NCBI RefSeq assembly: GCF_017744135.1
Contig: NZ_JAGHQU010000007.1
Coordinates: 1 to 64,000, forward strand
Length of the DNA stretch: 64,000 nt
Reading direction: 5' to 3'
Origin: Endozoicomonas sp. G2_2
Lineage (GTDB): Bacteria; Pseudomonadota; Gammaproteobacteria; Nevskiales; Salinisphaeraceae
Shown: positions 1 to 64,000 of the stretch, one piece after another
Layout of the letters: each line of letters begins with the position of its first letter
Position numbering within the stretch: the first letter of the stretch is position 1
The notes under the pieces: generated by a model
Seen by the model: the letters and a program-made list of their open reading frames with translations, nothing else
Told to the model about the DNA's origin: nothing
Database searches by the model: none
Program-made: the position numbers and the translations under genes

Positions 1-273
1 AGAACAGGGAAAGCAGATTAGCCTCGGGCATGGCGGTGGCCTTTCTTGGTTGCCTGGAATGCGTGGTAGCAATCCAAGCTTAAGCCATGCGGTCACCGCC
101 GCCTTTCACGCTTATCTGCGAAGAACCTTTTTTTGGCCGTAGAACCGGGCGGCGCCCGCGGGCAATGGGATATTGGTCCGGTTGCAATGCAGCGATGGCT
201 GTTGTTCGATGCCAGTTGGAGGGCGGTGCTGTCATCCGTCCGTCACCCCGTTCCCATTCCGGAATCGCGCCGC
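1..273. other. Window edge, no supported gene
   Basis: All three forward frames entering from the left edge close within about 180 bases and none shows a recognisable C-terminus. Several short frames overlap, but none has a ribosome-binding site together with plausible composition. The stretch probably holds the end of an upstream unit and the leader of the deacetylase gene. Confidence 0.4.
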
Positions 274-1206
274 ATGAGCACTGCCTATTTCAGCCATTCG
301 AGTTGCCCGCTTCACGACATGGGTAGCGGCCATCCCGAGTCGCCGGCGCGGCTCGTGGCCGTGGAGAAGGGCATGAGCGTGGTCGGCGTCGACCGGCGGG
401 TGGCCCGGCACGACGCGCCTCAGGCGCCGCTGGACGCGATCAAGCGCGTCCACAACCCGAACTACGTCGATGAACTGGTGATGTTCGCACCCTCGCGTGG
501 CACGGTGCGGATCGACGGCGATACCTCGATGAACCGCCACAGTCTCACCGCCGCGCTGCACGGCGCCGGCGCGGTGATCGCCGCGACCGATGCCGTGATC
601 GCCGGTGAGGCCGCCAATGCGTTCTGTGCCGTGCGCCCGCCGGGGCACCATGCCGAGCACGATCGCGCCATGGGGTTCTGTTTTTTCGACAACGTCGCCG
701 TCGGTGCGGCGCATGCCCTGCGTGCGCACGGGCTCAAGCGCGTCGCGATCCTCGACTTCGACGTGCACCACGGCAACGGAACGGAAGACGTTTTCCGCAA
801 CGAGCCCGACGTGCTGTTCTGCTCCAGCTATCAGAACCCGTTGTTTCCCTTCACGCAGGACGTCAGCGTGCCGGGCAAGCTGATCAAGACGCCACTCAAG
901 GCCGGCACGCCCGGCAGTGTTTTTCGCGAAGCCGTCGAGCGTGACTGGCTGCCCGCGCTCGACGCGTTTGAGCCGGATATGATCTTCGTGTCCGCCGGTT
1001 TCGACGCGCATCGCTCCGACCCGCTGGCCGATCTCATGTTCGAGGCCGAGGACTACGAATGGGTCAGTCAGCGTATTACGGAAGCCGCCGATCGGCTTTG
1101 TGGCGGTCGCGTGGTTTCGACGCTCGAAGGCGGTTACGCCCTCGATGCCCTGGCCGCCAGCGCCGCCGTGCATATTCGCGCGTTGTGCGACGCCGGGGAT
1201 CGGTGA
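274..1206 (+). CDS. Histone deacetylase / acetoin utilization family hydrolase
   Basis: A 310-residue Zn-dependent deacetylase-like amidohydrolase of the HDAC/AcuC/acetylpolyamine amidohydrolase superfamily, probably cytosolic. The family blocks are in order: RPPGHHAE at residues 121-128 (His pair 125/126), DFDVHHGNG at 161-169 (metal ligands Asp163 and His165), SAGFDAHRSDPL near 240-251 (third ligand Asp244) and LEGGY near 284-288. The ATG at 274 is chosen because the family fold begins with its YFSHSSC segment; the frame stays open upstream to 133 but those 47 residues look unrelated. The substrate (acetylated polyamine or other N-acetyl compound) cannot be told from sequence. The stop overlaps the next ATG by one base. 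Confidence 0.88.
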   Translation: MSTAYFSHSSCPLHDMGSGHPESPARLVAVEKGMSVVGVDRRVARHDAPQAPLDAIKRVHNPNYVDELVMFAPSRGTVRIDGDTSMNRHSLTAALHGAGAVIAATDAVIAGEAANAFCAVRPPGHHAEHDRAMGFCFFDNVAVGAAHALRAHGLKRVAILDFDVHHGNGTEDVFRNEPDVLFCSSYQNPLFPFTQDVSVPGKLIKTPLKAGTPGSVFREAVERDWLPALDAFEPDMIFVSAGFDAHRSDPLADLMFEAEDYEWVSQRITEAADRLCGGRVVSTLEGGYALDALAASAAVHIRALCDAGDR

Positions 1207-1592
1207 TGGGCCGCGTCGCGTGGGCTGTCGTTATCGCGCTCGCGACGATGATGCCGCTCGATGCGAGTGCGGGCGATGCCGCGGCCGGCACGGGCGTCCG
1301 CGCCGACGAGGCCGACGACCAGGCCAGGTCGAGCGCGCGCGACTATCTCGAGTTCAGCAATACCCTGAACTCCGATTGCATGCTCCACCGTGCACGTCTG
1401 CGTCGGATCGAGAACACCCACCCCGACAAACCCATTCGTGCGGTGCTCGTCAGCTATACCGGCAACACGCGCAGCCAGGGCGACAGCGAGCTGCTCCTGC
1501 GTCCCGATAGCGAGCCGCAGCCGCTGGGCTGCAACGGCACGAGCGGCTTGAAAAGACGCTGGGAGATCAAGTCCGCCGAATTCGCCCGCTGA
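1206..1592 (+). CDS. Hypothetical exported protein
   Basis: A 128-residue protein whose ATG shares its A with the TGA of the deacetylase gene, so the two are probably translationally coupled. It begins with a typical Sec signal (Met-Gly-Arg, a hydrophobic stretch of about 12 residues, cleavage likely after Ala-Ser-Ala near residue 22). The mature part is hydrophilic with two Cys that could form one disulfide, and a Lys/Arg-rich C-terminus. I do not recognise the family. Its periplasmic location and coupling to the hydrolase gene are inferences from signal peptide and spacing. Confidence 0.6.
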   Translation: MGRVAWAVVIALATMMPLDASAGDAAAGTGVRADEADDQARSSARDYLEFSNTLNSDCMLHRARLRRIENTHPDKPIRAVLVSYTGNTRSQGDSELLLRPDSEPQPLGCNGTSGLKRRWEIKSAEFAR

Positions 1593-1613
1593 GCGTCGCG
1601 GCAGCCCTACTGA

Positions 1614-2282
1614 TCAGGCGTAGGCGTAGGGCCCACCGGCCTCGAGGGCGCGCTGGTAGGCGGGGCGTTCGTGTATGCGTTGCACGAACGTGGCGATGTT
1701 CGGGCACCGGCCCTTCAGGTCGGGCTGGCGGCTGCTTGCAGCCTCCAATGGGAAGCTCATCATGATGTCCGCGGCGCTGAACTCGTCGCCAACGAACCAG
1801 CGGTGCTGACGCAGCTCGTTCTCCATGTAATCCAGATGCAGGTTCAGCTGCGGCCGGATGAACTGTTTCTTCACGTTGGCGGAGATCGCCTTGGCGATCG
1901 GTTTGATCACGACCGGCGCCTTCTTTTCGACGGTGTCGAACACGAGATGCAGCAGCAGTGGCGGCATGGCCGAGCCTTCGGCGTAGTGCAGCCAGTATTC
2001 GTAGTTCAGGCGTGCCTCGCTGTCGGTGGGCGGGGCGAGACGGCCGTTGCCGTGCCGGTCCACGAGATAATCGACGATCAGGCCGGTTTCGGCGACGGTA
2101 CGCTTGTCGTCGGTGATCACGGGCGACTTGCCGAGCGGGTGAACGTGGCGCAATTCCGCCGGCGCGAGCATCGTCTTGGGGTCACGCTTGTAGTGCTTGA
2201 TCTCGTAGGGAATCTCAAGCTCTTCGAGCAGCCAGAGTACGCGCTGCGAGCGCGAGTCCTCGAGATGATGAACCGTGATCAT
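1614..2282 (-). CDS. Glutathione S-transferase family protein
   Basis: A 222-residue cytosolic GST. The N-terminal thioredoxin-like domain (about residues 1-80) has the MITVHHLEDSRSQRVLWLLEEL opening split over its first helix, followed by NPLGKSP-like cis-Pro segment HPLGKSP and an AETG-type glutathione gamma-Glu contact. The rest is the all-helical GST C-domain. The start at 2282 is preferred over 2321 because GGGGAGAACAGG lies just upstream and the fold begins there. It is monocistronic and convergent with the upstream pair. A role in electrophile detoxification is a family expectation; the substrate is unknown. Confidence 0.85.
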   Translation of the reverse strand: MITVHHLEDSRSQRVLWLLEELEIPYEIKHYKRDPKTMLAPAELRHVHPLGKSPVITDDKRTVAETGLIVDYLVDRHGNGRLAPPTDSEARLNYEYWLHYAEGSAMPPLLLHLVFDTVEKKAPVVIKPIAKAISANVKKQFIRPQLNLHLDYMENELRQHRWFVGDEFSAADIMMSFPLEAASSRQPDLKGRCPNIATFVQRIHERPAYQRALEAGGPYAYA

Positions 2283-2378
2283 CCTGTTCTCCCCAGTACG
2301 GACGAAATCGCAAGTCAACATACGCCATTGTGGCGTTCTTGTCAGACGTTAGTCGTATTCGTTGCCGTATGCCAGCGG

Positions 2379-2657
2379 CTAGCCGCTGGCACGCCGGCCG
2401 CCGCTGGGGCCGGGCGTGGTCGGCGGCGTCCAGACGTTGCGAATCGCCTGGCGGCCGGTTTCGGGAAAGTCGCTGGAGAACTTGAGACGCGCCTTGCGGC
2501 CACGGCCCTTGCATTCAATCGTGCCGCGCTCGATGCCGTGCAACGCGATCACATCGCGCACCGCGGACAGAAAACGCGCCGGAACGCTGCCGTGGGTGAC
2601 GACCGCGCCGTCCGCGCTCACGTTTATTCGGTAGACAACTCTGAAGCGATCGAGCAT
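2379..2657 (-). CDS. DUF3634 family protein
   Basis: A 92-residue protein resembling the DUF3634 family of gammaproteobacteria: an initial strand pair (FRVVYRINVSADGAVVTHG), a PARFL..VRDV helix, and a GRKARLKFSSDFPETGRQAIRNVW closing block split across residues 50-75. The ATG at 2657 is chosen because the family starts with this strand; the frame extends to 2762 through Cys/Arg-rich sequence unlike the family. The function is unknown. It is divergent from hslR, with only about 45 bases between the starts, so the promoters must overlap or lie inside the neighbours. Confidence 0.6.
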   Translation of the reverse strand: MLDRFRVVYRINVSADGAVVTHGSVPARFLSAVRDVIALHGIERGTIECKGRGRKARLKFSSDFPETGRQAIRNVWTPPTTPGPSGGRRASG

Positions 2658-2701
2658 GCAGGCCGGCTTGCGTGCGCGGGATTTGATGTCACAGTTTGCG
2701 T

Positions 2702-3103
2702 ATGACTGACACCGCGTACAACAACGCCTCGGTCCGAGTCGACAAGTGGCTCTGGGCGGCACGCTTTTTCAAGACGCGTTCGCTGGCCTCGAAGGCAGTC
2801 AAGGGCGGCAAGGTCGAGGTGAACGGTCACCGCGCAAAGGCGAGCACCGGGGTGCATGTCGATGATCGGCTCGAGATCACCAAGGGCGAAACGGCATTCG
2901 AGATCGACGTGCGGGATCTGTCGGATAAGCGAGGCCCTGCCTCGGTCGCCGCGCAGCTCTACACGGAAACGCCGGCGAGCCGCGACGCGCGCGAAAGGCA
3001 GGCCGAAGAGCGGCGCGCGGCCCGGCTGTCCATGCCGCGGCCGGCGATTCGTCCGGACAAGAAGCAGCGCCGTGCCCTGCGGCGGTTCAAGCAGGGCGAG
3101 TGA
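2702..3103 (+). CDS. hslR: RNA-binding S4 domain protein Hsp15
   Basis: A 133-residue S4-domain protein matching heat-shock protein 15, which recycles 50S subunits carrying stalled nascent peptidyl-tRNA. The S4 core is visible at about residues 11-60: VRVDKWLWAARFFKTR, then ASKAVKGGKVEVNG and a D(D/R)LEITKG closing strand. The C-terminal half is Arg/Lys-rich, as usual for this protein. A TTG two codons upstream (2696) is possible, but the ATG at 2702 is preferred. No strong Shine-Dalgarno is visible. Confidence 0.88.
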   Translation: MTDTAYNNASVRVDKWLWAARFFKTRSLASKAVKGGKVEVNGHRAKASTGVHVDDRLEITKGETAFEIDVRDLSDKRGPASVAAQLYTETPASRDARERQAEERRAARLSMPRPAIRPDKKQRRALRRFKQGE

Positions 3104-3106
3104 TGT

Positions 3107-3604
3107 CTAGCGACAGCTCGCCGGCAGGTAGCGGTCGGGCACGCCGCCGCTGCCGGGCGCGGTGCAGTTCCAGCTGATCGCGCCGTCGCCAATGGTGGCC
3201 TCCAGGAAGAGCAGCGCGTCGTCTATGGGAAAACCGGCATAGCGGATACGGATCGATGGCGTGGTCGCATTGTTGTTCCACCAGATACGCTTGACGTAGT
3301 TGCCCGAGGCCGCGCCGGTATCGGAATCGTCCGGCAGGTTCAGTTCTTTGAGCAGCAACAGCCAGTTGTTGTTCTCCACCACCGGCAGGCGGCCGTGAAC
3401 GCTGTAGTACTCGGTCACCGCGGTCTTCACGGGGCCTGCCAGCGCGAGGCCCTCGCTGACCTTGGCCTTGGCGATGTAGTTCATGTAGACCGGCACCGCG
3501 ATCGCCGCAAGAATGCCGACGATCGCGACCGTGATCATGAGCTCGATGAGGGTGAAGCCGGCGTTATTGCGGTTGTAAAAACGGCGAAAACGGGATCGGT
3601 TCAT
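3107..3604 (-). CDS. pilA: Type IV pilin (PilA-like prepilin)
   Basis: A 165-residue type IVa major-pilin-like protein. A short basic leader of 16 residues ends in Gly and is followed by the class III cleavage site G|FTLIE, with Glu at position 5 of the mature protein, and a hydrophobic N-terminal helix ([19 protein letters not shown]). Two cysteines near the C-terminus would form the D-region disulfide loop. The start at 3604 has AAGGGGCGGCC upstream, and the eight earlier residues of the open frame are excluded. No pilin assembly genes sit beside it, so the machinery must lie elsewhere. It is convergent with hslR, ending three bases past it. Confidence 0.9.
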
Positions 3605-3784
3605 GGCCGCCCCTTGTTGTTCTGGCATATGAATTGTCGTTCAGCGTGGCGACTCGCGCATGTTCCCTATAGATCGGCCGCGCGCGCAACTTCTGATCAA
3701 GCCGCTACAATTGTTTTCGCCTGCCGTTCGTTTGCTGTAAGTGGCGACGCTGCCGGCGGCCAATTCAATACAAAGGGGAATTCG

Positions 3785-4267
3785 ATGACGGATCGACTCA
3801 GGAACGCGCGTCGCATGGGTATTGCCGCAGCCATGGCCGGCACGCTGATCGGCACCACGGCCTGCGGGGTCATTCTCTATCCGGAGCGCAAGGGCCAGGT
3901 CGACGGTCGCATCGATCCGGCGGTCGCGGTGCTCGACGGTATCGGTCTGCTGTTCTTCATCGTGCCCGGCGTGATCGCTTTCGCGGTGGATTTCGCGACC
4001 GGCGCGATCTACCTGCCCGGCAGCGCGAACAACACCACGCTCGATCTCGACGAGTCGGAAATGGTCAAGCTCCGCAACGGCGAGCTGGATGCCGCAACCA
4101 TCGAGCGCAAGATCGAGGAGAAGACCGGCGAAAAGGTCTCGCTGGCCGATCCGGCGCTGCGTACCCGCAAGCCCGATGGCCAAGCCTGGCTGCCGCTCAA
4201 TGCCGTGGTCAACCAGACCCAGTTCGCGGCACTGACCGGCGCCCACCAGCAGGCGGCACGCCAGTAG
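3785..4267 (+). CDS. Putative lipoprotein
   Basis: A 160-residue predicted lipoprotein. The basic start is followed by a hydrophobic run ending in Gly-Thr-Thr-Ala-Cys (Cys27), a weak lipobox. A second hydrophobic segment (GIGLLFFIVPGVIAFAVDF, about residues 52-70) suggests a membrane contact. An acidic/basic amphipathic region (LDESEMVKLRNGELDAATIERKIEEK split over 95-125) follows. An AAGGGG precedes the ATG. I do not recognise the family. The gene stands alone between the pilin gene (divergent) and the dienelactone hydrolase gene. Confidence 0.6.
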   Translation: MTDRLRNARRMGIAAAMAGTLIGTTACGVILYPERKGQVDGRIDPAVAVLDGIGLLFFIVPGVIAFAVDFATGAIYLPGSANNTTLDLDESEMVKLRNGELDAATIERKIEEKTGEKVSLADPALRTRKPDGQAWLPLNAVVNQTQFAALTGAHQQAARQ

Positions 4268-4359
4268 CCACGCCGCGCCGCGCCTGCTCGTCGTGCTTAA
4301 AAAACGTGAGCGGGCACGGTAGCATCCGGGTACATCTTTTCACCGGAAAGTGACCCGAC

Positions 4360-5028
4360 ATGTCCGAGCATATCCAGTTCCAGCGCCCCGACGGCAAGAC
4401 TGCGAGCGGCTTTTACGCCGAGCCGGCGGCCGCAAACGCCCCCGGCATCGTGGTGATCCAGGAGTGGTGGGGCTTGAACGACCAGATCAAGCGCGTCGGC
4501 AAGCAGTGGACCGACGCCGGTTATCGCGTGCTCGTGCCCGATCTCTACCACGGCGAGAAAGCGCTGGATGAGAAGGAAGCCGAGCACAAGATGAACGACC
4601 TGGATTTCGGCGACGCCGCGACCCAGGACATCCGCGGCGCTCTGCAGTATCTGAAACAGGGTAGCGACAAGGTCGGCGTCATCGGTTTCTGCATGGGCGG
4701 CGTGCTCGCCGTACTGTCGGCGATGAATAACGACGAAACCGATGTGGCCGTGTCCTGGTACGGGATTCCGCCCGAGGAAGCCGGCGATCCCGGCACGATT
4801 TCCGTACCCCTGCAGTGCCACTTCGCCGAGCAGGACACCTTCTTCCCCATCGATCAGGCAGACGCGTTCGAAGAAAAGCTCAAGGCCGCCAACGTGCCCT
4901 ACGAAGCTTTTCGCTACGACGCGCCGCACGCCTTCGGCAACGAGGACTGGGATTACTACGACGCCGAGGCGAGCAAGGCCGCCTGGCAGCGCAGCATGGC
5001 GTTCTTCGAGAAACATCTGAAGGGCTAG
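4360..5028 (+). CDS. Dienelactone hydrolase family protein
   Basis: A 222-residue alpha/beta hydrolase of the dienelactone hydrolase family. The nucleophile is Cys111 in GFCMGG, with Asp159 (AEQDTFF) and His190 (APHAFGN) completing the Cys-Asp-His triad, and the Glu of QEWWG near residue 35 is the family residue that holds the Cys. The length equals that of classical carboxymethylenebutenolidase. No aromatic-ring catabolic genes are adjacent, so a general role (stress or lactone hydrolysis) is as likely as chlorocatechol degradation. A strong rho-independent terminator follows at once. Confidence 0.9.
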   Translation: MSEHIQFQRPDGKTASGFYAEPAAANAPGIVVIQEWWGLNDQIKRVGKQWTDAGYRVLVPDLYHGEKALDEKEAEHKMNDLDFGDAATQDIRGALQYLKQGSDKVGVIGFCMGGVLAVLSAMNNDETDVAVSWYGIPPEEAGDPGTISVPLQCHFAEQDTFFPIDQADAFEEKLKAANVPYEAFRYDAPHAFGNEDWDYYDAEASKAAWQRSMAFFEKHLKG

Positions 5029-5054
5029 CGCCGGGCCGTTGCGCCGATGATGAG

Positions 5055-5077
5055 GGCGGCCTTCGGGCCGCCTTTTT
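5055..5077 (+). terminator. Rho-independent terminator after dienelactone hydrolase
   Basis: A perfect 7-bp GGCGGCC/GGCCGCC stem closed by a TTCG tetraloop is followed by five T. It lies 27 bases after the stop of the dienelactone hydrolase gene, and the converging gene ends a few bases beyond. Confidence 0.9.
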
Positions 5078-5082
5078 CGTTA

Positions 5083-6366
5083 TCAGGGCATGGGTAGGCC
5101 GTGATGCATCGCCCAGAGCAGTGCTGCGCCGGCGAGTGCCATGCTTACGGCGCTCGCTGCCACGAGCAGGCCGAGGCGCCGGCCGCCCAGGCAGAAGGCC
5201 AGCACGCTTTTGAACAATACGCTGCTCACGGCCGCCACCACGAGTGCCCGAGCCGCCGTCTCGGGTTCGACGCCGCCACTGGCCAGCTGCGCGATCGACA
5301 GCGTCACCGCGGTGAGATCACCCATGGCCGCCACGGCCGCGACGACGTAAACGCCGGCGTTGCCGATCATCGCATGCGCGGCATGGGTCGCAATCGTGAT
5401 GCCGATCAGCAGCACGGCGAAGCGCAGCGTCTCCTTGAGCCGGAACGGCGGGCCGAGCCGACGCGGCGCGCGTTGGCCGGTGGTGTCGATACGCAGACGC
5501 AGCACAAGCGCGGCGCCCATGGCCACCGCCATGAGAACGGCCAGCGGCAGCCAGGCCGCGCCGGCCAGCGCCGGGTTGGCTGCGCCCGCCACGACGATCA
5601 TGCGCACCATGCCCATGGCCAGGGACAGGACGATACCGACGGCCAGCAGGTCGTCGACGCCGCGGGTGCGGCGCGACAGGCGGGCGAAGTTGAGCGTCAG
5701 CGCGGTAGACGAGGCGAGGCCGCCGAAGATGCCGGTGGTGAGGATGCCCCGGGTCTGGCCAAGCACGCGTACCGCGAAATGGCCGGCGAAAGAAATGGCG
5801 GCCACAAGCACGACCAGCATCCACAGCTTGTAGGGATTGAGCGCGTCCCAGGGCCCCAGCCCGCGATCGGGCATGAGCGGCAGCACGAGCACGGAGATCA
5901 TCAGCAGCTTGAGCGCGGCGATGAGCTCGTCCCGGTCCAGGCGTTCGATCCAGCGATGCAGTTCCGGCTTCAGGCCGAGCAGGGTCGCGACCACCACCGC
6001 TGCGGCGGCCGCGAGCGCGGGCTCGCCGGTGGTGGCGAGCGCCGCCAGCACGAAGGTCGCCATGGCCGCCATTTCGCTGGTGATGCCGTAATCGTCGCTC
6101 TCGCGCGACGACACCACATGCGCGGCCAGCAAAATGGATGCGATCGCGATCAGCCCCAGCCCGAGCACGACAGGGCCGACCGTAAGCGCCAGCTGGCCGG
6201 TGACGCCGCCGGTCACGCCGATGATGGCGAAGGTGCGCAGCCCGGCCACACGCCGGCCGGCGATGGCTTCTCGCTTCTGCCAGCCGCGCTCGAGGCCGAT
6301 CAGCAGGCCGATCGCCAGTGCGACCGCGACGTTGCGAAACAGGGCCAGCGTGCTGTCGGGATCCAT
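5083..6366 (-). CDS. MgtC/SapB and DUF4010 membrane protein
   Basis: A 427-residue polytopic inner-membrane protein. The N-terminal 130 residues resemble MgtC/SapB (ALAIGLLIGLERGW, then GLRTFAIIGVTGG), and the rest matches the DUF4010 module with about eight further hydrophobic segments, including FGGLASSTALTLNFA and AAVAAMGDLTAVTLS. The start at 6366 is preceded by GGGGGAAAG; 14 residues of the longer frame are dropped. The function is not established for this two-module family; MgtC relatives affect Mg2+ homeostasis and F-ATPase. It is divergent from the crotonase gene. Confidence 0.82.
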   Translation of the reverse strand: MDPDSTLALFRNVAVALAIGLLIGLERGWQKREAIAGRRVAGLRTFAIIGVTGGVTGQLALTVGPVVLGLGLIAIASILLAAHVVSSRESDDYGITSEMAAMATFVLAALATTGEPALAAAAAVVVATLLGLKPELHRWIERLDRDELIAALKLLMISVLVLPLMPDRGLGPWDALNPYKLWMLVVLVAAISFAGHFAVRVLGQTRGILTTGIFGGLASSTALTLNFARLSRRTRGVDDLLAVGIVLSLAMGMVRMIVVAGAANPALAGAAWLPLAVLMAVAMGAALVLRLRIDTTGQRAPRRLGPPFRLKETLRFAVLLIGITIATHAAHAMIGNAGVYVVAAVAAMGDLTAVTLSIAQLASGGVEPETAARALVVAAVSSVLFKSVLAFCLGGRRLGLLVAASAVSMALAGAALLWAMHHGLPMP

Positions 6367-6479
6367 GCGCTTTCCCCCGGTCGAGTGCTGATTCGATTGT
6401 AGGCCCAACGCATGGCGAGCGGGGCTAGGCGCCCCGTGGAAAACCCGGCAGGATGATGCGCTTTATGTCGGAGGTGCCC

Positions 6480-7292
6480 ATGTCCCGGTCTGAAACGGTT
6501 GTGCTCGAGCGTGACGACGAACGCGTCCACGTGTGTCTGAACCGGCCCGAAAAGCACAACGGCATGAACTTCGACATGCTGGATAGCGTCAACGAGGCGG
6601 CGAAATCGCTGGCCAAGGACAAGGCCCTGCGTTCGGTGGTGATTCGCGGCAACGGCCCGTCCTTCTGTGCCGGGCTGGATTTCGGATCGGTCCTGAAATC
6701 GCCGCTGACCGCCGCGCCGCTGATGATGAGCCAGCTGATGCTGCCCTACGCCAATCGCTTTCAGCGCTGGAGCCTGGCCTGGCGCGATCTGGGCGTGCCG
6801 GTGGTCGCCGCTATCCACGGCAACTGCTTTGGTGCCGGCATACAGCTCGCGCTCGGCGCGGACGTGCGTGTGGCCACGCCCGACGCCCGCTTGTCGGTCA
6901 TGGAAGCGAAATGGGGACTCGTGCCGGACATGGGCGGTGCGGCGCTGCTGCGCGAACTCGTGCGTATCGACGTGGCCAAGCAGCTGGTGATGAGCGCGAA
7001 GATCATCGACGGGCGCGAGGCCCATGCCCTGGGCCTGGTCACGCATCTGGCCGACGATCCGGTCGCCCGCGCCGAGGAGATCGCCGCCGAGATGAGCGCC
7101 TTCTCGCCGGATGCGGTCGCTGCCGGCAAGCTCCTTTTACAGGAAGCCTGGGACGGCAGCGAATCGGAGGCCACGGCCGCCGAACGACGCTGGCAGCGGC
7201 GCCTGATCGGGCGCAGCAACCAGCGCATCAGCATCGCGCGTAACGGCAGCGATCCCGACAAGCCGTTCGACAAGCGCCGCATCGGCTCATGA
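6480..7292 (+). CDS. Enoyl-CoA hydratase/isomerase (crotonase) family protein
   Basis: A 270-residue crotonase-fold enzyme. Both oxyanion-hole loops are present: NGPSFCAGLDFGS near residue 58 and GNCFGAGIQLALGAD near 113. The downstream MEAKWGLVPDMGG segment carries the acidic residues expected in the dienoyl-CoA isomerase-like branch, so hydratase and isomerase are both possible. Of several in-frame ATGs the one at 6480 has GGAGG five bases upstream. The stop overlaps the next ATG (ATGA), so it is co-translated with the antiporter, an unexpected partner. Confidence 0.85.
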   Translation: MSRSETVVLERDDERVHVCLNRPEKHNGMNFDMLDSVNEAAKSLAKDKALRSVVIRGNGPSFCAGLDFGSVLKSPLTAAPLMMSQLMLPYANRFQRWSLAWRDLGVPVVAAIHGNCFGAGIQLALGADVRVATPDARLSVMEAKWGLVPDMGGAALLRELVRIDVAKQLVMSAKIIDGREAHALGLVTHLADDPVARAEEIAAEMSAFSPDAVAAGKLLLQEAWDGSESEATAAERRWQRRLIGRSNQRISIARNGSDPDKPFDKRRIGS

Positions 7293-8323
7293 GCTTCATC
7301 GCGGAACTCGGTCTGGGGGGCAATCTCGCGCTGTTTGCGCTCATCGCCGCGGTGATCGCGGTGGTGGGCACCCGGCTGACCCATATCGCCGACGATCTGG
7401 CCGATCGTACCGGCCTGGGCGAGGCGGTCGCAGGCGCCGTGCTGCTGGGCGCGGCGACGTCGCTGTCCGGCATCGTCGTGTCGGTAACCGCCGCGCTGAA
7501 GGGCCAGCCCGAGCTGGCCATGAGCAACGCCCTCGGCGGCATCGCGGTGCAGACCGTATTTCTTGCGATCGCGGACGTCGTCTATCAGCGGGCCAATCTG
7601 GAACACGCCGCGGCGTCGACGGCCAATCTCGCGCAGAGCGCACTGCTGATCTGCCTGCTGTCGCTGCTGCTGGTGGTGCCCTACGTGCCCGAGTACACAC
7701 TGCTGGGCGTGCATCCGGCCACGATCCTGCTGTTTGCCGGTTATGCCTTCGGGCTGCGCGTGGTCAACGATACCCAGCAGCTGCGCATGTGGGCGCCGCG
7801 CAAGACCGGCGAAACGCGTGAGGAAACACCGGAAGACGACGCGCTCGCCAAGCCGCTTTTGCCGCTGTGGCTGGGGTTTGTCGTGCTCGCGGCGCTACTC
7901 GGGCTGAGCGGGTTCGTGCTCGAGACGGTCGCAAGCCGGCTCGGCGAACAGACCGGCCTGGGCGCGACGGCGGTGGGCGTGGTGCTTACCGCCATCTGCA
8001 CCTCGCTGCCGGAACTGGTGACCTCGGTGGCCGCGGTGCGACGCGGCGCGCTACAGCTCGCGGTCGGCGGCATCATTGGCGGCAATGCCTTCGACTGCCT
8101 GTTCGCGGGCGCGGCCGATCTTGCCTACCGCGGCGGCTCGATCTATCACGCCATTCCCGATCAGACGCTGCTGTGGATGGCGCTGTCGTTGCTCATGACC
8201 GGCGTGCTGCTGCTGGGGCTGATCCGGCGAGAAAAGAAAGGGCTTGGCAATATCGGCTTCGAGAGCGCGACGATTGCGGTGCTCTATGCCGCGGGCATCG
8301 GCTTGTCCGTCGCCGCGGCGTAG
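7289..8323 (+). CDS. Sodium/calcium exchanger family antiporter (CaCA)
   Basis: A 344-residue inner-membrane cation exchanger. The two inverted alpha repeats of the CaCA superfamily are recognisable: GAATSLSGIVVSVTAALKG near residue 54 and AICTSLPELVTSVAAVRRG near 230, each with the ion-binding Ser/Glu helix context; the first repeat lacks the usual acidic residue at the position that the second occupies with Glu. About ten hydrophobic segments flank a hydrophilic central loop (residues 165-185). The 4-base overlap with the crotonase gene couples their expression. The transported ion is not deducible. Confidence 0.82.
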   Translation: MSFIAELGLGGNLALFALIAAVIAVVGTRLTHIADDLADRTGLGEAVAGAVLLGAATSLSGIVVSVTAALKGQPELAMSNALGGIAVQTVFLAIADVVYQRANLEHAAASTANLAQSALLICLLSLLLVVPYVPEYTLLGVHPATILLFAGYAFGLRVVNDTQQLRMWAPRKTGETREETPEDDALAKPLLPLWLGFVVLAALLGLSGFVLETVASRLGEQTGLGATAVGVVLTAICTSLPELVTSVAAVRRGALQLAVGGIIGGNAFDCLFAGAADLAYRGGSIYHAIPDQTLLWMALSLLMTGVLLLGLIRREKKGLGNIGFESATIAVLYAAGIGLSVAAA

Positions 8324-8329
8324 ACGCGT

Positions 8330-8893
8330 TCAGCTTGCCTCGTCGGTGAAGATCGGCAGATGGCCGAGCGACACGATGTCGTGCCAGTTCTCGCGCTCGC
8401 CCTCGGTGAGAATGGCGGCTTCCGCGGCCAGCGTGGCGCCCGCCAGATCCATGATCGTGCGCATCGCCTGCAGGGTGGAGCCGGAACTGATCACGTCGTC
8501 GACCAGCACGATACGCGCGCCGGTGACCAGATCGCGGTCCTTGGCATCCAGATACAGCGTCTGCGGCTTGCCGGTGGTGATCGACAGCGTCTCGGCGCGC
8601 AGCGCGTCGCCCATGTATGGCTTGTAGTTCTTGCGCAGCACGACATAGGGCTTGCCGGTGGCCACCGACAGCGCGTGCACGAGCGGAATGGATTTCGCCT
8701 CGGCGGTCACCAGCACGCTGTAGTCGATCGCTTCCAGCTGGGCGCCGAGCGCGCGCCCGGCCACTTCCACCAGCTCGGTATCGCCGAGTACGTTCAGCAC
8801 CGCGATCCGCGTGCCCGGCGCGACCTCGAACAGCGGCAGCTCGCGGTGCAGGCCGGCGATGTCGATGGCATGGGTGGCGGCACTCGGCGTCAT
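8330..8893 (-). CDS. Phosphoribosyltransferase family protein (Apt-like)
   Basis: A 187-residue type I phosphoribosyltransferase. The PRPP-binding signature VLVDDVISSGSTLQAM lies near residue 127, with the flexible loop and a KPYVVLRKNYKPY block upstream as in adenine or xanthine phosphoribosyltransferases. The start at 8893 has AGGAAGA upstream and omits 22 Arg-rich residues of the open frame. A purine salvage role is probable, but the base specificity is uncertain. It converges on the antiporter gene with only six bases between stops. Confidence 0.82.
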   Translation of the reverse strand: MTPSAATHAIDIAGLHRELPLFEVAPGTRIAVLNVLGDTELVEVAGRALGAQLEAIDYSVLVTAEAKSIPLVHALSVATGKPYVVLRKNYKPYMGDALRAETLSITTGKPQTLYLDAKDRDLVTGARIVLVDDVISSGSTLQAMRTIMDLAGATLAAEAAILTEGERENWHDIVSLGHLPIFTDEAS

Positions 8894-9097
8894 GGGCGGT
8901 CTTCCTGAAACGATGTCGATGGCCGGTCGGCTTCTCGTGCGCCACCGGCGCTGGCACAAGCGCAGTATTTTGCACGAGCAGGGCGCCGGGCTCGAATCCG
9001 GCGGCGCATGAATAGGGTCTGGCCGGTACGGATGATAGATTTAGGCTCCGCGGTCCCCACGGCCCGTCACGAATTCAAGCCTTCACAAGGAGCATGC

Positions 9098-10222
9098 ATG
9101 CAGACCCGAGCCGCCGTACTGCGCGAAATGGCCCCGCCGCGCCCCTACAGCGATTCGCAGCCGTTGCGTATCGAAACCTTCGACCTGGCCGCGCCGCAGG
9201 CCGGCGAAGTGCTGGTCAAGGTGCATGCCGCCGGGCTGTGTCATTCCGATCTATCGACGATCGACGGCAACCGGCCGCGCCCCGTGCCCATGGTGCTGGG
9301 CCACGAAGCGGCCGGCGAGATCGTCGAGGTTGGCCCGAATGTGCGTGATTTCGCGGTGGGTGATCACGTGGTCTGCTCGTTCGTGCCCAGCTGCGGCCAT
9401 TGCGACTACTGCGCCGACGGGCGCGCCGCGCTGTGCGCGCCGGGCGCTGCGGCCAACAATGCCGGCACCCTGCTCGATGGCGGCTTTCGTCTGAGCGACA
9501 AGGGCGAGGATGTCTATCATCATCTCGGGATCTCCGGCTTTGCCGAACATGCGGTGATCCGCACCGAGTCGCTGGTCAAGATCGACCCGACGCTCGATTA
9601 CGAGATCGCGGCGGTGTTCGGCTGCGCCGTGCTCACCGGTGTGGGCGCGATGGTGCATACCGCCGGGTTGCGTCTGGGCCAGACCGTGCTCGTGGTCGGG
9701 CTCGGCGGCGTGGGTCTGTCGGCCGTGCTGGGCGCGATCGCCGGCGGCGCCGCCCAGGTGATCGCCGCCGATATCGACGACGAAAAGCTCGAGCGCGCCC
9801 GCGAGCTCGGCGCGACCGCCACCGTGAACACCAAGGACGACAAGGCGCTCGAAAAGGTCAAGGATCTGACCGGCGGCGGCGTCGACGTGGCCGCCGAGTT
9901 CGCCGGCGTACAGCCGGCACTGGAATTCGCCTTCGCCGCGACCGGCAAGGGCGGCAAGACGGTCACGGCCGGCCTGCCGCATCCCGATGTGCGCCTGCCG
10001 GTTTCGCCGACCCAGCTGGTGGCCCAGGAGCGCACGCTCATGGGCTCCTATCTTGGCGGTCACGTGCCCAAGCTCGATATTCCCGAATATATCGCGCTCT
10101 ATCAGGCGGGTCGTCTGCCGGTGGACAAGCTGCTCACCCATCGTCTGTCGCTCGACGATATCAACGTCGGCTTCGAGCGTCTGGCCGCGGGGCAGGCGAT
10201 CCGGCAGGTCGTGCTGTTCTAG
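9098..10222 (+). CDS. Zinc-dependent alcohol dehydrogenase
   Basis: A 374-residue medium-chain dehydrogenase. Catalytic zinc ligands are seen at Cys48 (GLCHSD), His69-Glu70 (GHEAAGE) and Cys176. The structural zinc lobe has Cys99, Cys102, Cys105 and Cys113. The NAD-binding Rossmann motif GLGGVG is at 201-206, followed by an acidic residue in AADIDD that favours NAD(H). AAGGAG precedes the ATG; a second ATG four bases earlier is out of frame. The substrate is unknown; the sequence is closer to class III-like long alcohol dehydrogenases than to short quinone reductases. Confidence 0.9.
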   Translation: MQTRAAVLREMAPPRPYSDSQPLRIETFDLAAPQAGEVLVKVHAAGLCHSDLSTIDGNRPRPVPMVLGHEAAGEIVEVGPNVRDFAVGDHVVCSFVPSCGHCDYCADGRAALCAPGAAANNAGTLLDGGFRLSDKGEDVYHHLGISGFAEHAVIRTESLVKIDPTLDYEIAAVFGCAVLTGVGAMVHTAGLRLGQTVLVVGLGGVGLSAVLGAIAGGAAQVIAADIDDEKLERARELGATATVNTKDDKALEKVKDLTGGGVDVAAEFAGVQPALEFAFAATGKGGKTVTAGLPHPDVRLPVSPTQLVAQERTLMGSYLGGHVPKLDIPEYIALYQAGRLPVDKLLTHRLSLDDINVGFERLAAGQAIRQVVLF

Positions 10223-10401
10223 CCGCGCGGCCGATCCGCTGATTTCAGCAAGCGACGGTTAAGCCGCGGTGGCTAGTCTGGATCGATGGTAGGACGAGCC
10301 ACGCAGTAAAAACGCGCCGTCTTTTCATGGTGCGCCGCAACTTGCGCAACGCGCGTTTCGGCTGCATTGTGCAACGACAAAATACAAGCAGGAGATACTC
10401 G

Positions 10402-10854
10402 ATGTTGAAGAAGACGATCATGCTCGTGATGTTCGCCGCGCTGTCGACGATGGCGATCGCGGCCCAGGCCAAGACGGTCGAGATCGAGGCGAAGAACAGC
10501 CTGAAGTTCAGTCAGGAATCGATTACCGTGAAGCCGGGCGAGGAAGTCACGATCAAGCTCGTGAACAACTCCAAGCTGCCGGCGTCCGCCATGGCGCATA
10601 ACTGGATTCTGCTCAAGGCCGACGCGGATGCGCGCAAGCTCGACGAAGCCGCTGCCAGTGCCAAGGCGAACGACTACGTCCCGAGCGACATGAGCGATCA
10701 GATCATCGCCCATACCGGTCTCGTGGCCGGCGGTGAGTCCGATACGGTGACTTTCACTGCACCGGAAGCGCCGGGCGACTATGAATACATCTGCACCTTC
10801 CCGGGCCACTTCGCGGCCGGGATGAAGGGCACGCTTACGGTCAAGGCCGAATAG
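10402..10854 (+). CDS. Azurin-like cupredoxin
   Basis: A 150-residue periplasmic blue-copper protein with a 23-residue Sec signal ending in Ala-Gln-Ala. Type 1 copper ligands are His66 (MAHNW), Cys131, His136 and Met141 in the CTFPGHFAAGM loop, spaced as in azurin. Unlike classical azurins, the mature N-terminal region lacks the Cys pair that forms the disulfide, and Ala replaces the Gly that precedes the first His and gives an axial carbonyl ligand. It probably shuttles electrons to a periplasmic reductase or oxidase; no partner is adjacent. It is monocistronic with its own terminator. Confidence 0.9.
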   Translation: MLKKTIMLVMFAALSTMAIAAQAKTVEIEAKNSLKFSQESITVKPGEEVTIKLVNNSKLPASAMAHNWILLKADADARKLDEAAASAKANDYVPSDMSDQIIAHTGLVAGGESDTVTFTAPEAPGDYEYICTFPGHFAAGMKGTLTVKAE

Positions 10855-10884
10855 GCGGCCTGTCCGGCCGAGGCTGGATGCAAG

Positions 10885-10913
10885 GCCCCGTCGCATTGCG
10901 GCGGGGCTTTTTT
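10885..10913 (+). terminator. Rho-independent terminator after azurin gene
   Basis: A 10-bp GCCCCGTCGC/GCGGCGGGGC stem with one G-U pair and an ATT loop is followed by six T. It ends the cupredoxin transcript and separates it from the old yellow enzyme gene. Confidence 0.9.
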
Positions 10914-11012
10914 GTGTCTTGCGCACGGGTGAATTGACGGCAACCGACTTGATTCATGTCCCGCGGGCTCCACTTCCAGTGGGTACCAACGTGGATCGAA
11001 CAAGGAGCCATC

Positions 11013-12137
11013 ATGGCTGTCGACAAACTGCTTTCCCCCGTCAATTTCGGCGCTGTCCAGCTGCCGAACCGCGTGATCATGGCGCCGCTCACGCGCTCGC
11101 GCACGCCCGACCAGGTGCCGGGCAAGATGCAGCAGGAATACTATTCCCAGCGTGCCGGCGCGGGGCTGATCATTTCCGAGGCCACCAATATCTCGGAAAG
11201 CGCGCGTGGCTACGTCTACACGCCGAGCATCTTCACCGATGAACAGGAAGCCGGCTGGAAGGGCGTCGTCGACGCCGTTCACGATGCCGGTGGTCGCATG
11301 GCCCTGCAGTTGTGGCATGTCGGCCGCGTGGGCCATGAGATGGTGCATCCGGACGGGCGCAAGCCGGTCGCCCCGAGCGCCATCCGCGGCGAAGGCGCCA
11401 AGAGCTTTGTCGAATTCGAGGATGGCTCCAACGGCCTGCAGGACTCCAGCACCCCGCGGGCGCTGGAAACCAAGGAAATCCCCGAGGTCGTCGACGAGTA
11501 TCGCCAGGCCGCGATCCGGGCCAAGCGCGCCGGCTTCGACCTGGTAGAGGTGCACGCCGCCAATGCCTACCTGCTCCAGCAGTTCATGGCCACCGGCTCC
11601 AACAAGCGCACCGACGCCTACGGCGGCTCGATCGAGAATCGCGCGCGGCTGCCGCTCGAAGTCGTCGATGCGGTCGTGGAGGTCATGGGCGCCGACCGCG
11701 TGGGCATCCGCATGTCGCCCTTCATCGAGATCTTCGGCCTGAGCGACGACGAGCCCAAGGCCATGGCCTTCTACATGGCCGAGCAGCTCAACAAGCGCGG
11801 CCTGGCCTATCTGCATATCAACGAACCGGACTGGGCCGGCGGCGATATCAAGCTCACCGACGAGTTTCGCCAGGCGATGCGCGAACGTTTCGCCGACGGT
11901 GCGCTGATCTTCTGCGGCCACTACACCGCCGAAGGCACCGAGGAATTGATCGAGAAGGGCCTGGGTGACGGCGCCGCGTTCGGGCGGCCGTATATCGCCA
12001 ACCCGGATCTGGTCGAGCGTTTCCGCGTGGGTGCCGAGCTCAACAAGCCGGACGAAGCCACCTACTACGGCGGCGACGAGAAGGGTTATACCGACTATCC
12101 CTTCCTCGACGAACAGGGCAAGACCGGCACCGAATAG
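11013..12137 (+). CDS. Old yellow enzyme family alkene reductase (NemA-like)
   Basis: A 374-residue FMN-dependent ene-reductase. The TIM-barrel landmarks are NRVIMAPLTRSR (19-30), HVGR (102-105), the substrate-binding His181 and Asn184 with Tyr186 in HAANAYLLQQF, the NKRTDAYGGS block after it, and the phosphate-binding GRPYIANPD segment near the C-terminus. NADPH-dependent reduction of activated alkenes, maleimides or nitro-compounds is the family activity. AAGGAG lies before the ATG. It is monocistronic with a strong terminator shared with the converging gene. Confidence 0.93.
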   Translation: MAVDKLLSPVNFGAVQLPNRVIMAPLTRSRTPDQVPGKMQQEYYSQRAGAGLIISEATNISESARGYVYTPSIFTDEQEAGWKGVVDAVHDAGGRMALQLWHVGRVGHEMVHPDGRKPVAPSAIRGEGAKSFVEFEDGSNGLQDSSTPRALETKEIPEVVDEYRQAAIRAKRAGFDLVEVHAANAYLLQQFMATGSNKRTDAYGGSIENRARLPLEVVDAVVEVMGADRVGIRMSPFIEIFGLSDDEPKAMAFYMAEQLNKRGLAYLHINEPDWAGGDIKLTDEFRQAMRERFADGALIFCGHYTAEGTEELIEKGLGDGAAFGRPYIANPDLVERFRVGAELNKPDEATYYGGDEKGYTDYPFLDEQGKTGTE

Positions 12138-12157
12138 GCGGTCTTGTCTGCCTGATG

Positions 12158-12190
12158 AAAAGGCCGGCGGCGGCTTCCGCCGGCCTTTTT
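12158..12190. terminator. Bidirectional terminator
   Basis: An AAAAGGCCGGCGG/CCGCCGGCCTTTTT stem with a six-base loop has an A-run on one side and a T-run on the other. It can serve both the old yellow enzyme gene (+) and the AEC carrier gene (-), which converge here. Confidence 0.9.
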
Positions 12191-12224
12191 CATGCGCGGC
12201 GTGTTATGGCGCGCAAGCGCCGGA

Positions 12225-13097
12225 CTAGAGCACCCAGTAGAGCGTGAGCGGTATCACCGCGAGCGCGACCACATGGCCCACGGCCACGATTGCGGCGACC
12301 TGTTGCGGCGCGATCTCGAACTGTTCGGCCAGCATGTAGTTGAGCACCGCCGGCGGCAGGGCGCCGAACACGAGCAGCAGGGCCGCCAGCGGCGGCGCGG
12401 GCTGGGTGATTAGCACCCAGGGCACGGCCACGATCAGGCCCGTCAGCGGGCACAGCAGCCCGCCCCAGAAACCGGCCGCCCACTGGCCCGGCGCACCGTC
12501 GGCCAGACGCACGCCGAGCGCGACCAGCATCAGCGGAATCGAGATCTCGCCGAGCATGCGAATGCCCGGTTCGATCATGGCCGGCGCGTGCCAGTCCATC
12601 ACCATGCCGAGCACGCCGGCGAAGGTGGCGACCAGCATCGGGTTGGTCGCCAGGCGCTTGATATGGATCGAGTCGCCGAGCAGCCACAGGCCCACGGTGA
12701 ACTGCAGCAGGTTTTCGGTGACCAGCAGTACCACCGCCAGCGGCAGGGCATCCTCGCCGAAGGCAAGAATCGCCAGCGGCAGGCCGAGGTTGCCGCAGTT
12801 GTTGAACATCGCCGGGCCGATGTAGACGGCCGGGTCGCGTTTTGTCAGCCGAACCCAGGCCCAGGCGAGCAGGCCGGAGCCGAGCACGATGACGGTCGCG
12901 CCGATCGCCGCCAGAAGGAAATCGTCGCCGCCCTGAGAACGCTCGGTGAGCGCGTGAAAGATCAGCGCCGGCGTGAAGATGGTGATGTTCAGGCGGTTGG
13001 CGTCGCGCAGATCGGTCGGGCGCTTGCGCCCGTAGGCATAGGCCAGCGCGATGATGCCGAACACCGGCACCGTGATCTCGAGAATCCGAATCAGCAC
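12225..13097 (-). CDS. AEC family (auxin efflux carrier-like) transporter
   Basis: A 290-residue inner-membrane carrier of the AEC/BASS-like fold with ten hydrophobic segments in two halves. The characteristic NCGNLGLPLA helix break is near residue 110, and the C-terminal half ends with LPPAVLNYMLAEQF. GTG at 13097 is chosen as start because hydrophobic family sequence (LIRILEITVPVFGIIAL) begins there and AGGAAC precedes it; the upstream 24 residues are Arg-rich. AEC members export or import organic acids and other anions; the substrate is not deducible here. Confidence 0.82.
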   Translation of the reverse strand: MLIRILEITVPVFGIIALAYAYGRKRPTDLRDANRLNITIFTPALIFHALTERSQGGDDFLLAAIGATVIVLGSGLLAWAWVRLTKRDPAVYIGPAMFNNCGNLGLPLAILAFGEDALPLAVVLLVTENLLQFTVGLWLLGDSIHIKRLATNPMLVATFAGVLGMVMDWHAPAMIEPGIRMLGEISIPLMLVALGVRLADGAPGQWAAGFWGGLLCPLTGLIVAVPWVLITQPAPPLAALLLVFGALPPAVLNYMLAEQFEIAPQQVAAIVAVGHVVALAVIPLTLYWVL

Positions 13098-13228
13098 GTG
13101 ATGTTCCTGTTCGCCCGCGGGCCGGGCAAAGCGCGACAGTCTATCTGTATTGCGCAGCGATCGCGCCATCCGTTAGCCATCGGCGTGCGTATACTCGGGC
13201 GCCTGACTTGCCGAACCGAGGTTTTGCC

Positions 13229-13531
13229 ATGTTCATCGCCATGAACCGTTTCAAGATCAAGCCGGGCTGCGAGGACGAATTCCTTGCCATCTGGCGCGAA
13301 CGTGACACCCATTTGCAGGACGTGCCGGGCTTCAAGCAGTTCAACCTGCTGCACGGCGCGACCAACGACGAATACACGCTGTTCGCCTCGCATTCGGAAT
13401 GGGAATCGCGCGCCGCGTTCGAGGCCTGGACCCAGTCGGAGGCGTTTCGCAAGGCGCACGCCAATGCCGGCGCGCGCAAGGATATCTATCTCGGCCCGCC
13501 CCAGTTCGAGGGGTTCGAGGTCAAGATCTAG
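13229..13531 (+). CDS. Antibiotic biosynthesis monooxygenase / IsdG-like heme-degrading protein
   Basis: A 100-residue ferredoxin-like dimeric alpha-beta barrel protein. Asn6, Trp67 and His77 fall almost exactly where the catalytic Asn-Trp-His triad of IsdG/IsdI heme monooxygenases lies (Asn7, Trp67, His77 in the staphylococcal enzyme, from memory). Other support is FLAIWRERDTHL, PGFKQFNLL and the FRKAHANAGARKD ending. Heme ring opening for iron use is therefore a reasonable prediction, but no heme transport genes flank it. The gene overlaps the converging ligase gene by four bases at the stops. Confidence 0.8.
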   Translation: MFIAMNRFKIKPGCEDEFLAIWRERDTHLQDVPGFKQFNLLHGATNDEYTLFASHSEWESRAAFEAWTQSEAFRKAHANAGARKDIYLGPPQFEGFEVKI

Positions 13532-14430
13532 CGATCGGGCACGCGATCGACCTCGAGCGGCGGGCCGCCCGGGCGTCGGCGCAGAAAACGCGCGAAGCGG
13601 GGCAGGCCGGTAACGGTCTCGCCGTTGTAGCGGTAGGTGATCCACGAGCCGATCGGTGGCGGGCTGGCGCGCTGTGCGTCGGTGAAACCGCTGCCGATGG
13701 CGAATTCGCGTCCATCCGGTGTACGCACATCGAGCGAACCCATCAGGCCTTCAAGCCGACCCTGGCCCGGATTATGGCCGATAACCCGCGCCTCGGCGTC
13801 GTCGTAGGGCTTGAGCTTGAGCAGGTCGTCGCTGCGTCCGGCGCGGTATTTCGCGGCCCCGCGATGCAGGATCAGCCCCTCTCCGCCGCGCGCGATCACC
13901 TGCGCCATGGCTGTATCCAGTGCGGTCGTGTCGTCGATGCGGAACTGGCCGACGGCCGTCACCCAGGGCTGGTCGATCGCGGCGACGACGTGGCGGATCG
14001 CCGGCACGCGCGCATCGAACGGGCCGGGATGATCCGGCAGGTCGAACACGCGATAGCGCACGTCGCGCCAGTCGGCATCGTGCGGCTCATGCGAGCGCAC
14101 GATGCCGGATACGCGGGCGAACTCGCCGTAACCGGTCCACAGTTCGCCATCCATCGCATGGTCGGGCCAGCCCGCCGTGAACCATGCAGGCGTCTGGATG
14201 ACCAGACCGCCGCGCGTGATCAGGCGCTGGCCGTCCCAGTAGCCGCGCACGCCATCGTATTTCTCGCTGACCCAGTAATCGGCCAGATCGATGCCGCCCC
14301 GGTAGGTTTCGGCCAGGGTCACGGACGGTGCCGGCGCAGCGCGCGCAACCCCTGAAAACGCGAGCGCGAGAATCGCGAGTCGGGCCAGCGCGCGCAGCGC
14401 GGGCGTTCGATGCGAAAAGGGTCGGGTCAT
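13528..14430 (-). CDS. Exported ATP-dependent DNA ligase (Lig E type)
   Basis: A 300-residue minimal ATP-dependent DNA ligase with an N-terminal signal (hydrophobic LARLAILALAFSGVARA, cleavage near residue 31). The adenylated lysine is Lys57 in SEKYDGVRGYWDG (motif I). MDGELW (motif III), EGLILHR (IV) and LLKLKPYDDAEARVIGH (V) follow, then a short OB domain. The size and lack of extra domains match Lig E, a periplasmic enzyme linked to biofilm eDNA or DNA uptake. The ATG at 14430 is preceded by GGAGCG; a GTG four codons upstream is possible. Confidence 0.9.
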   Translation of the reverse strand: MTRPFSHRTPALRALARLAILALAFSGVARAAPAPSVTLAETYRGGIDLADYWVSEKYDGVRGYWDGQRLITRGGLVIQTPAWFTAGWPDHAMDGELWTGYGEFARVSGIVRSHEPHDADWRDVRYRVFDLPDHPGPFDARVPAIRHVVAAIDQPWVTAVGQFRIDDTTALDTAMAQVIARGGEGLILHRGAAKYRAGRSDDLLKLKPYDDAEARVIGHNPGQGRLEGLMGSLDVRTPDGREFAIGSGFTDAQRASPPPIGSWITYRYNGETVTGLPRFARFLRRRPGGPPLEVDRVPDR

Positions 14431-14539
14431 GAGGCGCTCCACCGTCGACGCGGGGTCGACGCTAGCGCAACCGCGGTGTGCGCATCCAATGAGCGTTTCG
14501 GGCGCTAGAGTGGAGCGGCGCTCCTAACGGTTCGAAATC

Positions 14540-15433
14540 ATGCCGCGACGAACGATGCCTCATGCCCGCTTCGGTTACCGCGCGATCACTGATCGCCCGG
14601 ACTTCGACTGGCCGGAGCGCCGCCGTCTGGCGGTGTACATCGGCCTGAATCTCGAGCATTTCGATTTCGGTGGCGGCCACGGCGCGACGCTCGCCGACGG
14701 TCGCCGCGAGCCCGACGTACTCAACTATGCCTGGCGCGAATACGGCAACCGGGTTGGCACATGGCGGATGCTTTCGATGTTCGAATCGCTCGGGCTGCCG
14801 GTCGGTCTGATCGTGAACAGCAGCATCGTCGATCACTGCCCGGAACTGGTCGCCGCGTATCGAGCGCGATTGTCCACGGAGCTGATCGCGCACGGGCGCA
14901 CCAACAGTGAGTCGCAGAACGAATTCGACGAAGCCGGGGAAGCGGTGCTGATCGATGAATCCCGGACGCGTCTGGCCGAGGCCTTCGGTGAAACGCCGCA
15001 GGGCTGGCTCGGACCGTGGATCGCACAAAGCCACCTCACCCCCGATCTGCTGGCCGAGTCGGGGTTTGCCTATCATCTGGACTGGTGTCACGACGACCAG
15101 CCGACCTGGATGGCGACGCGCGGCGGCGGGCGAATCCTGTCGGTGCCGTATCCGCAGGAGATCAACGACATCCCGGCGATCGCGGCCCACCATATCGACT
15201 ACCGGGAGTTCGCGGTGCGCATCATCGACCAGTTCGACGAGATGCTCGAACAGTCGCGCGAACAGCCGTTGGTGATGGGCATCGCGCTGCATCCCTATAT
15301 CACCGGCCAGCCGTTCCGGCTGCGTGTGCTGCGCCAGGCGCTGGCGCATGTCGCCGCGCACCGCGACGCGGTGTGGCTGACCACGCCGGGCGCGATCGCG
15401 CGACACTACGCCGCGCGCTTTGCCGCCGATTGA
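14540..15433 (+). CDS. Polysaccharide deacetylase family protein
   Basis: A 297-residue NodB-fold hydrolase without a signal peptide. It resembles the cytosolic PuuE-like/peptidoglycan-type polysaccharide deacetylases that act on small amides: RLAVYIGLNLEHFDFG at 29-44, YGNRVGTWRMLSMFE near 68, an IVDHCPELV block, and an ELIAHGRTNSE block near 114 carrying a metal-type His. The NodB Asp-Asp pair is not present in canonical form (NLEHFDFG instead). Allantoinase-like or N-formyl hydrolase activity is possible, but the substrate is undetermined. It is divergent from the ligase gene and convergent with the proline racemase gene. Confidence 0.78.
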   Translation: MPRRTMPHARFGYRAITDRPDFDWPERRRLAVYIGLNLEHFDFGGGHGATLADGRREPDVLNYAWREYGNRVGTWRMLSMFESLGLPVGLIVNSSIVDHCPELVAAYRARLSTELIAHGRTNSESQNEFDEAGEAVLIDESRTRLAEAFGETPQGWLGPWIAQSHLTPDLLAESGFAYHLDWCHDDQPTWMATRGGGRILSVPYPQEINDIPAIAAHHIDYREFAVRIIDQFDEMLEQSREQPLVMGIALHPYITGQPFRLRVLRQALAHVAAHRDAVWLTTPGAIARHYAARFAAD

Positions 15434-15441
15434 AGCAGTTT

Positions 15442-16488
15442 TCAGCCGCTCGGCGCGTTGCTCGTGAGGATGGGGCGCAGATGTGTGCTGTCGACCAGCG
15501 GATCGTCGGGGTTGACCACGATCTGCGAGCGCGCCAGGACATAGCTCTTGCCGGTGATGGTGTTTTCCACCACATCGTGCGGGCCGCCTCTGGAGACGCG
15601 CGTGAACGAGCCGATGAAGCTGGAGCCCCGCAGCGAGACGGTTTCGAGCTTGTCGCCCGGCTGCATGCGGCCTTCATGGTGCATCAGCGCCATGCGCGCG
15701 GACGTGCCGGTCCCGGTGGTGCTGCGACAGATCACGCCGGGATGGACATAGGTCGTCGAGCGCGAACGATAGTAATCGCCGGCCACCTGCTCGACCGGGC
15801 CCATGAAATGCAGGAACGGCAGCGGCCCGACATCGCCCAGCGAGTAGTGCGAGAAACCGCGTTCCTCGACGATGGCCTCCACGATCGCCTGCGCGCAGTG
15901 GGCCAGTCGGGATTCCTCGTCGCGCGTGAGTTCGAAACCGAGTTCGGTGGCGTCCACCAGCGCATAGAAGCCGCCGCTATAGGCCACGCTGTAGTTCACG
16001 TCGCCGATCAGCGGAACGTGAATCGTGGCCCGGTAGGTATCGATGTAGCTGGGCAGGCCTTCGCAGGTAATGGCTTCGACCACGCCGTTCTCGACGTTGG
16101 CCTCGACCTGGACCAGCCCGGCCGGCGACTCGAGCACGAAATGCTGGCGGCCTTCGCGCTTGGGAATCATGCCGCTTTCGAGCAGCGCGGTCGCCGTGCA
16201 GATGGTGTTGGAACCCGAATAGATCGGGTAACCCATCACTTCCATGATGATGTAACCCGCCTGCGCCTGGGGATCTGTCGGCGGTACGATCAGATCCACC
16301 GACATCTCGGGAATGCCGTAGGGCTCTTCGAGCAGCAGGGTACGCAGCCCGTCGGCGTCGTCGCGCAGGTATTCCATCTGGCGGCGCACGGTATCGCCCG
16401 GCAGAGCGTTGATCCCGCTGACCACGATCCGGCTGACATCGCCGCCGGCGTGGGTATCGATGATCTGAAAGGACAGTTCCTGGCTCAT
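15442..16488 (-). CDS. Proline racemase superfamily protein, Ser/Thr active site
   Basis: A 348-residue protein of the proline racemase/hydroxyproline epimerase superfamily. The DTHAGGD opening (11-17) is intact. At the first catalytic site the usual Cys of the (M/P)CGH motif is Ser91 in YSGSNTI. At the second, the Cys of RSPCGTG is Thr258 in RSTTGTG. Racemases and epimerases need both Cys; a Thr at the second site is typical of trans-3-hydroxy-L-proline dehydratases, so dehydration rather than racemisation is expected. No hydroxyproline catabolic genes flank it. It lies 145 bases downstream of the oxidoreductase gene, possibly in one transcript. Confidence 0.85.
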   Translation of the reverse strand: MSQELSFQIIDTHAGGDVSRIVVSGINALPGDTVRRQMEYLRDDADGLRTLLLEEPYGIPEMSVDLIVPPTDPQAQAGYIIMEVMGYPIYSGSNTICTATALLESGMIPKREGRQHFVLESPAGLVQVEANVENGVVEAITCEGLPSYIDTYRATIHVPLIGDVNYSVAYSGGFYALVDATELGFELTRDEESRLAHCAQAIVEAIVEERGFSHYSLGDVGPLPFLHFMGPVEQVAGDYYRSRSTTYVHPGVICRSTTGTGTSARMALMHHEGRMQPGDKLETVSLRGSSFIGSFTRVSRGGPHDVVENTITGKSYVLARSQIVVNPDDPLVDSTHLRPILTSNAPSG

Positions 16489-16633
16489 GGAAAATCTCGA
16501 ATGGCTACGGGGTCAGGCGCGGACCCGACCCCCTGGATAGAGGCGTAGATGCTGCCCGCGCCACACAGGTATCGCACGGTGCCCATGCAAGCGGTGGGCG
16601 CGGCGGCAGCAGGCGTTCGGCGATGGTTCGGCG

Positions 16634-17791
16634 CTACGGGGCGAGCGCGTGCGGTGCACCGTGGGCGTCCCACTGGGCATCGGGCACGATCACGATCTTG
16701 CCGAGATAATTGCTCGAGCGATCCATGAAATAACGCTCGGCCTCGTGCAGTTCGGAGAGCTTGAACGCGGCGTGCAGCACCGGCCTGAGATCGCCCGAGC
16801 GAATCCAGGCGATCAGCTGTTCGGCTTCTTCGCGGGTGCCGTGCGACACCCCGAAGATCTGGACCTGATAGAGATAGATGCGCGTCCACAGCATTTCGCT
16901 GACGTTGCCGCCGCTGGCGCCGGCGATGCTCAGGCGCGGGTAGGTGCGCCGACGCGTCATGTCGAAGATCATCGTGTCGATAAAGCGATGCGTCATGTCG
17001 CCGCCGACCAGGTCCATCACGGCATCGAAGGGTTCGTCGTGGGTGGCGTCGCGCACCTTGGCGGTGAAATCGTCCATGTCGGCGCGGTCGAACACCGCTT
17101 CCGCGCCGAGTGCGCGCAGGGCATCGGCCTTGTCCGGTGTGCTCAGCGCGTAGGGAATGGCGCCGATCACCCGGCACAGCTGGATCAACGCCGTGCCCAC
17201 GCCGCCGCTGGCGCCGGTCACCAGCACGCGCTCGCCGGCCTTCACGCCGGCCGCGGTAAGCATGTGATAACCGGTCTGGTAGGAGCACATGCCCATGCTG
17301 GCGAGTTCCGCGTCGGACAGGGCGTCGTTGTCCACGGCGTGGAACTGGTCGGCCGGCACCGCCACATATTCGGCATAGCCGCCGTCGGCGCCGTGGCCGT
17401 AGTAGTCGGGGGTAAGATTGATGTCGCGGCGTGCGTCGGCGTAGATGTTGAAATCGAGCAGGCCGCGCTCGCCGATACGCGTCGTCGCCACGCCGTCGCC
17501 CACGGCCGCCACGCGCCCGACCACGTCGGCGCCCTGGATACGCGGGAAGGTGAGCGTGGGCGAACCGCCGATCGCGAACGAGGTCACGTCGTCTGCATCC
17601 TTGGTCGGGTACAGCCCTTCACGCGCCTTGCGGTCGGTGTTGTTCTTGGCCGTGGCCGTCACCTGGACCAGCACCTCACCGGCGGCGGCGCACGGTCTGG
17701 GCACATTCGAATCGTAGACCAGCTTGTCGATGCCGCCATGCCCGGTCAGCAGCATGGCCGCCATGGTGTCGGGTAGCGTCTGGGTTGCCAT
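16634..17791 (-). CDS. Quinone oxidoreductase-like (MDR) dehydrogenase
   Basis: A 385-residue medium-chain reductase without the Zn-binding Cys/His set. The GroES-like half holds GADVVGRVAAVGDGV near residue 88, and the Rossmann half has VTGASGGVGTALIQL near 193-207, the AxxGxxG variant typical of NADPH quinone or crotonyl-CoA reductases. AGGAGCGG sits before the ATG. The substrate is unknown. Together with the proline racemase homologue downstream it may form a two-gene unit, but the 145-base gap keeps this tentative. Confidence 0.82.
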   Translation of the reverse strand: MATQTLPDTMAAMLLTGHGGIDKLVYDSNVPRPCAAAGEVLVQVTATAKNNTDRKAREGLYPTKDADDVTSFAIGGSPTLTFPRIQGADVVGRVAAVGDGVATTRIGERGLLDFNIYADARRDINLTPDYYGHGADGGYAEYVAVPADQFHAVDNDALSDAELASMGMCSYQTGYHMLTAAGVKAGERVLVTGASGGVGTALIQLCRVIGAIPYALSTPDKADALRALGAEAVFDRADMDDFTAKVRDATHDEPFDAVMDLVGGDMTHRFIDTMIFDMTRRRTYPRLSIAGASGGNVSEMLWTRIYLYQVQIFGVSHGTREEAEQLIAWIRSGDLRPVLHAAFKLSELHEAERYFMDRSSNYLGKIVIVPDAQWDAHGAPHALAP

Positions 17792-17899
17792 GATGCCGCT
17801 CCTGTCGCTGTCACCGTGTGGCCGGCGACAATATCAAAGACCTCGCGCGAAACCGATCACACGCGCCTGGCGCCGGCCAGAGCCATGCCGCAGTCGCGG

Positions 17900-18295
17900 C
17901 TAGCGCGCCTCGGCCACCAGTTCGGTCAATCGTTTCGTGACGGCCTTGCGCCGCTGCAGTGCGGCCTGGGTGCCCAGCGTGGTCGCCATCTGACGATCGC
18001 CGGCCGGCACCGCGGACCGCACATGGCGGATCTTGGCGTCGCGATAGACGACGTAGCTCGGGTAGCAGGCGGACTGGGCGCGCATGGCGGCTTGCCGGGC
18101 GGGCAGGTTGCGATCGCTCGCATAGGGCATCGCCGCGGCGTAGGCACAGGCCCAGTAGCGCTGGTAATCCGCCTCGGAGGGATCCGTGCGCGGCGCGCCG
18201 CCACAGCCTGCGAGTATCAGCAGAGCAACCGCGAGCGTGGCCCAGCGCGCGGCCGAACCCGGCGCGACGGCCGGGCCGACGCTATGGCTGGCCAT
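17900..18295 (-). CDS. Putative lipoprotein
   Basis: A 131-residue predicted lipoprotein. A hydrophobic segment ends in LILAGC (lipobox, Cys near residue 31), and the mature part is helical with YWACAYAAAMPY and QSACYPSYVVYRD containing two Cys that may pair. The start at 18295 is chosen because it gives a normal signal length, and it overlaps the end of the preceding small gene by 14 bases. I do not recognise the family. Confidence 0.55.
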   Translation of the reverse strand: MASHSVGPAVAPGSAARWATLAVALLILAGCGGAPRTDPSEADYQRYWACAYAAAMPYASDRNLPARQAAMRAQSACYPSYVVYRDAKIRHVRSAVPAGDRQMATTLGTQAALQRRKAVTKRLTELVAEAR

Positions 18296-18497
18296 CGTCG
18301 CGTCGGTCGGATGCCGTGTCGCGCGAAGGGCGCGATGCGGCGGGCGCGCGGTCGGTGCGGCCGGCATCTGTTGTCGCGCGCGCGTTGCGGTGCGCCTGAA
18401 AGCGGCCCCACACGTCCCGTGCGGTGCGTTTGACGCGTTCCTGGTTTTCCGGTTTGCGCAGCCAGTTCATGGCCATTGCGCCGAGGGCTCGTTTCAT
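18282..18497 (-). CDS. Small hypothetical protein
   Basis: A 71-residue basic protein starting MKRALGAMAMNWLRKPENQ with a well-placed AGGAGCG before its ATG. The N-terminal part looks like an amphipathic helix, and the C-terminal half is low-complexity Arg/Ala/Asp. It overlaps the lipoprotein gene downstream, suggesting translational coupling. The RBS and overlap are the main support; the disordered tail in a GC-rich genome could also be chance reading. Confidence 0.45.
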   Translation of the reverse strand: MKRALGAMAMNWLRKPENQERVKRTARDVWGRFQAHRNARATTDAGRTDRAPAASRPSRDTASDRRDDGQP

Positions 18498-18570
18498 GAT
18501 CGCTCCTGAATGCGGCGACGTGTGCGTCCAGTTCTAGACAATGTGGGCGCTGTGGTCGCCGGTCAACGCT

Positions 18571-19503
18571 TCAGTTGTCGGCTGCCGCGACATGAAAGCC
18601 CTCGCGCGGGCAATGCACGCGCACCGGCGCGCCCTGTGGCCCGTCGCGCTCGATCGTCATCGAGTCGCGCCCGATGCACACCAGACGCCCGGCCACCGGT
18701 TCGGTGCCATAGTCCGTGGCGGCCACGGTCACGGCGGTGCCGGGCGCAAGCTTGTGTTCGACGGGCTCGGGCAGTGGCTGCCAGTCGGTGGTTTGTGCGG
18801 CGATCGCGTGCGCCTGGGCTGCATCCAGTTCCTCACGGTGGCCGTGGCCCAGCGCGCGTACGCGGTCGGCCCAGGCGAGCAGGTGGCGATAGGGGTCGAG
18901 TAGATCGGCGATACCCGCGTTGGCGCGGATGTACCAGACCGGGTGATAGACCGCGAAATCGGCCAGCGTCGGCTGCGCGCCGAGCAGGAAATCGCGCGCG
19001 GCCAGCTGGGTGTCGAGCGCGGCCAGAGACGGCGGCAGGACGGCTTCCGAGAACGCGGCATCGGGACGGGCTACATTGCCGCTGGCGAACAGCTCGGCGC
19101 GATCGGCCTGGAAACGGGCGAGACCGTCTTCGCCCATTTTCTCGACCAGAAAAGCACGGCCCGCGGGGCGGAACATGGCCGGCACCGCTGCGAGAAACAG
19201 CTGGCGATCGGCGAACCGTTCCAGCGCGACCACGCTCGTCGTGTCGGCTGCCGGAATCGCGGGCGGGTTCGGCGCGTGTGTTTCGATCGTGCGTGCGATC
19301 AGCCGCGTGTCGCAGTAGATATCGCGCCCGATCTGCATTACCGGCGTCTTGCGATAGCCGCCCGTGAGCGCCACCAGATCCGGCTTGGGCAGGATGCGTG
19401 GAATGAGCACCGACTGCCACGACAGCGACTTGTAACCCAGCAGGGCGCGAACCTTTTCCGAGAAAGGCGAGGCTTCGAAGTGATGCAGGATGATCGAGGT
19501 CAT
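18571..19503 (-). CDS. Glutathione S-transferase with extra C-terminal beta domain
   Basis: A 310-residue protein. Residues 1-80 are a GST thioredoxin-like domain (LHHFEASPFSEKVRALLG, then GGYRKTPVMQIG with the cis-Pro, and CDTRLIARTIE). Residues 90-225 are the helical domain, with LADFAVYHPVWYI. About 60 further residues (around 250-310) form a predicted small all-beta module (KLAPGTAVTVAATDYG, GRLVCIGRDSMTIERD) not usual in GSTs and resembling an SH3/Tudor-like barrel in strand spacing. The function is unknown. An MFS transporter gene on the same strand begins 1.3 kb upstream and ends about 95 bases before this start. Confidence 0.8.
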   Translation of the reverse strand: MTSIILHHFEASPFSEKVRALLGYKSLSWQSVLIPRILPKPDLVALTGGYRKTPVMQIGRDIYCDTRLIARTIETHAPNPPAIPAADTTSVVALERFADRQLFLAAVPAMFRPAGRAFLVEKMGEDGLARFQADRAELFASGNVARPDAAFSEAVLPPSLAALDTQLAARDFLLGAQPTLADFAVYHPVWYIRANAGIADLLDPYRHLLAWADRVRALGHGHREELDAAQAHAIAAQTTDWQPLPEPVEHKLAPGTAVTVAATDYGTEPVAGRLVCIGRDSMTIERDGPQGAPVRVHCPREGFHVAAADN

Positions 19504-19598
19504 GCAGGCGGCCGGATGGGATCGGGCGATCAGTCTGCGATGCGTGGCGCGCGCTGGCTACCGCGGCACGCCCGAGCGGCCGGGGCGCGCCGTCGCTT

Positions 19599-20777
19599 TC
19601 AACCCACGGCAGCCGCAGCCTGGGCCTGGCGCCGCGCAGCGATATAGACACAGTAGCCGGCCACCAGCGAGAACAGCAGGCAGACCGTCATCACCGCGCC
19701 CCAGCCCAGCCATTCGTAGAGCGAGAGCATCAGGCTCGAGCCCAGCGTGCCGCCGGCGAATACCGCGGCCACGAACAGCGCGCTCACCGTGCCCGACTGC
19801 GAGCGGGCGAAATAATCGTTGAGCAGCACGATCTGGGTCGCCTGATGAAAGACCATGCTGCCGCACAGCAGCACCACGCCGATCACCAGCGCCGCGAACG
19901 AGCCCTGGATCACCCCGCACAGCCCGATCACGAACAGCACGGCGGCGGTCAGGGTGGCGTTGGGCAGGCCGCGGCTGAAACGGGTGATCGTGGGCGCGCC
20001 CAGCGATGTCGCGATGCCCACCGCATAGCCGCCGTAGACGATGGCCAGCATCAGCGTGCCGCCGCGCTCGTAGCCGATCTCGAACGGCAGGCAGGTCAGC
20101 ACCGTGGTCAGCACCCCGAAGGCCAGCGCCAGGCCGGGGTAGGACAGGGCGACCGGTGTCATCCAGCTTTTCTTCGTGTCGGGCGCGGGCGGCGTGCTTG
20201 CCGTCGCGCCGGTGCGTTGCAGCGCGCCGGAAAGCACCGGCGGTTGGCGCAACAGCCAGGCGGACAGCAGCAGCATGGCCGTGATCGCCAGGCTGCCCAG
20301 CTGCCAGTGGTCGAAGGCGACCGAGCCCACCGCGATCAGGCGGCCGGCCACGCCGCCGACGATGGTGCCGGCGGTATAGAGCGCGAGATCGCGCGCTCGG
20401 TTGTTCGAGCCCTGAATATTCGACGAGCCGGTGATCACCGCCGGGATGAGCAGCGGCAACAGCATCACCTGGGCGCCGCGCAGCAGGAAATACGGCACCG
20501 CGGAGAACGCCACGGCCTGCAGGGCGAAGAGGGCGGCCAGCAGCAGCTCGGTGACCAGCACGATGCGCATGGCGCGGCCCACGGTGATGAAGCGCCCGAA
20601 CAGCACCGGCCCCGACGTGAGCACGATGAAGGCGAACGTCATGGGCATCGCCGCCCAGAGCACGGACACGTCGAACGTGGTCTGAATCCGCGCAGCCAGC
20701 GGCTGCGGGAAATAGATACATGCGGCCGCCGCCGCGCCCGCCACACCCAGGCGAATGCCGTCTCGATAGCTGCTCAT
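19599..20777 (-). CDS. MFS family transporter
   Basis: A 392-residue inner-membrane protein with twelve hydrophobic segments in two six-helix halves, split by a hydrophilic loop near residues 185-210 (TGATASTPPAPDTKKSW). It has a PQPL motif after helix 1 and RGAQVMLLPLLIP near residue 108, features of the major facilitator superfamily. The substrate is not deducible. The GST gene follows about 95 bases downstream on the same strand, so an operon for export of a conjugated compound is possible but unproven. It is divergent from the amidohydrolase gene. Confidence 0.82.
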   Translation of the reverse strand: MSSYRDGIRLGVAGAAAAACIYFPQPLAARIQTTFDVSVLWAAMPMTFAFIVLTSGPVLFGRFITVGRAMRIVLVTELLLAALFALQAVAFSAVPYFLLRGAQVMLLPLLIPAVITGSSNIQGSNNRARDLALYTAGTIVGGVAGRLIAVGSVAFDHWQLGSLAITAMLLLSAWLLRQPPVLSGALQRTGATASTPPAPDTKKSWMTPVALSYPGLALAFGVLTTVLTCLPFEIGYERGGTLMLAIVYGGYAVGIATSLGAPTITRFSRGLPNATLTAAVLFVIGLCGVIQGSFAALVIGVVLLCGSMVFHQATQIVLLNDYFARSQSGTVSALFVAAVFAGGTLGSSLMLSLYEWLGWGAVMTVCLLFSLVAGYCVYIAARRQAQAAAAVG

Positions 20778-20974
20778 GATTGCGCTGTACTGATAACCGT
20801 CATGGCCCCAGCAGGCCAGAACATGGCAGATACAGCAAATTGGCTGCGCCTTCGCGGTGGCGTGTGCATCGGCTTCATCCGGGCCGACAACGAACGCACG
20901 TTCGGTGCTAAGTTGTTCATCGATAAAACAACACGGGTCGCCGGCAACCGGCGGCCCACCGCGAAGGAGACACC

Positions 20975-22060
20975 ATGGCCCATCCCGATTCCGGTTCAGA
21001 CCGGGTGATCCTCGAACCCGAGCGCCCGATCATCGACCCGCATCACCACCTCTGGGATCGCTCGCGACTCGCGCTCGGCGATGGCCCGTTCGCCGACCAC
21101 GGCTTCAGCGCAATGCTGCGCGAGCGCCCGCGCTACCTGCTCGACGAGTTACTGGCCGATACCGACAGCGGCCACGATATCCGCGCCACCGTGTTCATCG
21201 AGTGCCGGGCCATGTATCGGGCCACCGGCGACAAGGCGTTGCGCTGCGTGGGCGAGACGGAGTTCGTCAACGGCGTGGCCGCGGTGGCGGCCAGCGGCGT
21301 CTATGGCGACACGCAGGCCTGTGCCGGGATCGTGGGCCACGCGGATCTGCGCGGCGGCGATGCGGTGGCCGATGTGCTGCAGGCGCATATCCAGGCCGGC
21401 GGCGGTCGTTTTCGCGGGATTCGCCAGAGCGCGGCCCATGACGGCGACCCGAACGTGCTCGGGCCGCTGTCCACCCGCGGCGCGCCGGAAGGGCTGCTGG
21501 GCGACGCGGACTTTCGCCGTGGCTTCGCCGCGCTCGCGCCGCTCGGCCTGAGTTTCGATGCCTGGCTGCTGGAACCGCAACTGCCGGAACTGCTCGATCT
21601 CGCCCGCGCCTTTCCGGATACGACCATCGTGCTCGACCATGTCGGCGGGCCGGTGGGCATCGGCGCCTATGCCGGCCAGCGCGACGCGCGTTTCGACGGC
21701 TGGCGCGCTCAGATGCTCGCGCTCGCGCGTTGCGAGAACGTCGTCGTCAAGCTCGGCGGTCTGGCCATGCCGTTCGCCGGGTTCGACTGGTCCTATGACG
21801 ACCGGCCGGATGGCCACGAACTGCTGGCCGCGGCCTGGGCGCCGTATATCGAAACCTGTATCGAGGCGTTCGGTGTGGCGCGCTGCATGTTCGAAAGCAA
21901 TTTTCCGGTCGATCATTTCACCTGCGATTACGCCACGCTCTGGAATGCCTTCAAGCATCTGGTGGCCGATTACAGCGAGGCGGAGAAGACCGCGCTGTTC
22001 TCGGGCACCGCCGCGCGCGTGTATCGACTGGACGACATCGCCGGCCACCCTGGCGGCTGA
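20975..22060 (+). CDS. Amidohydrolase family protein (amidohydrolase 2 type)
   Basis: A 361-residue metal-dependent TIM-barrel hydrolase. It opens with IIDPHHHLWD (residues 19-28), the His-x-His metal site of the COG3618 group, followed by RATVFIECRAMYR, FRGIRQSAAHD near 149, LDHVGGP near 220 and FESNFPVD near 308. The family includes lactonases and decarboxylases acting on sugar lactones or aromatic acids; the substrate is unclear. GAAGGAGACACC lies just before the ATG. It is monocistronic, with yghU starting about 115 bases later. Confidence 0.88.
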   Translation: MAHPDSGSDRVILEPERPIIDPHHHLWDRSRLALGDGPFADHGFSAMLRERPRYLLDELLADTDSGHDIRATVFIECRAMYRATGDKALRCVGETEFVNGVAAVAASGVYGDTQACAGIVGHADLRGGDAVADVLQAHIQAGGGRFRGIRQSAAHDGDPNVLGPLSTRGAPEGLLGDADFRRGFAALAPLGLSFDAWLLEPQLPELLDLARAFPDTTIVLDHVGGPVGIGAYAGQRDARFDGWRAQMLALARCENVVVKLGGLAMPFAGFDWSYDDRPDGHELLAAAWAPYIETCIEAFGVARCMFESNFPVDHFTCDYATLWNAFKHLVADYSEAEKTALFSGTAARVYRLDDIAGHPGG

Positions 22061-22174
22061 TGCCGTTGCGGGGCGGAAGATGCATTGCGTGTGCCGCAAC
22101 AATCCCTATGTAGACTGCCGTACACGGTATCGCCACGCGTGGCGGTCATCCTCTTGCGAAAGGACCAACGATTC

Positions 22175-23053
22175 ATGAGCAACGACAACGAATACACGCC
22201 GCCAGCCGTCTGGAAATGGGAGAAGGGCAGCGGCGGCAAGTTCGAAAACATCAACCGCCCCATCGCCGGCCCGACCCACGACAAGGAATTGCCGGTCGGC
22301 AAACATCCGTTCCAGCTCTATTCGCTGGGCACGCCGAACGGCGTGAAGGCAACGGTGATGTTCGAGGAACTGCTCGCGGCCGGCCACAGCGGCGCCGAGT
22401 ACGATGCCTGGCTGATCAACATCGGCGAGGGTGATCAGTTTTCCAGCGGCTATGTCGCGATCAACCCCAACTCCAAGATTCCGGTGATGGTCGACCACAG
22501 CGCGCCCGAGCCGCAGCGCGTGTTCGAGTCCGGCTCGATCCTCGTCTATCTGGCCGAGAAGTTCGGCGCGTTCTTGCCGAGCGATATCGCCACCCGTACC
22601 GAAACCATGAACTGGCTGTTCTGGCAGATGGGCAGCGCGCCGTATCTGGGCGGCGGCTTCGGGCATTTCTATGCCTATGCGCCGGTGAAGCTCGAATACC
22701 CGATCGACCGCTTCGCCATGGAAGTGAAGCGCCAGCTCGACGTGCTCGATCGTCGTCTGGCCGAAACGCGCTATCTGGCGGGTGATGAATACACCATCGC
22801 CGATATCGCCACCTGGCCGTGGTACGGCGCACTCGCCAAGGGGCGTCTCTACGACGCCGGCGAATTCCTGCAGGTGCAGGAGTACAAGAACGTGCTGCGC
22901 TGGGCCGACGAGATCGAAGCCCGCCCCGCGGTGCAGCGCGGGCGCATGGTCAATCGCCCGTTCGGCGATCCGTCCGAGCAGCTGCGCGAACGCCACGACG
23001 CCAGCGATTTCGAGCATCGCACCGAAGACAAGCTGCAGTCCGCGGACTCTTGA
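22175..23053 (+). CDS. yghU: Glutathione-dependent disulfide-bond oxidoreductase YghU
   Basis: A 292-residue nu-class GST-like protein. It has the N-terminal extension typical of YghU (YTPPAVWKWEKGSGGKFENINRP split at residues 6-28), the HPFQLYSLGTPNGVKATVMFEELL thioredoxin-fold opening, NPNSKIPVMVD with the cis-Pro, FESGSILVYLAEKFG, and the conserved MGSAPYLGGGFGHFYAYAP helix. YghU binds two glutathiones and reduces disulfides. The start at 22175 is preceded by GAAAGGACC. The third GST-fold gene in the first 23 kb. Confidence 0.92.
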   Translation: MSNDNEYTPPAVWKWEKGSGGKFENINRPIAGPTHDKELPVGKHPFQLYSLGTPNGVKATVMFEELLAAGHSGAEYDAWLINIGEGDQFSSGYVAINPNSKIPVMVDHSAPEPQRVFESGSILVYLAEKFGAFLPSDIATRTETMNWLFWQMGSAPYLGGGFGHFYAYAPVKLEYPIDRFAMEVKRQLDVLDRRLAETRYLAGDEYTIADIATWPWYGALAKGRLYDAGEFLQVQEYKNVLRWADEIEARPAVQRGRMVNRPFGDPSEQLRERHDASDFEHRTEDKLQSADS

Positions 23054-23303
23054 GCCCGGTATTACGAGCGCGGCACGCCGGGCCAGAAATGTCTGCACGC
23101 CTATTCCTGCGTGCCGGCGGCGATTGTCCGGGCCGCGCATGTCGCTGGTGGTCGAAACGGGGAGAGGTTAACAAGCGCCGGTGGCACATCTGTCGTGGTG
23201 AGACGCTCGGCATGTGCACGAGTAGCGCGGCGGCTGGCGCGCCGGCCGGGGCCCGCCGATTGACGGCGGGCAGACCGGTGGTCCGTTATTTCGTGTGACC
23301 GAC

Positions 23304-23540
23304 ATGCCCAGTATCGATGTCGTGATCGAGCTGTCCGCCGCCCAGTGCCAGGCGCACTATGCCGGCGCCATCGACCACGTGTACGCACGCAGCGTGGATG
23401 GCAGGCGCGTGTTGTTGCCGGCGCACGCGCTGCGCAAGGTCGTCATGCGCGACGGCGTGCACGGTATCTATCGACTCGCATATGACGCGGGTGGGCGTTT
23501 TCAATCGTTACGGCGTATCGGAGATTCCCCGACGGGCTGA
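23304..23540 (+). CDS. DUF2835 family protein
   Basis: A 78-residue protein matching the small DUF2835 family of gammaproteobacteria: an initial beta strand with Ile-Glu-Leu-Ser, then CQAHYAGAIDHVYARSVDGRRVLLPAHALR and the GVHGIYRLAYDAGGRFQSLRRI ending. A GTG three codons earlier (23295) is an alternative start. The function is unknown in the family. It stands alone after a gap of about 250 bases that shows no other gene. Confidence 0.72.
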   Translation: MPSIDVVIELSAAQCQAHYAGAIDHVYARSVDGRRVLLPAHALRKVVMRDGVHGIYRLAYDAGGRFQSLRRIGDSPTG

Positions 23541-23605
23541 GCGTAGGGCTGGTATCGATCCGGCATCACGGTGGCAACAACGACGTCAGCCGAGCATGTC
23601 TCGCG

Positions 23606-24361
23606 CTACGAGCCGCCGTTATGCGACCCGCCGAGCGGATAATGACGGGTGCGGTCATAAGGAAATGCCGTGATGCCCCAACGCACATCCGCCTGGCCGC
23701 GAGCCTGTGCCAGCGCCTGCGGGTCGCGTGGCACACGTTGGCCGATATAAAAATCCGGCAGCGACGGCGTGGCAGTTTCGATACGTTGCAGGTACGCCGC
23801 GACATCGGCCGTCGTCAATGCGACGCCCGGTGGACGACAGGTATAGCCGAAATAACCGCGGCCGGGTCGATGCAACGGATCGAGCGACTGGAAATCCCAG
23901 CGTTTCAGGAACGCAACGCAGTCACGGCTGCCGGCTTCGCCCGGTCGGTGAAGTTGATAGCGGCGGTAGTGGATGCCGGTCGGCGCGAATCGCGCGGGTC
24001 GCGGCTGCTGCCAGGTCAGCGTTGCGCCGCCGCTGTTGAACACCCATTGGCGCGTGAACGCGTTCAGATGCCGGGGATCCAGATCCAGCGCCGTACCGAG
24101 GCCGCGCGTTCGATACAGCAGTGCCTCGCTGCGGCCATCGCCGCTACGAGCGCGCGCATATTCCACGTAGGTATACGGGCTTAGATAGGCGATGGGCCGA
24201 AACGCGAGCGCATCTTCCGCGCTCGGCAGCCGCAAATGCTGTTGATCGCGCTCGACGAACGCAGTGCCCGCAGCCGACCCGCGTATGAACGCGCAACCGC
24301 TGGACGCAAACATAACGACGCATAGCGCCAAGACACGCCAAGGCAGTGATCGATCACGCAT
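23606..24361 (-). CDS. Putative lipoprotein of unknown function
   Basis: A 251-residue predicted lipoprotein. The signal ends with ASSGC (Cys22). The mature part is rich in Arg and Tyr with phrases such as YLSPYTYVEYARAR, RQWVFNSGGATLTWQQ and GYFGYTCRPPG. No domain is recognised. It is convergent with the DUF2835 gene and its composition is somewhat less GC-rich than the neighbours. Confidence 0.6.
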   Translation of the reverse strand: MRDRSLPWRVLALCVVMFASSGCAFIRGSAAGTAFVERDQQHLRLPSAEDALAFRPIAYLSPYTYVEYARARSGDGRSEALLYRTRGLGTALDLDPRHLNAFTRQWVFNSGGATLTWQQPRPARFAPTGIHYRRYQLHRPGEAGSRDCVAFLKRWDFQSLDPLHRPGRGYFGYTCRPPGVALTTADVAAYLQRIETATPSLPDFYIGQRVPRDPQALAQARGQADVRWGITAFPYDRTRHYPLGGSHNGGS

Positions 24362-24726
24362 TCAAACCTCTTGCGGCGCTGTTGATCCGGCATAAAAAAC
24401 GGGGCGCGCCGGCTTGATGGCGCACGTCGCGATGCCGCGCTTCAAGACTATCAAGCGCTTAACGCGACAAAAAAAGCCGGTCTTGATCGCAAGGGCGTTG
24501 AGCGCAGCGGATACCGGCTTGTGCTGTGATGCCCATTCAAAAGGCATTCGGATCCATCTACGTGCCGCGCGCACGGCCGGATTTGTCAGGCGTGATCGCA
24601 GGTCGGCCGATGGGGCGGAGCATCGACGGTCTCGGTCTCGCTTCGGCTGTCGTGCGCTTTATGTCCTGTGCCGATCAGGCAGTCTCTGATAGTTTGACGC
24701 CATCCTGTTCAAGACATTGATTATCC
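24362..24726. other. Intergenic region between divergent genes
   Basis: This 365-base stretch separates the lipoprotein gene (-) from the aldo/keto reductase gene (+). Short open frames exist, but none has a convincing start or composition. It contains a terminator-like inverted repeat reading on the minus strand (listed separately), with no coding sequence upstream of it. Local composition is more AT-rich than the coding neighbours. Confidence 0.5.
24469..24520 (-). terminator. Orphan minus-strand terminator-like hairpin
   Basis: AAGCCGGT (24474-24481) and ACCGGCTT (24513-24520) are perfect complements with a 31-base spacer that can form a short inner stem. Read on the minus strand the hairpin is followed by seven T (24469-24475). 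Nothing coding lies upstream of it on that strand between 24521 and 24726, so it could end a small RNA transcribed divergently from the aldo/keto reductase gene. Confidence 0.35.
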
Positions 24727-25875
24727 ATGACAGATCGACGCCAATTCTTGCGTATCGCCGCGCTTGGCGGGCTCGCCGGCGCGACAACGATGCTGGCGCC
24801 GCGTGCGTTGGCCGATTCGAACGTCCAGCACGAGATGCGCGCGCCCGAGTCGCTGCCGGGCAATCCGGCGGGCGATGCCGCCGCGGGCTATCGTCCGCCG
24901 CAGAAATACGGCGCGGGCGGCACGCAGATCGGCAACATGTTCTTCGAAACTTCGGACGACACCGCCGAGGCCATGCTGCAGGCGCAGTGGGATGCGGGCG
25001 TGCGTTATTTCGATACCTCGCCCTGGTACGGCCTGGGCCTGAGCGAACGCCGCCTCGGGCATTTTCTCGACGGCCAGAAGCGCAGCGATTATATGCTGTC
25101 GTCCAAGGTCGGGCGCTTGCTCACGCCCGATGCCTCAATGGACAGCCACGGCATCTGGGCGGGCGACCTGAACTTCAATTATCGCTACGACTACACCGCC
25201 GCGGGTGTACGCCGCTCGGTGGAGGACAGCCTGCAGCGCCTGGGTGTGCCGAGTCTGGATATGGTCTTCATCCACGATCTGGCGCCCAGCAACAAGGATC
25301 TCGACGATTACGGCGCTCAGCTGAAGACGGCGATCGAGGGTGCCATGCCCGAGCTCACCAAGATGCGCGAAGAAGGCCTGATCAAGGGCTGGGGCATGGG
25401 CGTGAACGATATCGAGCCCTCACTGGCCGCGCTCGACAACGCCGAGCCCAATGTCATCCTGCAGGCCACGCGCTATACCCTGATGAACCACGAGGACGCG
25501 CTCGAACGCCTGTTCCCGAAATGCGAGGCCCAGGGCTGTTCGGTGGTCATCGGCGCGCCCCTGGGTGCCGGTTTTCTGGCCGGCAAGGATCGCTGGCTCT
25601 ATGGCGACGACACGCCGCAAGGCTACCCGGAGAAGCGCGCGCGTATCAGCGAGATCGCCAGGCAGCACGGCACCGACCTGCGTACCGCTGCCCTGCAGTT
25701 CACCGCCGCGCCGAAGATCGTGTCGGCTACGATTCCGGGCGCGCGAGATGCCAAACAGGCCCGCGAGAACGCCGCCTCCATGCGCGCCACGATCGATCCG
25801 GCCTTCTGGCAGGCGCTCAAGGACGAAGGCCTGATCGCCGAAGCCGCGCCGACTGCGCTCGATACGAGCGCCTGA
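24727..25875 (+). CDS. Tat-exported aldo/keto reductase
   Basis: A 382-residue aldo/keto reductase with a twin-arginine signal (DRRQFLRIAALGG at residues 3-15, cleavage after Ala-Leu-Ala near 29). The catalytic tetrad is Asp96, Tyr101, Lys127 and His183, in FDTSPWYG, SSKVG and FIHD. The barrel continues through GWGMGVNDIEPS and the C-terminal cofactor segment with IPGAR. The composition matches the D-threo-aldose 1-dehydrogenase-like branch. Export of a folded, nucleotide-loaded enzyme explains the Tat signal. Monocistronic; its partner is unknown. Confidence 0.88.
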   Translation: MTDRRQFLRIAALGGLAGATTMLAPRALADSNVQHEMRAPESLPGNPAGDAAAGYRPPQKYGAGGTQIGNMFFETSDDTAEAMLQAQWDAGVRYFDTSPWYGLGLSERRLGHFLDGQKRSDYMLSSKVGRLLTPDASMDSHGIWAGDLNFNYRYDYTAAGVRRSVEDSLQRLGVPSLDMVFIHDLAPSNKDLDDYGAQLKTAIEGAMPELTKMREEGLIKGWGMGVNDIEPSLAALDNAEPNVILQATRYTLMNHEDALERLFPKCEAQGCSVVIGAPLGAGFLAGKDRWLYGDDTPQGYPEKRARISEIARQHGTDLRTAALQFTAAPKIVSATIPGARDAKQARENAASMRATIDPAFWQALKDEGLIAEAAPTALDTSA

Positions 25876-25957
25876 ATCCGGCCCGGTATCGGTTTCCGAG
25901 CGAGCAGGGCGCTGGCCGCAGGTTGCGACCGGACGTATGCCGTTCGGCGGAAATCGC

Positions 25958-25996
25958 GCCTGCAGCAATACCGGCGGCTGTCCGGTATCGGCAGGC
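25958..25996. repeat. Intergenic inverted repeat between convergent genes
   Basis: GCCTGC then ATACCGG (25968-25974), a seven-base loop, CCGGTAT (25982-25988) and GCAGGC (25991-25996) make a two-part stem with internal bulges. No T-run follows on either strand, so it is not a standard terminator, though it lies exactly between the converging reductase and rluE genes. Confidence 0.55.
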
Positions 25997-26005
25997 GTAA
26001 TCAAG

Positions 26006-26638
26006 TCAGCGCTTGCAACCCGCCGGTAGTGCCAGCGACCGCCATTCGCCGCTGGCGAGCGAGCCCAGCGTCCAGTCGCCGATACGCATTCGAACCAGGC
26101 GCAGCGTCGGCAAATCGACCGCCGCGGTCATGCGCCTTACCTGGCGGTTACGCCCTTCGCGGATGGTGATCTCGAGCCACGTGGTCGGCACGTTCTTGCG
26201 ATAACGCACCGGTGGGTGGCGCGGCCAGAGATCGGGCTCGGTGATGATCTCGACATCCGCCGGCTGGGTAGGGCCGTCCTTGAGCGTGGGGCCCGCGCGC
26301 AGGGCGTCGATCTGCTCGGCGCTCGCCTCGCCGTCCACCTGCGCCCAGTAGGTCTTGGGCATCTTGTGCTTCGGGTCGGTGATCCACGACTGCAGGCGGC
26401 CGTCGTTGGTCAGCAGCAGCAACCCCTCGCTATCGCGGTCGAGCCGGCCGGCGGGGTAGACGCCCGGCACGTCGATATAGCCGGCCAGCGTCGCGCGCTG
26501 GTCCGCATCGGTGAACTGGGTGAGCACGCGAAAGGGCTTGTTGAAGGCGAGCAGCCGCGGCGTCTCGGGTCTCGCCGCGGGCTTGCGGCGGGGTTTCGGG
26601 CGCCGTGGCGGGCATTTTTTCGGTGGCCGTCGGCTCAT
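26006..26638 (-). CDS. rluE: 23S rRNA pseudouridine synthase RluE
   Basis: A 210-residue RsuA-family pseudouridine synthase. After a basic disordered leader (residues 1-27) the core starts LLAFNKPFRVLTQFTD, a RluE hallmark. The catalytic Asp67 is in the signature GRLDRDSEGLLLLTNDG, and the family block REGRNRQVRRMTAAV closes the core. The family member in E. coli modifies U2457 of 23S rRNA. The ATG at 26638 follows the stop of the next gene upstream by 15 bases, suggesting a shared transcript. Confidence 0.9.
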   Translation of the reverse strand: MSRRPPKKCPPRRPKPRRKPAARPETPRLLAFNKPFRVLTQFTDADQRATLAGYIDVPGVYPAGRLDRDSEGLLLLTNDGRLQSWITDPKHKMPKTYWAQVDGEASAEQIDALRAGPTLKDGPTQPADVEIITEPDLWPRHPPVRYRKNVPTTWLEITIREGRNRQVRRMTAAVDLPTLRLVRMRIGDWTLGSLASGEWRSLALPAGCKR

Positions 26639-26652
26639 ATGAACCGCGCAGG

Positions 26653-28632
26653 CTACCAGTCCTTCGCCCAACTCGACCGGCCCAGCTCGATGATGCGCGC
26701 GATCTCGTCGTCCGGTACGCAGTCGGCGTTGCCGCGTTCGAGCGGGTCGTAGTGGAACACGAACAGCCGCGATGCGAATTCGGCGATCGGCAGCGATGCC
26801 TCGCCGGGAATCTCGCCGTGGCCTTCGGTGGCGGTGACGATGCCCTGGCCCCAGTCCTGGCCGCTGTCGTTGTTGGGGTTGTAGAAATACACGCGCATCT
26901 CGTTGTCGGGGTCGAGCCCGACCCGCAGGATGCTGATCGCATGCCGGCCCACATAGCGCGCGGCGCTGTCCGTCACGGCGATACCGGCCGGCTGGGAATG
27001 GATCACCGGCATGTTGTCGTTGTAGTAGGGGTGATAGCAGGCATAGAAATGCCGCACGAAACCGGCGTAGTCGTCGATCTCGCCCGATTCGGGATCTGCG
27101 ATCACGCGAAAGCCCTGGCCGACCCACCAGCCGTAGAATTCGGGGTTGATCCAGCGGTGCAGGTCGTCGTCGCGCTCGCCGCACAGCCGGCCCATCTCGA
27201 TATAGATTCGGTCCAGATGCGGCACGAGCACGAGCGAGACCGGGTCCACGTCGAGCGGACGCTCCTTGGCCAGTCCCGCTTCCAGGCCCTTGGAAGAGAC
27301 GCGCTCGCCCTCGAAGCGGGTGAGCACCTCGTCGTCACGCGCGGCCCAGGCCACGAGTTGGAGCAGGTAGTCCGGGTCGTTGTCGGCCCACATCGACAGG
27401 CCGATCACGGACTGGCAGGTCGGGTTGTTGCCCTGGCCAACGCCCAGCGGCTGGCCGAGCAGACCGAGCACACCCGCGAGCAGAAATACCCGCGGCGGCT
27501 GGGCGTCGCCAAAGACTTCGCGCAGGTTTGCGGCGGTTTCGGCCGACAGCGACAGGCGGATCTGACGCCACAGGCCGGCCGCCACCGGCGTCGAGAACAG
27601 CACGCCGCGTTCGAGCAACAGCGCGAGGCCGTAGATGGCCTGGCAGGTCTCCACGAACACCGCCTCGTCGATCAGCGTATGAATGAGCTCGCGGTAGCAC
27701 AGAAGGGCGTCGCGGCCGGTGGGGCTCAGGCCCAGCGCGACCGGAATCAGCGCATCGCCGCCGCCCTGGGGAATGGCGCGCAGGTGACGCAGAAACACGG
27801 CGTGATAGACCGACACCAGGCCGGTGTCGTGCATGGCGTCGGCGAAGCCGTGGGCGTCGGCCTTGAGTTCGTCGCGATCCATCTCGACCAGCCGTTCGGC
27901 ATAGACCGCAAGCCCCGGATCTTCCGCGCAGCCCGGCGCCGGCGCGAACAGCGATTCGACCAGCCGCTTGGCGTCGTCGTTGTCGGCCGCGGCGGCCAGT
28001 TCCGGATCGTAGAGACAGGTCGCGATCTGGATCACCATCTGGCGCGCATCGTCGACCTGGATCGGGCGCTGGGCGAGGATGCGCCACACCTCGTTCACCA
28101 GGCTGTCGAGAATGCTCTCGTAGCCCATGTGCGCGAGCTGGTACTGATAGAGCGCCTGCACGGCGCGACCGAGGTCGTGCTCGCGTTCGCGGTCCGCCTC
28201 GCTGAGCGAACCGGCAAGCAGGTCCAGATTCAGCGCCATCACCTGGGTAAGAAAATTGCGGGCGCGCTCGGCGGTGATGCCGGGGTGGAAGTATTCGCCC
28301 TTGGCCACGGCCAGCAGGCGCAGTTCGCTCAAGGCCTCGATCGCGGTAGTCGCACGATCGGCCTGGCGCAGCGACCGTACGGCTAGTGCCGGCTGCAGGA
28401 TGTTCGGCCGGCCCCAGTCGCTGTGCGCGAACACGCCCGCGGACTCGATTTCGGCCACGCGCGCATACAGCGCCGGCGCGCCGCCGTTCAGGGCAAGCAT
28501 GGCGGCGGCGCATTCCAGCGCGTCGATCTTGGCGGGCTTGCGTGCCTTCTTGTCCGCGATCGCCGCCAGCTTTGCCAGACCGGCATCGAAGCGGGCGGCC
28601 AGTGCGGCGAGGGTTTCGGTGTGTTGGGTCAT
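26653..28632 (-). CDS. Large conserved protein with papain-like Cys-His-Asn pattern
   Basis: A 659-residue soluble protein with no signal or membrane segment. Residues 1-380 look all-helical with repeated acidic stretches. The C-terminal third holds a pattern like papain-fold enzymes: Cys406 at the start of a helix in GNNPTCQSVIGLSMW, His564 in GRHAISILRVG leading into a strand, and Asn585 in VYFYNPNNDSGQDWG, comparable to the calpain/papain order Cys...His...Asn-Pro. I do not recognise a named family. It ends close to rluE. Proteolytic, transglutaminase-like or inactive roles are all open; the triad is inference from motif spacing only. Confidence 0.65.
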   Translation of the reverse strand: MTQHTETLAALAARFDAGLAKLAAIADKKARKPAKIDALECAAAMLALNGGAPALYARVAEIESAGVFAHSDWGRPNILQPALAVRSLRQADRATTAIEALSELRLLAVAKGEYFHPGITAERARNFLTQVMALNLDLLAGSLSEADREREHDLGRAVQALYQYQLAHMGYESILDSLVNEVWRILAQRPIQVDDARQMVIQIATCLYDPELAAAADNDDAKRLVESLFAPAPGCAEDPGLAVYAERLVEMDRDELKADAHGFADAMHDTGLVSVYHAVFLRHLRAIPQGGGDALIPVALGLSPTGRDALLCYRELIHTLIDEAVFVETCQAIYGLALLLERGVLFSTPVAAGLWRQIRLSLSAETAANLREVFGDAQPPRVFLLAGVLGLLGQPLGVGQGNNPTCQSVIGLSMWADNDPDYLLQLVAWAARDDEVLTRFEGERVSSKGLEAGLAKERPLDVDPVSLVLVPHLDRIYIEMGRLCGERDDDLHRWINPEFYGWWVGQGFRVIADPESGEIDDYAGFVRHFYACYHPYYNDNMPVIHSQPAGIAVTDSAARYVGRHAISILRVGLDPDNEMRVYFYNPNNDSGQDWGQGIVTATEGHGEIPGEASLPIAEFASRLFVFHYDPLERGNADCVPDDEIARIIELGRSSWAKDW

Positions 28633-29081
28633 GTCGGGTCCGTTGACGAAAACCGGGCGGTGCCCCCGCCTGTCTGGGCCGCATTGACGCACTTATCGGC
28701 GTCGAAGACCAGCCGTAATCCTCGTGATGACAACCGCGCGCGCCACAGGCAGCGCATGCGCCGCGACGATGCGCTAGGGTGGGGCTGAAAGACCGTGGAC
28801 GCGCTCGTGACGCGGTTAGAGGCACCCGTCTGCGGCGCGATACGTTCGGCTGTCGCGGTGTGTCGCGGCAGGGCGATGCGGACCGTGCTGCGGCTGCGGT
28901 TTTTCATCGCCCATACGGCAGAGCATGGGCAATTGCCTGTAAAACACAGAAAAATTAGACGTGAAACGGCATTTCAATTGAGGCATGATCCCTCGCATCC
29001 GGATTCGCCGGATGGCAGGCGCGCAACGCGGGCAAAAAAGCGGGCGCCGTCTGCTTAGCGACATTAACGGAGGAGATTCCG
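28633..29081. other. Intergenic region with TRAP operon leader
   Basis: A 449-base non-coding stretch between the divergent 659-residue-protein gene and the TRAP operon. The half nearest the TRAP genes is AT-rich around 28935-28985 and carries a TGAAA/TTTCA palindrome (listed separately). No small gene with a credible start is visible. GGAGGAG immediately precedes the TRAP start. Confidence 0.5.
28962..28976. promoter_or_regulatory. KdgR/IclR-like palindromic operator candidate
   Basis: TGAAA-CGGCA-TTTCA is a perfect 5-bp palindrome around a five-base centre in the AT-rich leader, 106 bases before the TRAP substrate-binding gene. It fits the remembered KdgR box (TRAAAYRNYRTTTYA). No IclR-family regulator is in the window, so assignment is by motif only. 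Confidence 0.35.
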
Positions 29082-30131
29082 ATGGCTTCGACCACTCTCA
29101 CACGCGGTCTGCTGGCCGGCGCCACCGCGCTTGCCCTGACCGTCTTCCTTGCCCCGGGCACCGCCCTGGCGCAGAAGAGCACCACCTGGCGCGTGCAGTC
29201 GCACTGGCCCAGCTCCAGCAGCTCGTACGAGGACAGCCTCGTACGCATCAAGAACGTCATCGAAGAGCGCACCGATGGCCGCGTGAAGCTCAAGCTCTAC
29301 CCGGCAGGCGCGCTGTTCAAGGCGCAACAGACGTTCGACGCGGTCAAGCGCGGCACCATTCAGATGGGCACCATCGCGCCGGCCTACGCACAGAACCAGA
29401 TGAGCCTCGCGGGTATCGCATCGGGTCTGCCGTTCGCCTTCCGCAACGTGTGGGAAGTCGCGTACTTCCACAAGGGCCTCGGCTTCGAGGACATGCTGCG
29501 TGAAGAAGCCGCCGAGGAAGGCGTCTACTGGTCGACCGACAAGGTCTACCCGACCGAAATGGTCGTCGATCGCCCGATCGAGAGCATGGAGGACTTCGAG
29601 GGTCTGAAGATCCGTTCCTCCGGCGCGCTACAGACCTTCCTAACCGAAGCCGGTGCTTCCGCCAGCTACATCCCGGGCGGCGAGCTCTACACGGCGCTGT
29701 CCAGCGGCGTGGTCGACGGCGCGCACTGGGGCGCGGCGCAGGGCGCGGCCAGCATGAGCCTGTACGAGGTGGCCGAGTACCACGTCAAGCCGGCGCTCAA
29801 TATCGCGGGCACGGACGTGTTCATCATCAACCAGAAGGCGCTCGACAAGCTCTCGCCCGAAGACGCCAAGACGGTCAAGGACGCGCTCAACGAGCAGTTC
29901 TGGGTGCGCACCAACGAGTATCTCTACAAGGAGCAGCTCGCACTCGCCAACGCCATGGCCGAGCAGGACGTCAAGATCACGACGCTGCCGGAAGACGTGC
30001 AGAACCAGCTCACCGAGGTGGCACAGAAATCCTGGGCCGAGCAGGGCGAGCGCAGCGACAAGGCCGCCGAGGCGCTGGACAAGCTCAAGTCCATGCTGAC
30101 CCGGCTGGGCTATATCGACGAAAACGCCTGA
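29082..30131 (+). CDS. dctP: TRAP transporter substrate-binding protein DctP
   Basis: A 349-residue periplasmic solute receptor with a Sec signal ending ALA near residue 30. Family marks are VRIKNVIEERTDGRVKLKLYPAGALF, GTIQMGTIAPAYA near 91, the LKIRSSG segment at about 178-184 bearing the conserved carboxylate-binding Arg, and GGELYTALSSGVVDGAHWG near 201. The ligand is likely an organic acid or uronate, but the subtype cannot be fixed. A GGAGGAG RBS and an attenuator-like hairpin before dctQ imply higher expression than the membrane genes. Confidence 0.93.
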   Translation: MASTTLTRGLLAGATALALTVFLAPGTALAQKSTTWRVQSHWPSSSSSYEDSLVRIKNVIEERTDGRVKLKLYPAGALFKAQQTFDAVKRGTIQMGTIAPAYAQNQMSLAGIASGLPFAFRNVWEVAYFHKGLGFEDMLREEAAEEGVYWSTDKVYPTEMVVDRPIESMEDFEGLKIRSSGALQTFLTEAGASASYIPGGELYTALSSGVVDGAHWGAAQGAASMSLYEVAEYHVKPALNIAGTDVFIINQKALDKLSPEDAKTVKDALNEQFWVRTNEYLYKEQLALANAMAEQDVKITTLPEDVQNQLTEVAQKSWAEQGERSDKAAEALDKLKSMLTRLGYIDENA

Positions 30132-30153
30132 ACCTCGTCTCGTCATGACCACC

Positions 30154-30190
30154 GCCCCGGTGGCCCTCGCGGCCATCGGGGCGGCTTTTT
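30154..30190 (+). terminator. Attenuator-like terminator between dctP and dctQ
   Basis: A 12-bp GCCCCGGTGGCC/GGCCATCGGGGC stem (one G-U) with a CTCGC loop is followed after three bases by five T. It lies between dctP and dctQ, so partial termination would give excess binding protein over permease, a common arrangement in TRAP and ABC operons. Confidence 0.8.
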
Positions 30191-30205
30191 CTGCGGGAGT
30201 CGCCT

Positions 30206-30748
30206 ATGCGCCTGCTCAACGGTTTCATCAATGGCATCACCCGGCTCAACGACTGGATCGGTCGGGCGGTGGCATTGCTCATCTTCGTCATGTTCGCCGT
30301 GCTGCTGCTCGGCGTGATCTACCGCTATGCGCTGGATGCGCCGCGCGTCTGGACGACCGAACTCACCCAGTTCGTGTTCGGCTTCTATGCGGTCATGTCC
30401 GGCGGCTATGTCATGGCCCATCGCGGCCATGTGAACGTGGACCTGCTCTACAGCTCGCTGGCGCCGCGTGTGCGCGCGACGCTCGATGTGCTCACGTCGT
30501 CGCTGTTCTTCCTGTTCACGATCACGCTGCTCTACTACGGCGGCATCATCGCCTGGGAATCGGTCGACAGCATGGAGACGTCCTACTCGGCGTGGAATCC
30601 GCCGGTATGGCCGTTCAAGATCGCGATCCCGGTGGCCGCCGCGCTGCTGCTGCTGCAGGGCATCGCCAAGCTGGTCGAGGACATCGCGATCGCCGTGGGT
30701 GCTATCGACGCCCCCCGGTCCGCGGCTGACAAGGGAGAAGCGGCATGA
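30206..30748 (+). CDS. dctQ: TRAP transporter small permease DctQ
   Basis: A 180-residue four-helix membrane subunit. Hydrophobic segments lie near residues 20-42, 55-72, 92-113 and 133-155; the VIYRYALDAPRVWTTELTQFVFGFYAVMSGGYVMAHRGHVNVDLLY region split across 38-80 is the DctQ hallmark. It forms the permease with DctM. The stop overlaps the dctM ATG by four bases (ATGA), so the two are translationally coupled. Confidence 0.92.
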   Translation: MRLLNGFINGITRLNDWIGRAVALLIFVMFAVLLLGVIYRYALDAPRVWTTELTQFVFGFYAVMSGGYVMAHRGHVNVDLLYSSLAPRVRATLDVLTSSLFFLFTITLLYYGGIIAWESVDSMETSYSAWNPPVWPFKIAIPVAAALLLLQGIAKLVEDIAIAVGAIDAPRSAADKGEAA

Positions 30749-32055
30749 GCATCGAACTCACGACGCTGCTGTTCTTCGGCGCGCTGCTGTTCTTCCTCGT
30801 CCTCGGCCTGCCGCTGACGTTCGTGCTCGGCGGCGTGTCGGTAGTGTTCCTCTACTTCACCTGGGGGATCGATTCCTTCTACCTCGTCGCCTCGCAGATC
30901 TGGGGCACGATGGAGAGCTTCACCCTCGTCGCCATTCCGCTGTTCGTGTTCATGGCCATGATCCTGGAGCGCACCGGCGTGGCCAATTCGCTCTACCGCA
31001 TGATGTATCTGTGGTGGGGCGGCACCCGTGGCGGCCTGGCGATCGGCACGGTGTTCATCTGTGCCGTATTCGCGGCCATGTGCGGCATCAGCGGCGCGGC
31101 GGTGGTGGCTATGGGCACGATCGCGCTGCCGTCCATGCTCGAACGCGGCTACGACAAGCACATGGCGCTGGGCGCCATCAATATCGGCGGCGGGCTGGGC
31201 ATTCTCATTCCGCCCAGCATCATTATGATCCTCTACTCGCTGATCACCGGCGTGTCGGTGGGTCAGATGTTCGCGGCCGGCATCCTGCCGGGCATCCTGC
31301 TGGTGGTTCTGGTGGCGATCTACGTGCTGGTGCGCTGCTATTTCCAGCCGCATCTCGCGCCGGCGCTGCCGCCGGAAGAGCGGGGCGACTGGCCGGAGAA
31401 ATTCCGCGCCCTCGGTGCCGTGCTGTTGCCGATCATGATCGTGGTGATGGTGCTCGGTTCCATCATGCTGGGCGTGACCACGCCCACGGAAGCCGCGGCC
31501 ATGGGCGTGCTCGGCGCGCTGATCTCGGCCGCCGTGTATCGCAAGTTCTCCTGGACGCTGATCAAGGAAGCCAGCCTGCGCACCTTCTCGCTGACCGGCA
31601 TGATCATGTGGATCCTGTTCGCGGCTCACGCCTTTAGCGCGGCGTATCAGAGCATGGACGCACAGGCCATGATCGAAGGCTGGATGCAGGCGATTCCGGG
31701 CGGGCCCTGGGGCACGATCATCGCCATGCAGATCATCCTGTTCCTGATGGCCATGGTGCTCGACCCGGTCGGCATCATGCTGATCACGCTGCCGGTGTTC
31801 ATGCCGATCGTCGAAAGCCTCGGCTTCGACCCGATCTGGTTCGGCATCCTGTTCGTGATCAACATGGAAATTGGCTACATGACGCCGCCGTTCGGCTTCA
31901 ACCTGTTCTATCTCAAGGGCGTGGTTCCGCCCTCGATCACGATGCAGGATATCTACCGTTCGGTGCTGCCCTACGTGCTCGTGGGCATCGTGGGGCTGGC
32001 GATCATCATGATCTTCCCGCAGATCGCCACCTGGCTGCCGGGCTACGTGTTCTAG
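30745..32055 (+). CDS. dctM: TRAP transporter large permease DctM
   Basis: A 436-residue membrane subunit with about twelve hydrophobic segments, carrying out Na+-coupled substrate transport. Typical blocks are LVAIPLFVFMAMILERTG near 75-91, CGISGAAVVAMGTIALPSMLERGYDK near 113-138, GGGLGILIPPSIIMILYSLITG near 148-169 and YMTPPFGFNLFYLKGV near 374. It completes a classical dctP-dctQ-dctM operon. A long GC-rich hairpin lies just after the stop. Confidence 0.94.
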   Translation: MSIELTTLLFFGALLFFLVLGLPLTFVLGGVSVVFLYFTWGIDSFYLVASQIWGTMESFTLVAIPLFVFMAMILERTGVANSLYRMMYLWWGGTRGGLAIGTVFICAVFAAMCGISGAAVVAMGTIALPSMLERGYDKHMALGAINIGGGLGILIPPSIIMILYSLITGVSVGQMFAAGILPGILLVVLVAIYVLVRCYFQPHLAPALPPEERGDWPEKFRALGAVLLPIMIVVMVLGSIMLGVTTPTEAAAMGVLGALISAAVYRKFSWTLIKEASLRTFSLTGMIMWILFAAHAFSAAYQSMDAQAMIEGWMQAIPGGPWGTIIAMQIILFLMAMVLDPVGIMLITLPVFMPIVESLGFDPIWFGILFVINMEIGYMTPPFGFNLFYLKGVVPPSITMQDIYRSVLPYVLVGIVGLAIIMIFPQIATWLPGYVF

Positions 32056-32072
32056 TCACGTCGCGTTGGATG

Positions 32073-32102
32073 CGCTGCCCGTCGCCGCTGCGGCGGGCAG
32101 CG
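32073..32102 (+). repeat. Strong GC hairpin after dctM
   Basis: CGCTGCC/GGCAGCG encloses CGCCGC/GCGGCG, making a long near-perfect stem 17 bases past the dctM stop. No T-run follows, so it may stabilise the 3' end or act with Rho rather than as an intrinsic terminator. Confidence 0.55.
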
Positions 32103-32168
32103 TGCCGATCATCGGTAACGGGCCGCCCGGCGTATGTTCGAGTTCCGTACGTACGTTAAGGGGATTCC

Positions 32169-33371
32169 ATGACTCGTCACCGTTTCGCCACGCGGCCTGC
32201 GCACACGCTTTTAGCGGCCGCGCTCGCCATGCCGCTCGCTGCTGTCGCCGCACCGGGCGATGGGCCCGAAGTCCAGGCCAGCGACGGCACGGCGCTCACC
32301 GCCGAAACCGTCGCGCGTTTCAACCATCCGTGGGCCATGACCTTTCTGCCCGACGGCACCATGCTGGTCACCGAGAAACGCGGCCAGCTCCTGCATGTCG
32401 ACCGCGACGGGGCCAAGACCGAGGTCGGCAATCTGTTCGATGTGGCTTACGGCGGCCAGGGCGGCCTGGGTGATGTCATTCTCGACCCGGATTTCGCCGA
32501 GAACCGGCATATCTACCTGTCCTATGTCGAATCGCTGGACGACGGCGCCACCCGCGGGGCCACGGTCGTGCGCGCGCGGCTGGCCATGAACGACGGCAAG
32601 CCGGCGCTGGAAGACATCACGCGGCTATGGCGCCAACAGCCCTACCGCGCCGGCCGCGGGCATTTCTCGCACCGCCTGGCCTTCGCGCCCGACAACGCGA
32701 CGCACGCTGGCGATCTGTTCATCACCTCCGGCGAGCGCCAGAAACAGACGCCCGCACAGGCCATGGACACCAACCTGGGCAAGATCATTCGCCTGGAAGC
32801 CGACGGCAGCGTGCCGCCGGACAACCCCTTCACCCGCGAGGGCGAACTTGCCCGCGAGTTCTACAGCATCGGCCACCGCAACATGCTCGGCATCGCCTTC
32901 GATGCCGACGGCGCGCTCTGGACGCATGAAATGGGTCCGGCCCACGGCGACGAACTCAACAGGATCGAAGCCGGCGACAACTACGGCTGGCCCGTTGTCT
33001 CCGAAGGCGACAACTACAGCGGCGTTGCCATTCCGGATCACGCCACCCGCGACGAATTCAACGCGCCTGAAGTCGCCTGGGTGCCGTCGATCGGCCCGGC
33101 GGGCTTCGTGATCTATAACGGCGATCTGTTCGAGGGCTGGCAGGGCGATGGCTTCATCGGCGGCCTGGTCGCCAAGGCCATCGTACGCGTCACGCTCGAC
33201 GGCGACGATAGCAAGGAAGTCGCCCGCTACAGCTGGGGGGAACGCATTCGCGAACTCGAGCAGGGCCCGGACGGCGCGCTCTGGGTGCTCGAGGACAAGG
33301 CGAAGGGCGCAAGCGACGACAGCATGGCAGCCCGGCTCATCCGGCTCACGCCGGCGGCCCGCGAAGGCTAG
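32169..33371 (+). CDS. PQQ-dependent aldose sugar dehydrogenase (YliI/Asd-like)
   Basis: A 400-residue periplasmic beta-propeller of the soluble glucose/sorbosone dehydrogenase family, with a Sec signal ending AVAA near residue 28. Diagnostic sequences are [22 protein letters not shown] (about 53-74), [33 protein letters not shown] with the catalytic His region, [23 protein letters not shown], and [16 protein letters not shown]. It oxidises aldoses using PQQ and passes electrons to a quinone or cytochrome. AAGGGG precedes the ATG. It lies downstream of the TRAP genes but probably has its own promoter. Confidence 0.9.
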
Positions 33372-33416
33372 GCGTCGCGGCGTGGGCGTTCAGACAGACG
33401 CCCACCCACAACGCAT

Positions 33417-33460
33417 CGCGGCCGGCGCAGCGATCAATTCGCCGCGCCGGCCGCGTTTTT
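33417..33460 (+). terminator. Rho-independent terminator after sugar dehydrogenase
   Basis: A perfect 12-bp CGCGGCCGGCGC/GCGCCGGCCGCG stem with a 15-base loop is followed by five T. A second perfect 8-bp hairpin without a T-run (GTGGGCGT/ACGCCCAC, 33382-33405) lies just upstream. Confidence 0.9.
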
Positions 33461-33473
33461 CAGGCGTTCTCGT

Positions 33474-33983
33474 TCAGGCGCTTTCGTTGCGGCGCGGCAG
33501 CTGCCAGTCGCGGCGCACGAAATGGCAGGTATAGCCGCTCGGGAATTTCTCCAGATAATCCTGGTGTTCCGGCTCGGCCTCCCAGAAGTCGCCGGCCGGT
33601 TCGACCTCGGTCACCACCTTGCCGGGCCAGATGCCGGAGGCATCCACGTCCGCGATCGTATCCTCGGCCACGGCCTTCTGCGCGTCGTTCGTGTAGTAGA
33701 TCGCCGAGCGATAGCTGCGCCCCACGTCGTTGCCCTGGCGGTTCTTCGTGGTCGGATCGTGGATCTGGAAGAAGAACTCCAGCAGTTCCCGGTAGCTGAT
33801 CGTATCCGGGTCGAACACGATCTCGATCGCCTCGGCGTGATCGCCGTGGTTGCGATAGGTGGCGTTCGGCACGTCGCCACCGGAATAGCCCACGCGGGTC
33901 GAAACCACGCCGTCGTAGCGGCGAATCAGGTCCTGCATGCCCCAGAAACAGCCGCCTGCAAGGATTGCCTTTTCGGTCGCCAT
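33474..33983 (-). CDS. msrA: Peptide methionine-S-sulfoxide reductase MsrA
   Basis: A 169-residue MsrA. The catalytic Cys12 is in GGCFWGMQ, followed by [25 protein letters not shown] (about 32-56) and [28 protein letters not shown] second Cys near the end (YTCHF) may resolve the disulfide. It repairs free or protein-bound Met-S-oxide in the cytosol. Its ATG shares the A of the msrB TGA, so the two Msr enzymes with opposite stereospecificity are coupled. Confidence 0.96.
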
Positions 33984-34429
33984 CAGATGTCCTCCACTTG
34001 ATCGATGAACTCGCCGTAGCCCGCGGCTTCCATCTCGTCTTTCGGGATGAAGCGCAGCGACGCCGAGTTGATGCAGTAACGCAGCCCGCCGCGATCGGCC
34101 GGGCCGTCGGGAAACACATGCCCGAGATGGCTGTCGCCGTGCGTCGAACGCACCTCGGTACGGGTCATGCCGTGCGAGTCGTCACGTAGTTCGTTTACGT
34201 ACGCGGGCTGGATCGGTTTCGTGAAGCTCGGCCAGCCGCAGCCGGATTCGTACTTGTCGCTGGACGCGAACAGCGGTTCGCCCGACACCACGTCCACGTA
34301 GATGCCCGGTTCCTTATTGTTCAGGTATTCGCCGGTGCCCGGCGGCTCCGTGCCGCTTTCCTGGGTTACCCAGTATTGGGTTTGGTCTAGGTTAGAGAGG
34401 GCTTCTTGGGATTTGGTGTAGGTCGGCAT
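33983..34429 (-). CDS. msrB: Peptide methionine-R-sulfoxide reductase MsrB
   Basis: A 148-residue MsrB reducing Met-R-oxide. The catalytic Cys119 is in RYCINSASL and a resolving Cys64 in SGCGWPSF. The two CxxC zinc motifs present in many MsrB proteins are absent: the first site reads [11 protein letters not shown] and the second lacks Cys after [10 protein letters not shown]. It is thus the zinc-free type. It is first in the msrB-msrA operon and borders the AT-richer accessory stretch upstream. Confidence 0.95.
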
Positions 34430-34750
34430 GACCGCGCTTCGTTTCGTTTGCGAATAAGTCGAACAATGATGGTTTGCGACGCTAAATCAAGCGCGTGTCT
34501 TGCGCTCCGGGTTCCGCGCGTGGATAAGAGCAGTCAATAGAGGCTCTCACGAACAATGACTGTGCCTGTCCCTTAGATTTATCGGCGTTTGGCCTCGTAG
34601 CTGGCGCTGTCGGAACTGAGAGAAATCGCGCAACCTACGGATTTCTGCACTTCTGATCGCTACACTTAGCACGGGCCTCAGTACTCGCAGGAATCTGTGC
34701 ATCGCGCTAGCTAAGGTCGCATAGTTATTGCAAAGCTTTCTGGGGATGGG
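34430..34750. other. AT-rich intergenic region upstream of FRG gene
   Basis: This 321-base stretch shows a clear fall in GC content against the surrounding chromosome and marks the left edge of an accessory segment. A minus-strand open frame (34547-34783) has no RBS and overlaps the FRG gene start. No repeat, att-like duplication or RNA gene is recognised in it. Confidence 0.5.
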
Positions 34751-35593
34751 ATGTTCGAAGAACGAGTTCAAAATCTTGAGCAACTAGAAAATGCATTGTT
34801 GAAGCAGCAAGCGAAACGGGAGTCTTTAGCTAGAGACTATGGTGCGCCCGGACCTCTTCTATTCCGAGGGCAGGGTAATGCGGCTTGGCCGTTATCTACC
34901 ACGCTTGAGCGCTATACGAGGCGACAATTTTCGCTTGACGAATATCTCTCTACGCTCGAGAAAATTCAGCCTGTATTGCAGGCGTATACGGGCGAAAGGT
35001 GGGAGGTTCAGCGAGACGAGTTCAAAAAAGAAGTCAGGGTAGATCAACCTCTATCTGAACAGCTAGGCCTGCTCCGCGCGTATCCGCTAATGGTTCATGC
35101 TAGGCATCACGGGTTTCCTTCGCCCTTAATGGATTCGACCGCTAGTCCTTATGTAGCAATGTATTTCGCTTTCGCTAATGCGAATCCGAGCTATCCGATA
35201 TCCGTATACGCTTTTCAAGAAAGTCCGACCGGCGAGAAATACGATAGGAGTAGTGTTCAGCCTCATACATTTGGAAAGAATTCGAGAATTGAAACACTAA
35301 AGCCGAGTGTCGCCTCCCATAAACGTCATTTTATGCAACAAGCGCGGTATACCGTTTGTTTACGCGGGCATGGGCAAAATATGTGGTTCGCAGGACACGA
35401 TGAATTCCTACAGCAATCCGAACCGTACGATGAAATTATTACGCGGTTCGTTTGCCCGAGCGATGTAACAAACCAGGCAATGCAACGCCTTAATCAAATG
35501 AACATCAATGCCTATACACTTTTTGGCAACGAAGAGTCACTATTTGAAACCTTAGCCTTTGACGCGATACGTAATGCGGCAAATTCCTCATGA
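34751..35593 (+). CDS. FRG domain-containing protein
   Basis: A 280-residue FRG-domain protein. The name-giving motif is FRGQ at residues 38-41 within LLFRGQGNAAWPL, and the second block HARHHGFPSPLMDSTASPYVAMYFA spans about 116-140 with His119-His120-Gly and Asp128. The rest continues as alpha/beta sequence. The function of the domain is not settled; family members are often in accessory or defence-type islands. Codon use is AT-richer than all neighbours, signalling horizontal transfer. GGGGATGGG precedes the ATG. Confidence 0.85.
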   Translation: MFEERVQNLEQLENALLKQQAKRESLARDYGAPGPLLFRGQGNAAWPLSTTLERYTRRQFSLDEYLSTLEKIQPVLQAYTGERWEVQRDEFKKEVRVDQPLSEQLGLLRAYPLMVHARHHGFPSPLMDSTASPYVAMYFAFANANPSYPISVYAFQESPTGEKYDRSSVQPHTFGKNSRIETLKPSVASHKRHFMQQARYTVCLRGHGQNMWFAGHDEFLQQSEPYDEIITRFVCPSDVTNQAMQRLNQMNINAYTLFGNEESLFETLAFDAIRNAANSS

Positions 35594-35741
35594 CATCTTG
35601 CGCTTCGAGGTTTAATCAACTCTCTAGGGTTGTAATCGCGTCAGTCCAGATATTGCATCGGAGTCCTAAAGGGGGCAGGCACGAATAAGAGGCTTTGGTT
35701 GGCCAGTTTCGAATCAACCATGCAGCCGAAGTCGACTTGGG

Positions 35742-36345
35742 GTTTCGCGCTGCTGCGCGAGTGTCTTTTATTTGCTTGTCCAAATAAAAGTCACCAAAAC
35801 AAAAGACACCCTGTCTTGCGTCGGCGCTTTGCGCCGATGCCCTGCGCGGCTCCGGCCGCAAGCGGGCCAGCCGGAAACTCGCCGCGCTGCGCGCGACTCA
35901 GACATCCGGCTGTCTTATCCGCTTGCGGCCTCCACTGCTCGGCGCTGCGCCCAAGGGACCCAATACAGGCAAGCTCGCTGTCGCTCGCTCAAGGTCGCGC
36001 TTTTTGTGCCGAATTAGGCGTGCGCCTAATTCGACGAGAACGGAGTCGGTGGGTGCGTTCTGGTTCGGTAGGGGCTTTGGTTTCGGTAGTTGGCCGGGCG
36101 TCTGTATTTGGGCCCCGTTGCGCGGCGACGGAGACGCGCAGCGGTGAAGGGTTTCCGGCGCACTGCGCCGGTGCGGCAAGGTGTTTGAGCATCGCCAAAG
36201 CGATGCGAGTTTTTGCCGCATCCCTTCGCCGCGAGCATCGGAGTGCACCGGCGCGAAGCGTCGGCGCTGTGTTCGGGTGTCTTTTTCCTTTGCTTACTTT
36301 CTTTTGGACAAGCAAAAGAAAGTGAGTCGCACAGCAGTGCGAAAC
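35742..36345. repeat. Structured element with about 100-base inverted arms and covarying hairpins
   Basis: The left arm (35742-35840) and the reverse complement of the right arm (36244-36345) align over their whole length. Each arm has three hairpins in the same order. H1: TCGCGC-TGCT-GCGCGA (35745-35760) against TCGCAC-TGCT-GTGCGA. H2: CTTTTATTTG-CTTGTC-CAAATAAAAG (35765-35790) against an 11-bp stem with the same loop. H3: TCGGCGC-TTT-GCGCCGA (35821-35837) against a 7-bp stem with one wobble. Differences in H1 and H2 stems are compensatory while loops are identical. The roughly 400-base centre carries another nested stem-loop. Confidence 0.75.
35854..35930. repeat. Nested stem-loop inside the structured element
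   Basis: GGCCGCAAGCGG (35854-35865) pairs with CCGCTTGCGGCC (35919-35930), a perfect 12-bp outer stem. Inside it AGCCGGA (35869-35875) pairs with TCCGGCT (35905-35911), and the inner GC-rich loop (around 35882-35895) can fold again. There is no T-run, so it is not a terminator. Confidence 0.7.
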
Positions 36346-36417
36346 AAAAGGTCCGAAGAACTCGTAGGTGGACCAAATACTCGCGACCTAAAACCGCCGA
36401 GTTTTAAGCAGTAACTC

Positions 36418-36615
36418 TCAGGCCGCGATCCCTTCAAGCTGTACCCGATCGATATCGGTCCGCTTGCTCGCATGTTCGAACGTAATGGCGCAAACATTCC
36501 CGGCAGCATCGACATCGAGAATAGTGTTCTCGTCGAGATCCTTCGACTCCGCGATATCGCCAGTCCGGAATTCGATGTAGAGCGTATCGGTGTCCTCGAA
36601 ATACTGTACTTTCAT
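36418..36615 (-). CDS. DUF2283 family protein (putative antitoxin)
   Basis: A 65-residue protein with the DUF2283 pattern: an initial YFEDTDTLYIEF strand pair, then GDIAESKDLDENTILDVDAAGNVCAITFEHAS. The start at 36615 is chosen because the family begins there and the ATG overlaps the upstream stop (ATGA). DUF2283 proteins are often small partners in two-gene modules, and a role as antitoxin to the preceding gene is inferred from the overlap and size. Confidence 0.72.
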   Translation of the reverse strand: MKVQYFEDTDTLYIEFRTGDIAESKDLDENTILDVDAAGNVCAITFEHASKRTDIDRVQLEGIAA

Positions 36616-36848
36616 GGCTTGTACCCGCGGTCGAAGAACGCGTTGTGAACCGTTTCGCGATCGGGAAGCAGGATCACGCGCAGATAGCGATTGTTCGCCT
36701 CCGGAACTGGTGCCCACCGTCGAATACGCCCATCTTGCTGCACGACTTCGCGTTCAGGCGATTCGACGACCCTCTGAATCCATTTGTCGCGTATCTGCGC
36801 TCGATCAGGCCGTGAGCGCGTCGCTTCAAAGTACTTCGTTACTTTCAT
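36612..36848 (-). CDS. Small hypothetical protein paired with DUF2283 (putative toxin)
   Basis: A 78-residue basic protein: MKVTKYFEATRSRPDR, then WIQRVVESPEREVVQQDGRIRRWAPVPE and RYLRVILLPDRETVHNAFFDR. The layout (helix, short strands around GRIRRW, DRETVHNAFFD end) resembles small DUF4258/RelE-like toxins. The gene overlaps the DUF2283 gene by four bases. Both the toxin assignment and the pairing are inferences; the gene order toxin-then-antitoxin is the less common one. Confidence 0.6.
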   Translation of the reverse strand: MKVTKYFEATRSRPDRAQIRDKWIQRVVESPEREVVQQDGRIRRWAPVPEANNRYLRVILLPDRETVHNAFFDRGYKP

Positions 36849-36933
36849 CGCCGTCTAGTTCACGTCAGCAAACGCCGCCAGCCCGGGATTCAAGTGGCCC
36901 ACGCGATAACGCGCGATACGGTTGCCGAGAAAT

Positions 36934-37593
36934 TTAGCGCGGTCCGCCGAGCCGGTCTCGCAGCTGAGCGTTTTCTACCTCCAACTCTCTCACCCGCGCC
37001 TCCAACTCAGCAATCCGCCCCCGCGAAGCACCCCCATCGCCACGCCCGGCCGCCGCCTTCTCGGCATGCGCCGCCATATCCACCGGCCCACAAAGCTGAT
37101 GCATCAACTCGGCTTCCTTGCGCCCGGGCGTACGCGGCAGCTGCACGAGCAGGGCGCTGTCGTCGTCGCCCATCAGTTCCGCGACCGCAGCGGTTACGGC
37201 GGCGTTATCCTCGAAGGTATGCAAGCGCCCGCTGCGGGCACGCAGTTCGCCGGGCGTCTGCGGGCCGCGCAGCAGCAATAGCGTGAGCACGGCGTATTGG
37301 GCGCGGCTCAGCTGCAGGTCGTTGTAGGTGGTGTTGCACAGGCGCTGCTTGTACTTCTCCACGCCGTTCTTGAAGTTCTCCTCGACGTGCACGAGGCTGC
37401 GATCGCGCAGGGCGCGGGCGGCGTGCTGCACTTCGGCGGGCTTGAGCGCCATCACGGGCTCGCGGGCGGATTTCTGGTTGGCCGCGTTGGTGAGCGCGTT
37501 GAGCGTGAGCGGGTATTGATCCGGCGTGGTGACGGATTTCTCCATTAGGCAGCCGATGACGCGGGCTTCGGTGGCGGTGAGCTGGGGCAGCAT
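36934..37593 (-). CDS. yceH: YceH family protein (DUF480)
   Basis: A 219-residue winged-helix protein of the YceH/DUF480 family. It opens TATEARVIGCLMEKSVTTPDQYPLTLNALTNAANQKSAREPV (split over residues 6-47), the family signature, and continues with LSRAQYAVLTLLLLRGPQTPGELRAR in the second winged helix. The C-terminus (about 185-215) is a short coiled coil (AELEARVRELEVENAQLRDRL split). The function is unknown. A structured repeat starts 55 bases upstream of its start, close enough to affect its promoter. Confidence 0.9.
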   Translation of the reverse strand: MLPQLTATEARVIGCLMEKSVTTPDQYPLTLNALTNAANQKSAREPVMALKPAEVQHAARALRDRSLVHVEENFKNGVEKYKQRLCNTTYNDLQLSRAQYAVLTLLLLRGPQTPGELRARSGRLHTFEDNAAVTAAVAELMGDDDSALLVQLPRTPGRKEAELMHQLCGPVDMAAHAEKAAAGRGDGGASRGRIAELEARVRELEVENAQLRDRLGGPR

Positions 37594-37647
37594 GGGTCTC
37601 TCGCAGACGTGGAAATCGACAACGGCGCGCGATGCGCGGCTTCGAGT

Positions 37648-37920
37648 TTAGGGGCTGTTGCCGTTTCATACGAGTCCGCGCCAAGGGCTGTTTTACGGCA
37701 ACACGAGGCGTAGTACGCGCTGCGCAGTCATTCTGCGCAAGCGTGCTAGAACGATGGATTGCCGTAAAACAGCCCTTGTCCCGAAGGGTTGGGCCGCAAA
37801 TCGCCTTCTGCGGCGTTGCGAGTCTTGATCGTGGCTCGCCACGACCTTCAACTCGCGCCTTGCAGAACACGATTTGCGGACGCCAACGCGGCGCTCGCAT
37901 GAAACGGCAACAGCCCCTAA
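37648..37920. mobile_element. MITE-like element of nested inverted repeats
   Basis: A 22-bp perfect terminal inverted repeat (TTAGGGGCTGTTGCCGTTTC... at 37648-37669 and its complement at 37899-37920) encloses two long hairpins. The first has a 20-bp perfect stem (37682-37701 with 37759-37778) and an inner 7-bp TGCGCAG/CTGCGCA stem. The second is closed by CCGCAAATCG/CGATTTGCGG (37794-37803 with 37870-37879) with further inner pairing around GTGGC-TC-GCCAC. A TA dinucleotide flanks the GGGG...CCCC core at both ends, as after insertion at TA. It encodes no transposase, so it would be non-autonomous. Confidence 0.7.
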
Positions 37921-37952
37921 CGTCTGTCGGGCACGGCCATGGGCACACGCGT

Positions 37953-37990
37953 TAAAAAGAAAACGCCCGGACCGCAGGACGGTGCCGGGC
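37953..37990 (-). terminator. Rho-independent terminator after symporter gene
   Basis: On the minus strand GCCCGG...ACCG / CGGT...CCGGGC with a TCCTG loop is followed by GTTTTCTTTTT. It lies about 40 bases after the stop of the sodium-solute symporter gene and ends that operon. Confidence 0.85.
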
Positions 37991-38028
37991 GAAGCGGGTT
38001 GCCTTAGCGCCGCTCGGGCGCGTTGGCG

Positions 38029-39627
38029 TCAGAGGCCGAGCTGGACGAAGAAATAGCCCCATAGCCCGCCGGCGACGGCGAGCATGACGAACAGCGCGAG
38101 CCACACGCGGCGGTATTCGCGGATCAGCGTGGCGCCGGAGGAATCGGCATCGAGGAAACGCCCGATGGTGATCTCGGCCATGCGCTGGCCCTGCATTTCC
38201 TCGAAGCGCTCGATCTCGTAGCCGCTCGGGTTGCGCACGACGCACATCACGACCAGCGTGATCGTACCCAGCGCGAAGGCCATCATCAGGTTGTCGATGC
38301 CGGCGGGGTAGGCAATCAGCGCGTGGCGTTCGAGTTCACCCAGCAGGATGAAGCTGATCGAGCCGACCAGCATGCAGGACAGCACGGCCGCGGCGTTGGT
38401 GCGCCGCCACTGCATGGCGGCGACAATCGTGGGCAGCCAGGCGACCGCGAAGATCGAACCGGCGTAGATGGAGATCCAGTAGATGCCGGCCGGCCGGGCG
38501 ATGGCGATCACGCAGACGATGATCGACACGATAACCTGCGAAATGCGGCCGGCGAGCACGCTGCGTTGTTCGCTCAGCTTCTTCTCGAACAGCTTTTCGT
38601 AGAGATCGCGGGCCAGGGCAAAACCCGTGAGCACGAACAGCGTGGACGCCGTGGACATGATCGAGGCCATGAGACCGGCCAGGCCCACGCCGGCGAGTAC
38701 CGGGTTGGTGTGGTCCATGAAGCCGACGATCATGGCGCGGTCGGCCGGCTCGATACCCGGCTGGATCACCTGCATCGCGCCCGCGGCGAGATACACCATC
38801 AGCTGCATGGCCGGGGCGAAGAACACGCCGATGATGGCGACCTTGAGGATCACGAAATCGTTCTTGGCCGGGAACACGCGCGACACCAGCGCCGGCGTGC
38901 AGGCAAAGAACAGAATCCACACCAGAAACTGCGAGATCGACCAGCTCAGCGCGCGATCGTCGGCGCCGGCCAGCGTCCAGTAGCCGGGCAACGTATCGCT
39001 CAAGCCGCGCAGGTTCTCCATGCCTGCCTGGCCGATGAGCATGGGCGAGATCACGAACGCGATCGCCAGCATGGTGAAGAACATCATGGTGTCGGTGTAG
39101 ACCACGCCATACATGCCCGACAGGCTGCAGAAGATCATCAGCGCGAAGGTGAAGGCGATGATGATCGCCGGAAAGGGCACGTCGATGATCTCGGCGAGCA
39201 CGAGCCCCGCGCCGATCAGCTGGATGATGCCGTAGCCGAGCAGGCCGATCACCATGAGAATGAGCGCGACCACGCTCACCCACTTGTTATTGAAGCGCCG
39301 ATCGAAGAAATCCATCATCGTTCGGCATTCCATGGCCTTCATCTTGCGCCCGATCCAGACCACGGCGATGAGCGTGCCCAGCCACGCGCCGAACGAGCCC
39401 AGCGCGCCGATCACCAGCGGGCCTTCGCTGTAGGAGATGCCGGCGATGCCCATGAGCGTGACCGCGCTCAGAAAGGTCGCGGCCAGCGTGCCGGTGAGCA
39501 GCAGCGTCGAGCCCTGTTCGCCCATCACGTAGAAATCGTCGCGGTTCTTGATGAAGCGGGTCAGGCCGGCGGCCACCAGCACATAAGCGGCCAGCACGGT
39601 GACGAAGATGACGAGCGTGATGTTCAT
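38029..39627 (-). CDS. Sodium:solute symporter family protein
   Basis: A 532-residue inner-membrane SSS transporter with about thirteen hydrophobic segments. Family features include the start ITLVIFVTVLAAYVLVAAGLT, FYVMGEQGSTLLLTGTLAATFLSAVTLMG (residues 32-60, the SSS core helix), a YGIIQLIGAGLVLAEI helix, SGMYGVVYTDTMMFFTM near 170, and GLMASIMSTASTLFVLTGFALARDLYEKL near 320-348 carrying the Na2 site Ser residues. The substrate is unknown; the co-located amidohydrolase suggests a carbamoyl- or ureido-compound. It lies downstream of a 50-residue membrane peptide gene and the amidohydrolase gene. Confidence 0.9.
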   Translation of the reverse strand: MNITLVIFVTVLAAYVLVAAGLTRFIKNRDDFYVMGEQGSTLLLTGTLAATFLSAVTLMGIAGISYSEGPLVIGALGSFGAWLGTLIAVVWIGRKMKAMECRTMMDFFDRRFNNKWVSVVALILMVIGLLGYGIIQLIGAGLVLAEIIDVPFPAIIIAFTFALMIFCSLSGMYGVVYTDTMMFFTMLAIAFVISPMLIGQAGMENLRGLSDTLPGYWTLAGADDRALSWSISQFLVWILFFACTPALVSRVFPAKNDFVILKVAIIGVFFAPAMQLMVYLAAGAMQVIQPGIEPADRAMIVGFMDHTNPVLAGVGLAGLMASIMSTASTLFVLTGFALARDLYEKLFEKKLSEQRSVLAGRISQVIVSIIVCVIAIARPAGIYWISIYAGSIFAVAWLPTIVAAMQWRRTNAAAVLSCMLVGSISFILLGELERHALIAYPAGIDNLMMAFALGTITLVVMCVVRNPSGYEIERFEEMQGQRMAEITIGRFLDADSSGATLIREYRRVWLALFVMLAVAGGLWGYFFVQLGL

Positions 39628-39664
39628 GGTGGGGCCTCGTGTTCGATGACGATGCGCTGCGGCC

Positions 39665-39817
39665 TCAGCCGCGCTTGTGGGCGTCGCGCTCGCGCTTGAG
39701 GCGCGTGATGGTGGGGCGGTATTCGCGCAGCAGGATCACGCCCACGACCACACAGCAGATCACCGTGGTGAGCAGGGCATTGCCGAACAGCATCAGAACG
39801 TAGGGGTTGAAATCCAT
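39665..39817 (-). CDS. Small single-pass membrane protein
   Basis: A 50-residue protein with one membrane segment (VLMLFGNALLTTVICCVVVGVILL, split about residues 7-30) and a basic C-terminal tail (REYRPTITRLKRERDAHKRG end). GGAGAT precedes the ATG. It sits between the amidohydrolase and symporter genes on the same strand, with gaps of about 56 and 37 bases, so an accessory subunit of the symporter is plausible, as seen for other SSS carriers with small partners. Too small for confident family assignment. Confidence 0.6.
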   Translation of the reverse strand: MDFNPYVLMLFGNALLTTVICCVVVGVILLREYRPTITRLKRERDAHKRG

Positions 39818-39873
39818 CGGGATCTCCAGTGTTTCGTCGCCGGCGCGTCGTGGCGGGCGATTGGGCAGTGGGC

Positions 39874-41094
39874 TCAGGCGCGGCCGGCGCGCGCGAGCAC
39901 GGCGTTGAGCAGCACGTCGGCGCCGATCTTCGCGTGCTCGGGTTCGATCGATTCGGCCTCGTGATGGCTCAGCCCGTCGGCGCAGGGAATGAAGATCATC
40001 GCCGTGGGGCAGTGCCGTGCCAAATTGAAGGCATCGTGGCCGGCGCCGCTGATGATGTCCTGCCAGTCGCATTCGAGTGCTGCGGCGGCCTTGCGAACCC
40101 GGGCCACGCAGTCGTGGTTGAAGGGCAGGGCCGGGCTGCGCCAGTGCACGGACAGCGAATACTCGACGCCGCGGCGGCGGGCGATGCCGTCGAACAGGTC
40201 GCGCAGATCGTCGATTGCGGTATCCACGACGGCATCCTGCGGGTGGCGCAGGTCGAGGGTGAAATGCAGATCGCCGGCGATGGTGTTGCGTGAACCGTTG
40301 GGCACGTGCATTTCGCCCACCGTGGCCAGCAGCCCGGGCGTTTCGCTCACGCGGTACTCGAGCACGCGCACGAATTCGGCCGCGGCGAACATGCCGTCGC
40401 GGCGTGCCGGCATGGGCGTGGTGCCGGCATGCGCGGCCGACCCGCTGATCTGCACGTCCAGCCAGCGGATCGCCTGCCCGCCGGTGACCACCCCCACGGT
40501 GTGTCCGTTGTCCTCGAGCACCGGGCCCTGTTCGATATGCAGCTCGAAATAGGCATCGAGCTCGCGGGCGAGGGGCGTGTCGCCGGCCTGGTCGATCGCG
40601 GCTAGGCTGTCGGCGACGGAAATGTCGTCGGCGTCGGTTCGCGCCAGGCCGTCGTCCAGCGGCATCGCCCCGGTGAACACGGCAGAGCCGAGCATGGCCG
40701 GTGTGAAGCGCGCACCTTCCTCGTTGGTCCAGTTCGCGATTTCCAGCGGGGCCAGGGTGTCGATGTTCTGGTCGTTGAGCGTGCGCACGGCTTCCAGCGC
40801 CGCGAGTACGCCGAGCACGCCGTCGAAACGCCCGCCCTTGGGCTGGGTGTCGAGATGGCTGCCCAGTATGACCGGCGCGCGATCCTCGCGGCCGGCGCGG
40901 CGGGCGAACAGGTTGCCGATGGCATCGCGCGCAATCGTGAGGCCTGCGGCTTCGGCCCATTCCACGAACAGTGCGCGCGCGGCTGCGTCTTCGCCGCTCA
41001 GGGCCAGCCGGCTGCTGCCGCCGTTGGCGGTCGCGCCGATTGCGGCCATGGCCATCAGGCTGTCCCACAGTCGTCGGCCGTCGGTTTCGAGCAT
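39874..41094 (-). CDS. M20 family amidohydrolase (N-carbamoyl amino acid/allantoate hydrolase type)
   Basis: A 406-residue metal-dependent amidase of the hydantoinase/carbamoylase group. Metal ligands are visible as His80 (GSHLDT), Asp91 (RFDGVLG), Glu125-Glu126 (NEEGARF) and His186 (ELHIEQGPVLE), with the distal His in LSHHEAE near the C-terminus. The dimerisation domain carries GSAAHAGTTPMPARRD. It would hydrolyse an N-carbamoyl or ureido bond taken up by the adjacent symporter. The gene is first in a three-gene unit divergent from a LysR regulator. Confidence 0.9.
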   Translation of the reverse strand: MLETDGRRLWDSLMAMAAIGATANGGSSRLALSGEDAAARALFVEWAEAAGLTIARDAIGNLFARRAGREDRAPVILGSHLDTQPKGGRFDGVLGVLAALEAVRTLNDQNIDTLAPLEIANWTNEEGARFTPAMLGSAVFTGAMPLDDGLARTDADDISVADSLAAIDQAGDTPLARELDAYFELHIEQGPVLEDNGHTVGVVTGGQAIRWLDVQISGSAAHAGTTPMPARRDGMFAAAEFVRVLEYRVSETPGLLATVGEMHVPNGSRNTIAGDLHFTLDLRHPQDAVVDTAIDDLRDLFDGIARRRGVEYSLSVHWRSPALPFNHDCVARVRKAAAALECDWQDIISGAGHDAFNLARHCPTAMIFIPCADGLSHHEAESIEPEHAKIGADVLLNAVLARAGRA

Positions 41095-41337
41095 CGAGAG
41101 TCCCGTGATCTGGCACGCGCCGGCACAGGCGGCGGTGGTGGTGCGTTATCGGTTGTGGCGATCCCCCGGATCGCGGCGCGGCGTGGCGCGACGGGCCGTC
41201 GCGAGCGTCTCGTGCCCTCGGCGTCGAGCGCGGCCCGTGTTTCATCTAGCGGCAGAAACCATTAATTAGTCAAAGCACGCGATATTATTCTGATCATCAC
41301 TCGTGCTAATAATTCGAAAAGCCGACCAGGCAAGACG
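41095..41337. promoter_or_regulatory. Divergent promoter region of amidohydrolase operon and LysR gene
   Basis: A 243-base intergenic region. Near the LysR start (41262-41320) it turns strongly AT-rich and contains AGCACG and CGTGCT half-sites flanked by AATTAGT/CTAATAATT (about 41266-41317), forming an interrupted dyad of the kind bound by LysR proteins. The site is a plausible operator for the divergent pair. Assignment is by position and symmetry only. Confidence 0.4.
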
Positions 41338-42303
41338 ATGGACGAACCGACCCACGAAACCCCGGGCAGCGCGCTCGGCCATGGCCAGCGCGCGCTGGCC
41401 GCGCGTCTGGACTGGAACCTCATCCGCACCTATCTCGTGGTGGCAGAAGAGCTGCACCTGAGCCGCGCCGCGGCCCGGCTGTTCGTGACCCAGCCGGCGG
41501 TGAGTCAGGCGATCAAGCGCTTGCAGGGCCAGCTCGGCTATACGCTGATCAAGCGGCGCGGGCCGCGTATCGCGCTCACCGCCGCCGGCGAGGAGGTCTA
41601 TCGCATCGCGCGCAGCGTATTCGTGGACGTCTCCAGCCTGGAGATGCCGGCGCGCGGTGCAGATGAACAGGTCGTCGGGCGGGTGAAACTGCTCAGCGTG
41701 AGCCGCGTGCATTCGGCGCGTTACAACCGGTTTCTCGTGGATTTTCATCGCCGCCATCCGCGCGTGGAACTCGAGATCGAGGTGATGCGGGGTCACGATC
41801 TACTCTTGGCGCTGCGCCAGAACACCGCCTCGTTCGGCATCGGCCTGTGCCGGGTGCCCACGCCGCAGATCGAGCGCCGTCTGATCATTCCGCAGCGCTA
41901 CGCGCTGTTCTGTGGCCAGTCCCATCGGCTCTACGCGGCGCGGCATATCGATATCGATACGCTGCTGCAGGAGGATCTGGTGACCTTCACCGGCGACCAT
42001 CTCGGCGACACGCTCTCGCCGCTGACGCTGTTTCGCGAGAACCACGGCTTCCAGGGGCGGTTGGCGGCGTCGTCGTCGAACCTCGAAGAGGTCTGCCGCC
42101 TGATCCTGTGCGGCTACGGCATCGGCTTTTTGCCGGAAGACGCGTTTCGCCGCGAGACCGAAACCGGGCTGCTGCGCAAGCTGCCGCCGGAAGAGGGCCT
42201 CGCCGACGTGGATATCCATCTGCTCTGGAACAGCGAGCGGCCGCTGCGTAGCGCCGAAGCGGTGTTTCGCGACGAGCTGCTGGCGGCTTTCGACGCCGGT
42301 TGA
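41338..42303 (+). CDS. LysR family transcriptional regulator
   Basis: A 321-residue LysR regulator. The winged HTH covers about residues 20-80: WNLIRTYLVVAEELHLSRAAARLFVTQPAVSQAIKRLQGQLG, with the LysR-typical AVSQAIKRLE-like recognition helix and LIKRRGPRIALTAAGEEVY wing. The effector-binding domain follows from 110. Divergent orientation next to the amidohydrolase/symporter operon makes it the likely regulator of that operon. The ligand is probably the transported compound or its product (inference). Confidence 0.9.
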   Translation: MDEPTHETPGSALGHGQRALAARLDWNLIRTYLVVAEELHLSRAAARLFVTQPAVSQAIKRLQGQLGYTLIKRRGPRIALTAAGEEVYRIARSVFVDVSSLEMPARGADEQVVGRVKLLSVSRVHSARYNRFLVDFHRRHPRVELEIEVMRGHDLLLALRQNTASFGIGLCRVPTPQIERRLIIPQRYALFCGQSHRLYAARHIDIDTLLQEDLVTFTGDHLGDTLSPLTLFRENHGFQGRLAASSSNLEEVCRLILCGYGIGFLPEDAFRRETETGLLRKLPPEEGLADVDIHLLWNSERPLRSAEAVFRDELLAAFDAG

Positions 42304-42310
42304 AGTGCGG

Positions 42311-42661
42311 CTATTCGCGCGCCGCGGCGCAGTCCAGACAGCGCAGGGTGGTCGGGTCGTGCAGCAGGCGCGCGGGCGCGATCGGCTCGTCGCAGTCGAT
42401 ACACAGGCCGAAATCCGCGCTGTCGAGGCGTTTGCGCGTGGCGGCAATGCGTTGCAGCGTCTGGTGGGCGCGGTTGCGGGCCGCGCGGCTCATGGCCTGG
42501 GCCTGTAGGGCATCCATGCGCGACAGCCGACCCTGGCGGGTCTGGTCCAGTTCCACGGCCTCGTCGGCGTTTTCGCTATCCGCGAGATAGGCCCGCGTTT
42601 CGGTTTCCAGGGCGTCGAGGCGCTCGGTCAGATGTTCGGCAGTGGGCATGGAATCGGCCAT
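42311..42661 (-). CDS. DksA/TraR family zinc-finger protein
   Basis: A 116-residue protein with a helical N-terminal hairpin and a C4 zinc finger at the end: Cys87, Cys90, Cys108 and Cys111 in CIDC...CLDC, with the DksA-type FGLC spacing and RLL..P.TLRCLDCA. DksA/TraR proteins bind the RNA polymerase secondary channel. It is shorter than DksA and lacks the DxxDxA tip motif in canonical form, so it is a DksA-like paralogue, not DksA itself. The start could be either ATG at 42661 or 42649. Convergent with lysR gene. Confidence 0.8.
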   Translation of the reverse strand: MADSMPTAEHLTERLDALETETRAYLADSENADEAVELDQTRQGRLSRMDALQAQAMSRAARNRAHQTLQRIAATRKRLDSADFGLCIDCDEPIAPARLLHDPTTLRCLDCAAARE

Positions 42662-42734
42662 GGCTCGAGCTTGGCGCAAGTGGTCCGTGTTTCAAAGCTC
42701 GCGTGGGCCGCGCGGCTCGTGCAGAGTCGCGCCC

Positions 42735-43841
42735 ATGCTGCATTCTCATCGCCTGATCCGGGCGCTTGCCGTCGTTGCCTTATTGGGCCTGGCCGGCTGC
42801 GCATCGTTGCGTACGCCCGAAACACCACGCCGCCCGGCCGCCGATGTGCGCGCCGAACTCATCGCCCTCATGCCCGCCAGCGTGAACGACCGTGCCGGCT
42901 GGGCGGCGGATATCGAAACGGCGTTCGCTGCCCAGAATATCGAGGCCACGAGCGCCAATCTCTGCGCCACGCTCGCGGTGATCGAACAGGAATCCACCTA
43001 CCGGGCGGATCCGGCAGTGCACGGCCTGGCACGCATCGCCCGCGAAGAGATTGAGCGGCGCGCGGCCGCCGCGCATATTCCGGGCTTTCTGCTGGACAAG
43101 GCGCTGTCGCTGAAGTCATCCAACGGCCAGAGCTACGACGCGCGGCTGGATACGGTGCGTACCGAGCGCGAGCTCAGCGAACTGTTCGACGATTTCATCG
43201 GTAAGGTGCCGCTTGGCCGATCGTTGTTCGGCGGGCTCAACCCGGTGCATACCGGCGGGCCGATGCAGGTGTCGATTGCCTTTGCCGAAGACCACGCCGA
43301 GAACTATCCCTACGACGACGCCGAATCGGTGCGCGCCGAGGTTTTCAGCCGGCGTGGCGGGCTGTATTTCGGCATCGGCCATCTGCTCGGCTACGAGGTC
43401 GATTATCCCAGCCCGCTGTATCGCTTCGGCGATTTCAACGCCGGCTGGTATGCCAGCCGCAATGCGGCTTTCCAGCGCGCGGTCAGCGAACTCAGCGGTA
43501 CCGATCTGGCGTTGGACGGGGACCTGATCGCCTATGGCGCGTTCTCGATCAGCCAGACGGAGCGGGCCACCAAATCATTGCGCGAGCGCCTCGGTATGGG
43601 CGAAGGCCCCATCCGCCGCGATCTCACCGAAGGCAGCACGCCGGATTTTCCCGACACCAAACTCTATCGCCGGCTGTATGCCCTGGCCGACGCCGAAGCC
43701 GGCGCGCGTGTGCCCCGCCAGATCCTGCCCGGTATCAAGCTGGAAAGCCCAAAGATCACCCGCGATCTGACCACCGCCTGGTTCGCGAAGCGGGTGCAGT
43801 CGCGCTGGGAAGACTGTATGGCGCGATCGGGCGGGCGATGA
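42735..43841 (+). CDS. DUF1615 family lipoprotein
   Basis: A 368-residue lipoprotein with lipobox LLGLAGC (Cys22). It matches DUF1615: PASVNDRAGWAADIETAFAAQNI near 48-70, CATLAVIEQESTYRADPAV near 80 (a lytic-transglycosylase-like IEQEST helix), NPVHTGGPMQVSI near 168-180 and GHLLGYEVDYPSPLYRFGDFNAGWYASRN near 215-243. The TGGPMQVS and ESTY motifs resemble SLT transglycosylase features, so a cell-wall hydrolase role is likely but unproven. The start at 42735 is chosen for its signal; the frame opens earlier. Confidence 0.82.
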   Translation: MLHSHRLIRALAVVALLGLAGCASLRTPETPRRPAADVRAELIALMPASVNDRAGWAADIETAFAAQNIEATSANLCATLAVIEQESTYRADPAVHGLARIAREEIERRAAAAHIPGFLLDKALSLKSSNGQSYDARLDTVRTERELSELFDDFIGKVPLGRSLFGGLNPVHTGGPMQVSIAFAEDHAENYPYDDAESVRAEVFSRRGGLYFGIGHLLGYEVDYPSPLYRFGDFNAGWYASRNAAFQRAVSELSGTDLALDGDLIAYGAFSISQTERATKSLRERLGMGEGPIRRDLTEGSTPDFPDTKLYRRLYALADAEAGARVPRQILPGIKLESPKITRDLTTAWFAKRVQSRWEDCMARSGGR

Positions 43842-43880
43842 AAAACGGGCCAGTCGTGGGTGCGGCCGGCCCGGGTTTTT
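43841..43880. terminator. Bidirectional terminator between DUF1615 and alkylsulfatase genes
   Basis: AAAAACGGGCC and GGCCCGGGTTTTT pair around a 16-base spacer just after the DUF1615 stop. The A-run on the left and T-run on the right allow termination in both directions for the converging genes. Confidence 0.75.
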
Positions 43881-43937
43881 GCTGCGTTTGCCAGTATCGC
43901 CGTACCGCGACCGGGTACGGCGACACCGGCGTGATGG

Positions 43938-45929
43938 CTAGGGCGTTACGATCGCGAACCCGCGGTCCGGCGCTTCCAGCAGCGAGAAGAAACGACCGAG
44001 GCTGGCACGGTCACCGTCGACCTTCAGCTGTTTGGGCGAGAGCTGGCCGCCGATCAGCGCGAGCAGCGCAGGGTGGGTCAGATGCACCGTGGCGTTCGCG
44101 TCGTCCGCGGCCGGTCGTTGCCAGTGGTGCAGCACGCCGTTCTCGATCTGCAGCACGTGGTTCTCGCCGAGGTCGGAAAAGTCGAAATTGATCGTCAGAT
44201 CGTGCTTCGCGGCTTCGGGGCCGTTCAGGCGGGCGGCCATGGCGTCGAAGAATCGCGCGATGGGCACCTGGCGTAGCAGGCCGATGCCCTTGCGCAGATC
44301 CAGCGATGTGCCCTGCGCGCCTTCACGCAGTTCCTTAGCGCCAGTGAGATAGAAATCCCGCCACGGGCCCGACTCCGCGCGGTAGCCGAGTTGGTCGTAG
44401 GTGCGGGCCAGCAGTTGCTTGGCGCGCGTGTTGTCCGGTTCGGCGAAGACGACGTGATTGAGCACCTCGGCGGTCCAGCGGTATTCGCCGGCGTCGAACG
44501 ACGTCCGGGCCTTGTCGACCACCGCATCCGCGCCGCCCATGAAGGCGACGTATTTCTTTGCGGACTCGGCCGGCGGCAGCGGGTTCAGGTTCGCCGGGTT
44601 GCCGTCGAACCAGCCGAAGTACCACTGGTACACGGCCTTGGAATCGTGGCTCACCGTGCCGTAGTAGCCGCGGTTGTGGAACGACTGGGCCAGTGAATCG
44701 GGCAGGGTGATCTGCTCGGCGATCTCGCGCGGGGTCATGCCGGCATTGGCCATGCGCAGGGTCTGGTCGTGGATGTACTTGTAGGTGTCGCGCTGGGTCT
44801 TGAGATAGTCGACGATCTCGTTGTGGCCCCAGATCGGCCAGTGGTGGCTGTTGAACACCACCTCGGCGCGATCGCCGTACATCTGCAGCGCCTCGTCGAT
44901 ATAGCCGCTCCACTTGAGCGCGTCCCGCACCTTGGCGCCGCGCAGCGTATACAGGTTATGCAGGTTGCGGCTGACCAGCTCCGCGCCGCAGAAGGCCTTG
45001 AGCCGCGGCAGGTAGAAGGTGAGTTCTGCCGGTGCCTCGGACTCCGGCGTGTACTGGAATTCGAATTCGAGACCGTCGACGGTGAGCGTCTGGCCGGTGT
45101 GGTCGATCTCGTCGGTGGGCGCGAGAATGCTGAAATGCCCCTGGGCCGGTGCCTTGCCGAGACCGGAACCGACATGCCCGCGCGGGCTGCGCTCGAGCGC
45201 GCCGCCGAACATGTAGGTCGCGCGCCGGCCCATCGCCGGCCCGGCGAGCAGGTTCTCGCTCGTCGATTCTTCCATGAAGCCTTTCGGGGCGATGATGCGC
45301 ACGCCGTTCTTCTTTGCCTGCTCGGCGCTGACCACGCCTTCGATGCCGCCAAAATGATCGACATGGCTGTGGGTGAAGATGACGGCGACGATGGGTTTGT
45401 CGCCGACGATGTGTTCCTTGGCCATCTGCCAGGCCGCGCCGGCGGTTTCGGCGGTGATCAGCGGGTCGACCACGATCCAGCCGGTATCGCCTTCGATGAG
45501 CGACATGTTCGACAGGTCGTAGCCACGCAGCTGATAGATGCGGTCGGTGACCTTGTAGAGCCCGTGCTTGTTGTTGAGCTTCGCCTGACGCCAGAGGCTC
45601 GGGTTCACGGTATCCGGGGCCTGGCCTTCGATGAAGTCGTAGGCCGGCATGTCCCAGACCGTCGCGCCATTGTCTTCCTTGATGACCAAATTGTCGTCGC
45701 GGGCGATCAGGCCCCGTTCGGCGGCCTCGAAATCGCCGCGGTCGTCGAGCGGCAGCTGCGCGGCGATGGCCGCATTGGCCTGCTGCGTCGACGGCGTGGC
45801 CGGTGTGGCCGTCGCGTTCTGGGCCAGCGCGCTGGTGACATGACCGCCGATGCCGATCACGGCCAGCGTGATCGCTAGAGCCGGGGCCAGGGCAGGGACC
45901 AGCGCCGACGCGCGGGTGGAATGATGCAT
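43938..45929 (-). CDS. Alkyl/aryl-sulfatase, metallo-beta-lactamase fold (SdsA-like)
   Basis: A 663-residue periplasmic sulfatase of the SdsA1/BDS1 type, with signal ending ALA near 36. The dinuclear-metal motif THSHVDHFGG has His187, His189, Asp191 and His192, and the central GAELVSRNLHNLYTLRGAKVRD block follows near 315-336. A dimerisation region and a C-terminal sterol-carrier-like domain (residues 540-663, with LTINFDFSDLGENHVLQIENGVLHHW) complete it, giving all three SdsA domains. It hydrolyses primary alkyl sulfates such as SDS. CGGAGGAGAAC precedes the ATG. Confidence 0.93.
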   Translation of the reverse strand: MHHSTRASALVPALAPALAITLAVIGIGGHVTSALAQNATATPATPSTQQANAAIAAQLPLDDRGDFEAAERGLIARDDNLVIKEDNGATVWDMPAYDFIEGQAPDTVNPSLWRQAKLNNKHGLYKVTDRIYQLRGYDLSNMSLIEGDTGWIVVDPLITAETAGAAWQMAKEHIVGDKPIVAVIFTHSHVDHFGGIEGVVSAEQAKKNGVRIIAPKGFMEESTSENLLAGPAMGRRATYMFGGALERSPRGHVGSGLGKAPAQGHFSILAPTDEIDHTGQTLTVDGLEFEFQYTPESEAPAELTFYLPRLKAFCGAELVSRNLHNLYTLRGAKVRDALKWSGYIDEALQMYGDRAEVVFNSHHWPIWGHNEIVDYLKTQRDTYKYIHDQTLRMANAGMTPREIAEQITLPDSLAQSFHNRGYYGTVSHDSKAVYQWYFGWFDGNPANLNPLPPAESAKKYVAFMGGADAVVDKARTSFDAGEYRWTAEVLNHVVFAEPDNTRAKQLLARTYDQLGYRAESGPWRDFYLTGAKELREGAQGTSLDLRKGIGLLRQVPIARFFDAMAARLNGPEAAKHDLTINFDFSDLGENHVLQIENGVLHHWQRPAADDANATVHLTHPALLALIGGQLSPKQLKVDGDRASLGRFFSLLEAPDRGFAIVTP

Positions 45930-46107
45930 GGGTTCTCCTCCGAGGTGACGGGTTGTGGCGTGGCGTTGCGCATGTGGCGGCAGGCCTTGTGCCGGTCATG
46001 CTTTCTGTTCGCCGATCAACGTCATGGTCGCGCCGGCAACACGGCGCGTATTGACAGTTCGCGCCAATATTTTAACTTTTGGTGACACGCAATCGCGGGG
46101 GCGGTGC

Positions 46108-47148
46108 ATGACGAGCCTAGTCCGAAACAGCGCGCTCGACGGTTTCGGGGCGCTCGTACAGGAGCTCGGTGGTGAACCGGGGCAGCTGCTGGCCGCCTGT
46201 GGCATCCCGACCGACATCGAAACCCAGCAGGATGCGTTTCTGGCCTACCGTGCGTTGATCGCGCTGCTGGAACACTGCGCCGAGCGGCTGGCGCGCCCGG
46301 ATTTCGGCATGCGTCTCGCGCACGCGCAGGGCATGGAGATCCTCGGGCCGCTGGCGGTGGTGATTCGCCATGCCCGTACCGTGGCCGAGGCCTTCGAGCA
46401 GGCGGCTAAGTATCTGCACGTGTTCAATCCCGGTCAGCGCATGACCGTTCATCGCGATGGCGCCTGCGTGAAGCTGCGTTTTCAGATCCTGCTCGAAAAC
46501 GTGCCCTATACCCGTCAGGCCAACGAGCGGGCGCTGGTGTTTCTCAAGCGCACGGTCGAGCTGGGCGGGGACGTGCCGCCGCCGCGCCGCGTGCTGTTCG
46601 GCGACAGCCGGCTGTCGCCGCTGGGTGTCTATCGCGAGGTGTTCGGCGTGACCGAACTGCATTTCGAGCAGCCGGTCTGCGGGCTGGATATCGACGCCGC
46701 CACCATGCGGGCCTCGCTGCAGCGCTCGAACCGGCATATCCGTTCGATGGCGATCGCCTTCATGGAACAGACCGGTGGCGCGCGCGAACGGCCGGTGTCG
46801 ATGCGGGTACGCGAGATCTGTCGTCGCCTGCTGCCGACCGGCGGGGCAGGCATCGACCTTGCCGCCGAGTATCTCAACCTCAACCGGCGGACCCTGCAGC
46901 GGCGCCTGGTCGCCGAGGGCACGAGTTTCTCGGCCGTGCTCGATGCCGTGCGCGCAGACCGGGCGACGCGCTATCTCGCCGAAGGCGACCTGCCGCTCAG
47001 CCAGGTCGCGGCACTGCTGGGCTATACCGAGCAGAGCGCATTCAATCGCGCCTGCCGGCGCTGGTTCGGCCAGACACCGCGTGCGCATCGCCACGGTCTG
47101 TTGGCCCGCGCCGGCGCGAGTGCGCCCGAAAGGCCGCCCCGACGATGA
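46108..47148 (+). CDS. AraC family transcriptional regulator
   Basis: A 346-residue AraC regulator. The N-terminal arabinose-binding-like region (about 10-210, starting LDGFGALVQELGG) matches the OruR/ArgR-type variety, and the C-terminal HTH domain is at about 245-330 with AAEYLNLNRRTLQRRLVAEGTSFSAVLDAVRADRATRYL and SQVAALLGYTEQSAFNRACRRWFGQTPRAHR. It is divergent from the alkylsulfatase gene with 178 bases between starts, so it is a candidate regulator of it. Confidence 0.9.
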   Translation: MTSLVRNSALDGFGALVQELGGEPGQLLAACGIPTDIETQQDAFLAYRALIALLEHCAERLARPDFGMRLAHAQGMEILGPLAVVIRHARTVAEAFEQAAKYLHVFNPGQRMTVHRDGACVKLRFQILLENVPYTRQANERALVFLKRTVELGGDVPPPRRVLFGDSRLSPLGVYREVFGVTELHFEQPVCGLDIDAATMRASLQRSNRHIRSMAIAFMEQTGGARERPVSMRVREICRRLLPTGGAGIDLAAEYLNLNRRTLQRRLVAEGTSFSAVLDAVRADRATRYLAEGDLPLSQVAALLGYTEQSAFNRACRRWFGQTPRAHRHGLLARAGASAPERPPRR

Positions 47149-47264
47149 TTGCCGTGCCCGTCGCACGAATCCTGCCGTGCGAACGTCGCATTGCCGGGCC
47201 GCCGCGCCCATGTGGCAGACTCATTGCAGGGGAAACCGAGCGATCCATTGGGAGAGACGACATC

Positions 47265-48095
47265 GTGAAATCACTATTTGCCCATCCGGGCCGAATTGCC
47301 GTTCTGCTGTGCGCCGCCGTATTGACGCTGGCGCTGTCTGCCTGCAGTCAGGACGAGGGCGGCACCGTCGACGGCATCGAGCTGGTCGATGCGGACGCGC
47401 TGACCGTATGCACGCATCTGCCGTACAAGCCGTTCCAGTTCACCGATTCCAGCGGGGAAGTCGTCGGTTTCGATGTCGATCTGGTCAAGTTGCTGGGCGA
47501 TGACCTCGGCGTGGAAACCAACGTGATCAGCACCGACTGGAACCAGATCACTTCGGGTGCGGTACTCGCGGCCGGCAAGTGCGATCTGGCCATGGGCGGC
47601 GCGACCATCACCCCGAAACGCCAGGAAGCGGTGCTGTTCTCCGAGCCTTATTTCAACGCCACCCAGGCGCTGCTGGTGAAAAAGGACAGCGGTTATGAAG
47701 GCCTGGAGGATCTCGACGGCAAGCGCGTGGGCGTGCAGACCGACACCACGGGCGCGATCTATGCCGACAAGCACGCCGAGGAATACGGCTACACCACGGT
47801 GGTGTTCGACGATCTCTCGCTGGAAACCACGGCCGTGAGTGCCGGCAAGATCGATGCCGCGATCAACGACAATGGCCCGCTCTACCAGTACGCTGCCGAC
47901 AATCCGGATACCGAGATCGCCGCCGAGTTCGACACCGGAGAGAACTACGGCTTTCTGGCCAAGAAGGACGATGAGAACGCGCAGAAGATGATCGACCGTC
48001 TCAACAAGCTGATCGCCCAGGCCAAGGAAGACGGCACCTACGACGAGATCTTCAAGAAGTGGTTCGGCCAGGTGCCGGGCGACGTCAACGAGTAA
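47265..48095 (+). CDS. Amino-acid ABC transporter substrate-binding lipoprotein
   Basis: A 276-residue class 3 solute-binding protein anchored as a lipoprotein (lipobox LALSAC, Cys27). Motifs are CTHLPYKPFQFTDSSGEVVGFDVDLVKLLGDDLG (split over about 50-83), DLAMGGATITPKRQEAVLFSEPYF near 106-129 and GVQTDTTGAIYADKHA near 152. GTG at 47265 is chosen since GGAGAG lies eight bases upstream and it gives a normal signal; an ATG at 47145 would add 40 Arg-rich residues. The ligand is a polar amino acid of the His/Glu/Gln class. Confidence 0.9.
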   Translation: MKSLFAHPGRIAVLLCAAVLTLALSACSQDEGGTVDGIELVDADALTVCTHLPYKPFQFTDSSGEVVGFDVDLVKLLGDDLGVETNVISTDWNQITSGAVLAAGKCDLAMGGATITPKRQEAVLFSEPYFNATQALLVKKDSGYEGLEDLDGKRVGVQTDTTGAIYADKHAEEYGYTTVVFDDLSLETTAVSAGKIDAAINDNGPLYQYAADNPDTEIAAEFDTGENYGFLAKKDDENAQKMIDRLNKLIAQAKEDGTYDEIFKKWFGQVPGDVNE

Positions 48096-48104
48096 TCGCA
48101 ACGC

Positions 48105-48929
48105 ATGAGTTCGCCTGACAATGGCGCGGCGCCGCGGCGGCGACTGAGCCCGCGGCGCCGCGCCCAGCGCATCCGCGCGGTGCAGTATGCGGTGCTGATC
48201 GCGGTGATCGGCGCGGCGGTGCTGTTCGCCGACTGGTCCCAGGTCGGGCGCACGTTCTTCGACCCGGGGCTGATGCGCGACACCGTTGCGCACGGGCTCT
48301 GGCGCGCGCTCTGGAACACGCTCGTCTATACCGCGGGTGGCTTCGTCATCGGGCTGGTGGCGGGCACGCTGCTGGCGTTGATGCGGCTGTCCGACGTCGC
48401 GCCCTATCGCTGGCTGGCCACGATCTATATCGAGTTCTTTCGCGGCCTGCCGGCGCTGGTAGTGTTTATGGCGTTTTCGCTATTGCCGCTGGCCTTTCCG
48501 GGCCTGGCGATGCCGTGGCCGCCCTACGGTACGGTCTGGGCTGCACTCGGCATCGTCGGCAGTGCCTATATGGCCGAGACCATCCGCGCCGGTATTCAGG
48601 CCGTGCCCAGGGGCCAGATCGAGGCCGCGCGTTCGCTGGGCATGACCTCGGGGCAGGCGATGTGGCAGGTCACGCTGCCGCAGGCCTTTCGCATCATGAT
48701 TCCGCCGCTGACCAACGAGCTGATCATGCTCATCAAGGATTCCTCGCTGGTGTTCATCGTCGGCCTGTCGGCGGCCAATTTCGATCTCACCAAGTTCGGC
48801 CGTGCGGCGGCGAACAGCAACGTCAATATCACACCGCTGGTGGTCGCGGGGCTGGGGTATCTGATCATCACGCTGCCGCTGTCGATCATCGTGCGGCGTA
48901 TGGAAGCCTCGGCTTCCAAAGGGCGCTGA
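48105..48929 (+). CDS. Amino-acid ABC transporter permease
   Basis: A 274-residue inner-membrane permease of the HisM/GlnP type with five to six hydrophobic segments. The [26 protein letters not shown] and [20 protein letters not shown] segments and the EAA loop [30 protein letters not shown] (residues about 165-195) contact the ATPase. Starts nine bases after the SBP stop. Confidence 0.93.
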
Positions 48930-48931
48930 AC

Positions 48932-49693
48932 ATGGCCGCCAGCGATGCACTGGTCGAAATACGCGGCCTGAACAAGTACTTCGGCGCCAATCACGTGCTG
49001 CGCGATATCGACTTCAGCGTCGCGCGCGGCGAAGTGGTGTGCGTGATCGGGCCGTCCGGCTCGGGCAAGTCCACGCTGCTGCGCTGTATCAACCTGCTCG
49101 AACAGCCGCAGGGCGGCACCGTCGTGGTCAACGGTGAGGATCTGACCGATCCCGACTGCGATATCGACGCCGCGCGTCGGCATATCGGCATGGTGTTCCA
49201 GCAGTTCAATCTGTTCCCGCACCACAGCGCGCTCGACAACTGCGTGCTGGCGTTGATGACGGTGCTCAAGAAGAAACGCCCCGAGGCCGAGCGTATCGCG
49301 CGGGGCAATCTCGAACGCGTAGGTCTGGCCGAGAAGATGGACGCCTATCCGGGTCGCCTGTCCGGCGGCCAGCAGCAACGTGTGGCGATTGCGCGGGCGT
49401 TGTCCATGGGCCCCGATCTCATGCTATTCGACGAGCCGACCTCCGCGCTGGATCCCGAGCTGGTCGGCGAGGTGCTCGCCGTCATGCGCCGGCTCGCGGG
49501 CGAAGGCATGACCATGATCGTGGTCACCCACGAGATCGCTTTTGCGCGTGAAGTGGCCGACCGCGTGGTGTTCATGGACGGCGGCGGTATCGTCGAACAG
49601 GGCAAGCCGTCACAGCTGCTCTCTGACCCGCGCGAGCCGCGTACCCGCGATTTTCTCAAGCGCGTGCTAAAGCCGGCCGAGAGCGAGGATTGA
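48932..49693 (+). CDS. Amino-acid ABC transporter ATP-binding protein
   Basis: A 253-residue ATPase completing the importer. Walker A is GPSGSGKST (40-48), the Q-loop [17 protein letters not shown] is at about 87-103, the signature LSGGQQQR at 143-150, Walker [13 protein letters not shown] at 163-174 and the switch His in VVTHEIAFA. It belongs to the GlnQ/HisP subfamily of polar amino-acid importers. The ATG begins two bases after the permease TGA. A short insertion [13 protein letters not shown] lies after the Q-loop as in normal members. Confidence 0.95.
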
Positions 49694-49799
49694 TCGGCGG
49701 CCGCCCCGCCAGGCGAGGATCTTGCCGGCAACGTCCGCAGCGCCCTGTATGATTCGTTGCCGACCGCCCGGTCGATAGCCTCGCAACCTGTGCCATTGA

Positions 49800-49934
49800 A
49801 TGGAAACCATGGGCGCCAAGCAGAAATCGCAACAGAAAATACCCCGCCAGAGCCTCAAGAACATCAAGGATGCCGAGCGCGGCAAGACGCGGCCGAAGAA
49901 GCAGAGCAAGTACGGGTTCCACGGCTACCGGTGA
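49800..49934 (+). CDS. Small basic hypothetical protein
   Basis: A 44-residue frame starting METMGAKQKSQQ and ending SKYGFHGYR, strongly basic (about 14 Lys/Arg) and codon-biased like the neighbours with GC-rich third positions. It sits just after the ABC operon. No good Shine-Dalgarno lies before either ATG (49800 or 49809), which weakens the call. Basic, ribosome- or nucleic-acid-associated small proteins often look like this, but the function is unknown. Confidence 0.4.
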   Translation: METMGAKQKSQQKIPRQSLKNIKDAERGKTRPKKQSKYGFHGYR

Positions 49935-50073
49935 TCTTGGCAAAAACCGCCTGAAACGCTGAGATCGGTTTGCGAATTCGCGCCTACCGACTTCTCACAC
50001 GACGTCGGTGAGGCGCGCGCGAATGCCTAGCGCTGGGTCGGTAGCGGTTTGCCATCGGCCATGGCCGCAAGGA

Positions 50074-50460
50074 TCAAACGAGTTCGATCGGTCCCGGGTA
50101 ACTCGCCACGATACGATCGTTGGTATAAAGCGTGACGTCTTCGACCTGTGCCTGAGCTACCAGAATTCGATCGAAGGGATCCTTGTGTATCTCGGGCAGG
50201 TTGGCGATGGCTGCGGCATGGCGTCCAGTGACCGGCAGCTCGTCGTAGCCGTTGTCGAACAGGCCGCGCCGAAGTCGCGATGCGGACACCTGGAAGTCAG
50301 GCCGGTTCAGACCGGTCTTGATGGCCACTTCCCAGATGCTGGCAGCGCTGAATAGTAGCCGGTTGTTTTCGTCCAGAATCAGTTCGGCCGCTTTGGACGA
50401 TAGCTTGGGAGATCCCGCGGCCGCCCACAGAAGCAGATGCGTATCCAGCAGCAGAATCAC
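50074..50460 (-). CDS. vapC: PIN domain toxin VapC
   Basis: A 128-residue PIN-domain RNase. The acidic residues of the active site are Asp6 (LLLDTHLLLW), Glu44 (SIWEVAIKTG), Asp97 (DPFDRILVAQA) and Asp115 (YTNDRI). The start is GTG at 50460, overlapping the antitoxin stop by four bases (GTGA). VapC toxins cleave tRNA or rRNA when unbound by antitoxin. The second-strand DTHLLLWA variety belongs to the subgroup often paired with Phd/YefM-type antitoxins, as here. Confidence 0.92.
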   Translation of the reverse strand: MILLLDTHLLLWAAAGSPKLSSKAAELILDENNRLLFSAASIWEVAIKTGLNRPDFQVSASRLRRGLFDNGYDELPVTGRHAAAIANLPEIHKDPFDRILVAQAQVEDVTLYTNDRIVASYPGPIELV

Positions 50461-50711
50461 GAGGCGTCGTGGAATGCGTCTTCGATGGCGTCGGCGCCCA
50501 GCGTGTTGAAGTCGTCGGGCGTATCGAATTCGCCGGCCATGAAGCCGATGCGCGACGGTTTTTTCGTGTCGGGCACGTCCAGGGCGCTGACTTTTACCAG
50601 TGGCTTGCCGGCCTTGGCGATGATGAACGGTTCGCCTTTGGCGGCGTCCTCGATCAGGCGCGACAGATGGGTCTTGGCTTCGTGGATGTTGAATGTGTTC
50701 ACGGGATTCAC
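50457..50711 (-). CDS. Phd/YefM-type antitoxin
   Basis: An 84-residue antitoxin. The N-terminal part NTFNIHEAKTHLSRLIEDAAKGEPFIIAKAGKPLVKVSAL (split over residues 5-44) is the Phd DNA-binding fold, and the acidic C-terminal tail (DTPDDFNTLGADAIEDAFHD) is the part expected to neutralise VapC. GTG at 50711 is the only sensible start. A palindrome just upstream is the likely autoregulatory operator. The toxin gene follows with a 4-base overlap. Confidence 0.9.
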   Translation of the reverse strand: MNPVNTFNIHEAKTHLSRLIEDAAKGEPFIIAKAGKPLVKVSALDVPDTKKPSRIGFMAGEFDTPDDFNTLGADAIEDAFHDAS

Positions 50712-50713
50712 CG

Positions 50714-50739
50714 GATGAACTAACGCAGATTAGTTTATC
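50714..50739. promoter_or_regulatory. Palindromic operator of the toxin-antitoxin operon
   Basis: GAT-G-AACTAA, a six-base centre CGCAGA, then TTAGTT-T-ATC: the AACTAA/TTAGTT arms (50718-50723, 50730-50735) are perfect and the outer GAT/ATC match too. It starts three bases from the antitoxin start codon, the usual position for Phd/VapB autorepression. Confidence 0.6.
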
Positions 50740-50816
50740 GGGTGACCGCCGCACCGACAAGATGGGCACGTCGGGCGCTGCGTTGGTTTTCGCTTAGCGT
50801 CTTCCAGGCGCGAACC

Positions 50817-52256
50817 CTAGACCAGCCGCCGCAGCTTGCCGCTCCAGGCTTTGAGATCCAGCAGTAGCTGAAGCTTGTCCGGCTCGCCCTGCACGCGTTC
50901 CATGAGCTGGGCGACGACGTCGTCGTAGTCGTCCAGAGTCAGGCCGCCGTCGGGGGCGAATTCCAGGCGTTTGGACAGCCAGTTGTTCCAGTCGTCGCGT
51001 TCGGCGTCGACCAGCGTGTCCGGAAAATGGCGGGCGCGATAGCGAAACAGCAGCTCGTTGAGGCGGTTGTCCTTGAACACGATGGCGCCGTCGGCGAGAT
51101 CTGCGGCCGAGGTGCGGCGCACCTGGTCGGCGAGCTTGCGGTCGTCGTTGGAGACGAAGCCGTCGTACAGGGCGGCTTCGGCATCGCCGTCGGGCTCGAA
51201 GCTGTGGGCGTCGAACACGGCGGTGGCCTTGGCTTCGACTTCGGAGAGTTGATCGTGGATCGCCTTCCAGTTGCGCCGGCACTGGTTGATATCCAGGTTC
51301 AGCCGTGCGGCTTCTTCTTCGCGCATCATCTCGAACGGCGCGAGCACCGGGCACTTGTTCAGGTGCACGCCCTTGAGCGCGACGCGCGGCATGTCGTCGG
51401 GCAGGTCCGCGGTGGGGGTGAAGATGCGCTCGAAGATCTCGTCTGGCGGCAGTTCCAGCAGCGGCGCGGGGTCGACGCGCAGGTCGTAGACGATCACGCA
51501 GTTGCGGTTGCTGGGATGCGCCGCGATCGGCATTACCGGCGACAGGCAGCCGTTGGCGGCCGGGAACTTGGACGAGACATGCAGCGCCGGCTTGCGGGTA
51601 TCCATATCCAGCAGCTTGCGTGCGCTGTGCTTGTCGCGGTTTTTCACCACGTAGTCGAACAGTTTGGGCTGCTTGTCGCGGATGAGCTTCGCGAGGCCGA
51701 TAGTGGCATGCACGTCGGATAGCGCGTCGTGGGCGCGTTCCTGGGCGAGGTTGTTCGCACTGGCCAGATGTTCGAGCTTGAAGCTCGGCGTGCCGTCCTC
51801 GCGCTGCGGCCATTCGATACCGTCCGGGCGCAGGGCATAGGCCAGACGCACCATGTTGATGATGTCCCAGCGCGAGCAGCCGTTCTGCCACTCGCGGGCA
51901 TAGGGGTCGAAGAAATTGCGCCAGAGCGTATGGCGGGTGACTTCATCGTCGAACTGCAGGCTGTTGTAGCCGACGCTGCAGGTGCTCGGCACCGCCATCT
52001 CGGCGACGATGGTTTCGATGAACTCGGGCTCGGGCACGCCGCGTTCCAGCGCCGTTTGCGGCGTGATGCCGGTAATCAGCGTGGCTTCGGGATGGCCGAG
52101 CATGTCCACCGGCGGCTGGCAGTAGAGCACCACCGGTTCGCCGACGATATTGAAATCCATGTCGGTACGAATACCGGCGAACTGGGCCGGCTTGTCGCGC
52201 CGTGGGTCTGCGCCGAAGGTTTCGTAGTCGTGCCAGAAATAGGTCGGGGTGCTCAT
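50817..52256 (-). CDS. sbcB: Exodeoxyribonuclease I
   Basis: A 479-residue 3'-5' single-strand exonuclease. The DEDDh first motif is Asp10 and Glu12 in FWHDYETFGADPRRDKPAQFAGIRTD (split), followed by SVGYNSLQFDDEVTRHTLWRNFFDPYAREWQNG, HDALSDVHATIGLAKLIR with the His-x4-Asp motif, and the SH3-like and helical domains. Length equals E. coli ExoI. It acts in mismatch repair and recombination. The ATG at 52256 is set by homology of the start (STPTYFWHDYETFG); the frame is open 34 residues upstream. Confidence 0.95.
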   Translation of the reverse strand: MSTPTYFWHDYETFGADPRRDKPAQFAGIRTDMDFNIVGEPVVLYCQPPVDMLGHPEATLITGITPQTALERGVPEPEFIETIVAEMAVPSTCSVGYNSLQFDDEVTRHTLWRNFFDPYAREWQNGCSRWDIINMVRLAYALRPDGIEWPQREDGTPSFKLEHLASANNLAQERAHDALSDVHATIGLAKLIRDKQPKLFDYVVKNRDKHSARKLLDMDTRKPALHVSSKFPAANGCLSPVMPIAAHPSNRNCVIVYDLRVDPAPLLELPPDEIFERIFTPTADLPDDMPRVALKGVHLNKCPVLAPFEMMREEEAARLNLDINQCRRNWKAIHDQLSEVEAKATAVFDAHSFEPDGDAEAALYDGFVSNDDRKLADQVRRTSAADLADGAIVFKDNRLNELLFRYRARHFPDTLVDAERDDWNNWLSKRLEFAPDGGLTLDDYDDVVAQLMERVQGEPDKLQLLLDLKAWSGKLRRLV

Positions 52257-52290
52257 CGGCGGCTCTTTTCGATAGCGATCGGCGCCCGGC

Positions 52291-54198
52291 TCAGGAGGCG
52301 GCGGCCTGGGCTTCTTCCAGCGCCTCGGCGTTCTCCATCCATTGCGCTTCGGCGGCATCGAGCTGCTTGCGCAGCTTGCCCTGTTCCTGCGACAGCCGCG
52401 CGACCTCGGTCTTGTTGCCGTAGACGCTGGGCTTGGACAGCTCTTTTTCCACGTTGGCGAGTTTTTCCTCGAGCGTGGCCATTTCCCGCTCGGCCTGCTT
52501 GATCGCGTTGCGTAACGGTTTTTCCCGAGCGCGGCGTTCGGCGGCGTCGCGGCGGTTCTGGGCAGCGTCCTTCGGCTTGTCAGCGCTGTTGGCCGCGGGG
52601 GCGACTGGCGTATCGCCTTCGGTGTTGGCGCGCTGGCTGGTCAGCCACTTGGCATAGTCGTCCAGGTCGCCGTCGAAAGGCGCCATATGCCCGTCGTCGA
52701 CCCGCCAGAGCTGTTCGCAGGTGGCATCGATGAGATGCCGGTCATGGGCCACCAGCACCACCGCGCCGTCATAGGCCTGCAGGGCCAGTTCCAGCGCGTG
52801 ACGCATGTCGAGATCGAGATGGTTGGTGGGTTCGTCGAGCAACAGCAGGTTGGGCTTGGCGTGCACGACGAGTGCCAGCGCCAGCCTTGCCTTTTCGCCG
52901 CCGGAGAACGGGCCGATCGGTTCCAGCGCCTTGTCGCCGTGGAAATCGAAGCCGCCGAGGAAGTCGCGGATATGCTGCTCGCTGGCCTTCGGGTCCTGGC
53001 GTTGCAGGTGGGTGGCCGGGCTCGCCGCGTCGTCGAGCTGTTCGAGCTGGTGCTGGGCGAAATAGCCGATATTGATATAGCGGTCGTGCTGGATCTCGCC
53101 GGCCATCGCGCCCAGCTCACCGGCGAGCATCTTCATGACCGTCGACTTGCCGGCGCCGTTGCGCCCGAGGATCGCGATGCGATCGCCCGGCACGATCCGC
53201 AGCTTGATGCCGGCCACCAATGGCTCGCCGTCGTAGCCGATCGCGGCGTTATCCACCCGCACCAGCGTTTCCGGCAGGCGGTTGGGCTTCAAGAAACGAA
53301 ACGAGAATGGCGTATCCCAGTGGGCGGCCTCGACCGTTTCCATGCGCTCGATCTGCTTGAGCTTGCTCTGGGCCTGGCGGGCCTTGGTGGCCTTCGCACG
53401 AAAGCGGTCGACGAACTGCTGGAGTTCGTTGACCCGCTTCTGCTGGGCCTCGAACGCGGCCTGCTGCTGCAGCTTGGCCTCGGCACGCATCTTCTCGAAG
53501 GCGGAATAATTGCCGCTGTAGAGGTTGGCCTTGCCGTGCTCGAGATGCAGCGTCTGCTGGGTGATCGCGTCGAGAAAATCCCGGTCGTGCGAGATGATCA
53601 GCAGCGTGGCCGGGTGGCTGGCGAGATATTCCTGCAGCCAGAACACCGCGTCCATATCGAGATGGTTGGTGGGCTCGTCGAGCAGCAGCACGTCGCAGCG
53701 GCGCATCAGCGCGGCGGCCAGGTTCAGTCGCATGCGCCAGCCGCCGGAAAATGCGTCGATCGGTGCGCTGTGGGTGTCCGGCGAAAAACCCAGACCGTGC
53801 AACAGGCGGGCAGCGCGGGCGGTCGCGGCATAGCCGTCGATCTCGGCCAGGCGCGCATGCAGCTCGCCCATGGCGTTGCCGTCGGCTTCTTCCTCGGCGC
53901 GGGCGAGGCGGTTCTGAATATCGCGCAGCTCGGTATCGCCGTCGAGCACGAAATCGATCGCCGGCTGTTCGCCGGCCGGTGTTTCCTGGCGGACGGTGGC
54001 GATATCCAGGCGCGCGGGCAGGTCGACCTCGCCGGCATCGGCCGACAGCTCGCCGAGCAGTAGGGCGAACAGGCTCGACTTGCCGGTGCCGTTACGCCCG
54101 ACGATGCCGACGCGCTGGCCGGCATGCAGGCGCAGGTTGACGTTTTCGAGCAGTTTGCGCGAACCGCGGCGCAGTGTGACTTGGTTGAAACCGATCAT
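52291..54198 (-). CDS. yheS: ABC-F family ATPase YheS
   Basis: A 635-residue soluble ABC-F translation-factor-like ATPase with two ABC domains. Walker A is GRNGTGKSS in the first and GRNGAGKST in the second domain; signatures are FSGGWRMRL and FSGGEKARL; Walker B boxes LLLDEPTNHLDMD and LLLDEPTNHLDLD. The linker (about residues 240-320) is the P-site tRNA-interacting hinge, and the Lys/Glu-rich C-terminal extension (about 530-635) fits YheS rather than Uup or EttA. It resolves stalled or strained ribosomes. It ends 34 bases before the sbcB start. Confidence 0.93.
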   Translation of the reverse strand: MIGFNQVTLRRGSRKLLENVNLRLHAGQRVGIVGRNGTGKSSLFALLLGELSADAGEVDLPARLDIATVRQETPAGEQPAIDFVLDGDTELRDIQNRLARAEEEADGNAMGELHARLAEIDGYAATARAARLLHGLGFSPDTHSAPIDAFSGGWRMRLNLAAALMRRCDVLLLDEPTNHLDMDAVFWLQEYLASHPATLLIISHDRDFLDAITQQTLHLEHGKANLYSGNYSAFEKMRAEAKLQQQAAFEAQQKRVNELQQFVDRFRAKATKARQAQSKLKQIERMETVEAAHWDTPFSFRFLKPNRLPETLVRVDNAAIGYDGEPLVAGIKLRIVPGDRIAILGRNGAGKSTVMKMLAGELGAMAGEIQHDRYINIGYFAQHQLEQLDDAASPATHLQRQDPKASEQHIRDFLGGFDFHGDKALEPIGPFSGGEKARLALALVVHAKPNLLLLDEPTNHLDLDMRHALELALQAYDGAVVLVAHDRHLIDATCEQLWRVDDGHMAPFDGDLDDYAKWLTSQRANTEGDTPVAPAANSADKPKDAAQNRRDAAERRAREKPLRNAIKQAEREMATLEEKLANVEKELSKPSVYGNKTEVARLSQEQGKLRKQLDAAEAQWMENAEALEEAQAAAS

Positions 54199-54227
54199 GG
54201 GGCGCTATTGTAAATGAGGCGGTGAAA

Positions 54228-54256
54228 TGAAAACGGCCCGCACGAAGCGGGCCGTT
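54228..54256 (-). terminator. Rho-independent terminator after rhlE
   Basis: AACGGCCCGC/GCGGGCCGTT (10 bp, ACGAA-type loop) is followed on the minus strand by a short T-run. It lies about 25 bases past the rhlE stop and before yheS, so the helicase transcript ends here. Confidence 0.8.
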
Positions 54257-54279
54257 CCAGGTTCAGCGGGCAGGGCCGA

Positions 54280-55593
<1,314 letters not shown>

Positions 55594-55901
55594 AGAGATT
55601 CGTTTCCGTTGAACTGCGGCACATCATGAACACGGACACCGGCCGCCGCATGGCATGATGGCGTGGGTCGCAGCCCCTGTCGGCGAATCCGTGGCGCTGC
55701 AGTGGTCGGGCGCGATGGCTGATGGCGCTGGCCGCGATTGAATCCGCGGACGACCGACCGAATTCGTCATGATACGCGTCGCGGCGCAGCAACGATAGCG
55801 CGGCGTTTCGAACCAAACCGGTGACCGTCTGTCGCACGGGCAGGGTTTTTCACCAGAAATTCACGCGTGCGCCGGCGAGGCGTACGTGCACGACAACTCA
55901 A
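55594..55901. other. Divergent leader region of rhlE and CBS/CNNM gene
   Basis: This 308-base region separates the rhlE start from the divergent CNNM-type gene. Open frames in it have no RBS and read as Arg/Ala-rich noise. No riboswitch-like or repeat structure is evident. Confidence 0.5.
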
Positions 55902-57023
55902 ATGGCGCTACTTCTTCTCTACCTGTTTCTCGCCCTCGGCGTGTCCTTTCTCTGCTCGGTGTTGGAAGCCGTGCTGCTTTCGATCACGCCGTCTTATATC
56001 GCGCTCATGCAGAAGCAGGGCGGGCGCGTGGGTGCGCGTATCGACCGGCTTAAGGCCGATATCGACAGGCCGCTGTCCGCGCTGCTGAGCCTGAACACCA
56101 TTGCCCACACGATCGGCGCGGCCGGTGTCGGTGCGCAGTCGCAGGCGGTATTCGGCAACGGCTATCTCACCGCCACTTCGGTGGTGCTCACGCTGCTGAT
56201 TCTCGTGCTCTCCGAGATCATCCCCAAGACCCTGGGCGCGACGTACTGGAAACAGCTCGCGCCAAGCGCGGCGCTGGTACTGCAGTGGATGACGACAGCG
56301 ATGTATCCGCTGGTCGCGTTGTCGATGGTGATCACCAACCTGCTCACGCCCAAACATTCGGGGCCGACCTTTTCGCGCGACGAATTTCAGGCCATGGCGG
56401 ACCAGGGCGAAGCCGATGGCGTCTTCGATATCGAGGAATCGCGTATTCTGCGCAACCTGCTGCATTTTCAGTCGCTGCGTGTGAAAGACGTGCTCACCCC
56501 GCGCGTTGTGATGATGGCGTTCACGCAGGACCAGACCGTGACCCGGGTCTTCGAAACACTGGGCACGCGGCGCATTTCGCGTCTGCCGGTGTTTTCCGAG
56601 GATCACACCGAAATCACCGGCTTCGTGCTGCTGTCGGACGTGCTCAGCGAAATCGCGCGCGACCGCCACGGCACACTGCTGTCGGCGATCCAGCGTGATG
56701 TGCTCGTGGTGCCCGAATCGCTGTCGCTCTACGGCCTGTTCCGCAACCTGCTCGAACGTCAGCAGCAGCTTTCCGTGGTGGTCGACGAGTACGGCGGTAT
56801 CGTCGGCGTGGCGACGATGGAAGACATCGTCGAAACCATGCTCGGCATGGAAATCATGGACGAGGGCGACAAGGTCGAGGACATGCGTGTGATGGCCCGC
56901 GAGCAATGGGAGCGCCGCGCGCGCAAGCTGGGCCTCATCGATGAAGACCTCGACGAGGACGCGGCCAAGGCGCGTCGCGAAGCGGCATCGAGCCACGAAT
57001 CATCGGCGGGTTCGGCCGTCTAG
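55902..57023 (+). CDS. CNNM/CorC family membrane protein with CBS domains
   Basis: A 373-residue membrane protein. Residues 1-150 hold a DUF21/CNNM transmembrane domain (LLLLYLFLALGVSFLCSVLEAVLLSITPSYI, TIAHTIGAAGVGAQSQ, VLSEIIPKTLGATYW). A CBS pair follows (about 215-330), with VLTPRVVMMAFTQ and RLPVFSEDHTEITGFVLLSDVL then VVVDEYGGIVGVATMEDIVETMLGMEIMDE. No CorC_HlyC C-terminal domain is seen. It probably transports or senses divalent cations such as Mg2+/Co2+. The start at 55902 is chosen where the hydrophobic segment begins. Confidence 0.88.
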   Translation: MALLLLYLFLALGVSFLCSVLEAVLLSITPSYIALMQKQGGRVGARIDRLKADIDRPLSALLSLNTIAHTIGAAGVGAQSQAVFGNGYLTATSVVLTLLILVLSEIIPKTLGATYWKQLAPSAALVLQWMTTAMYPLVALSMVITNLLTPKHSGPTFSRDEFQAMADQGEADGVFDIEESRILRNLLHFQSLRVKDVLTPRVVMMAFTQDQTVTRVFETLGTRRISRLPVFSEDHTEITGFVLLSDVLSEIARDRHGTLLSAIQRDVLVVPESLSLYGLFRNLLERQQQLSVVVDEYGGIVGVATMEDIVETMLGMEIMDEGDKVEDMRVMAREQWERRARKLGLIDEDLDEDAAKARREAASSHESSAGSAV

Positions 57024-57036
57024 TCGAATTTCGCGG

Positions 57037-58182
57037 CTACAACCCCATCTGGCGCACAGCCAGATCGCGCATGATCTCCTCGGCGCCGCCGCCGATGGCG
57101 TTGACGCGCACCTCGCGATAGATGCGTTCGACCTTGGCGCCGCGCAGGTAGCCGGCGCCGCCGAAGATCTGCACGCCTTCGCGGGCGCAGAATTCCATGG
57201 TCTGCGTGGCCTGGTTCTTGAGCAGGCAGACGTCGGCGATCGGATTGCCGCCGTTATCGATCTGCCAGGCGACCTGTTCCAGATAGGCCTGGGTGGCGCG
57301 GATGCGCTGGGCCATGTCGGCGAGCTTGTGGCGTATGGCCTGGTGGCCGATCAGGGGCGTGCCGAAGGTATGGCGTTCGCGAGCGTAGGCGGTGGCCTCG
57401 TCGAGACAGACCTGGGCGAAGCCGTTGCAGCCGGCGGCCAGCCACAGCCGTTCGCTGTTGAAATTGTCCATGATCAGGCGAAAGCCTTCGTTCTCGACGC
57501 CGAGCAGGTTGGCGGCGGGCACGCGGCAGTCGTCGAAGTAGAGCGTGGCGGTATCCGAACACCACCAGCCCATCTTGCGATCCAGCGGCGTGCGCGAGAA
57601 GCCGGGCGTGTCCGTGGGCACGAGCAGCAGCGATACGCCGGCGCGGCCCGGCCCGCCGGTACGCACGGCGACGGTTACATAGTCCGCGCGCATGCCGGAG
57701 GTGATGAAGGTCTTCGAGCCGTTGAGGATGTATTCGTCGCCGTCGCGCACGGCAGTGGTCTTCAGATTGGCCACGTCGGAGCCGCCGCCGGGTTCGGTAA
57801 TGGCCAGCGCGCTGATCTTTTCGCCGGCGAGGATGGCGGGCAAAACGGCTTGTTTGAGCGCGTTCGAGCCGCCCTTGACGATAGGCGGGGCGCCGATCGT
57901 ATGGCTGAGCAGGCTGGCGGAAAGGCCACCCGCGCCGGCGCGGGCCAGTTCCTGGGCGCCGATGATGATGAAGAAACGATCGGCCTCGATGCCGCCGTAT
58001 GCGTCCGGAAAGCCCAGGCCGAGCAGGCCGATCTCGGCGGCCCGCTTGTAGAATTCGCGCGGGAAGGTGCCGGCTTCGTCCCATGCGTCGACGTGGGGCG
58101 CGATCTCGTCGGCGACCCAGTGGCGCAGCGTGTCGCGATAGAGCGCGTGGGCTTCGGTGTAGGCGGGATGGGTTTCGTGCAT
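57037..58182 (-). CDS. Acyl-CoA dehydrogenase
   Basis: A 381-residue flavoprotein of the acyl-CoA dehydrogenase family. Motifs include AGEKISALAITEPGGGSDVANLKTTAVRDGDEYILNGSKTFITSGMRAD (split over about 118-165), MDNFNSERLWLAAG, and the C-terminal VQIFGGAGYLRGAKVERIYREVRVNAIGGGAEEIMRDLAVRQMGL with the flavin/substrate Glu region. The start at 58182 fits normal family length (other members about 380). It oxidises a fatty acyl-CoA at C2-C3; chain length is unknown. It is upstream-divergent neighbour to an SDR gene on the same strand, possibly part of the same pathway. Confidence 0.92.
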   Translation of the reverse strand: MHETHPAYTEAHALYRDTLRHWVADEIAPHVDAWDEAGTFPREFYKRAAEIGLLGLGFPDAYGGIEADRFFIIIGAQELARAGAGGLSASLLSHTIGAPPIVKGGSNALKQAVLPAILAGEKISALAITEPGGGSDVANLKTTAVRDGDEYILNGSKTFITSGMRADYVTVAVRTGGPGRAGVSLLLVPTDTPGFSRTPLDRKMGWWCSDTATLYFDDCRVPAANLLGVENEGFRLIMDNFNSERLWLAAGCNGFAQVCLDEATAYARERHTFGTPLIGHQAIRHKLADMAQRIRATQAYLEQVAWQIDNGGNPIADVCLLKNQATQTMEFCAREGVQIFGGAGYLRGAKVERIYREVRVNAIGGGAEEIMRDLAVRQMGL

Positions 58183-58485
58183 GGCGCGACCTCGTTTTCG
58201 TTTTTCTCGCGAATTCGTCGACTTTTGGGAGACAGGATCGTGCGCAAATGAATGCGAATCAGCGCAAATAATAGGGACGCACCATCGGCGCGTGAGTGCG
58301 CGCCGGTGCCTGTCGACCGCCCGCGACACCAGACCTTGCCTTCCCGGTATTTGCGGCCTTTGCGTTGATTTGCGCACTGCTAGGAATGAACGCCGGTTTG
58401 AACCGGGCAAGACGGATCGTCAATGGGTTCTTCAAGTCCGGTGCGGCCGACGCCTTGTTTGCGGACATAGGGCGACGGATAGGGT
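58183..58485. other. Non-coding gap between SDR and acyl-CoA dehydrogenase genes
   Basis: 303 bases with no convincing gene. It contains the imperfect inverted repeat at 58240-58377, and the segment next to the SDR stop has no recognisable terminator. Confidence 0.5.
58240..58377. repeat. Imperfect inverted repeat in acyl-CoA dehydrogenase leader
   Basis: GTGCGCAAAT...GCGCAAATA (58240-58270) matches the reverse complement of TATTTGCGG...GCGCAC (58348-58377) at most positions over 30 bases, with a 77-base spacer. The motif (CGCAAATnAAnGC..CGCAAATA) resembles AT/CGC intergenic repeats common in some proteobacteria. Confidence 0.6.
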
Positions 58486-59355
58486 CTATTCGTCGCGCAG
58501 CAGGCGCGGTGTTTCGGCCAGGTGGAAGCCGTTGTAGGCCGGCGCCTTGTCGTGATCGGCCATCGGCCAGTTGGCGCGTGCGTTGGGCACTGCGCCATCG
58601 ACCCGAATACAGCTGCCCGAGATGAACCCGGCGGCTTCCGAGAGCAGAAACACGATCGCGGCGGAGACTTCGGACTCCGTGCCCCAGCGCTTGAGCGGCA
58701 CGAACTGCGGCAACGCGCGCAGCATCGGCTTGATCTCGTCGGGGTAGGTATCCATGCCGGACGAGGCGATCCAGCCCGGTGCGACCGCGTTCACGCGCAC
58801 GCCCGCGTACTGCCATTCGACGGCCGCGGTTTCGGTCAGGCTGAGCATGCCGGCCCGCGCCGCGCCGGAGTGGCCCATGCCCGGCATGGAGCACCACATG
58901 TCGGCGATGATGTTCACGACCGAGCCGCCGTTGTGCTCCATCCATTGGGTGAAGCATTCGCGCGCCATGAGGAAGCCGCCGGTGAGGTTGTTGCGCACCA
59001 CTGTGTCGAAGCCTTTCTGTGAGATCTGCTTGAGCGGCGCATGAAACTGGCCGCCGGCGTTGTTCACCAGGCCGTCGATACGCCCGTGTTCGGCCAGCAC
59101 CGCCGCGACGGTCGCGGCCACGGCCTGTTCATCGCGAATATCGCAACCGTGCGTGCTTGCCGCCGGGCCGCCGGCCTCGGCGATTTCCTCTGCCACGCGA
59201 GCGAGCTTGGATTCGGTCCGGCCGATCAGCGCCACCCGCGCGCCGAGCGCGGCCAGCTCGTGGGCGGTGCAGCGGCCGATCCCGCTGCCGCCGCCGGTGA
59301 CGATGACATGGCGGTTGGCGAACAGATCGGAACGGAAGACAGAGGAATAGCTCAC
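58486..59355 (-). CDS. SDR family oxidoreductase (enoyl-CoA reductase-like)
   Basis: A 289-residue short-chain dehydrogenase. The NAD(P)-binding TGGGSGIG is at about 20-27 and NNAGGQFHAP at 97-106. At the catalytic site the usual Tyr-x3-Lys is replaced: the segment GMGHSGAARAGMLSLTETAAVEW (about 164-186) aligns Ser and Arg to the Tyr and Lys positions, as in peroxisomal trans-2-enoyl-CoA reductase relatives that use a different proton path. Adjacent acyl-CoA dehydrogenase suggests a fatty acyl-CoA context. Divergent from moaB. Confidence 0.88.
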   Translation of the reverse strand: MSYSSVFRSDLFANRHVIVTGGGSGIGRCTAHELAALGARVALIGRTESKLARVAEEIAEAGGPAASTHGCDIRDEQAVAATVAAVLAEHGRIDGLVNNAGGQFHAPLKQISQKGFDTVVRNNLTGGFLMARECFTQWMEHNGGSVVNIIADMWCSMPGMGHSGAARAGMLSLTETAAVEWQYAGVRVNAVAPGWIASSGMDTYPDEIKPMLRALPQFVPLKRWGTESEVSAAIVFLLSEAAGFISGSCIRVDGAVPNARANWPMADHDKAPAYNGFHLAETPRLLRDE

Positions 59356-59564
59356 GGTTTCTCCTTCGCGCAGTCGCCGGCAGCGATACGGCGATCATTC
59401 GTTTTGTGGTGCCGGCCGCCAGGCGGTCGGGTAATGCTGACATCAGTCGATGGCATCATTTCAGTAATCGCGAATACATGCACGGCCCTGGATCGCGGCC
59501 CGGCACGCGAACACCTCGGTTTGTGGCATCTTGACGGCCTTCGAATGCCCACCGATCACATGTC

Positions 59565-60080
59565 ATGAGCGATGCTTTCACGGCCCTGCATATCGCGATA
59601 CTCACGGTATCCGACACGCGTACCGAAGCCGACGACAAGTCGGGCCGGGTGCTCGTGGATCGCTTGGAAGCCGCCGGCCATGTGCTGCACGAAAAAACGA
59701 TCTGCGCCGACGACGTGCACGAGATTCGCGCCCGCGTGGCCCGCTGGATCGCCGACGACAGGCCCGATGTCGTCATAACCACCGGCGGCACGGGCCTGAC
59801 CGGCCGGGACGTCACCCCGCAGGCCGTCGAGGTGCTCTTCGATCGGCGTATCGACGGCTTCGGCGAGATGTTTCGCATGCTGTCCTACGAATCGATCGGC
59901 ACGTCGACGCTGCAGTCGCGCGCGTTGGCCGGGGTCTCGAAGGCAACGTTCGTGTTCTGCCTGCCCGGCTCCTCGGGGGCCTGTGCGGACGGTTGGGACA
60001 AGCTCATCGCCGCGCAGATCGACGCGCGCACGCGCCCCTGCAACCTTCACGAACTTTTGCCGCGCCTGACCGAGCGCTAG
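59565..60080 (+). CDS. moaB: Molybdenum cofactor biosynthesis protein MoaB
   Basis: A 171-residue MoaB-like protein adenylating molybdopterin. The MPT-binding fold is seen in IAILTVSDTRTEADDKSG, VVITTGGTGLTGRDVTPQAVEVLF (about 63-86) and FGEMFRMLSYESIGTSTLQSRALAG, and the FCLPGSSGACADGWDKLI end (about 130-147) is the family ATP-site loop. It is alone here; other moa genes must lie elsewhere. Confidence 0.95.
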   Translation: MSDAFTALHIAILTVSDTRTEADDKSGRVLVDRLEAAGHVLHEKTICADDVHEIRARVARWIADDRPDVVITTGGTGLTGRDVTPQAVEVLFDRRIDGFGEMFRMLSYESIGTSTLQSRALAGVSKATFVFCLPGSSGACADGWDKLIAAQIDARTRPCNLHELLPRLTER

Positions 60081-60257
60081 CGCCAGCCGGGGGCCGGCGG
60101 CGGCGGGTCGCCTGCGCGATTTCGGTGCCTGTTTTCGGTCGTGCTTGAGAAAGTAATCGTATTCGACTGAAGGTTAAGTCAAATCCCGAGACTGCATTAT
60201 GTATTTTTTGTAGTATGGCGGCGTAGCGTGGGGCTACACACCGTTCAGGGGAGCATC

Positions 60258-61802
60258 ATGAATAAATCTAATGCATGGCGCGCACGCGTGATGACGGCCG
60301 TCGTCGCCAGTGCTGCCGTCTACGTGCCGACCACCGCGATCGCCCAGACCAGCAATGACGAACTTGCCGATCTGGTCCGGCGCCAGGCCGCCCAGATCGA
60401 ACGTCTCGAAAGCCGTATTCAGGCGCTCGAGACCGACGGGGCCGCGGCTTCGGGCAGCGCCGGCATGGCACCGGAATCCAGCGGCGCGGCAGCCGACAGC
60501 AGCCGCAGCGTCGTCGACAGTCGCCAGCAGCCGCAATCCGGGCCGGGCGCGACCGGCGCACAGACTGCGGCCGGCTCGATGGCGAGCATGCAAAAGCAGA
60601 TCGACACGCTGAAGCAGAACAGCGTCCAGGTCGACTGGAAAAGCGGCTCGCCGAAATTCTCCAGCCGCGACGGCGAGTTTACCTTCCAGCCGCTCGGTCG
60701 TCTGCAGTACGACTATTCCACGACCGACGGGTCGCGTTTTGCGGATCGCGAGATCGACGGCAGCGAGTTCCGGCGACTGCGTATCGGCTTTCAGGGTCAG
60801 CTCATGGAGCCGATTCTCTACAAGGTCGAGTTCGACTTTGCCGAGGAGAACGTCGGCGTACGCGATGCCTACATCGCTACCAAGAAAGACTTCGCGCTCG
60901 GCCAGGGCGTGGTCTATGTGGGTAACAAGTTCGCCGATCGCAGCCTCGAGGGGGCGACTTCGTCGAAGTACATCTGGTTTCTCGAGCGCAACCCGGTCGC
61001 CAACGCGATCATCCCGGAATCCGGTTACTACAACCTCGGTGTGACCAGTGCGTTCTACGGCAAGAACAACTGGCATCTGTCGGCGGGTGTGAGCAAGGGC
61101 CAGCTGGGCGACGACAACAACGAGTCGGACAACACCACGCTGATCTCGCGCGCCCATTTCAACCCGATCGCGACCGACAACGCCATGATGCACGTCGGCG
61201 CCTGGGGCTTCTACGAGGACTTCGCGCGCGACAACATCGACTCGCTGACCGATAGCGAACGCTTCGCCTCGCACTTCAACGACAACGTCCGCGTCTACTC
61301 CGACACCATCGACGAGCCGGAAACCAGCACCGGCTATGGCGTCGAACTCGCCGGCCTGGCCGGTCCGGTCGCGGCCGGCGCCGAATACGGTCGGCGCACC
61401 ATCGATACCCGGGCCGGCGACGACACCGACTACGATGCCTACTCGGCCCAGATCGGCTACTCGCTGACCGGCGAACAGTTCGGTTACTCGACCAAGAACG
61501 GCACCTGGAGCGCGCCGGATATCGCCAACCCCGTCACCGACGGCGGCTGGGGTGCCTGGCAGGTCATGGCCCGCTACGACGCGCTGGACTACGACAACAA
61601 CGCCACCTTCGCCGGCGGCACCGGCCATGGCACCACGTTGGGCGTGAGCTGGTATCTCAACAACTACACCCGCTTCATGCTCAACTGGATCAACTGGAAC
61701 ACCAACAACCGCGTGCCGATCGCGGGTGATCCGACCGATCGCGAGTTCACCGGCTCGGATGATGGCAACACCATCAGCGCCCGTGCCCAGGTGATCTTCT
61801 AG
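60258..61802 (+). CDS. OprO/OprP family phosphate-selective porin
   Basis: A 514-residue outer-membrane porin of the Porin_O_P family. Signal cleaved after TAIAQ near residue 31, then a coiled coil (about 35-65, LADLVRRQAAQIERLESRIQALET split) and a flexible low-complexity linker (70-120). The barrel runs from about 130 and ends in the aromatic-terminal VIF for BAM recognition. The first barrel block LGRLQYDYSTTDGSRFADREIDGSEFRRLRIGFQG is typical of the family. Phosphate or pyrophosphate selectivity is a family expectation. CAGGGGAGC precedes the ATG. Confidence 0.9.
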   Translation: MNKSNAWRARVMTAVVASAAVYVPTTAIAQTSNDELADLVRRQAAQIERLESRIQALETDGAAASGSAGMAPESSGAAADSSRSVVDSRQQPQSGPGATGAQTAAGSMASMQKQIDTLKQNSVQVDWKSGSPKFSSRDGEFTFQPLGRLQYDYSTTDGSRFADREIDGSEFRRLRIGFQGQLMEPILYKVEFDFAEENVGVRDAYIATKKDFALGQGVVYVGNKFADRSLEGATSSKYIWFLERNPVANAIIPESGYYNLGVTSAFYGKNNWHLSAGVSKGQLGDDNNESDNTTLISRAHFNPIATDNAMMHVGAWGFYEDFARDNIDSLTDSERFASHFNDNVRVYSDTIDEPETSTGYGVELAGLAGPVAAGAEYGRRTIDTRAGDDTDYDAYSAQIGYSLTGEQFGYSTKNGTWSAPDIANPVTDGGWGAWQVMARYDALDYDNNATFAGGTGHGTTLGVSWYLNNYTRFMLNWINWNTNNRVPIAGDPTDREFTGSDDGNTISARAQVIF

Positions 61803-61822
61803 GCTCGCCGGATCGAGCCACG

Positions 61823-61859
61823 AAAAAGCCCCCGCCGGCATGCCGGTCGGGGGCTTTTT
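61823..61859. terminator. Bidirectional terminator between porin and ppa
   Basis: AAAAAGCCCCCG-CCGGCA/TGCCGG-(T)-CGGGGGCTTTTT forms an almost perfect stem of about 18 bp with A- and T-runs at the ends, serving both converging genes. Confidence 0.93.
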
Positions 61860-61900
61860 CTTGTCTGCGCCGGCTGGCCGGCGCAGTGATCGCGGTTGGA

Positions 61901-62434
61901 TCAGCCCTTGTTGTAGGCCTCGATCGACTTGGTGATCTCGGCCTTGGCTTTTTCGACGCCTTCCCAGCCGGTGATCTTGACCCACTTGCCTTTCTCTTCG
62001 TCCTTGTAGTGTTCGAAGAAGTGGTGGATCTTGTTCTTCAGCCGATCGTCGATGTCGTCGAGGTCCTGCACGTCCTTGTAGTAGTCGGTGCTGATCTTGT
62101 CGGTGGGTACGCACAGGATCTTGGCGTCCAGGCCGGACTCGTCCTCGGTGCCCAGCACCGCCACCGGGCGGCACTTGATCACCGCACCCGGCACGATCGG
62201 CTCGGGGGTGAGCACCAGCACGTCGACCGGGTCGCCGTCGTCATACAGGGTCTTCGGTACGAAGCCGTAGTTGGCCGGATAGTGCATGGCCACGTTCATG
62301 AAGCGGTCGACCATCAGGCAGTTGGTGTCCTTGTCGACCTCGTACTTCACCGAGCTCGAGCCTTCCACGATCTCGATGATGACGTTGATTTCATCGGGCG
62401 GATTCTTGCCCGGGGTGAGTGCTTCATAACCCAT
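61901..62434 (-). CDS. ppa: Inorganic pyrophosphatase
   Basis: A 177-residue family I soluble pyrophosphatase. The catalytic segment is YPANYGFVPKTLYDDGDPVDVLVL, split across about residues 52-75, with the Asp-x-Asp-Pro-x-Asp metal motif. KYEVDKDTN (30-38) and KVQDL-type Lys/Arg residues complete the site. It hydrolyses PPi to two phosphate in the cytosol. It is downstream on the same strand of the PPi-PFK gene by about 100 bases, linking two enzymes of PPi turnover. Confidence 0.96.
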   Translation of the reverse strand: MGYEALTPGKNPPDEINVIIEIVEGSSSVKYEVDKDTNCLMVDRFMNVAMHYPANYGFVPKTLYDDGDPVDVLVLTPEPIVPGAVIKCRPVAVLGTEDESGLDAKILCVPTDKISTDYYKDVQDLDDIDDRLKNKIHHFFEHYKDEEKGKWVKITGWEGVEKAKAEITKSIEAYNKG

Positions 62435-62532
62435 TGCGAAACCCCTGTAATGGTGAGTTGAGCTTAAATCGAGGGCCGCCAGTGTAACCGAACAGGCACG
62501 ACGCCCGCGTCCGTGCCTGGCAGCGTCGGTCG

Positions 62533-63795
62533 CTAGACCTCGAAACCGTCCGCCAGTTTCTTTTCCACGGCCACGTTCTTCAGGCGTGCGTACTGCGGCA
62601 GGCCGTCGGCATAGGGCGGATAGGATTCGCCCGCAATCAGCGGCTTGAGATAGCGGCGTGCGGCATCGGTGATATGGAAGCCGTCCTCGCTGATGAACTC
62701 GCGCGGCATCATCTTCTCGACGTTGGCGACCTCGTCCAGCGGTGCTTCGCCGATCGACCATTCATAGGGTTCGTCGGATTCGCGCACGATCGAGACCATG
62801 ATCCCGGACTTGCCGGCTACCGCATATTCCACCGCCGCCCGGCCGACCGCATAGGCCTGCTCGACATCGGTCTGGGACGCGATATGCCGTGCGGCGCGCA
62901 TGAGATAGTCGGCGATCGCGTAGTGATACTTGTAGCCGAGCTTGTTCTTGATCAGCTCGGCCAGCGTCGGTGCCATGCCGCCGAGCTGCTTGTGGCCAAA
63001 GGCATCGGTGCTGCCCGCATCGGACAGGAACTCGCCGTCGGCGTTACGCACGCCTTCAGAGGAGACGATCGTGCAGTAGCCGTGGCGTTTGACGGTCTCG
63101 TCGACCTTGGCGAGGAATTTCTCCTCGTCGAAGGCGATTTCCGGGAACAGCAGCACGTGCGGATCCTGGCCCTCAGCCTCGCTGGCCAGCCCGCCGGCGG
63201 CAGCCGTCCAGCCGGCATGCCGGCCCATGACTTCGAGGATGAAGACCTTGGTCGAGGTCTTGCACATGCTGGCCAGGTCGAAGCCGGCCTCGCGGATGGA
63301 CACGGCCGTGTACTTGGCCACGCTGCCGAAGCCCGGCGAGCAGTCGGTATGCGGCAGGTCGTTGTCCATGGTCTTGGGCACATGGATCGCCTGGATCGGA
63401 TAGCCCATCTTCTCCGACAGCTGGCTGATCTTCAGGCAGGTGTCGGCCGAGTCGCCGCCGCCGTTGTAGAAGAAGTAGCCGATGTTGTGCGCCTTGAAGA
63501 CCTCGATCAGGCGCTCGTACTGTTCGCGGTTGTCCTCCAGGCCCTTGAGCTTGTAGCGGGCGCTGCCGAAGGCCCCGGCCGGCGTGTGCTTGAGCGCGGC
63601 GATGGCGCCTGCGGACTCGGCCGATGTGTCGATCAGGTCTTCGGTGAGTGCCCCGACGATGCCATCCCGCCCTGCGTAGACCTTGCCGATCTTGTCGCCG
63701 TGCTCGCGCGCGGCTTCGATCACGCCGGCGGCCGACGCGTTGATGACGGCGGTTACGCCGCCGCTCTGGGCATAAAAGGCATTCTTCACGGTCAT
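62533..63795 (-). CDS. Pyrophosphate-dependent 6-phosphofructokinase
   Basis: A 420-residue phosphofructokinase. The phosphoryl-donor loop reads NGGGDSADT (111-119), with Asp115 in the position of the Gly found in ATP-dependent enzymes, which favours PPi over ATP. PKTMDNDL (140-147) is the PPi-type variant of the substrate Asp motif, and MGRHAGWTAAAGG near 192 follows. It runs fructose-6-phosphate phosphorylation reversibly with PPi. It lies directly upstream of ppa on the same strand, so both act on the same pool. Confidence 0.93.
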   Translation of the reverse strand: MTVKNAFYAQSGGVTAVINASAAGVIEAAREHGDKIGKVYAGRDGIVGALTEDLIDTSAESAGAIAALKHTPAGAFGSARYKLKGLEDNREQYERLIEVFKAHNIGYFFYNGGGDSADTCLKISQLSEKMGYPIQAIHVPKTMDNDLPHTDCSPGFGSVAKYTAVSIREAGFDLASMCKTSTKVFILEVMGRHAGWTAAAGGLASEAEGQDPHVLLFPEIAFDEEKFLAKVDETVKRHGYCTIVSSEGVRNADGEFLSDAGSTDAFGHKQLGGMAPTLAELIKNKLGYKYHYAIADYLMRAARHIASQTDVEQAYAVGRAAVEYAVAGKSGIMVSIVRESDEPYEWSIGEAPLDEVANVEKMMPREFISEDGFHITDAARRYLKPLIAGESYPPYADGLPQYARLKNVAVEKKLADGFEV

Positions 63796-63981
63796 GGGTT
63801 CATCCTGGGCTGATCAGATGGACGCAAAGGATACGTTAGACGGACGGGTCTCGAAAATTGACTTGCCTTATGGGAATCATTAACGTCGAGCGTTCGCTTG
63901 CGCGCGCCCGGTGGCGGCCTGCGCGCATCGATGCCGAATATCCCGATTTCAATAACGTCATTAGCCGTTCGCGGAGAGATC

Positions 63982-64000
63982 ATGCTGAAAATCGTGCTGC
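63982..64000 (+). CDS. Start of a partial gene
   Basis: Only the first six codons (Met-Leu-Lys-Ile-Val-Leu) are inside the window, preceded by GGAGAG five bases before the ATG. The gene is divergent from PPi-PFK. The short N-terminus begins like adenylate kinase or another P-loop/Rossmann protein, but six residues do not decide. Confidence 0.35.

Follow-up and report, generated by a model that had tools for sequence, protein, structure and literature searches.

A racemase-fold protein of a salt-loving host that may be an enzyme of compatible-solute metabolism

The window analysed here is a 64,000-nucleotide stretch at the start of contig NZ_JAGHQU010000007.1 of Endozoicomonas sp. G2_2, and its minus strand carries a homologue of proline racemase in an open reading frame with an ATG start (Table 1). 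The gene is real. Its product scores 292.3 bits against the Pro_racemase profile PF05544 (cut-off 27), which places it in the proline racemase superfamily, and a search of the genome returned this gene as the single match to the family. Alignment with solved members covers the two catalytic positions with residues 88-96 (PIYSGSNTI) and 249-264 (HPGVICRSTTGTGTSA). An earlier note on this DNA had read Ser91 and Thr258 at these positions and SGSN where CGHG would be expected, and both readings are borne out by the alignment. The two neighbours that it named, a quinone-oxidoreductase-like gene of the MDR superfamily and a PuuE-like polysaccharide deacetylase gene, are also present. A gene for a small ATP-dependent DNA ligase (372 bits to PRK09125, cut-off 200) lies near the operon.

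Table 1 Features of the window and of related loci (locus handles precede coordinates outside the window)
Feature	Position	Strand	Basis or source
Proline-racemase-superfamily protein, Cys254 subfamily, 348 aa	15442..16488	-	ORF and translation; PF05544; clade
Ser91 codon, first catalytic position, SGSN motif	16216..16218	-	Alignment to 4k7g, 4k8l, and others
Asn94 codon, SGSN motif	16207-16209	-	Alignment
Thr258 codon, second catalytic position	15715..15717	-	Alignment
Cys254 codon, replaces the prolyl-nitrogen-binding Asp of DRSP	15727..15729	-	Alignment; role of the Asp from parts of PMC4113996 and PMC4364671
MDR-superfamily oxidoreductase, 385 aa, constant upstream partner	16634..17791	-	Pfam/NCBIfam; adjacency; best PDB 4j6f
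PuuE-like polysaccharide deacetylase, convergent, non-conserved neighbour	14540..15433	+	Profile; 2/80 loci
Small ATP-dependent DNA ligase	13528-14442	-	PRK09125
AMDase-family protein gene, beside MDR	L165:8026-8787	-	Halomonadaceae genome
AMDase-family protein gene, beside MDR	L139:7214-7987	+	Nitratireductor
AMDase-family protein gene, near MDR-racemase pair	L094:3370-4143	+	Litchfieldella
Fused E1 alpha-beta 2-oxoacid dehydrogenase-like gene, near MDR	L094:9158-11407	-	Halomonadaceae locus
Fused E1 alpha-beta 2-oxoacid dehydrogenase-like gene, near MDR	L165:4417-6732	+	Halomonadaceae locus
Racemase homologue with Cys254, Ala258, and SGTN	L130:9956-11023		S. americanum plasmid

The Ser/Thr pair, which the earlier note regarded as unusual, and SGSN, which it took for an altered motif, turn out to be ordinary. 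The three closest solved structures in the alignment, 4k8l, 1tm0, and 4k7g, all have the Ser/Thr pair, SGSN, and DRSPTGTG. Among them, B9K4G4 (4K7G) is described in the eLife 2014 paper as a trans-3-hydroxyproline dehydratase with Ser90 and Thr256, in which the Ser is positioned by Asn93, and the Asn motif is proposed there to be common to all superfamily members with a catalytic Ser (PMC4113996). Members with Ser followed by Thr are termed type II T3LHypD (type II T3HypD here) in a part of PMC4364671. The window protein shares this signature, Ser then Thr with SGSN, and neither the pair nor the motif was retained as the anomaly, being already known from the solved dehydratases and from that portion of PMC4113996.

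Judged from the aligned residues, the unusual feature is Cys254, which the earlier note did not mention. In the solved members, two residues coordinate the prolyl nitrogen, Asp in DRSP and His in CGH, and in Ser-type members the His becomes Ser while the Asp is retained, according to the passages on these ligands in PMC4113996. In the window protein, the Asp of DRSP is replaced by Cys254 and the Pro by Thr257, a departure from type II T3HypD at the Asp. Both Ser91 and Cys254 occur in 99 of the 100 rows of a first alignment, in which the query gene was included three times and a few other genomes twice. The sole row without Cys254 (L019) is a 4-hydroxyproline-epimerase-type paralogue with CGHG and DRSPCG in a genome of the same genus (G013). 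Since the Ser91/Cys254 combination recurs in these 99 rows and in main-group relatives down to 63% identity, it is not a chance occurrence. In a 51-row comparison, the Asp is retained in the T3HypD, Ser/Cys, 4HypE/epimerase, Thermococcus, and other PDB reference rows.

Further positions differ as well. By our own mapping of alignment positions to the ligand sites 1, 4, and 5 given in a part of PMC4364671, sites 1 and 5 are changed relative to the T3HypD clade throughout the Cys254 clade (His63 to Ser and Ile248 to Val), and position 224 (site 4) is mostly Pro, with the Ser of the dehydratases in 2 of 21 clade rows. Tyr is present at 87, 90, and 247 in all 21 clade rows and at 148 and 175 in 95% when set against the T3HypD rows; three of these five positions are also Tyr in some other reference rows.

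The Cys254 rows form one clade of 22 with support of 100/99, apart from a 22-row T3HypD clade, and this clade persists when the motif columns are dropped (98) and when two long-branch rows are removed (97). Identity to the window protein is 63-84% in the main group, 51-53% in three paralogue-type rows, and 39% in L130; all other rows of the comparison set have at most 37%. The phylogeny against characterised dehydratases that the earlier note proposed as a check thus does not group the window protein with them. The profile NF047722 of NCBIfam (T3LHypDht) gives the same picture, with 265 bits for the window protein against a curated cut-off of 550. Among ten further proteins, five of the seven outside the Cys254 clade pass this cut-off (594-651 bits), and none of the three inside it does. 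The AlphaFold model of the window protein (48 rows; mean pLDDT 92.5, pTM 0.90) has a predicted two-domain DapF-type fold, and its best structural match is 4k7g (Foldseek TM 0.90, rmsd 1.6; also Z 46.9, rmsd 1.9).

The window protein could in principle be an ordinary type II trans-3-hydroxy-L-proline dehydratase with a drifted pocket, the MDR being a further kind of pyrroline-2-carboxylate reductase. Its closest solved relative in both fold and sequence is indeed the dehydratase 4k7g (34-35% identity), with which it shares the Ser/Thr pair and SGSN, the dehydratase Ser is kept at position 224 in two clade rows, and a reductase partner fits the known pathway logic as laid out in parts of PMC4113996. 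However, the separate clade, the loss of the nitrogen-binding Asp throughout it, the changes at mapped sites 1 and 5, and the low NF047722 scores of the window protein and of three other Cys254 proteins make this unlikely.

Gene order points to a fixed partner. In all 80 of the loci compared (the best 80 of 268 confirmed loci), the immediate upstream neighbour, in the same orientation, is the same MDR gene. The two matches end 12-187 nt apart in these best 80 of 268 loci, most commonly 12, and the gap in the window is 145 nt; on a Tsukamurella plasmid the two genes overlap by 11 nt. Within the family of the window's host, the same 16 of 17 genomes have both genes and the 17th has neither. Two racemase paralogues of 52-53% identity have no MDR within about 9 kb on either side. 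Neighbour clustering found no third conserved gene in most of the best 80 of 268 loci, the next cluster being present in 20 of the 80. Thus, of the two neighbours that the earlier note had named, the MDR is a constant partner and the deacetylase, found in 2 of the best 80 of 268 loci and retained in some near relatives, is incidental; the latter was rejected as a functional partner. The neighbour gene types in the part of the eLife 2014 study on gene context are OCD, MLD2, DAAO, and DHDPS (PMC4113996). The suggestion in the earlier note that the substrate may differ gains support from the profile scores, the separate clade, and the constant MDR reductase neighbour.

The best PDB relative of the MDR is 4j6f. 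The MDR has NNTD in place of the usual zinc-site Cys and is presumably zinc-free. Two Halomonadaceae loci have a fused E1 alpha-beta 2-oxoacid dehydrogenase-like gene near the MDR (Table 1). The subfamily and its two-gene operon are well supported, and from them we infer a chemistry and a substrate.

A match to the proline racemase superfamily (PRS) is present in 96 of 398 phylum genomes, and the Cys254 type with at least 65% identity in seven of the 398 (one broken by stops), with a 52% relative in one more. Among Halomonadaceae, 129 of 201 genomes have the racemase gene at E 1e-75 or better, a count that includes one broken gene (G066) and another (G486) whose match starts at residue 69. At the G066 locus (L182), the racemase is broken by stops and the adjoining MDR is free of them.

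Tentatively, we propose that the pair is a PLP-free dehydratase or isomerase and an MDR reductase acting on an acid derived from a compatible solute, with 5-hydroxyectoine or a derivative as the leading substrate. Ser91 would act as a single base, taking the alpha proton of a beta-hydroxylated carboxylate whose carboxylate group would be held by two helix N-termini. Water would then be lost from C-beta, as in type II T3HypD, or a double bond or centre would be isomerised, after which the MDR would reduce a C=C or C=N bond of the product with NAD(P)H. The Asp may have given way to Cys254 because the substrate lacks a free secondary ammonium there. Both 5-hydroxyectoine and its ring-opened N-acetyl derivative, hydroxy-alpha-ADABA, would be ring or acyl analogues of 3-hydroxyproline. 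The net reaction would convert hydroxyectoine (or the derivative) to ectoine (or its derivative) without PLP, the job proposed for EutABC. According to PMC13188858, EutD produces hydroxy-alpha-ADABA by opening hydroxyectoine, and removal of the hydroxyl is the role proposed for eutABC.

Loss of the Asp may instead reflect a substrate with a fully substituted nitrogen, such as an N-methylated proline, a betaine, or another quaternary-ammonium acid; there would be no N-H to bind, and the Asp would therefore be lost and tyrosines gained. The tyrosines of the clade at 87, 90, 247, 148, and 175 might serve such a substrate. The nearest deep relative, L130 (39%, Cys at 254), sits among betaine-type genes, including those for a choline/betaine ABC transporter and an FAD-GcvT demethylase-like protein, near betaine-aldehyde-dehydrogenase-like and GbdR-like genes, and the paralogue L018 adjoins a ProP-like transporter. 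However, neighbour clustering of the best 80 of 268 loci found no such gene recurring near the window's own group, L130 has a long branch in the tree and Ala in place of Thr258, and the 4jci or 6r76 rows share Tyr at 87, 148, or 175, which is therefore not special to the clade. We consider this reading quite unlikely. L130 itself is a racemase homologue within a betaine/choline-type catabolic cluster of an S. americanum plasmid; its relative from an S. meliloti plasmid (72%) appears split between two frames.

The link of the operon to ectoine comes from relatives of the MDR. Searches of plasmids (tblastn with the MDR) returned a Paracoccus yeei member with 66% identity, its context being that of one of four records, and rhizobial members with about 44-48%. 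In the ectoine clusters of P. yeei, R. lentis, Phyllobacterium, R. acidisoli, and S. meliloti, the MDR closely follows the aminotransferase gene, and in S. americanum it is near the same ectoine-cluster genes (tblastn on an unannotated record). Six of the seven examined plasmid regions with an MDR and no racemase are ectoine clusters, the exception being Nitratireductor. In the phylum census, 20 of 398 genomes have the MDR. It adjoins a Cys254 racemase in seven of them (one racemase being broken), belongs to an ectoine cluster in 11, and has neither context in two (G399, where it is beside an AMDase-family gene, and G086, where it is alone). Racemase and ectoine contexts both occur on both sides of the deepest branch of the MDR tree, in which P. 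yeei is a long branch flagged by the program. The 11 MDR-bearing ectoine clusters are of the ehu/enuR/asnC/ssd/atf type, and since these rhizobial clusters all belong to one family, they represent few independent events. Most ectoine clusters with an MDR relative also show eutA in the stretch covered. PMC5924519 reports that ectoine induces an oxidoreductase of S. meliloti, listed there with an aminotransferase and a semialdehyde dehydrogenase, and that the function of ectoine-cluster adh genes is undefined; by position, this oxidoreductase would be the MDR relative.

In some genomes, the MDR adjoins a gene of a different family. The MDR-adjacent genes of G399 and Nitratireductor encode proteins that are 44% identical to each other and belong to the arylmalonate decarboxylase (AMDase) family, distantly related to EutA, which a part of PMC3187862 likens to arylmalonate decarboxylases. 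Neither is a true EutA (23% identity, measured across 151 columns; scores of 48 and 57 bits where the cut-off is 318), and both have Cys at the first site only, with Asp at the position of EutA's second-site Cys. Litchfieldella anticariensis has a 71% AMDase-like relative about 2.7 kb before the MDR and also has a Cys254 gene in its genome; the regions of the relatives in R. jaguaris, Klebsiella, and Salipiger have no MDR-like annotated gene adjoining. These arrangements fit a swap of one PLP-free proton-transfer enzyme for another beside the MDR and do not prove it.

The two MDRs whose neighbour belongs instead to the Asp/Glu-racemase/arylmalonate decarboxylase superfamily might also speak for a racemase or epimerase in which the second base has moved from 258 to Cys254, giving a Ser91/Cys254 pair, as would the fixation of Cys254 while 258 is Thr or, in L130, Ala. 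Such an enzyme would need two acid/base residues on opposite faces, and the window protein has Thr258 at the second site. The Asp at 254 is described in the pertinent part of PMC4113996 as a nitrogen ligand and not as an opposite-face base, and both AMDase-like partners have Asp in place of EutA's second Cys; a racemase of this kind is very improbable. In its boldest form, the hydroxyectoine proposal would make the operon a PLP-free hydroxyectoine/hydroxy-ADABA dehydratase with its MDR, forming a second, EutABC-independent route to ectoine in halophilic gammaproteobacteria. Cys254 would have adapted a proline-binding fold to a substrate without an ammonium group, and the MDR would elsewhere be teamed with an unrelated AMDase-type enzyme for the same step. 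We regard this extended scheme as rather doubtful.

Several results bear against the ectoine link or weaken it. None of the 80 racemase loci (the best 80 of 268; DNA up to 8 kb on each side) contains an ectoine-catabolic gene with at least 40% identity to the reference proteins, which came from P. yeei or S. meliloti, and the link therefore runs only via the MDR family (44-66% identity). Relatives of the MDR, and not the racemase gene, are what lies inside ehu/ueh-eut-doe clusters. Since ectoine could still offer an Asp its amidinium N-H, loss of the Asp does not point uniquely to ectoine. In the family of the window's host, all 17 genomes have EctC over its cut-off, which speaks for the link. 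Of the 16 genomes there that bear the racemase, 13 were searched for EctD, and 8 of these exceed the cut-off; the ectoine hydrolase DoeA/EutD reaches its cut-off in none of the 14 genomes covered, among them the window's own. A dependence of the racemase on EctD is weakened: EctD passes its cut-off in 13 of the 18 genomes whose intact racemase has at least 65% identity and in 5 of 36 others, in a sample that is taxonomically structured.

On the favourable side, 127 of the 129 Halomonadaceae genomes with the racemase have DoeA over its cut-off, and the racemase is present in 2 of 16 DoeA-less genomes, a contrast that is also genus-structured. The 185 DoeA-positive genomes comprise 60 with racemase and EutB, 67 with the racemase only, 48 with EutB only, and 10 with neither, EutB being scored at E 1e-95 or better with all hits (324-406 bits) below the curated cut-off. 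The genome-level odds ratio for racemase and EutB is 0.19. When the genes are shuffled within genera, however, the anticorrelation disappears (10 genomes with neither observed, 10.2 expected). By genus majority, seven genera have both genes, seven EutB only, two the racemase only, and two neither, and in seven genera both genes are present in half or more of the members. The odds ratio is genus structure, and the case for racemase and EutB as alternatives in this family is weakened. Growth of H. elongata on ectoine persisted in the absence of eutB or eutC (PMC3187862), a result that does not bear on hydroxyectoine. Among the open-access papers searched, none describes, by title and beginning of abstract, the racemase-MDR pair or the racemase with ectoine catabolism, and the word "racemase" is absent from the main text of a C. 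salexigens transcriptome study and of the report on the H. elongata genome.

The window protein may nonetheless be a candidate enzyme of compatible-solute metabolism in a salt-loving host. Parts of the eLife 2014 paper state that the majority of the superfamily carries out only three reactions, all on prolines (PMC4113996). With its uniform loss of the nitrogen ligand, its single reductase partner, and its occurrence both in Halomonadaceae (129 of 201) and in the family of the window's host (16 of 17 genomes), the Cys254 clade is a strong candidate for a fourth. The database names trans-3-hydroxyproline dehydratase and proline racemase would mislead for Cys254 proteins. The hydroxyectoine step is described as biochemically unevaluated in a portion of PMC5924519; if the ectoine link holds, this step would become directly testable, as would the undefined role of the adh gene in ectoine clusters.

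Compared with known systems, the window protein resembles type II T3HypD (B9K4G4/4K7G, NF047722) in fold, the Ser/Thr pair, SGSN, and about 35% identity, and differs from it in Cys254, Thr257, its separate clade, a score of half the curated value, and the MDR partner. With 4-hydroxyproline 2-epimerase and proline racemase (4jci, 7pb3), it shares superfamily and fold (27% identity to 4jci), but it lacks both catalytic Cys residues and the His and Asp nitrogen ligands of those enzymes. The ectoine-inducible oxidoreductase of S. meliloti and the adh products of ectoine clusters belong to the same MDR family as the operon partner (44-51% for the rhizobial members), whereas their genes have no racemase-fold neighbour in the stretches covered. 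EutABC, the proposed hydroxyectoine-processing enzymes (TIGR02990/02991), are of unrelated protein families, EutB being assigned to the threonine dehydratase family and possibly PLP-dependent according to a part of PMC5924519, and their genes are not co-located with the Cys254 gene. Yet the two systems may perform the same metabolic job, and a relative of the MDR recurs in ectoine clusters.

Follow-up and report, generated by a model that had tools for sequence, protein, structure and literature searches.

Bacterial sequences that can form intrastrand triple helices have been known since 2000, without it being settled whether cells select for this structure. The PIT, BoxC and TM-ECO sequences (Hoyne and Maher 2000, 2002; Holder et al. 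2015, PMC4666352) carry three tracts in Y-R-R order with short loops on a single strand, a layout assigned to class II, or to class IV when the complementary strand is read, and occur in many intergenic copies in proteobacteria, sometimes as inverted pairs. BoxC is short and GC-rich, with no reported correlation with gene orientation; the GC-rich PIT/BoxC triplex is reported to have neither promoter nor terminator activity, and the 2015 study describes triplex formation in vivo as only transient or minor (PMC4666352). A second group, the REP, REPIN and BIME sequences (PMC3733652), consists of dispersed palindromic units, often in inverted pairs with G-T-tolerant stems, that lie downstream of genes and between convergent genes and vary in presence between relatives; REP/REPIN units span 20–40 bp, carry GTAG or CGTC tags and are associated with TnpA-REP (RAYT).

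Here we analyze an intergenic element in a window of 64,000 nucleotides (the whole stretch of DNA under study) that shares features with both groups. We assign a probability of roughly two in three to the view that it is a dispersed non-coding repeat of REPIN/BIME-like character, with arms under selection for folding into an intrastrand triple helix. With PIT/BoxC it has in common the Y-R-R order on a single strand, the short loops, the class II/IV assignment of the two strands and the many intergenic proteobacterial copies, some in inverted pairs. In all families the three tracts lie on one strand as Py1-loop-Pu1-4 nt-Pu2 and so fall within the sequence definition of ITxF classes II/IV (three tracts of 6–15 nt, Y-R-R or complement, loops of 1–6 nt, at most one mismatch; PMC4666352). 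Unlike BoxC, the arms are A/T-rich and therefore outside the BoxC/TM-ECO consensus CCCTCNCCC-N3-6-GGGNGAGGG-N3-GGGNGAGGG, belong to a two-arm unit of 500–600 nt with strongly convergent placement, and show three-strand covariation with G.TA-type triads. The REP-like properties are dispersed palindromic units, frequent inverted pairing, G-T-tolerant stems, positions 3′ of genes and between convergent genes, and presence or absence between relatives. Unlike REP/REPIN units, however, the arms are about 110 nt long with hairpins H1, a triplex-type H2 and H3, and have no tag (GTAG is absent from the arms, and the CGTC of the left H3 sits inside the stem) and no linked RAYT, since two Y1-type transposase (Y1_Tnp) genes lie elsewhere in the genome with no arms near either. 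Homopurine mirror symmetry is shared with H-DNA mirror repeats; unlike these, the element encodes a covarying pyrimidine partner on the same strand, and at its T-A steps the mirror symmetry gives way to precisely a C, with G on the opposite strand. Like MITEs the element is multi-copy and non-coding with terminal inverted repeats, but neither a target-site duplication nor a partner transposon was found.

Organization of the element and its hairpins

The features of the window copy, with its flanking genes, are as follows.

34751–35593, + strand: left flanking gene, FRG-domain protein, pointing towards the element (PF08867, E 2e-17)
35707–36372, no strand: whole dispersed element, core 35742–36345 plus weakly conserved outer ends
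35745–35760, + strand: left H1 hairpin, TCGCGC-TGCT-GCGCGA
35765–35774, + strand: left arm Py1, CTTTTATTTG; its − strand complement would serve as purine strand R in the proposed triple helix
35775–35780, + strand: left H2 loop, CTTGTC
35781–35790, + strand: left arm Pu1, CAAATAAAAG, pairing with Py1 to give H2
35795–35804, + strand: left arm Pu2, CAAAACAAAA, putative third strand, supported by the three-strand code
35818–35840, + strand: left H3 hairpin, GCGTCGGCGC-TTT-GCGCCGATGC, three covarying pairs in the helix in the copy alignment
35854–35930, + strand: large interior hairpin, GGCCGCAAGCGG...CCGCTTGCGGCC, with the alternative pair GAAAGAGG...CTCTTTC in other copies
35960–36110, no strand: variable middle, mostly missing in several other Salinisphaera species, which have ~500-nt units
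36248–36264, + strand: right H3 hairpin, CCGGCGC-GAA-GCGTCGG, one G-T wobble
36283–36292, + strand: right arm putative third strand Y3, TTTTCCTTTG, reverse complement of Pu2
36297–36306, + strand: right arm Y1, CTTTCTTTTG
36313–36322, + strand: right arm R, CAAAAGAAAG, partner of Y1
36327–36342, + strand: right H1 hairpin, TCGCAC-AGCA-GTGCGA
36418–36612, − strand: right flanking gene, DUF2283 protein, pointing towards the element (PF10049, E 9e-18)

When copies are compared, conservation extends some 45 nt beyond the left TTTCGC and some 30 nt beyond the right TTTCGC before it drops, so that the outer ends, TTTGAATCAAC-type on the left and ACTCGTGAGT-type on the right, add roughly 35 nt per side to the stretch 35742–36345 delimited in a previous sequence-only reading, which captured the core and left these conserved ends outside. 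The ACTCGTGAGT palindrome was considered as a separate repeat and rejected, as it occurs only at element ends. A coding element was likewise rejected, because the open frames that span it match no Pfam family and the copies differ by indels whose lengths are not multiples of three. The element has no Rfam match at the gathering score, and among the papers listed by a literature search with its sequence none concerned bacterial repeats. The FRG-domain gene directly beside it has low GC and atypical codon use, is not called by the hexamer model, and is probably foreign.

The arms at 35742–35804 and 36283–36345 form an inverted repeat of 63 nt, 79% complementary and ungapped, and the inverted match extends to about 115 nt by BLAST, in agreement with the alignment of about 100 bases noted previously. 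The compensatory changes reported between the arms are borne out. In H1 a G-C pair becomes A-T when the left hairpin is compared with the reverse complement of the right one (TCGCAC-TGCT-GTGCGA), and in H2 two pairs change, A-T to T-A and T-A to C-G, between CTTTTATTTG-CTTGTC-CAAATAAAAG and CTTTCTTTTG-CTTGTC-CAAAAGAAAG with all positions paired; H3 keeps its pairing, with a single G-T wobble in the right copy as read on the + strand. The accompanying proposal of invariant loops holds only locally. The H1 loop TGCT is the same in the two arms of the window but is TGNN over 27 distinct forms, and the H2 loop is CTTGYC within the family of the window whereas more than 15 loop sequences surround the same stem outside it. 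The invariant part of the arms is the three tracts, not the loops.

Both strands are predicted to be highly structured, with an RNA folding energy of −339.8 kcal/mol for the + strand against −254 ± 5.6 in shuffles (z −15.3) and a z of −14.4 for the − strand. In a set of 25 distinct arms drawn from many genera, pairing of the H2 stem is 100%; the covariation score is 0.407 (0.112 in shuffles), and there are 38 double-change cells (8.9 in shuffles). In the copy alignment, stems switch as modules: CTTTTATTTG/CAAATAAAAG, CTTTCTTTTG/CAAAAGAAAG and CTTCTCTTTG/CAAAGAGAAG replace one another, as do GTCGGCGC/GCGCCGAT and GCCGATGC/GCATCGGT, and GCAAGCGG/CCGCTTGC and GAAAGAGG/CTCTTTC, and the entire stem of the left H3 swaps among alternative paired sequences. 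Further copies and families are many and broken pairs are rare rather than as frequent as preserved ones, in support of the earlier proposal that selection acts on RNA or single-stranded DNA structure.

Natural pairs include CTTTCTATTG/CAAAGACAAG and CTTTCTCTTG/CAAAGAGAAG. In the genomes G327, G420 and G217 (f163) the two arms of an element tend to differ in type, CTTTCTCTTG with loop CTTGCC and CTTTCTATTG with loop CTTGTC, as if avoiding identity. In three loci (L169 in G074, L163 in G190, L151 in G414) H2 is interrupted right after GTCCAAAG by another, small structured repeat of about 60–90 nt, which is thus nested in the arm, with hairpins of its own and, in two of the three, CCATGG-type palindromes.

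Copies, distribution and turnover

BLAST of the element against its own genome (Salinisphaera; 3.73 Mb, 33 contigs) finds about 30 copies, mostly full length, at 74–87% identity. Of 61 related genomes 37 match, including all 13 other Salinisphaera genomes tested, and matches extend to 12 of 20 genera of the order. With a family-specific pattern every exact match among GTDB contigs falls in Salinisphaera, including S. shabanensis, S. halophila and S. hydrothermalis, which is the ground for placing the genome of the window in this genus; in other species of the genus the unit is about 500 nt, lacks most of the middle and can be arranged in tandem. The TTTGCTTGTCCAAA repeats that the sequence-only reading mentioned for other gammaproteobacteria were recovered in a search that included a reversed-pattern control. 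Pseudoalteromonas has the module with loop CTTGCC, and the Burkholderia cepacia complex, Pasteurella multocida and Aeromonas caviae have it with other loops. It has no match in 5,426 E. coli genomes, and no genome in a phylum sample outside the class matches the stricter pattern. Viral spread was considered and rejected, as phage records contain no match to the element and viral contigs with the module are few, one under the strict pattern and four under the loop-free pattern.

Flanks of three neighboring copies were sought in seven relatives. Sites A and C are empty in several species, with the flanks about 20–140 nt apart and an ordinary bidirectional terminator between them that, in the own genome, persists next to the inserted element. 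At other sites several species have a copy, and at the L039 site many Salinisphaera species do. Element copies are thus inserted or lost, as the empty orthologous sites in relatives show. Copies within the genome are more alike (best 89–95% identity) than a copy at the same site in another species (84–87%), which points to ongoing turnover or gene conversion. The longest word shared by the flanks is 5.9 against 6.3 expected, and no target-site duplication is seen.

One copy (L017, 251405–252057 at the end of contig C30) is truncated at about 530 bases, where it runs into sequence that begins like the open frame of an insertion sequence. In three genomes (G003, G056, G205) numerous arms sit no further than about 200 bases from a contig end, so that assemblies break at near-identical copies and the actual number of copies is underestimated.

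A putative third strand that covaries with H2

Read inward, every arm has the order Py1-loop-Pu1-4 nt-Pu2-(G)RCACCC, in which Pu2 is a mirror of Pu1 and not a direct copy. In the left arm CAAAACAAAA mirrors Pu1 with a C facing the T-A step, which on the − strand gives G.TA. A parallel code relating Py1 to Pu2 (T>A, C>G, A>C, G>G) accounts for 236 of 245 positions over 49 distinct family/arm combinations, compared with 156.5 (maximum 183) in shuffles; none of 5000 type-level permutations reached 236, although these counts are not independent because the arm types share ancestry. By triad the tallies are T>A 166/168, C>G 52/56, A>C 14/15, G>G 4/6 and G>A 2/6, and the mutual information between Py1 and Pu2 is highest along the parallel diagonal. 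The code was set from the first arm types, and for stem types first met in later searches 107 of 110 positions fit. Search patterns fix part of the stem, and the loop-free search frees the decisive third-strand bases. With the loop and three third-strand bases free, 21 of 293 genomes in 19 genera match; among the matches listed, the mirror bases AAG occur in 62 of 62 and the direct-repeat bases AGA in none, the loop varies freely in sequence with a length of 3 to 6 nt, and a reversed control gave no matches. A competing antiparallel Py1:Pu2 duplex, considered as a switch, is formed at 115 of 245 positions, below the 150.6 of shuffles, and was rejected. Against the triplex reading, a few arms carry a degenerate third strand; in G205 (f151) these natural third-strand losses, of the CCCGGATCGAAGG type, make up three of at least 15 arms.

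On the strand reading outward the putative triads become T.AT, C.GC, G.TA and C.CG or T.CG (C.CG being the commoner, 4 versus 2), which is close to the pyrimidine-motif triple-helix code of T.AT, C.GC, T.CG and G.TA (Griffin and Dervan 1989; a 1992 PNAS paper whose title names these triads; both cited in PMC10609763). A purine-motif reading of the inward strand would require C opposite T-A. Stem mismatches on the inward strand are mostly A-C rather than G-T (72 versus 6 in Salinisphaera and 13 versus 1 elsewhere; much of the excess comes from one column, without which 24 versus 7 remain), and these A-C mismatches are G-T or G-U wobbles on the outward strand. Because the triads match the pyrimidine-motif code and the mismatches become wobbles, the fold is most likely on the outward strand. 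Against a triplex stand the excess of C.CG over T.CG and the requirement of C.GC triads for protonated cytosine near neutral pH. Intrastrand triplexes are possible in RNA for the pyrimidine motif and not for the purine motif (PMC4666352), and so RNA and single-stranded DNA are both possible as the folding molecule.

Placement between convergent genes

Gene context was assigned with a hexamer gene caller trained on 21 stretches of the own genome. Among 28 callable copies, 20 lie between convergent, seven between tandem and one between divergent gene pairs, whereas of the background gene pairs in the same stretches 27 of 159 are convergent (Fisher p 2e-8), or 9 of 94 when the gap is at least 60 (p 4e-10). 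The window copy, which the hexamer model does not call, is also convergent, between the FRG and DUF2283 genes. In families G171, G141 and G184, for which placement is rougher because open reading frames were picked by length, 13 of 20 are convergent and none divergent. Where the flanking genes are in tandem, copies occur without orientation preference with respect to them.

A role as a terminator was considered and rejected. No hairpin followed directly by a U-run, as in an intrinsic terminator, is present inside any of 29 copies, H1 and H2 included, and 9 of 16 convergent copies have an ordinary terminator-like hairpin at their site as well, which makes the element dispensable for termination at these places. 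These neighboring terminators, together with the empty sites, argue against an essential terminator. The placement, the third strand that covaries with H2 and the evidence for insertion were all absent from the sequence-only reading.

Discussion

The covariation suggests that the three tracts form a triple helix. We propose that each arm encodes a GC hairpin (H1) and the H2 hairpin, whose purine strand would take a third strand from the same molecule to give an intrastrand triple helix, most likely 5′-Y3-Y1-loop-R on the strand leaving the element at each arm. The folded arms may, less securely, act as a REP-like signal for propagation of the repeat or for single-strand recognition. The element would settle between convergent gene ends because insertion is tolerated or favored there and, once in place, the arm met on leaving it may hinder read-through into the opposing gene.

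The placement raises the question of whether the host instead keeps the element as a cis-acting bidirectional barrier that ends or blocks converging transcripts, with the exit arm doing the work and spread being secondary. The strong convergent bias in unrelated families, the outward-strand wobble bias, which would place a functional fold in read-through transcripts leaving the element, and the occupancy of sites such as L039 in many Salinisphaera species all agree with this. We nevertheless regard it as doubtful, since element-free relatives have a plain terminator at sites A and C that the own genome retains next to the element, terminator-like hairpins flank over half of the convergent copies scored, H1 and H2 have no following U-run, and an estimated few percent only of convergent pairs have a copy. 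The fold scores of about −15 on both strands, the many covarying interior helices and the occurrence of G-T rather than A-C in several of these on the + strand would suit a family of large structured non-coding RNA genes of about 500–600 nt expressed from many loci. That the inverted arms are symmetric, that single arms occur, that the interior is poorly conserved between families while the arms persist, and that tandem-context copies are indifferent to gene orientation make such a family unlikely, and Rfam has no match to it.

A mirror third tract could also serve as a protein-binding or alternative-hairpin sequence rather than a triplex strand, and in the window copy Py1 can indeed pair with Pu2 at 12 of 13 positions. 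Across arm types, however, antiparallel pairing falls below shuffles, the third strand follows its own arm through eleven stem types, and A>C is expected from G.TA and from no duplex; we think this improbable. A MITE, in the sense of a non-autonomous DDE-transposon relative mobilized through its terminal inverted repeats, would account for the inverted ends, the multiple copies and the empty sites in relatives. We consider it the least probable of these readings, given the missing target-site duplication, ends that are not sharply defined, and a non-exhaustive search that found no related transposase; it also leaves the convergent bias and the three-strand constraint unexplained.

A REPIN/BIME-like repeat with triplex-forming arms is the reading we prefer. 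It is a tentative possibility that these arms represent a natural triple helix with a four-letter triad code including G.TA, widespread in proteobacteria and acting as a two-sided gate at convergent genes, in which the triplex of the exit arm would stop read-through once its strand is exposed or transcribed. Coordinated change of three strands under a published code is evidence of the kind that compensatory pairs once supplied in the case of hairpins, and it makes the question of selection for the triplex testable with short oligonucleotides. The convergent placement ties the structure to a definite setting, that of converging transcription.
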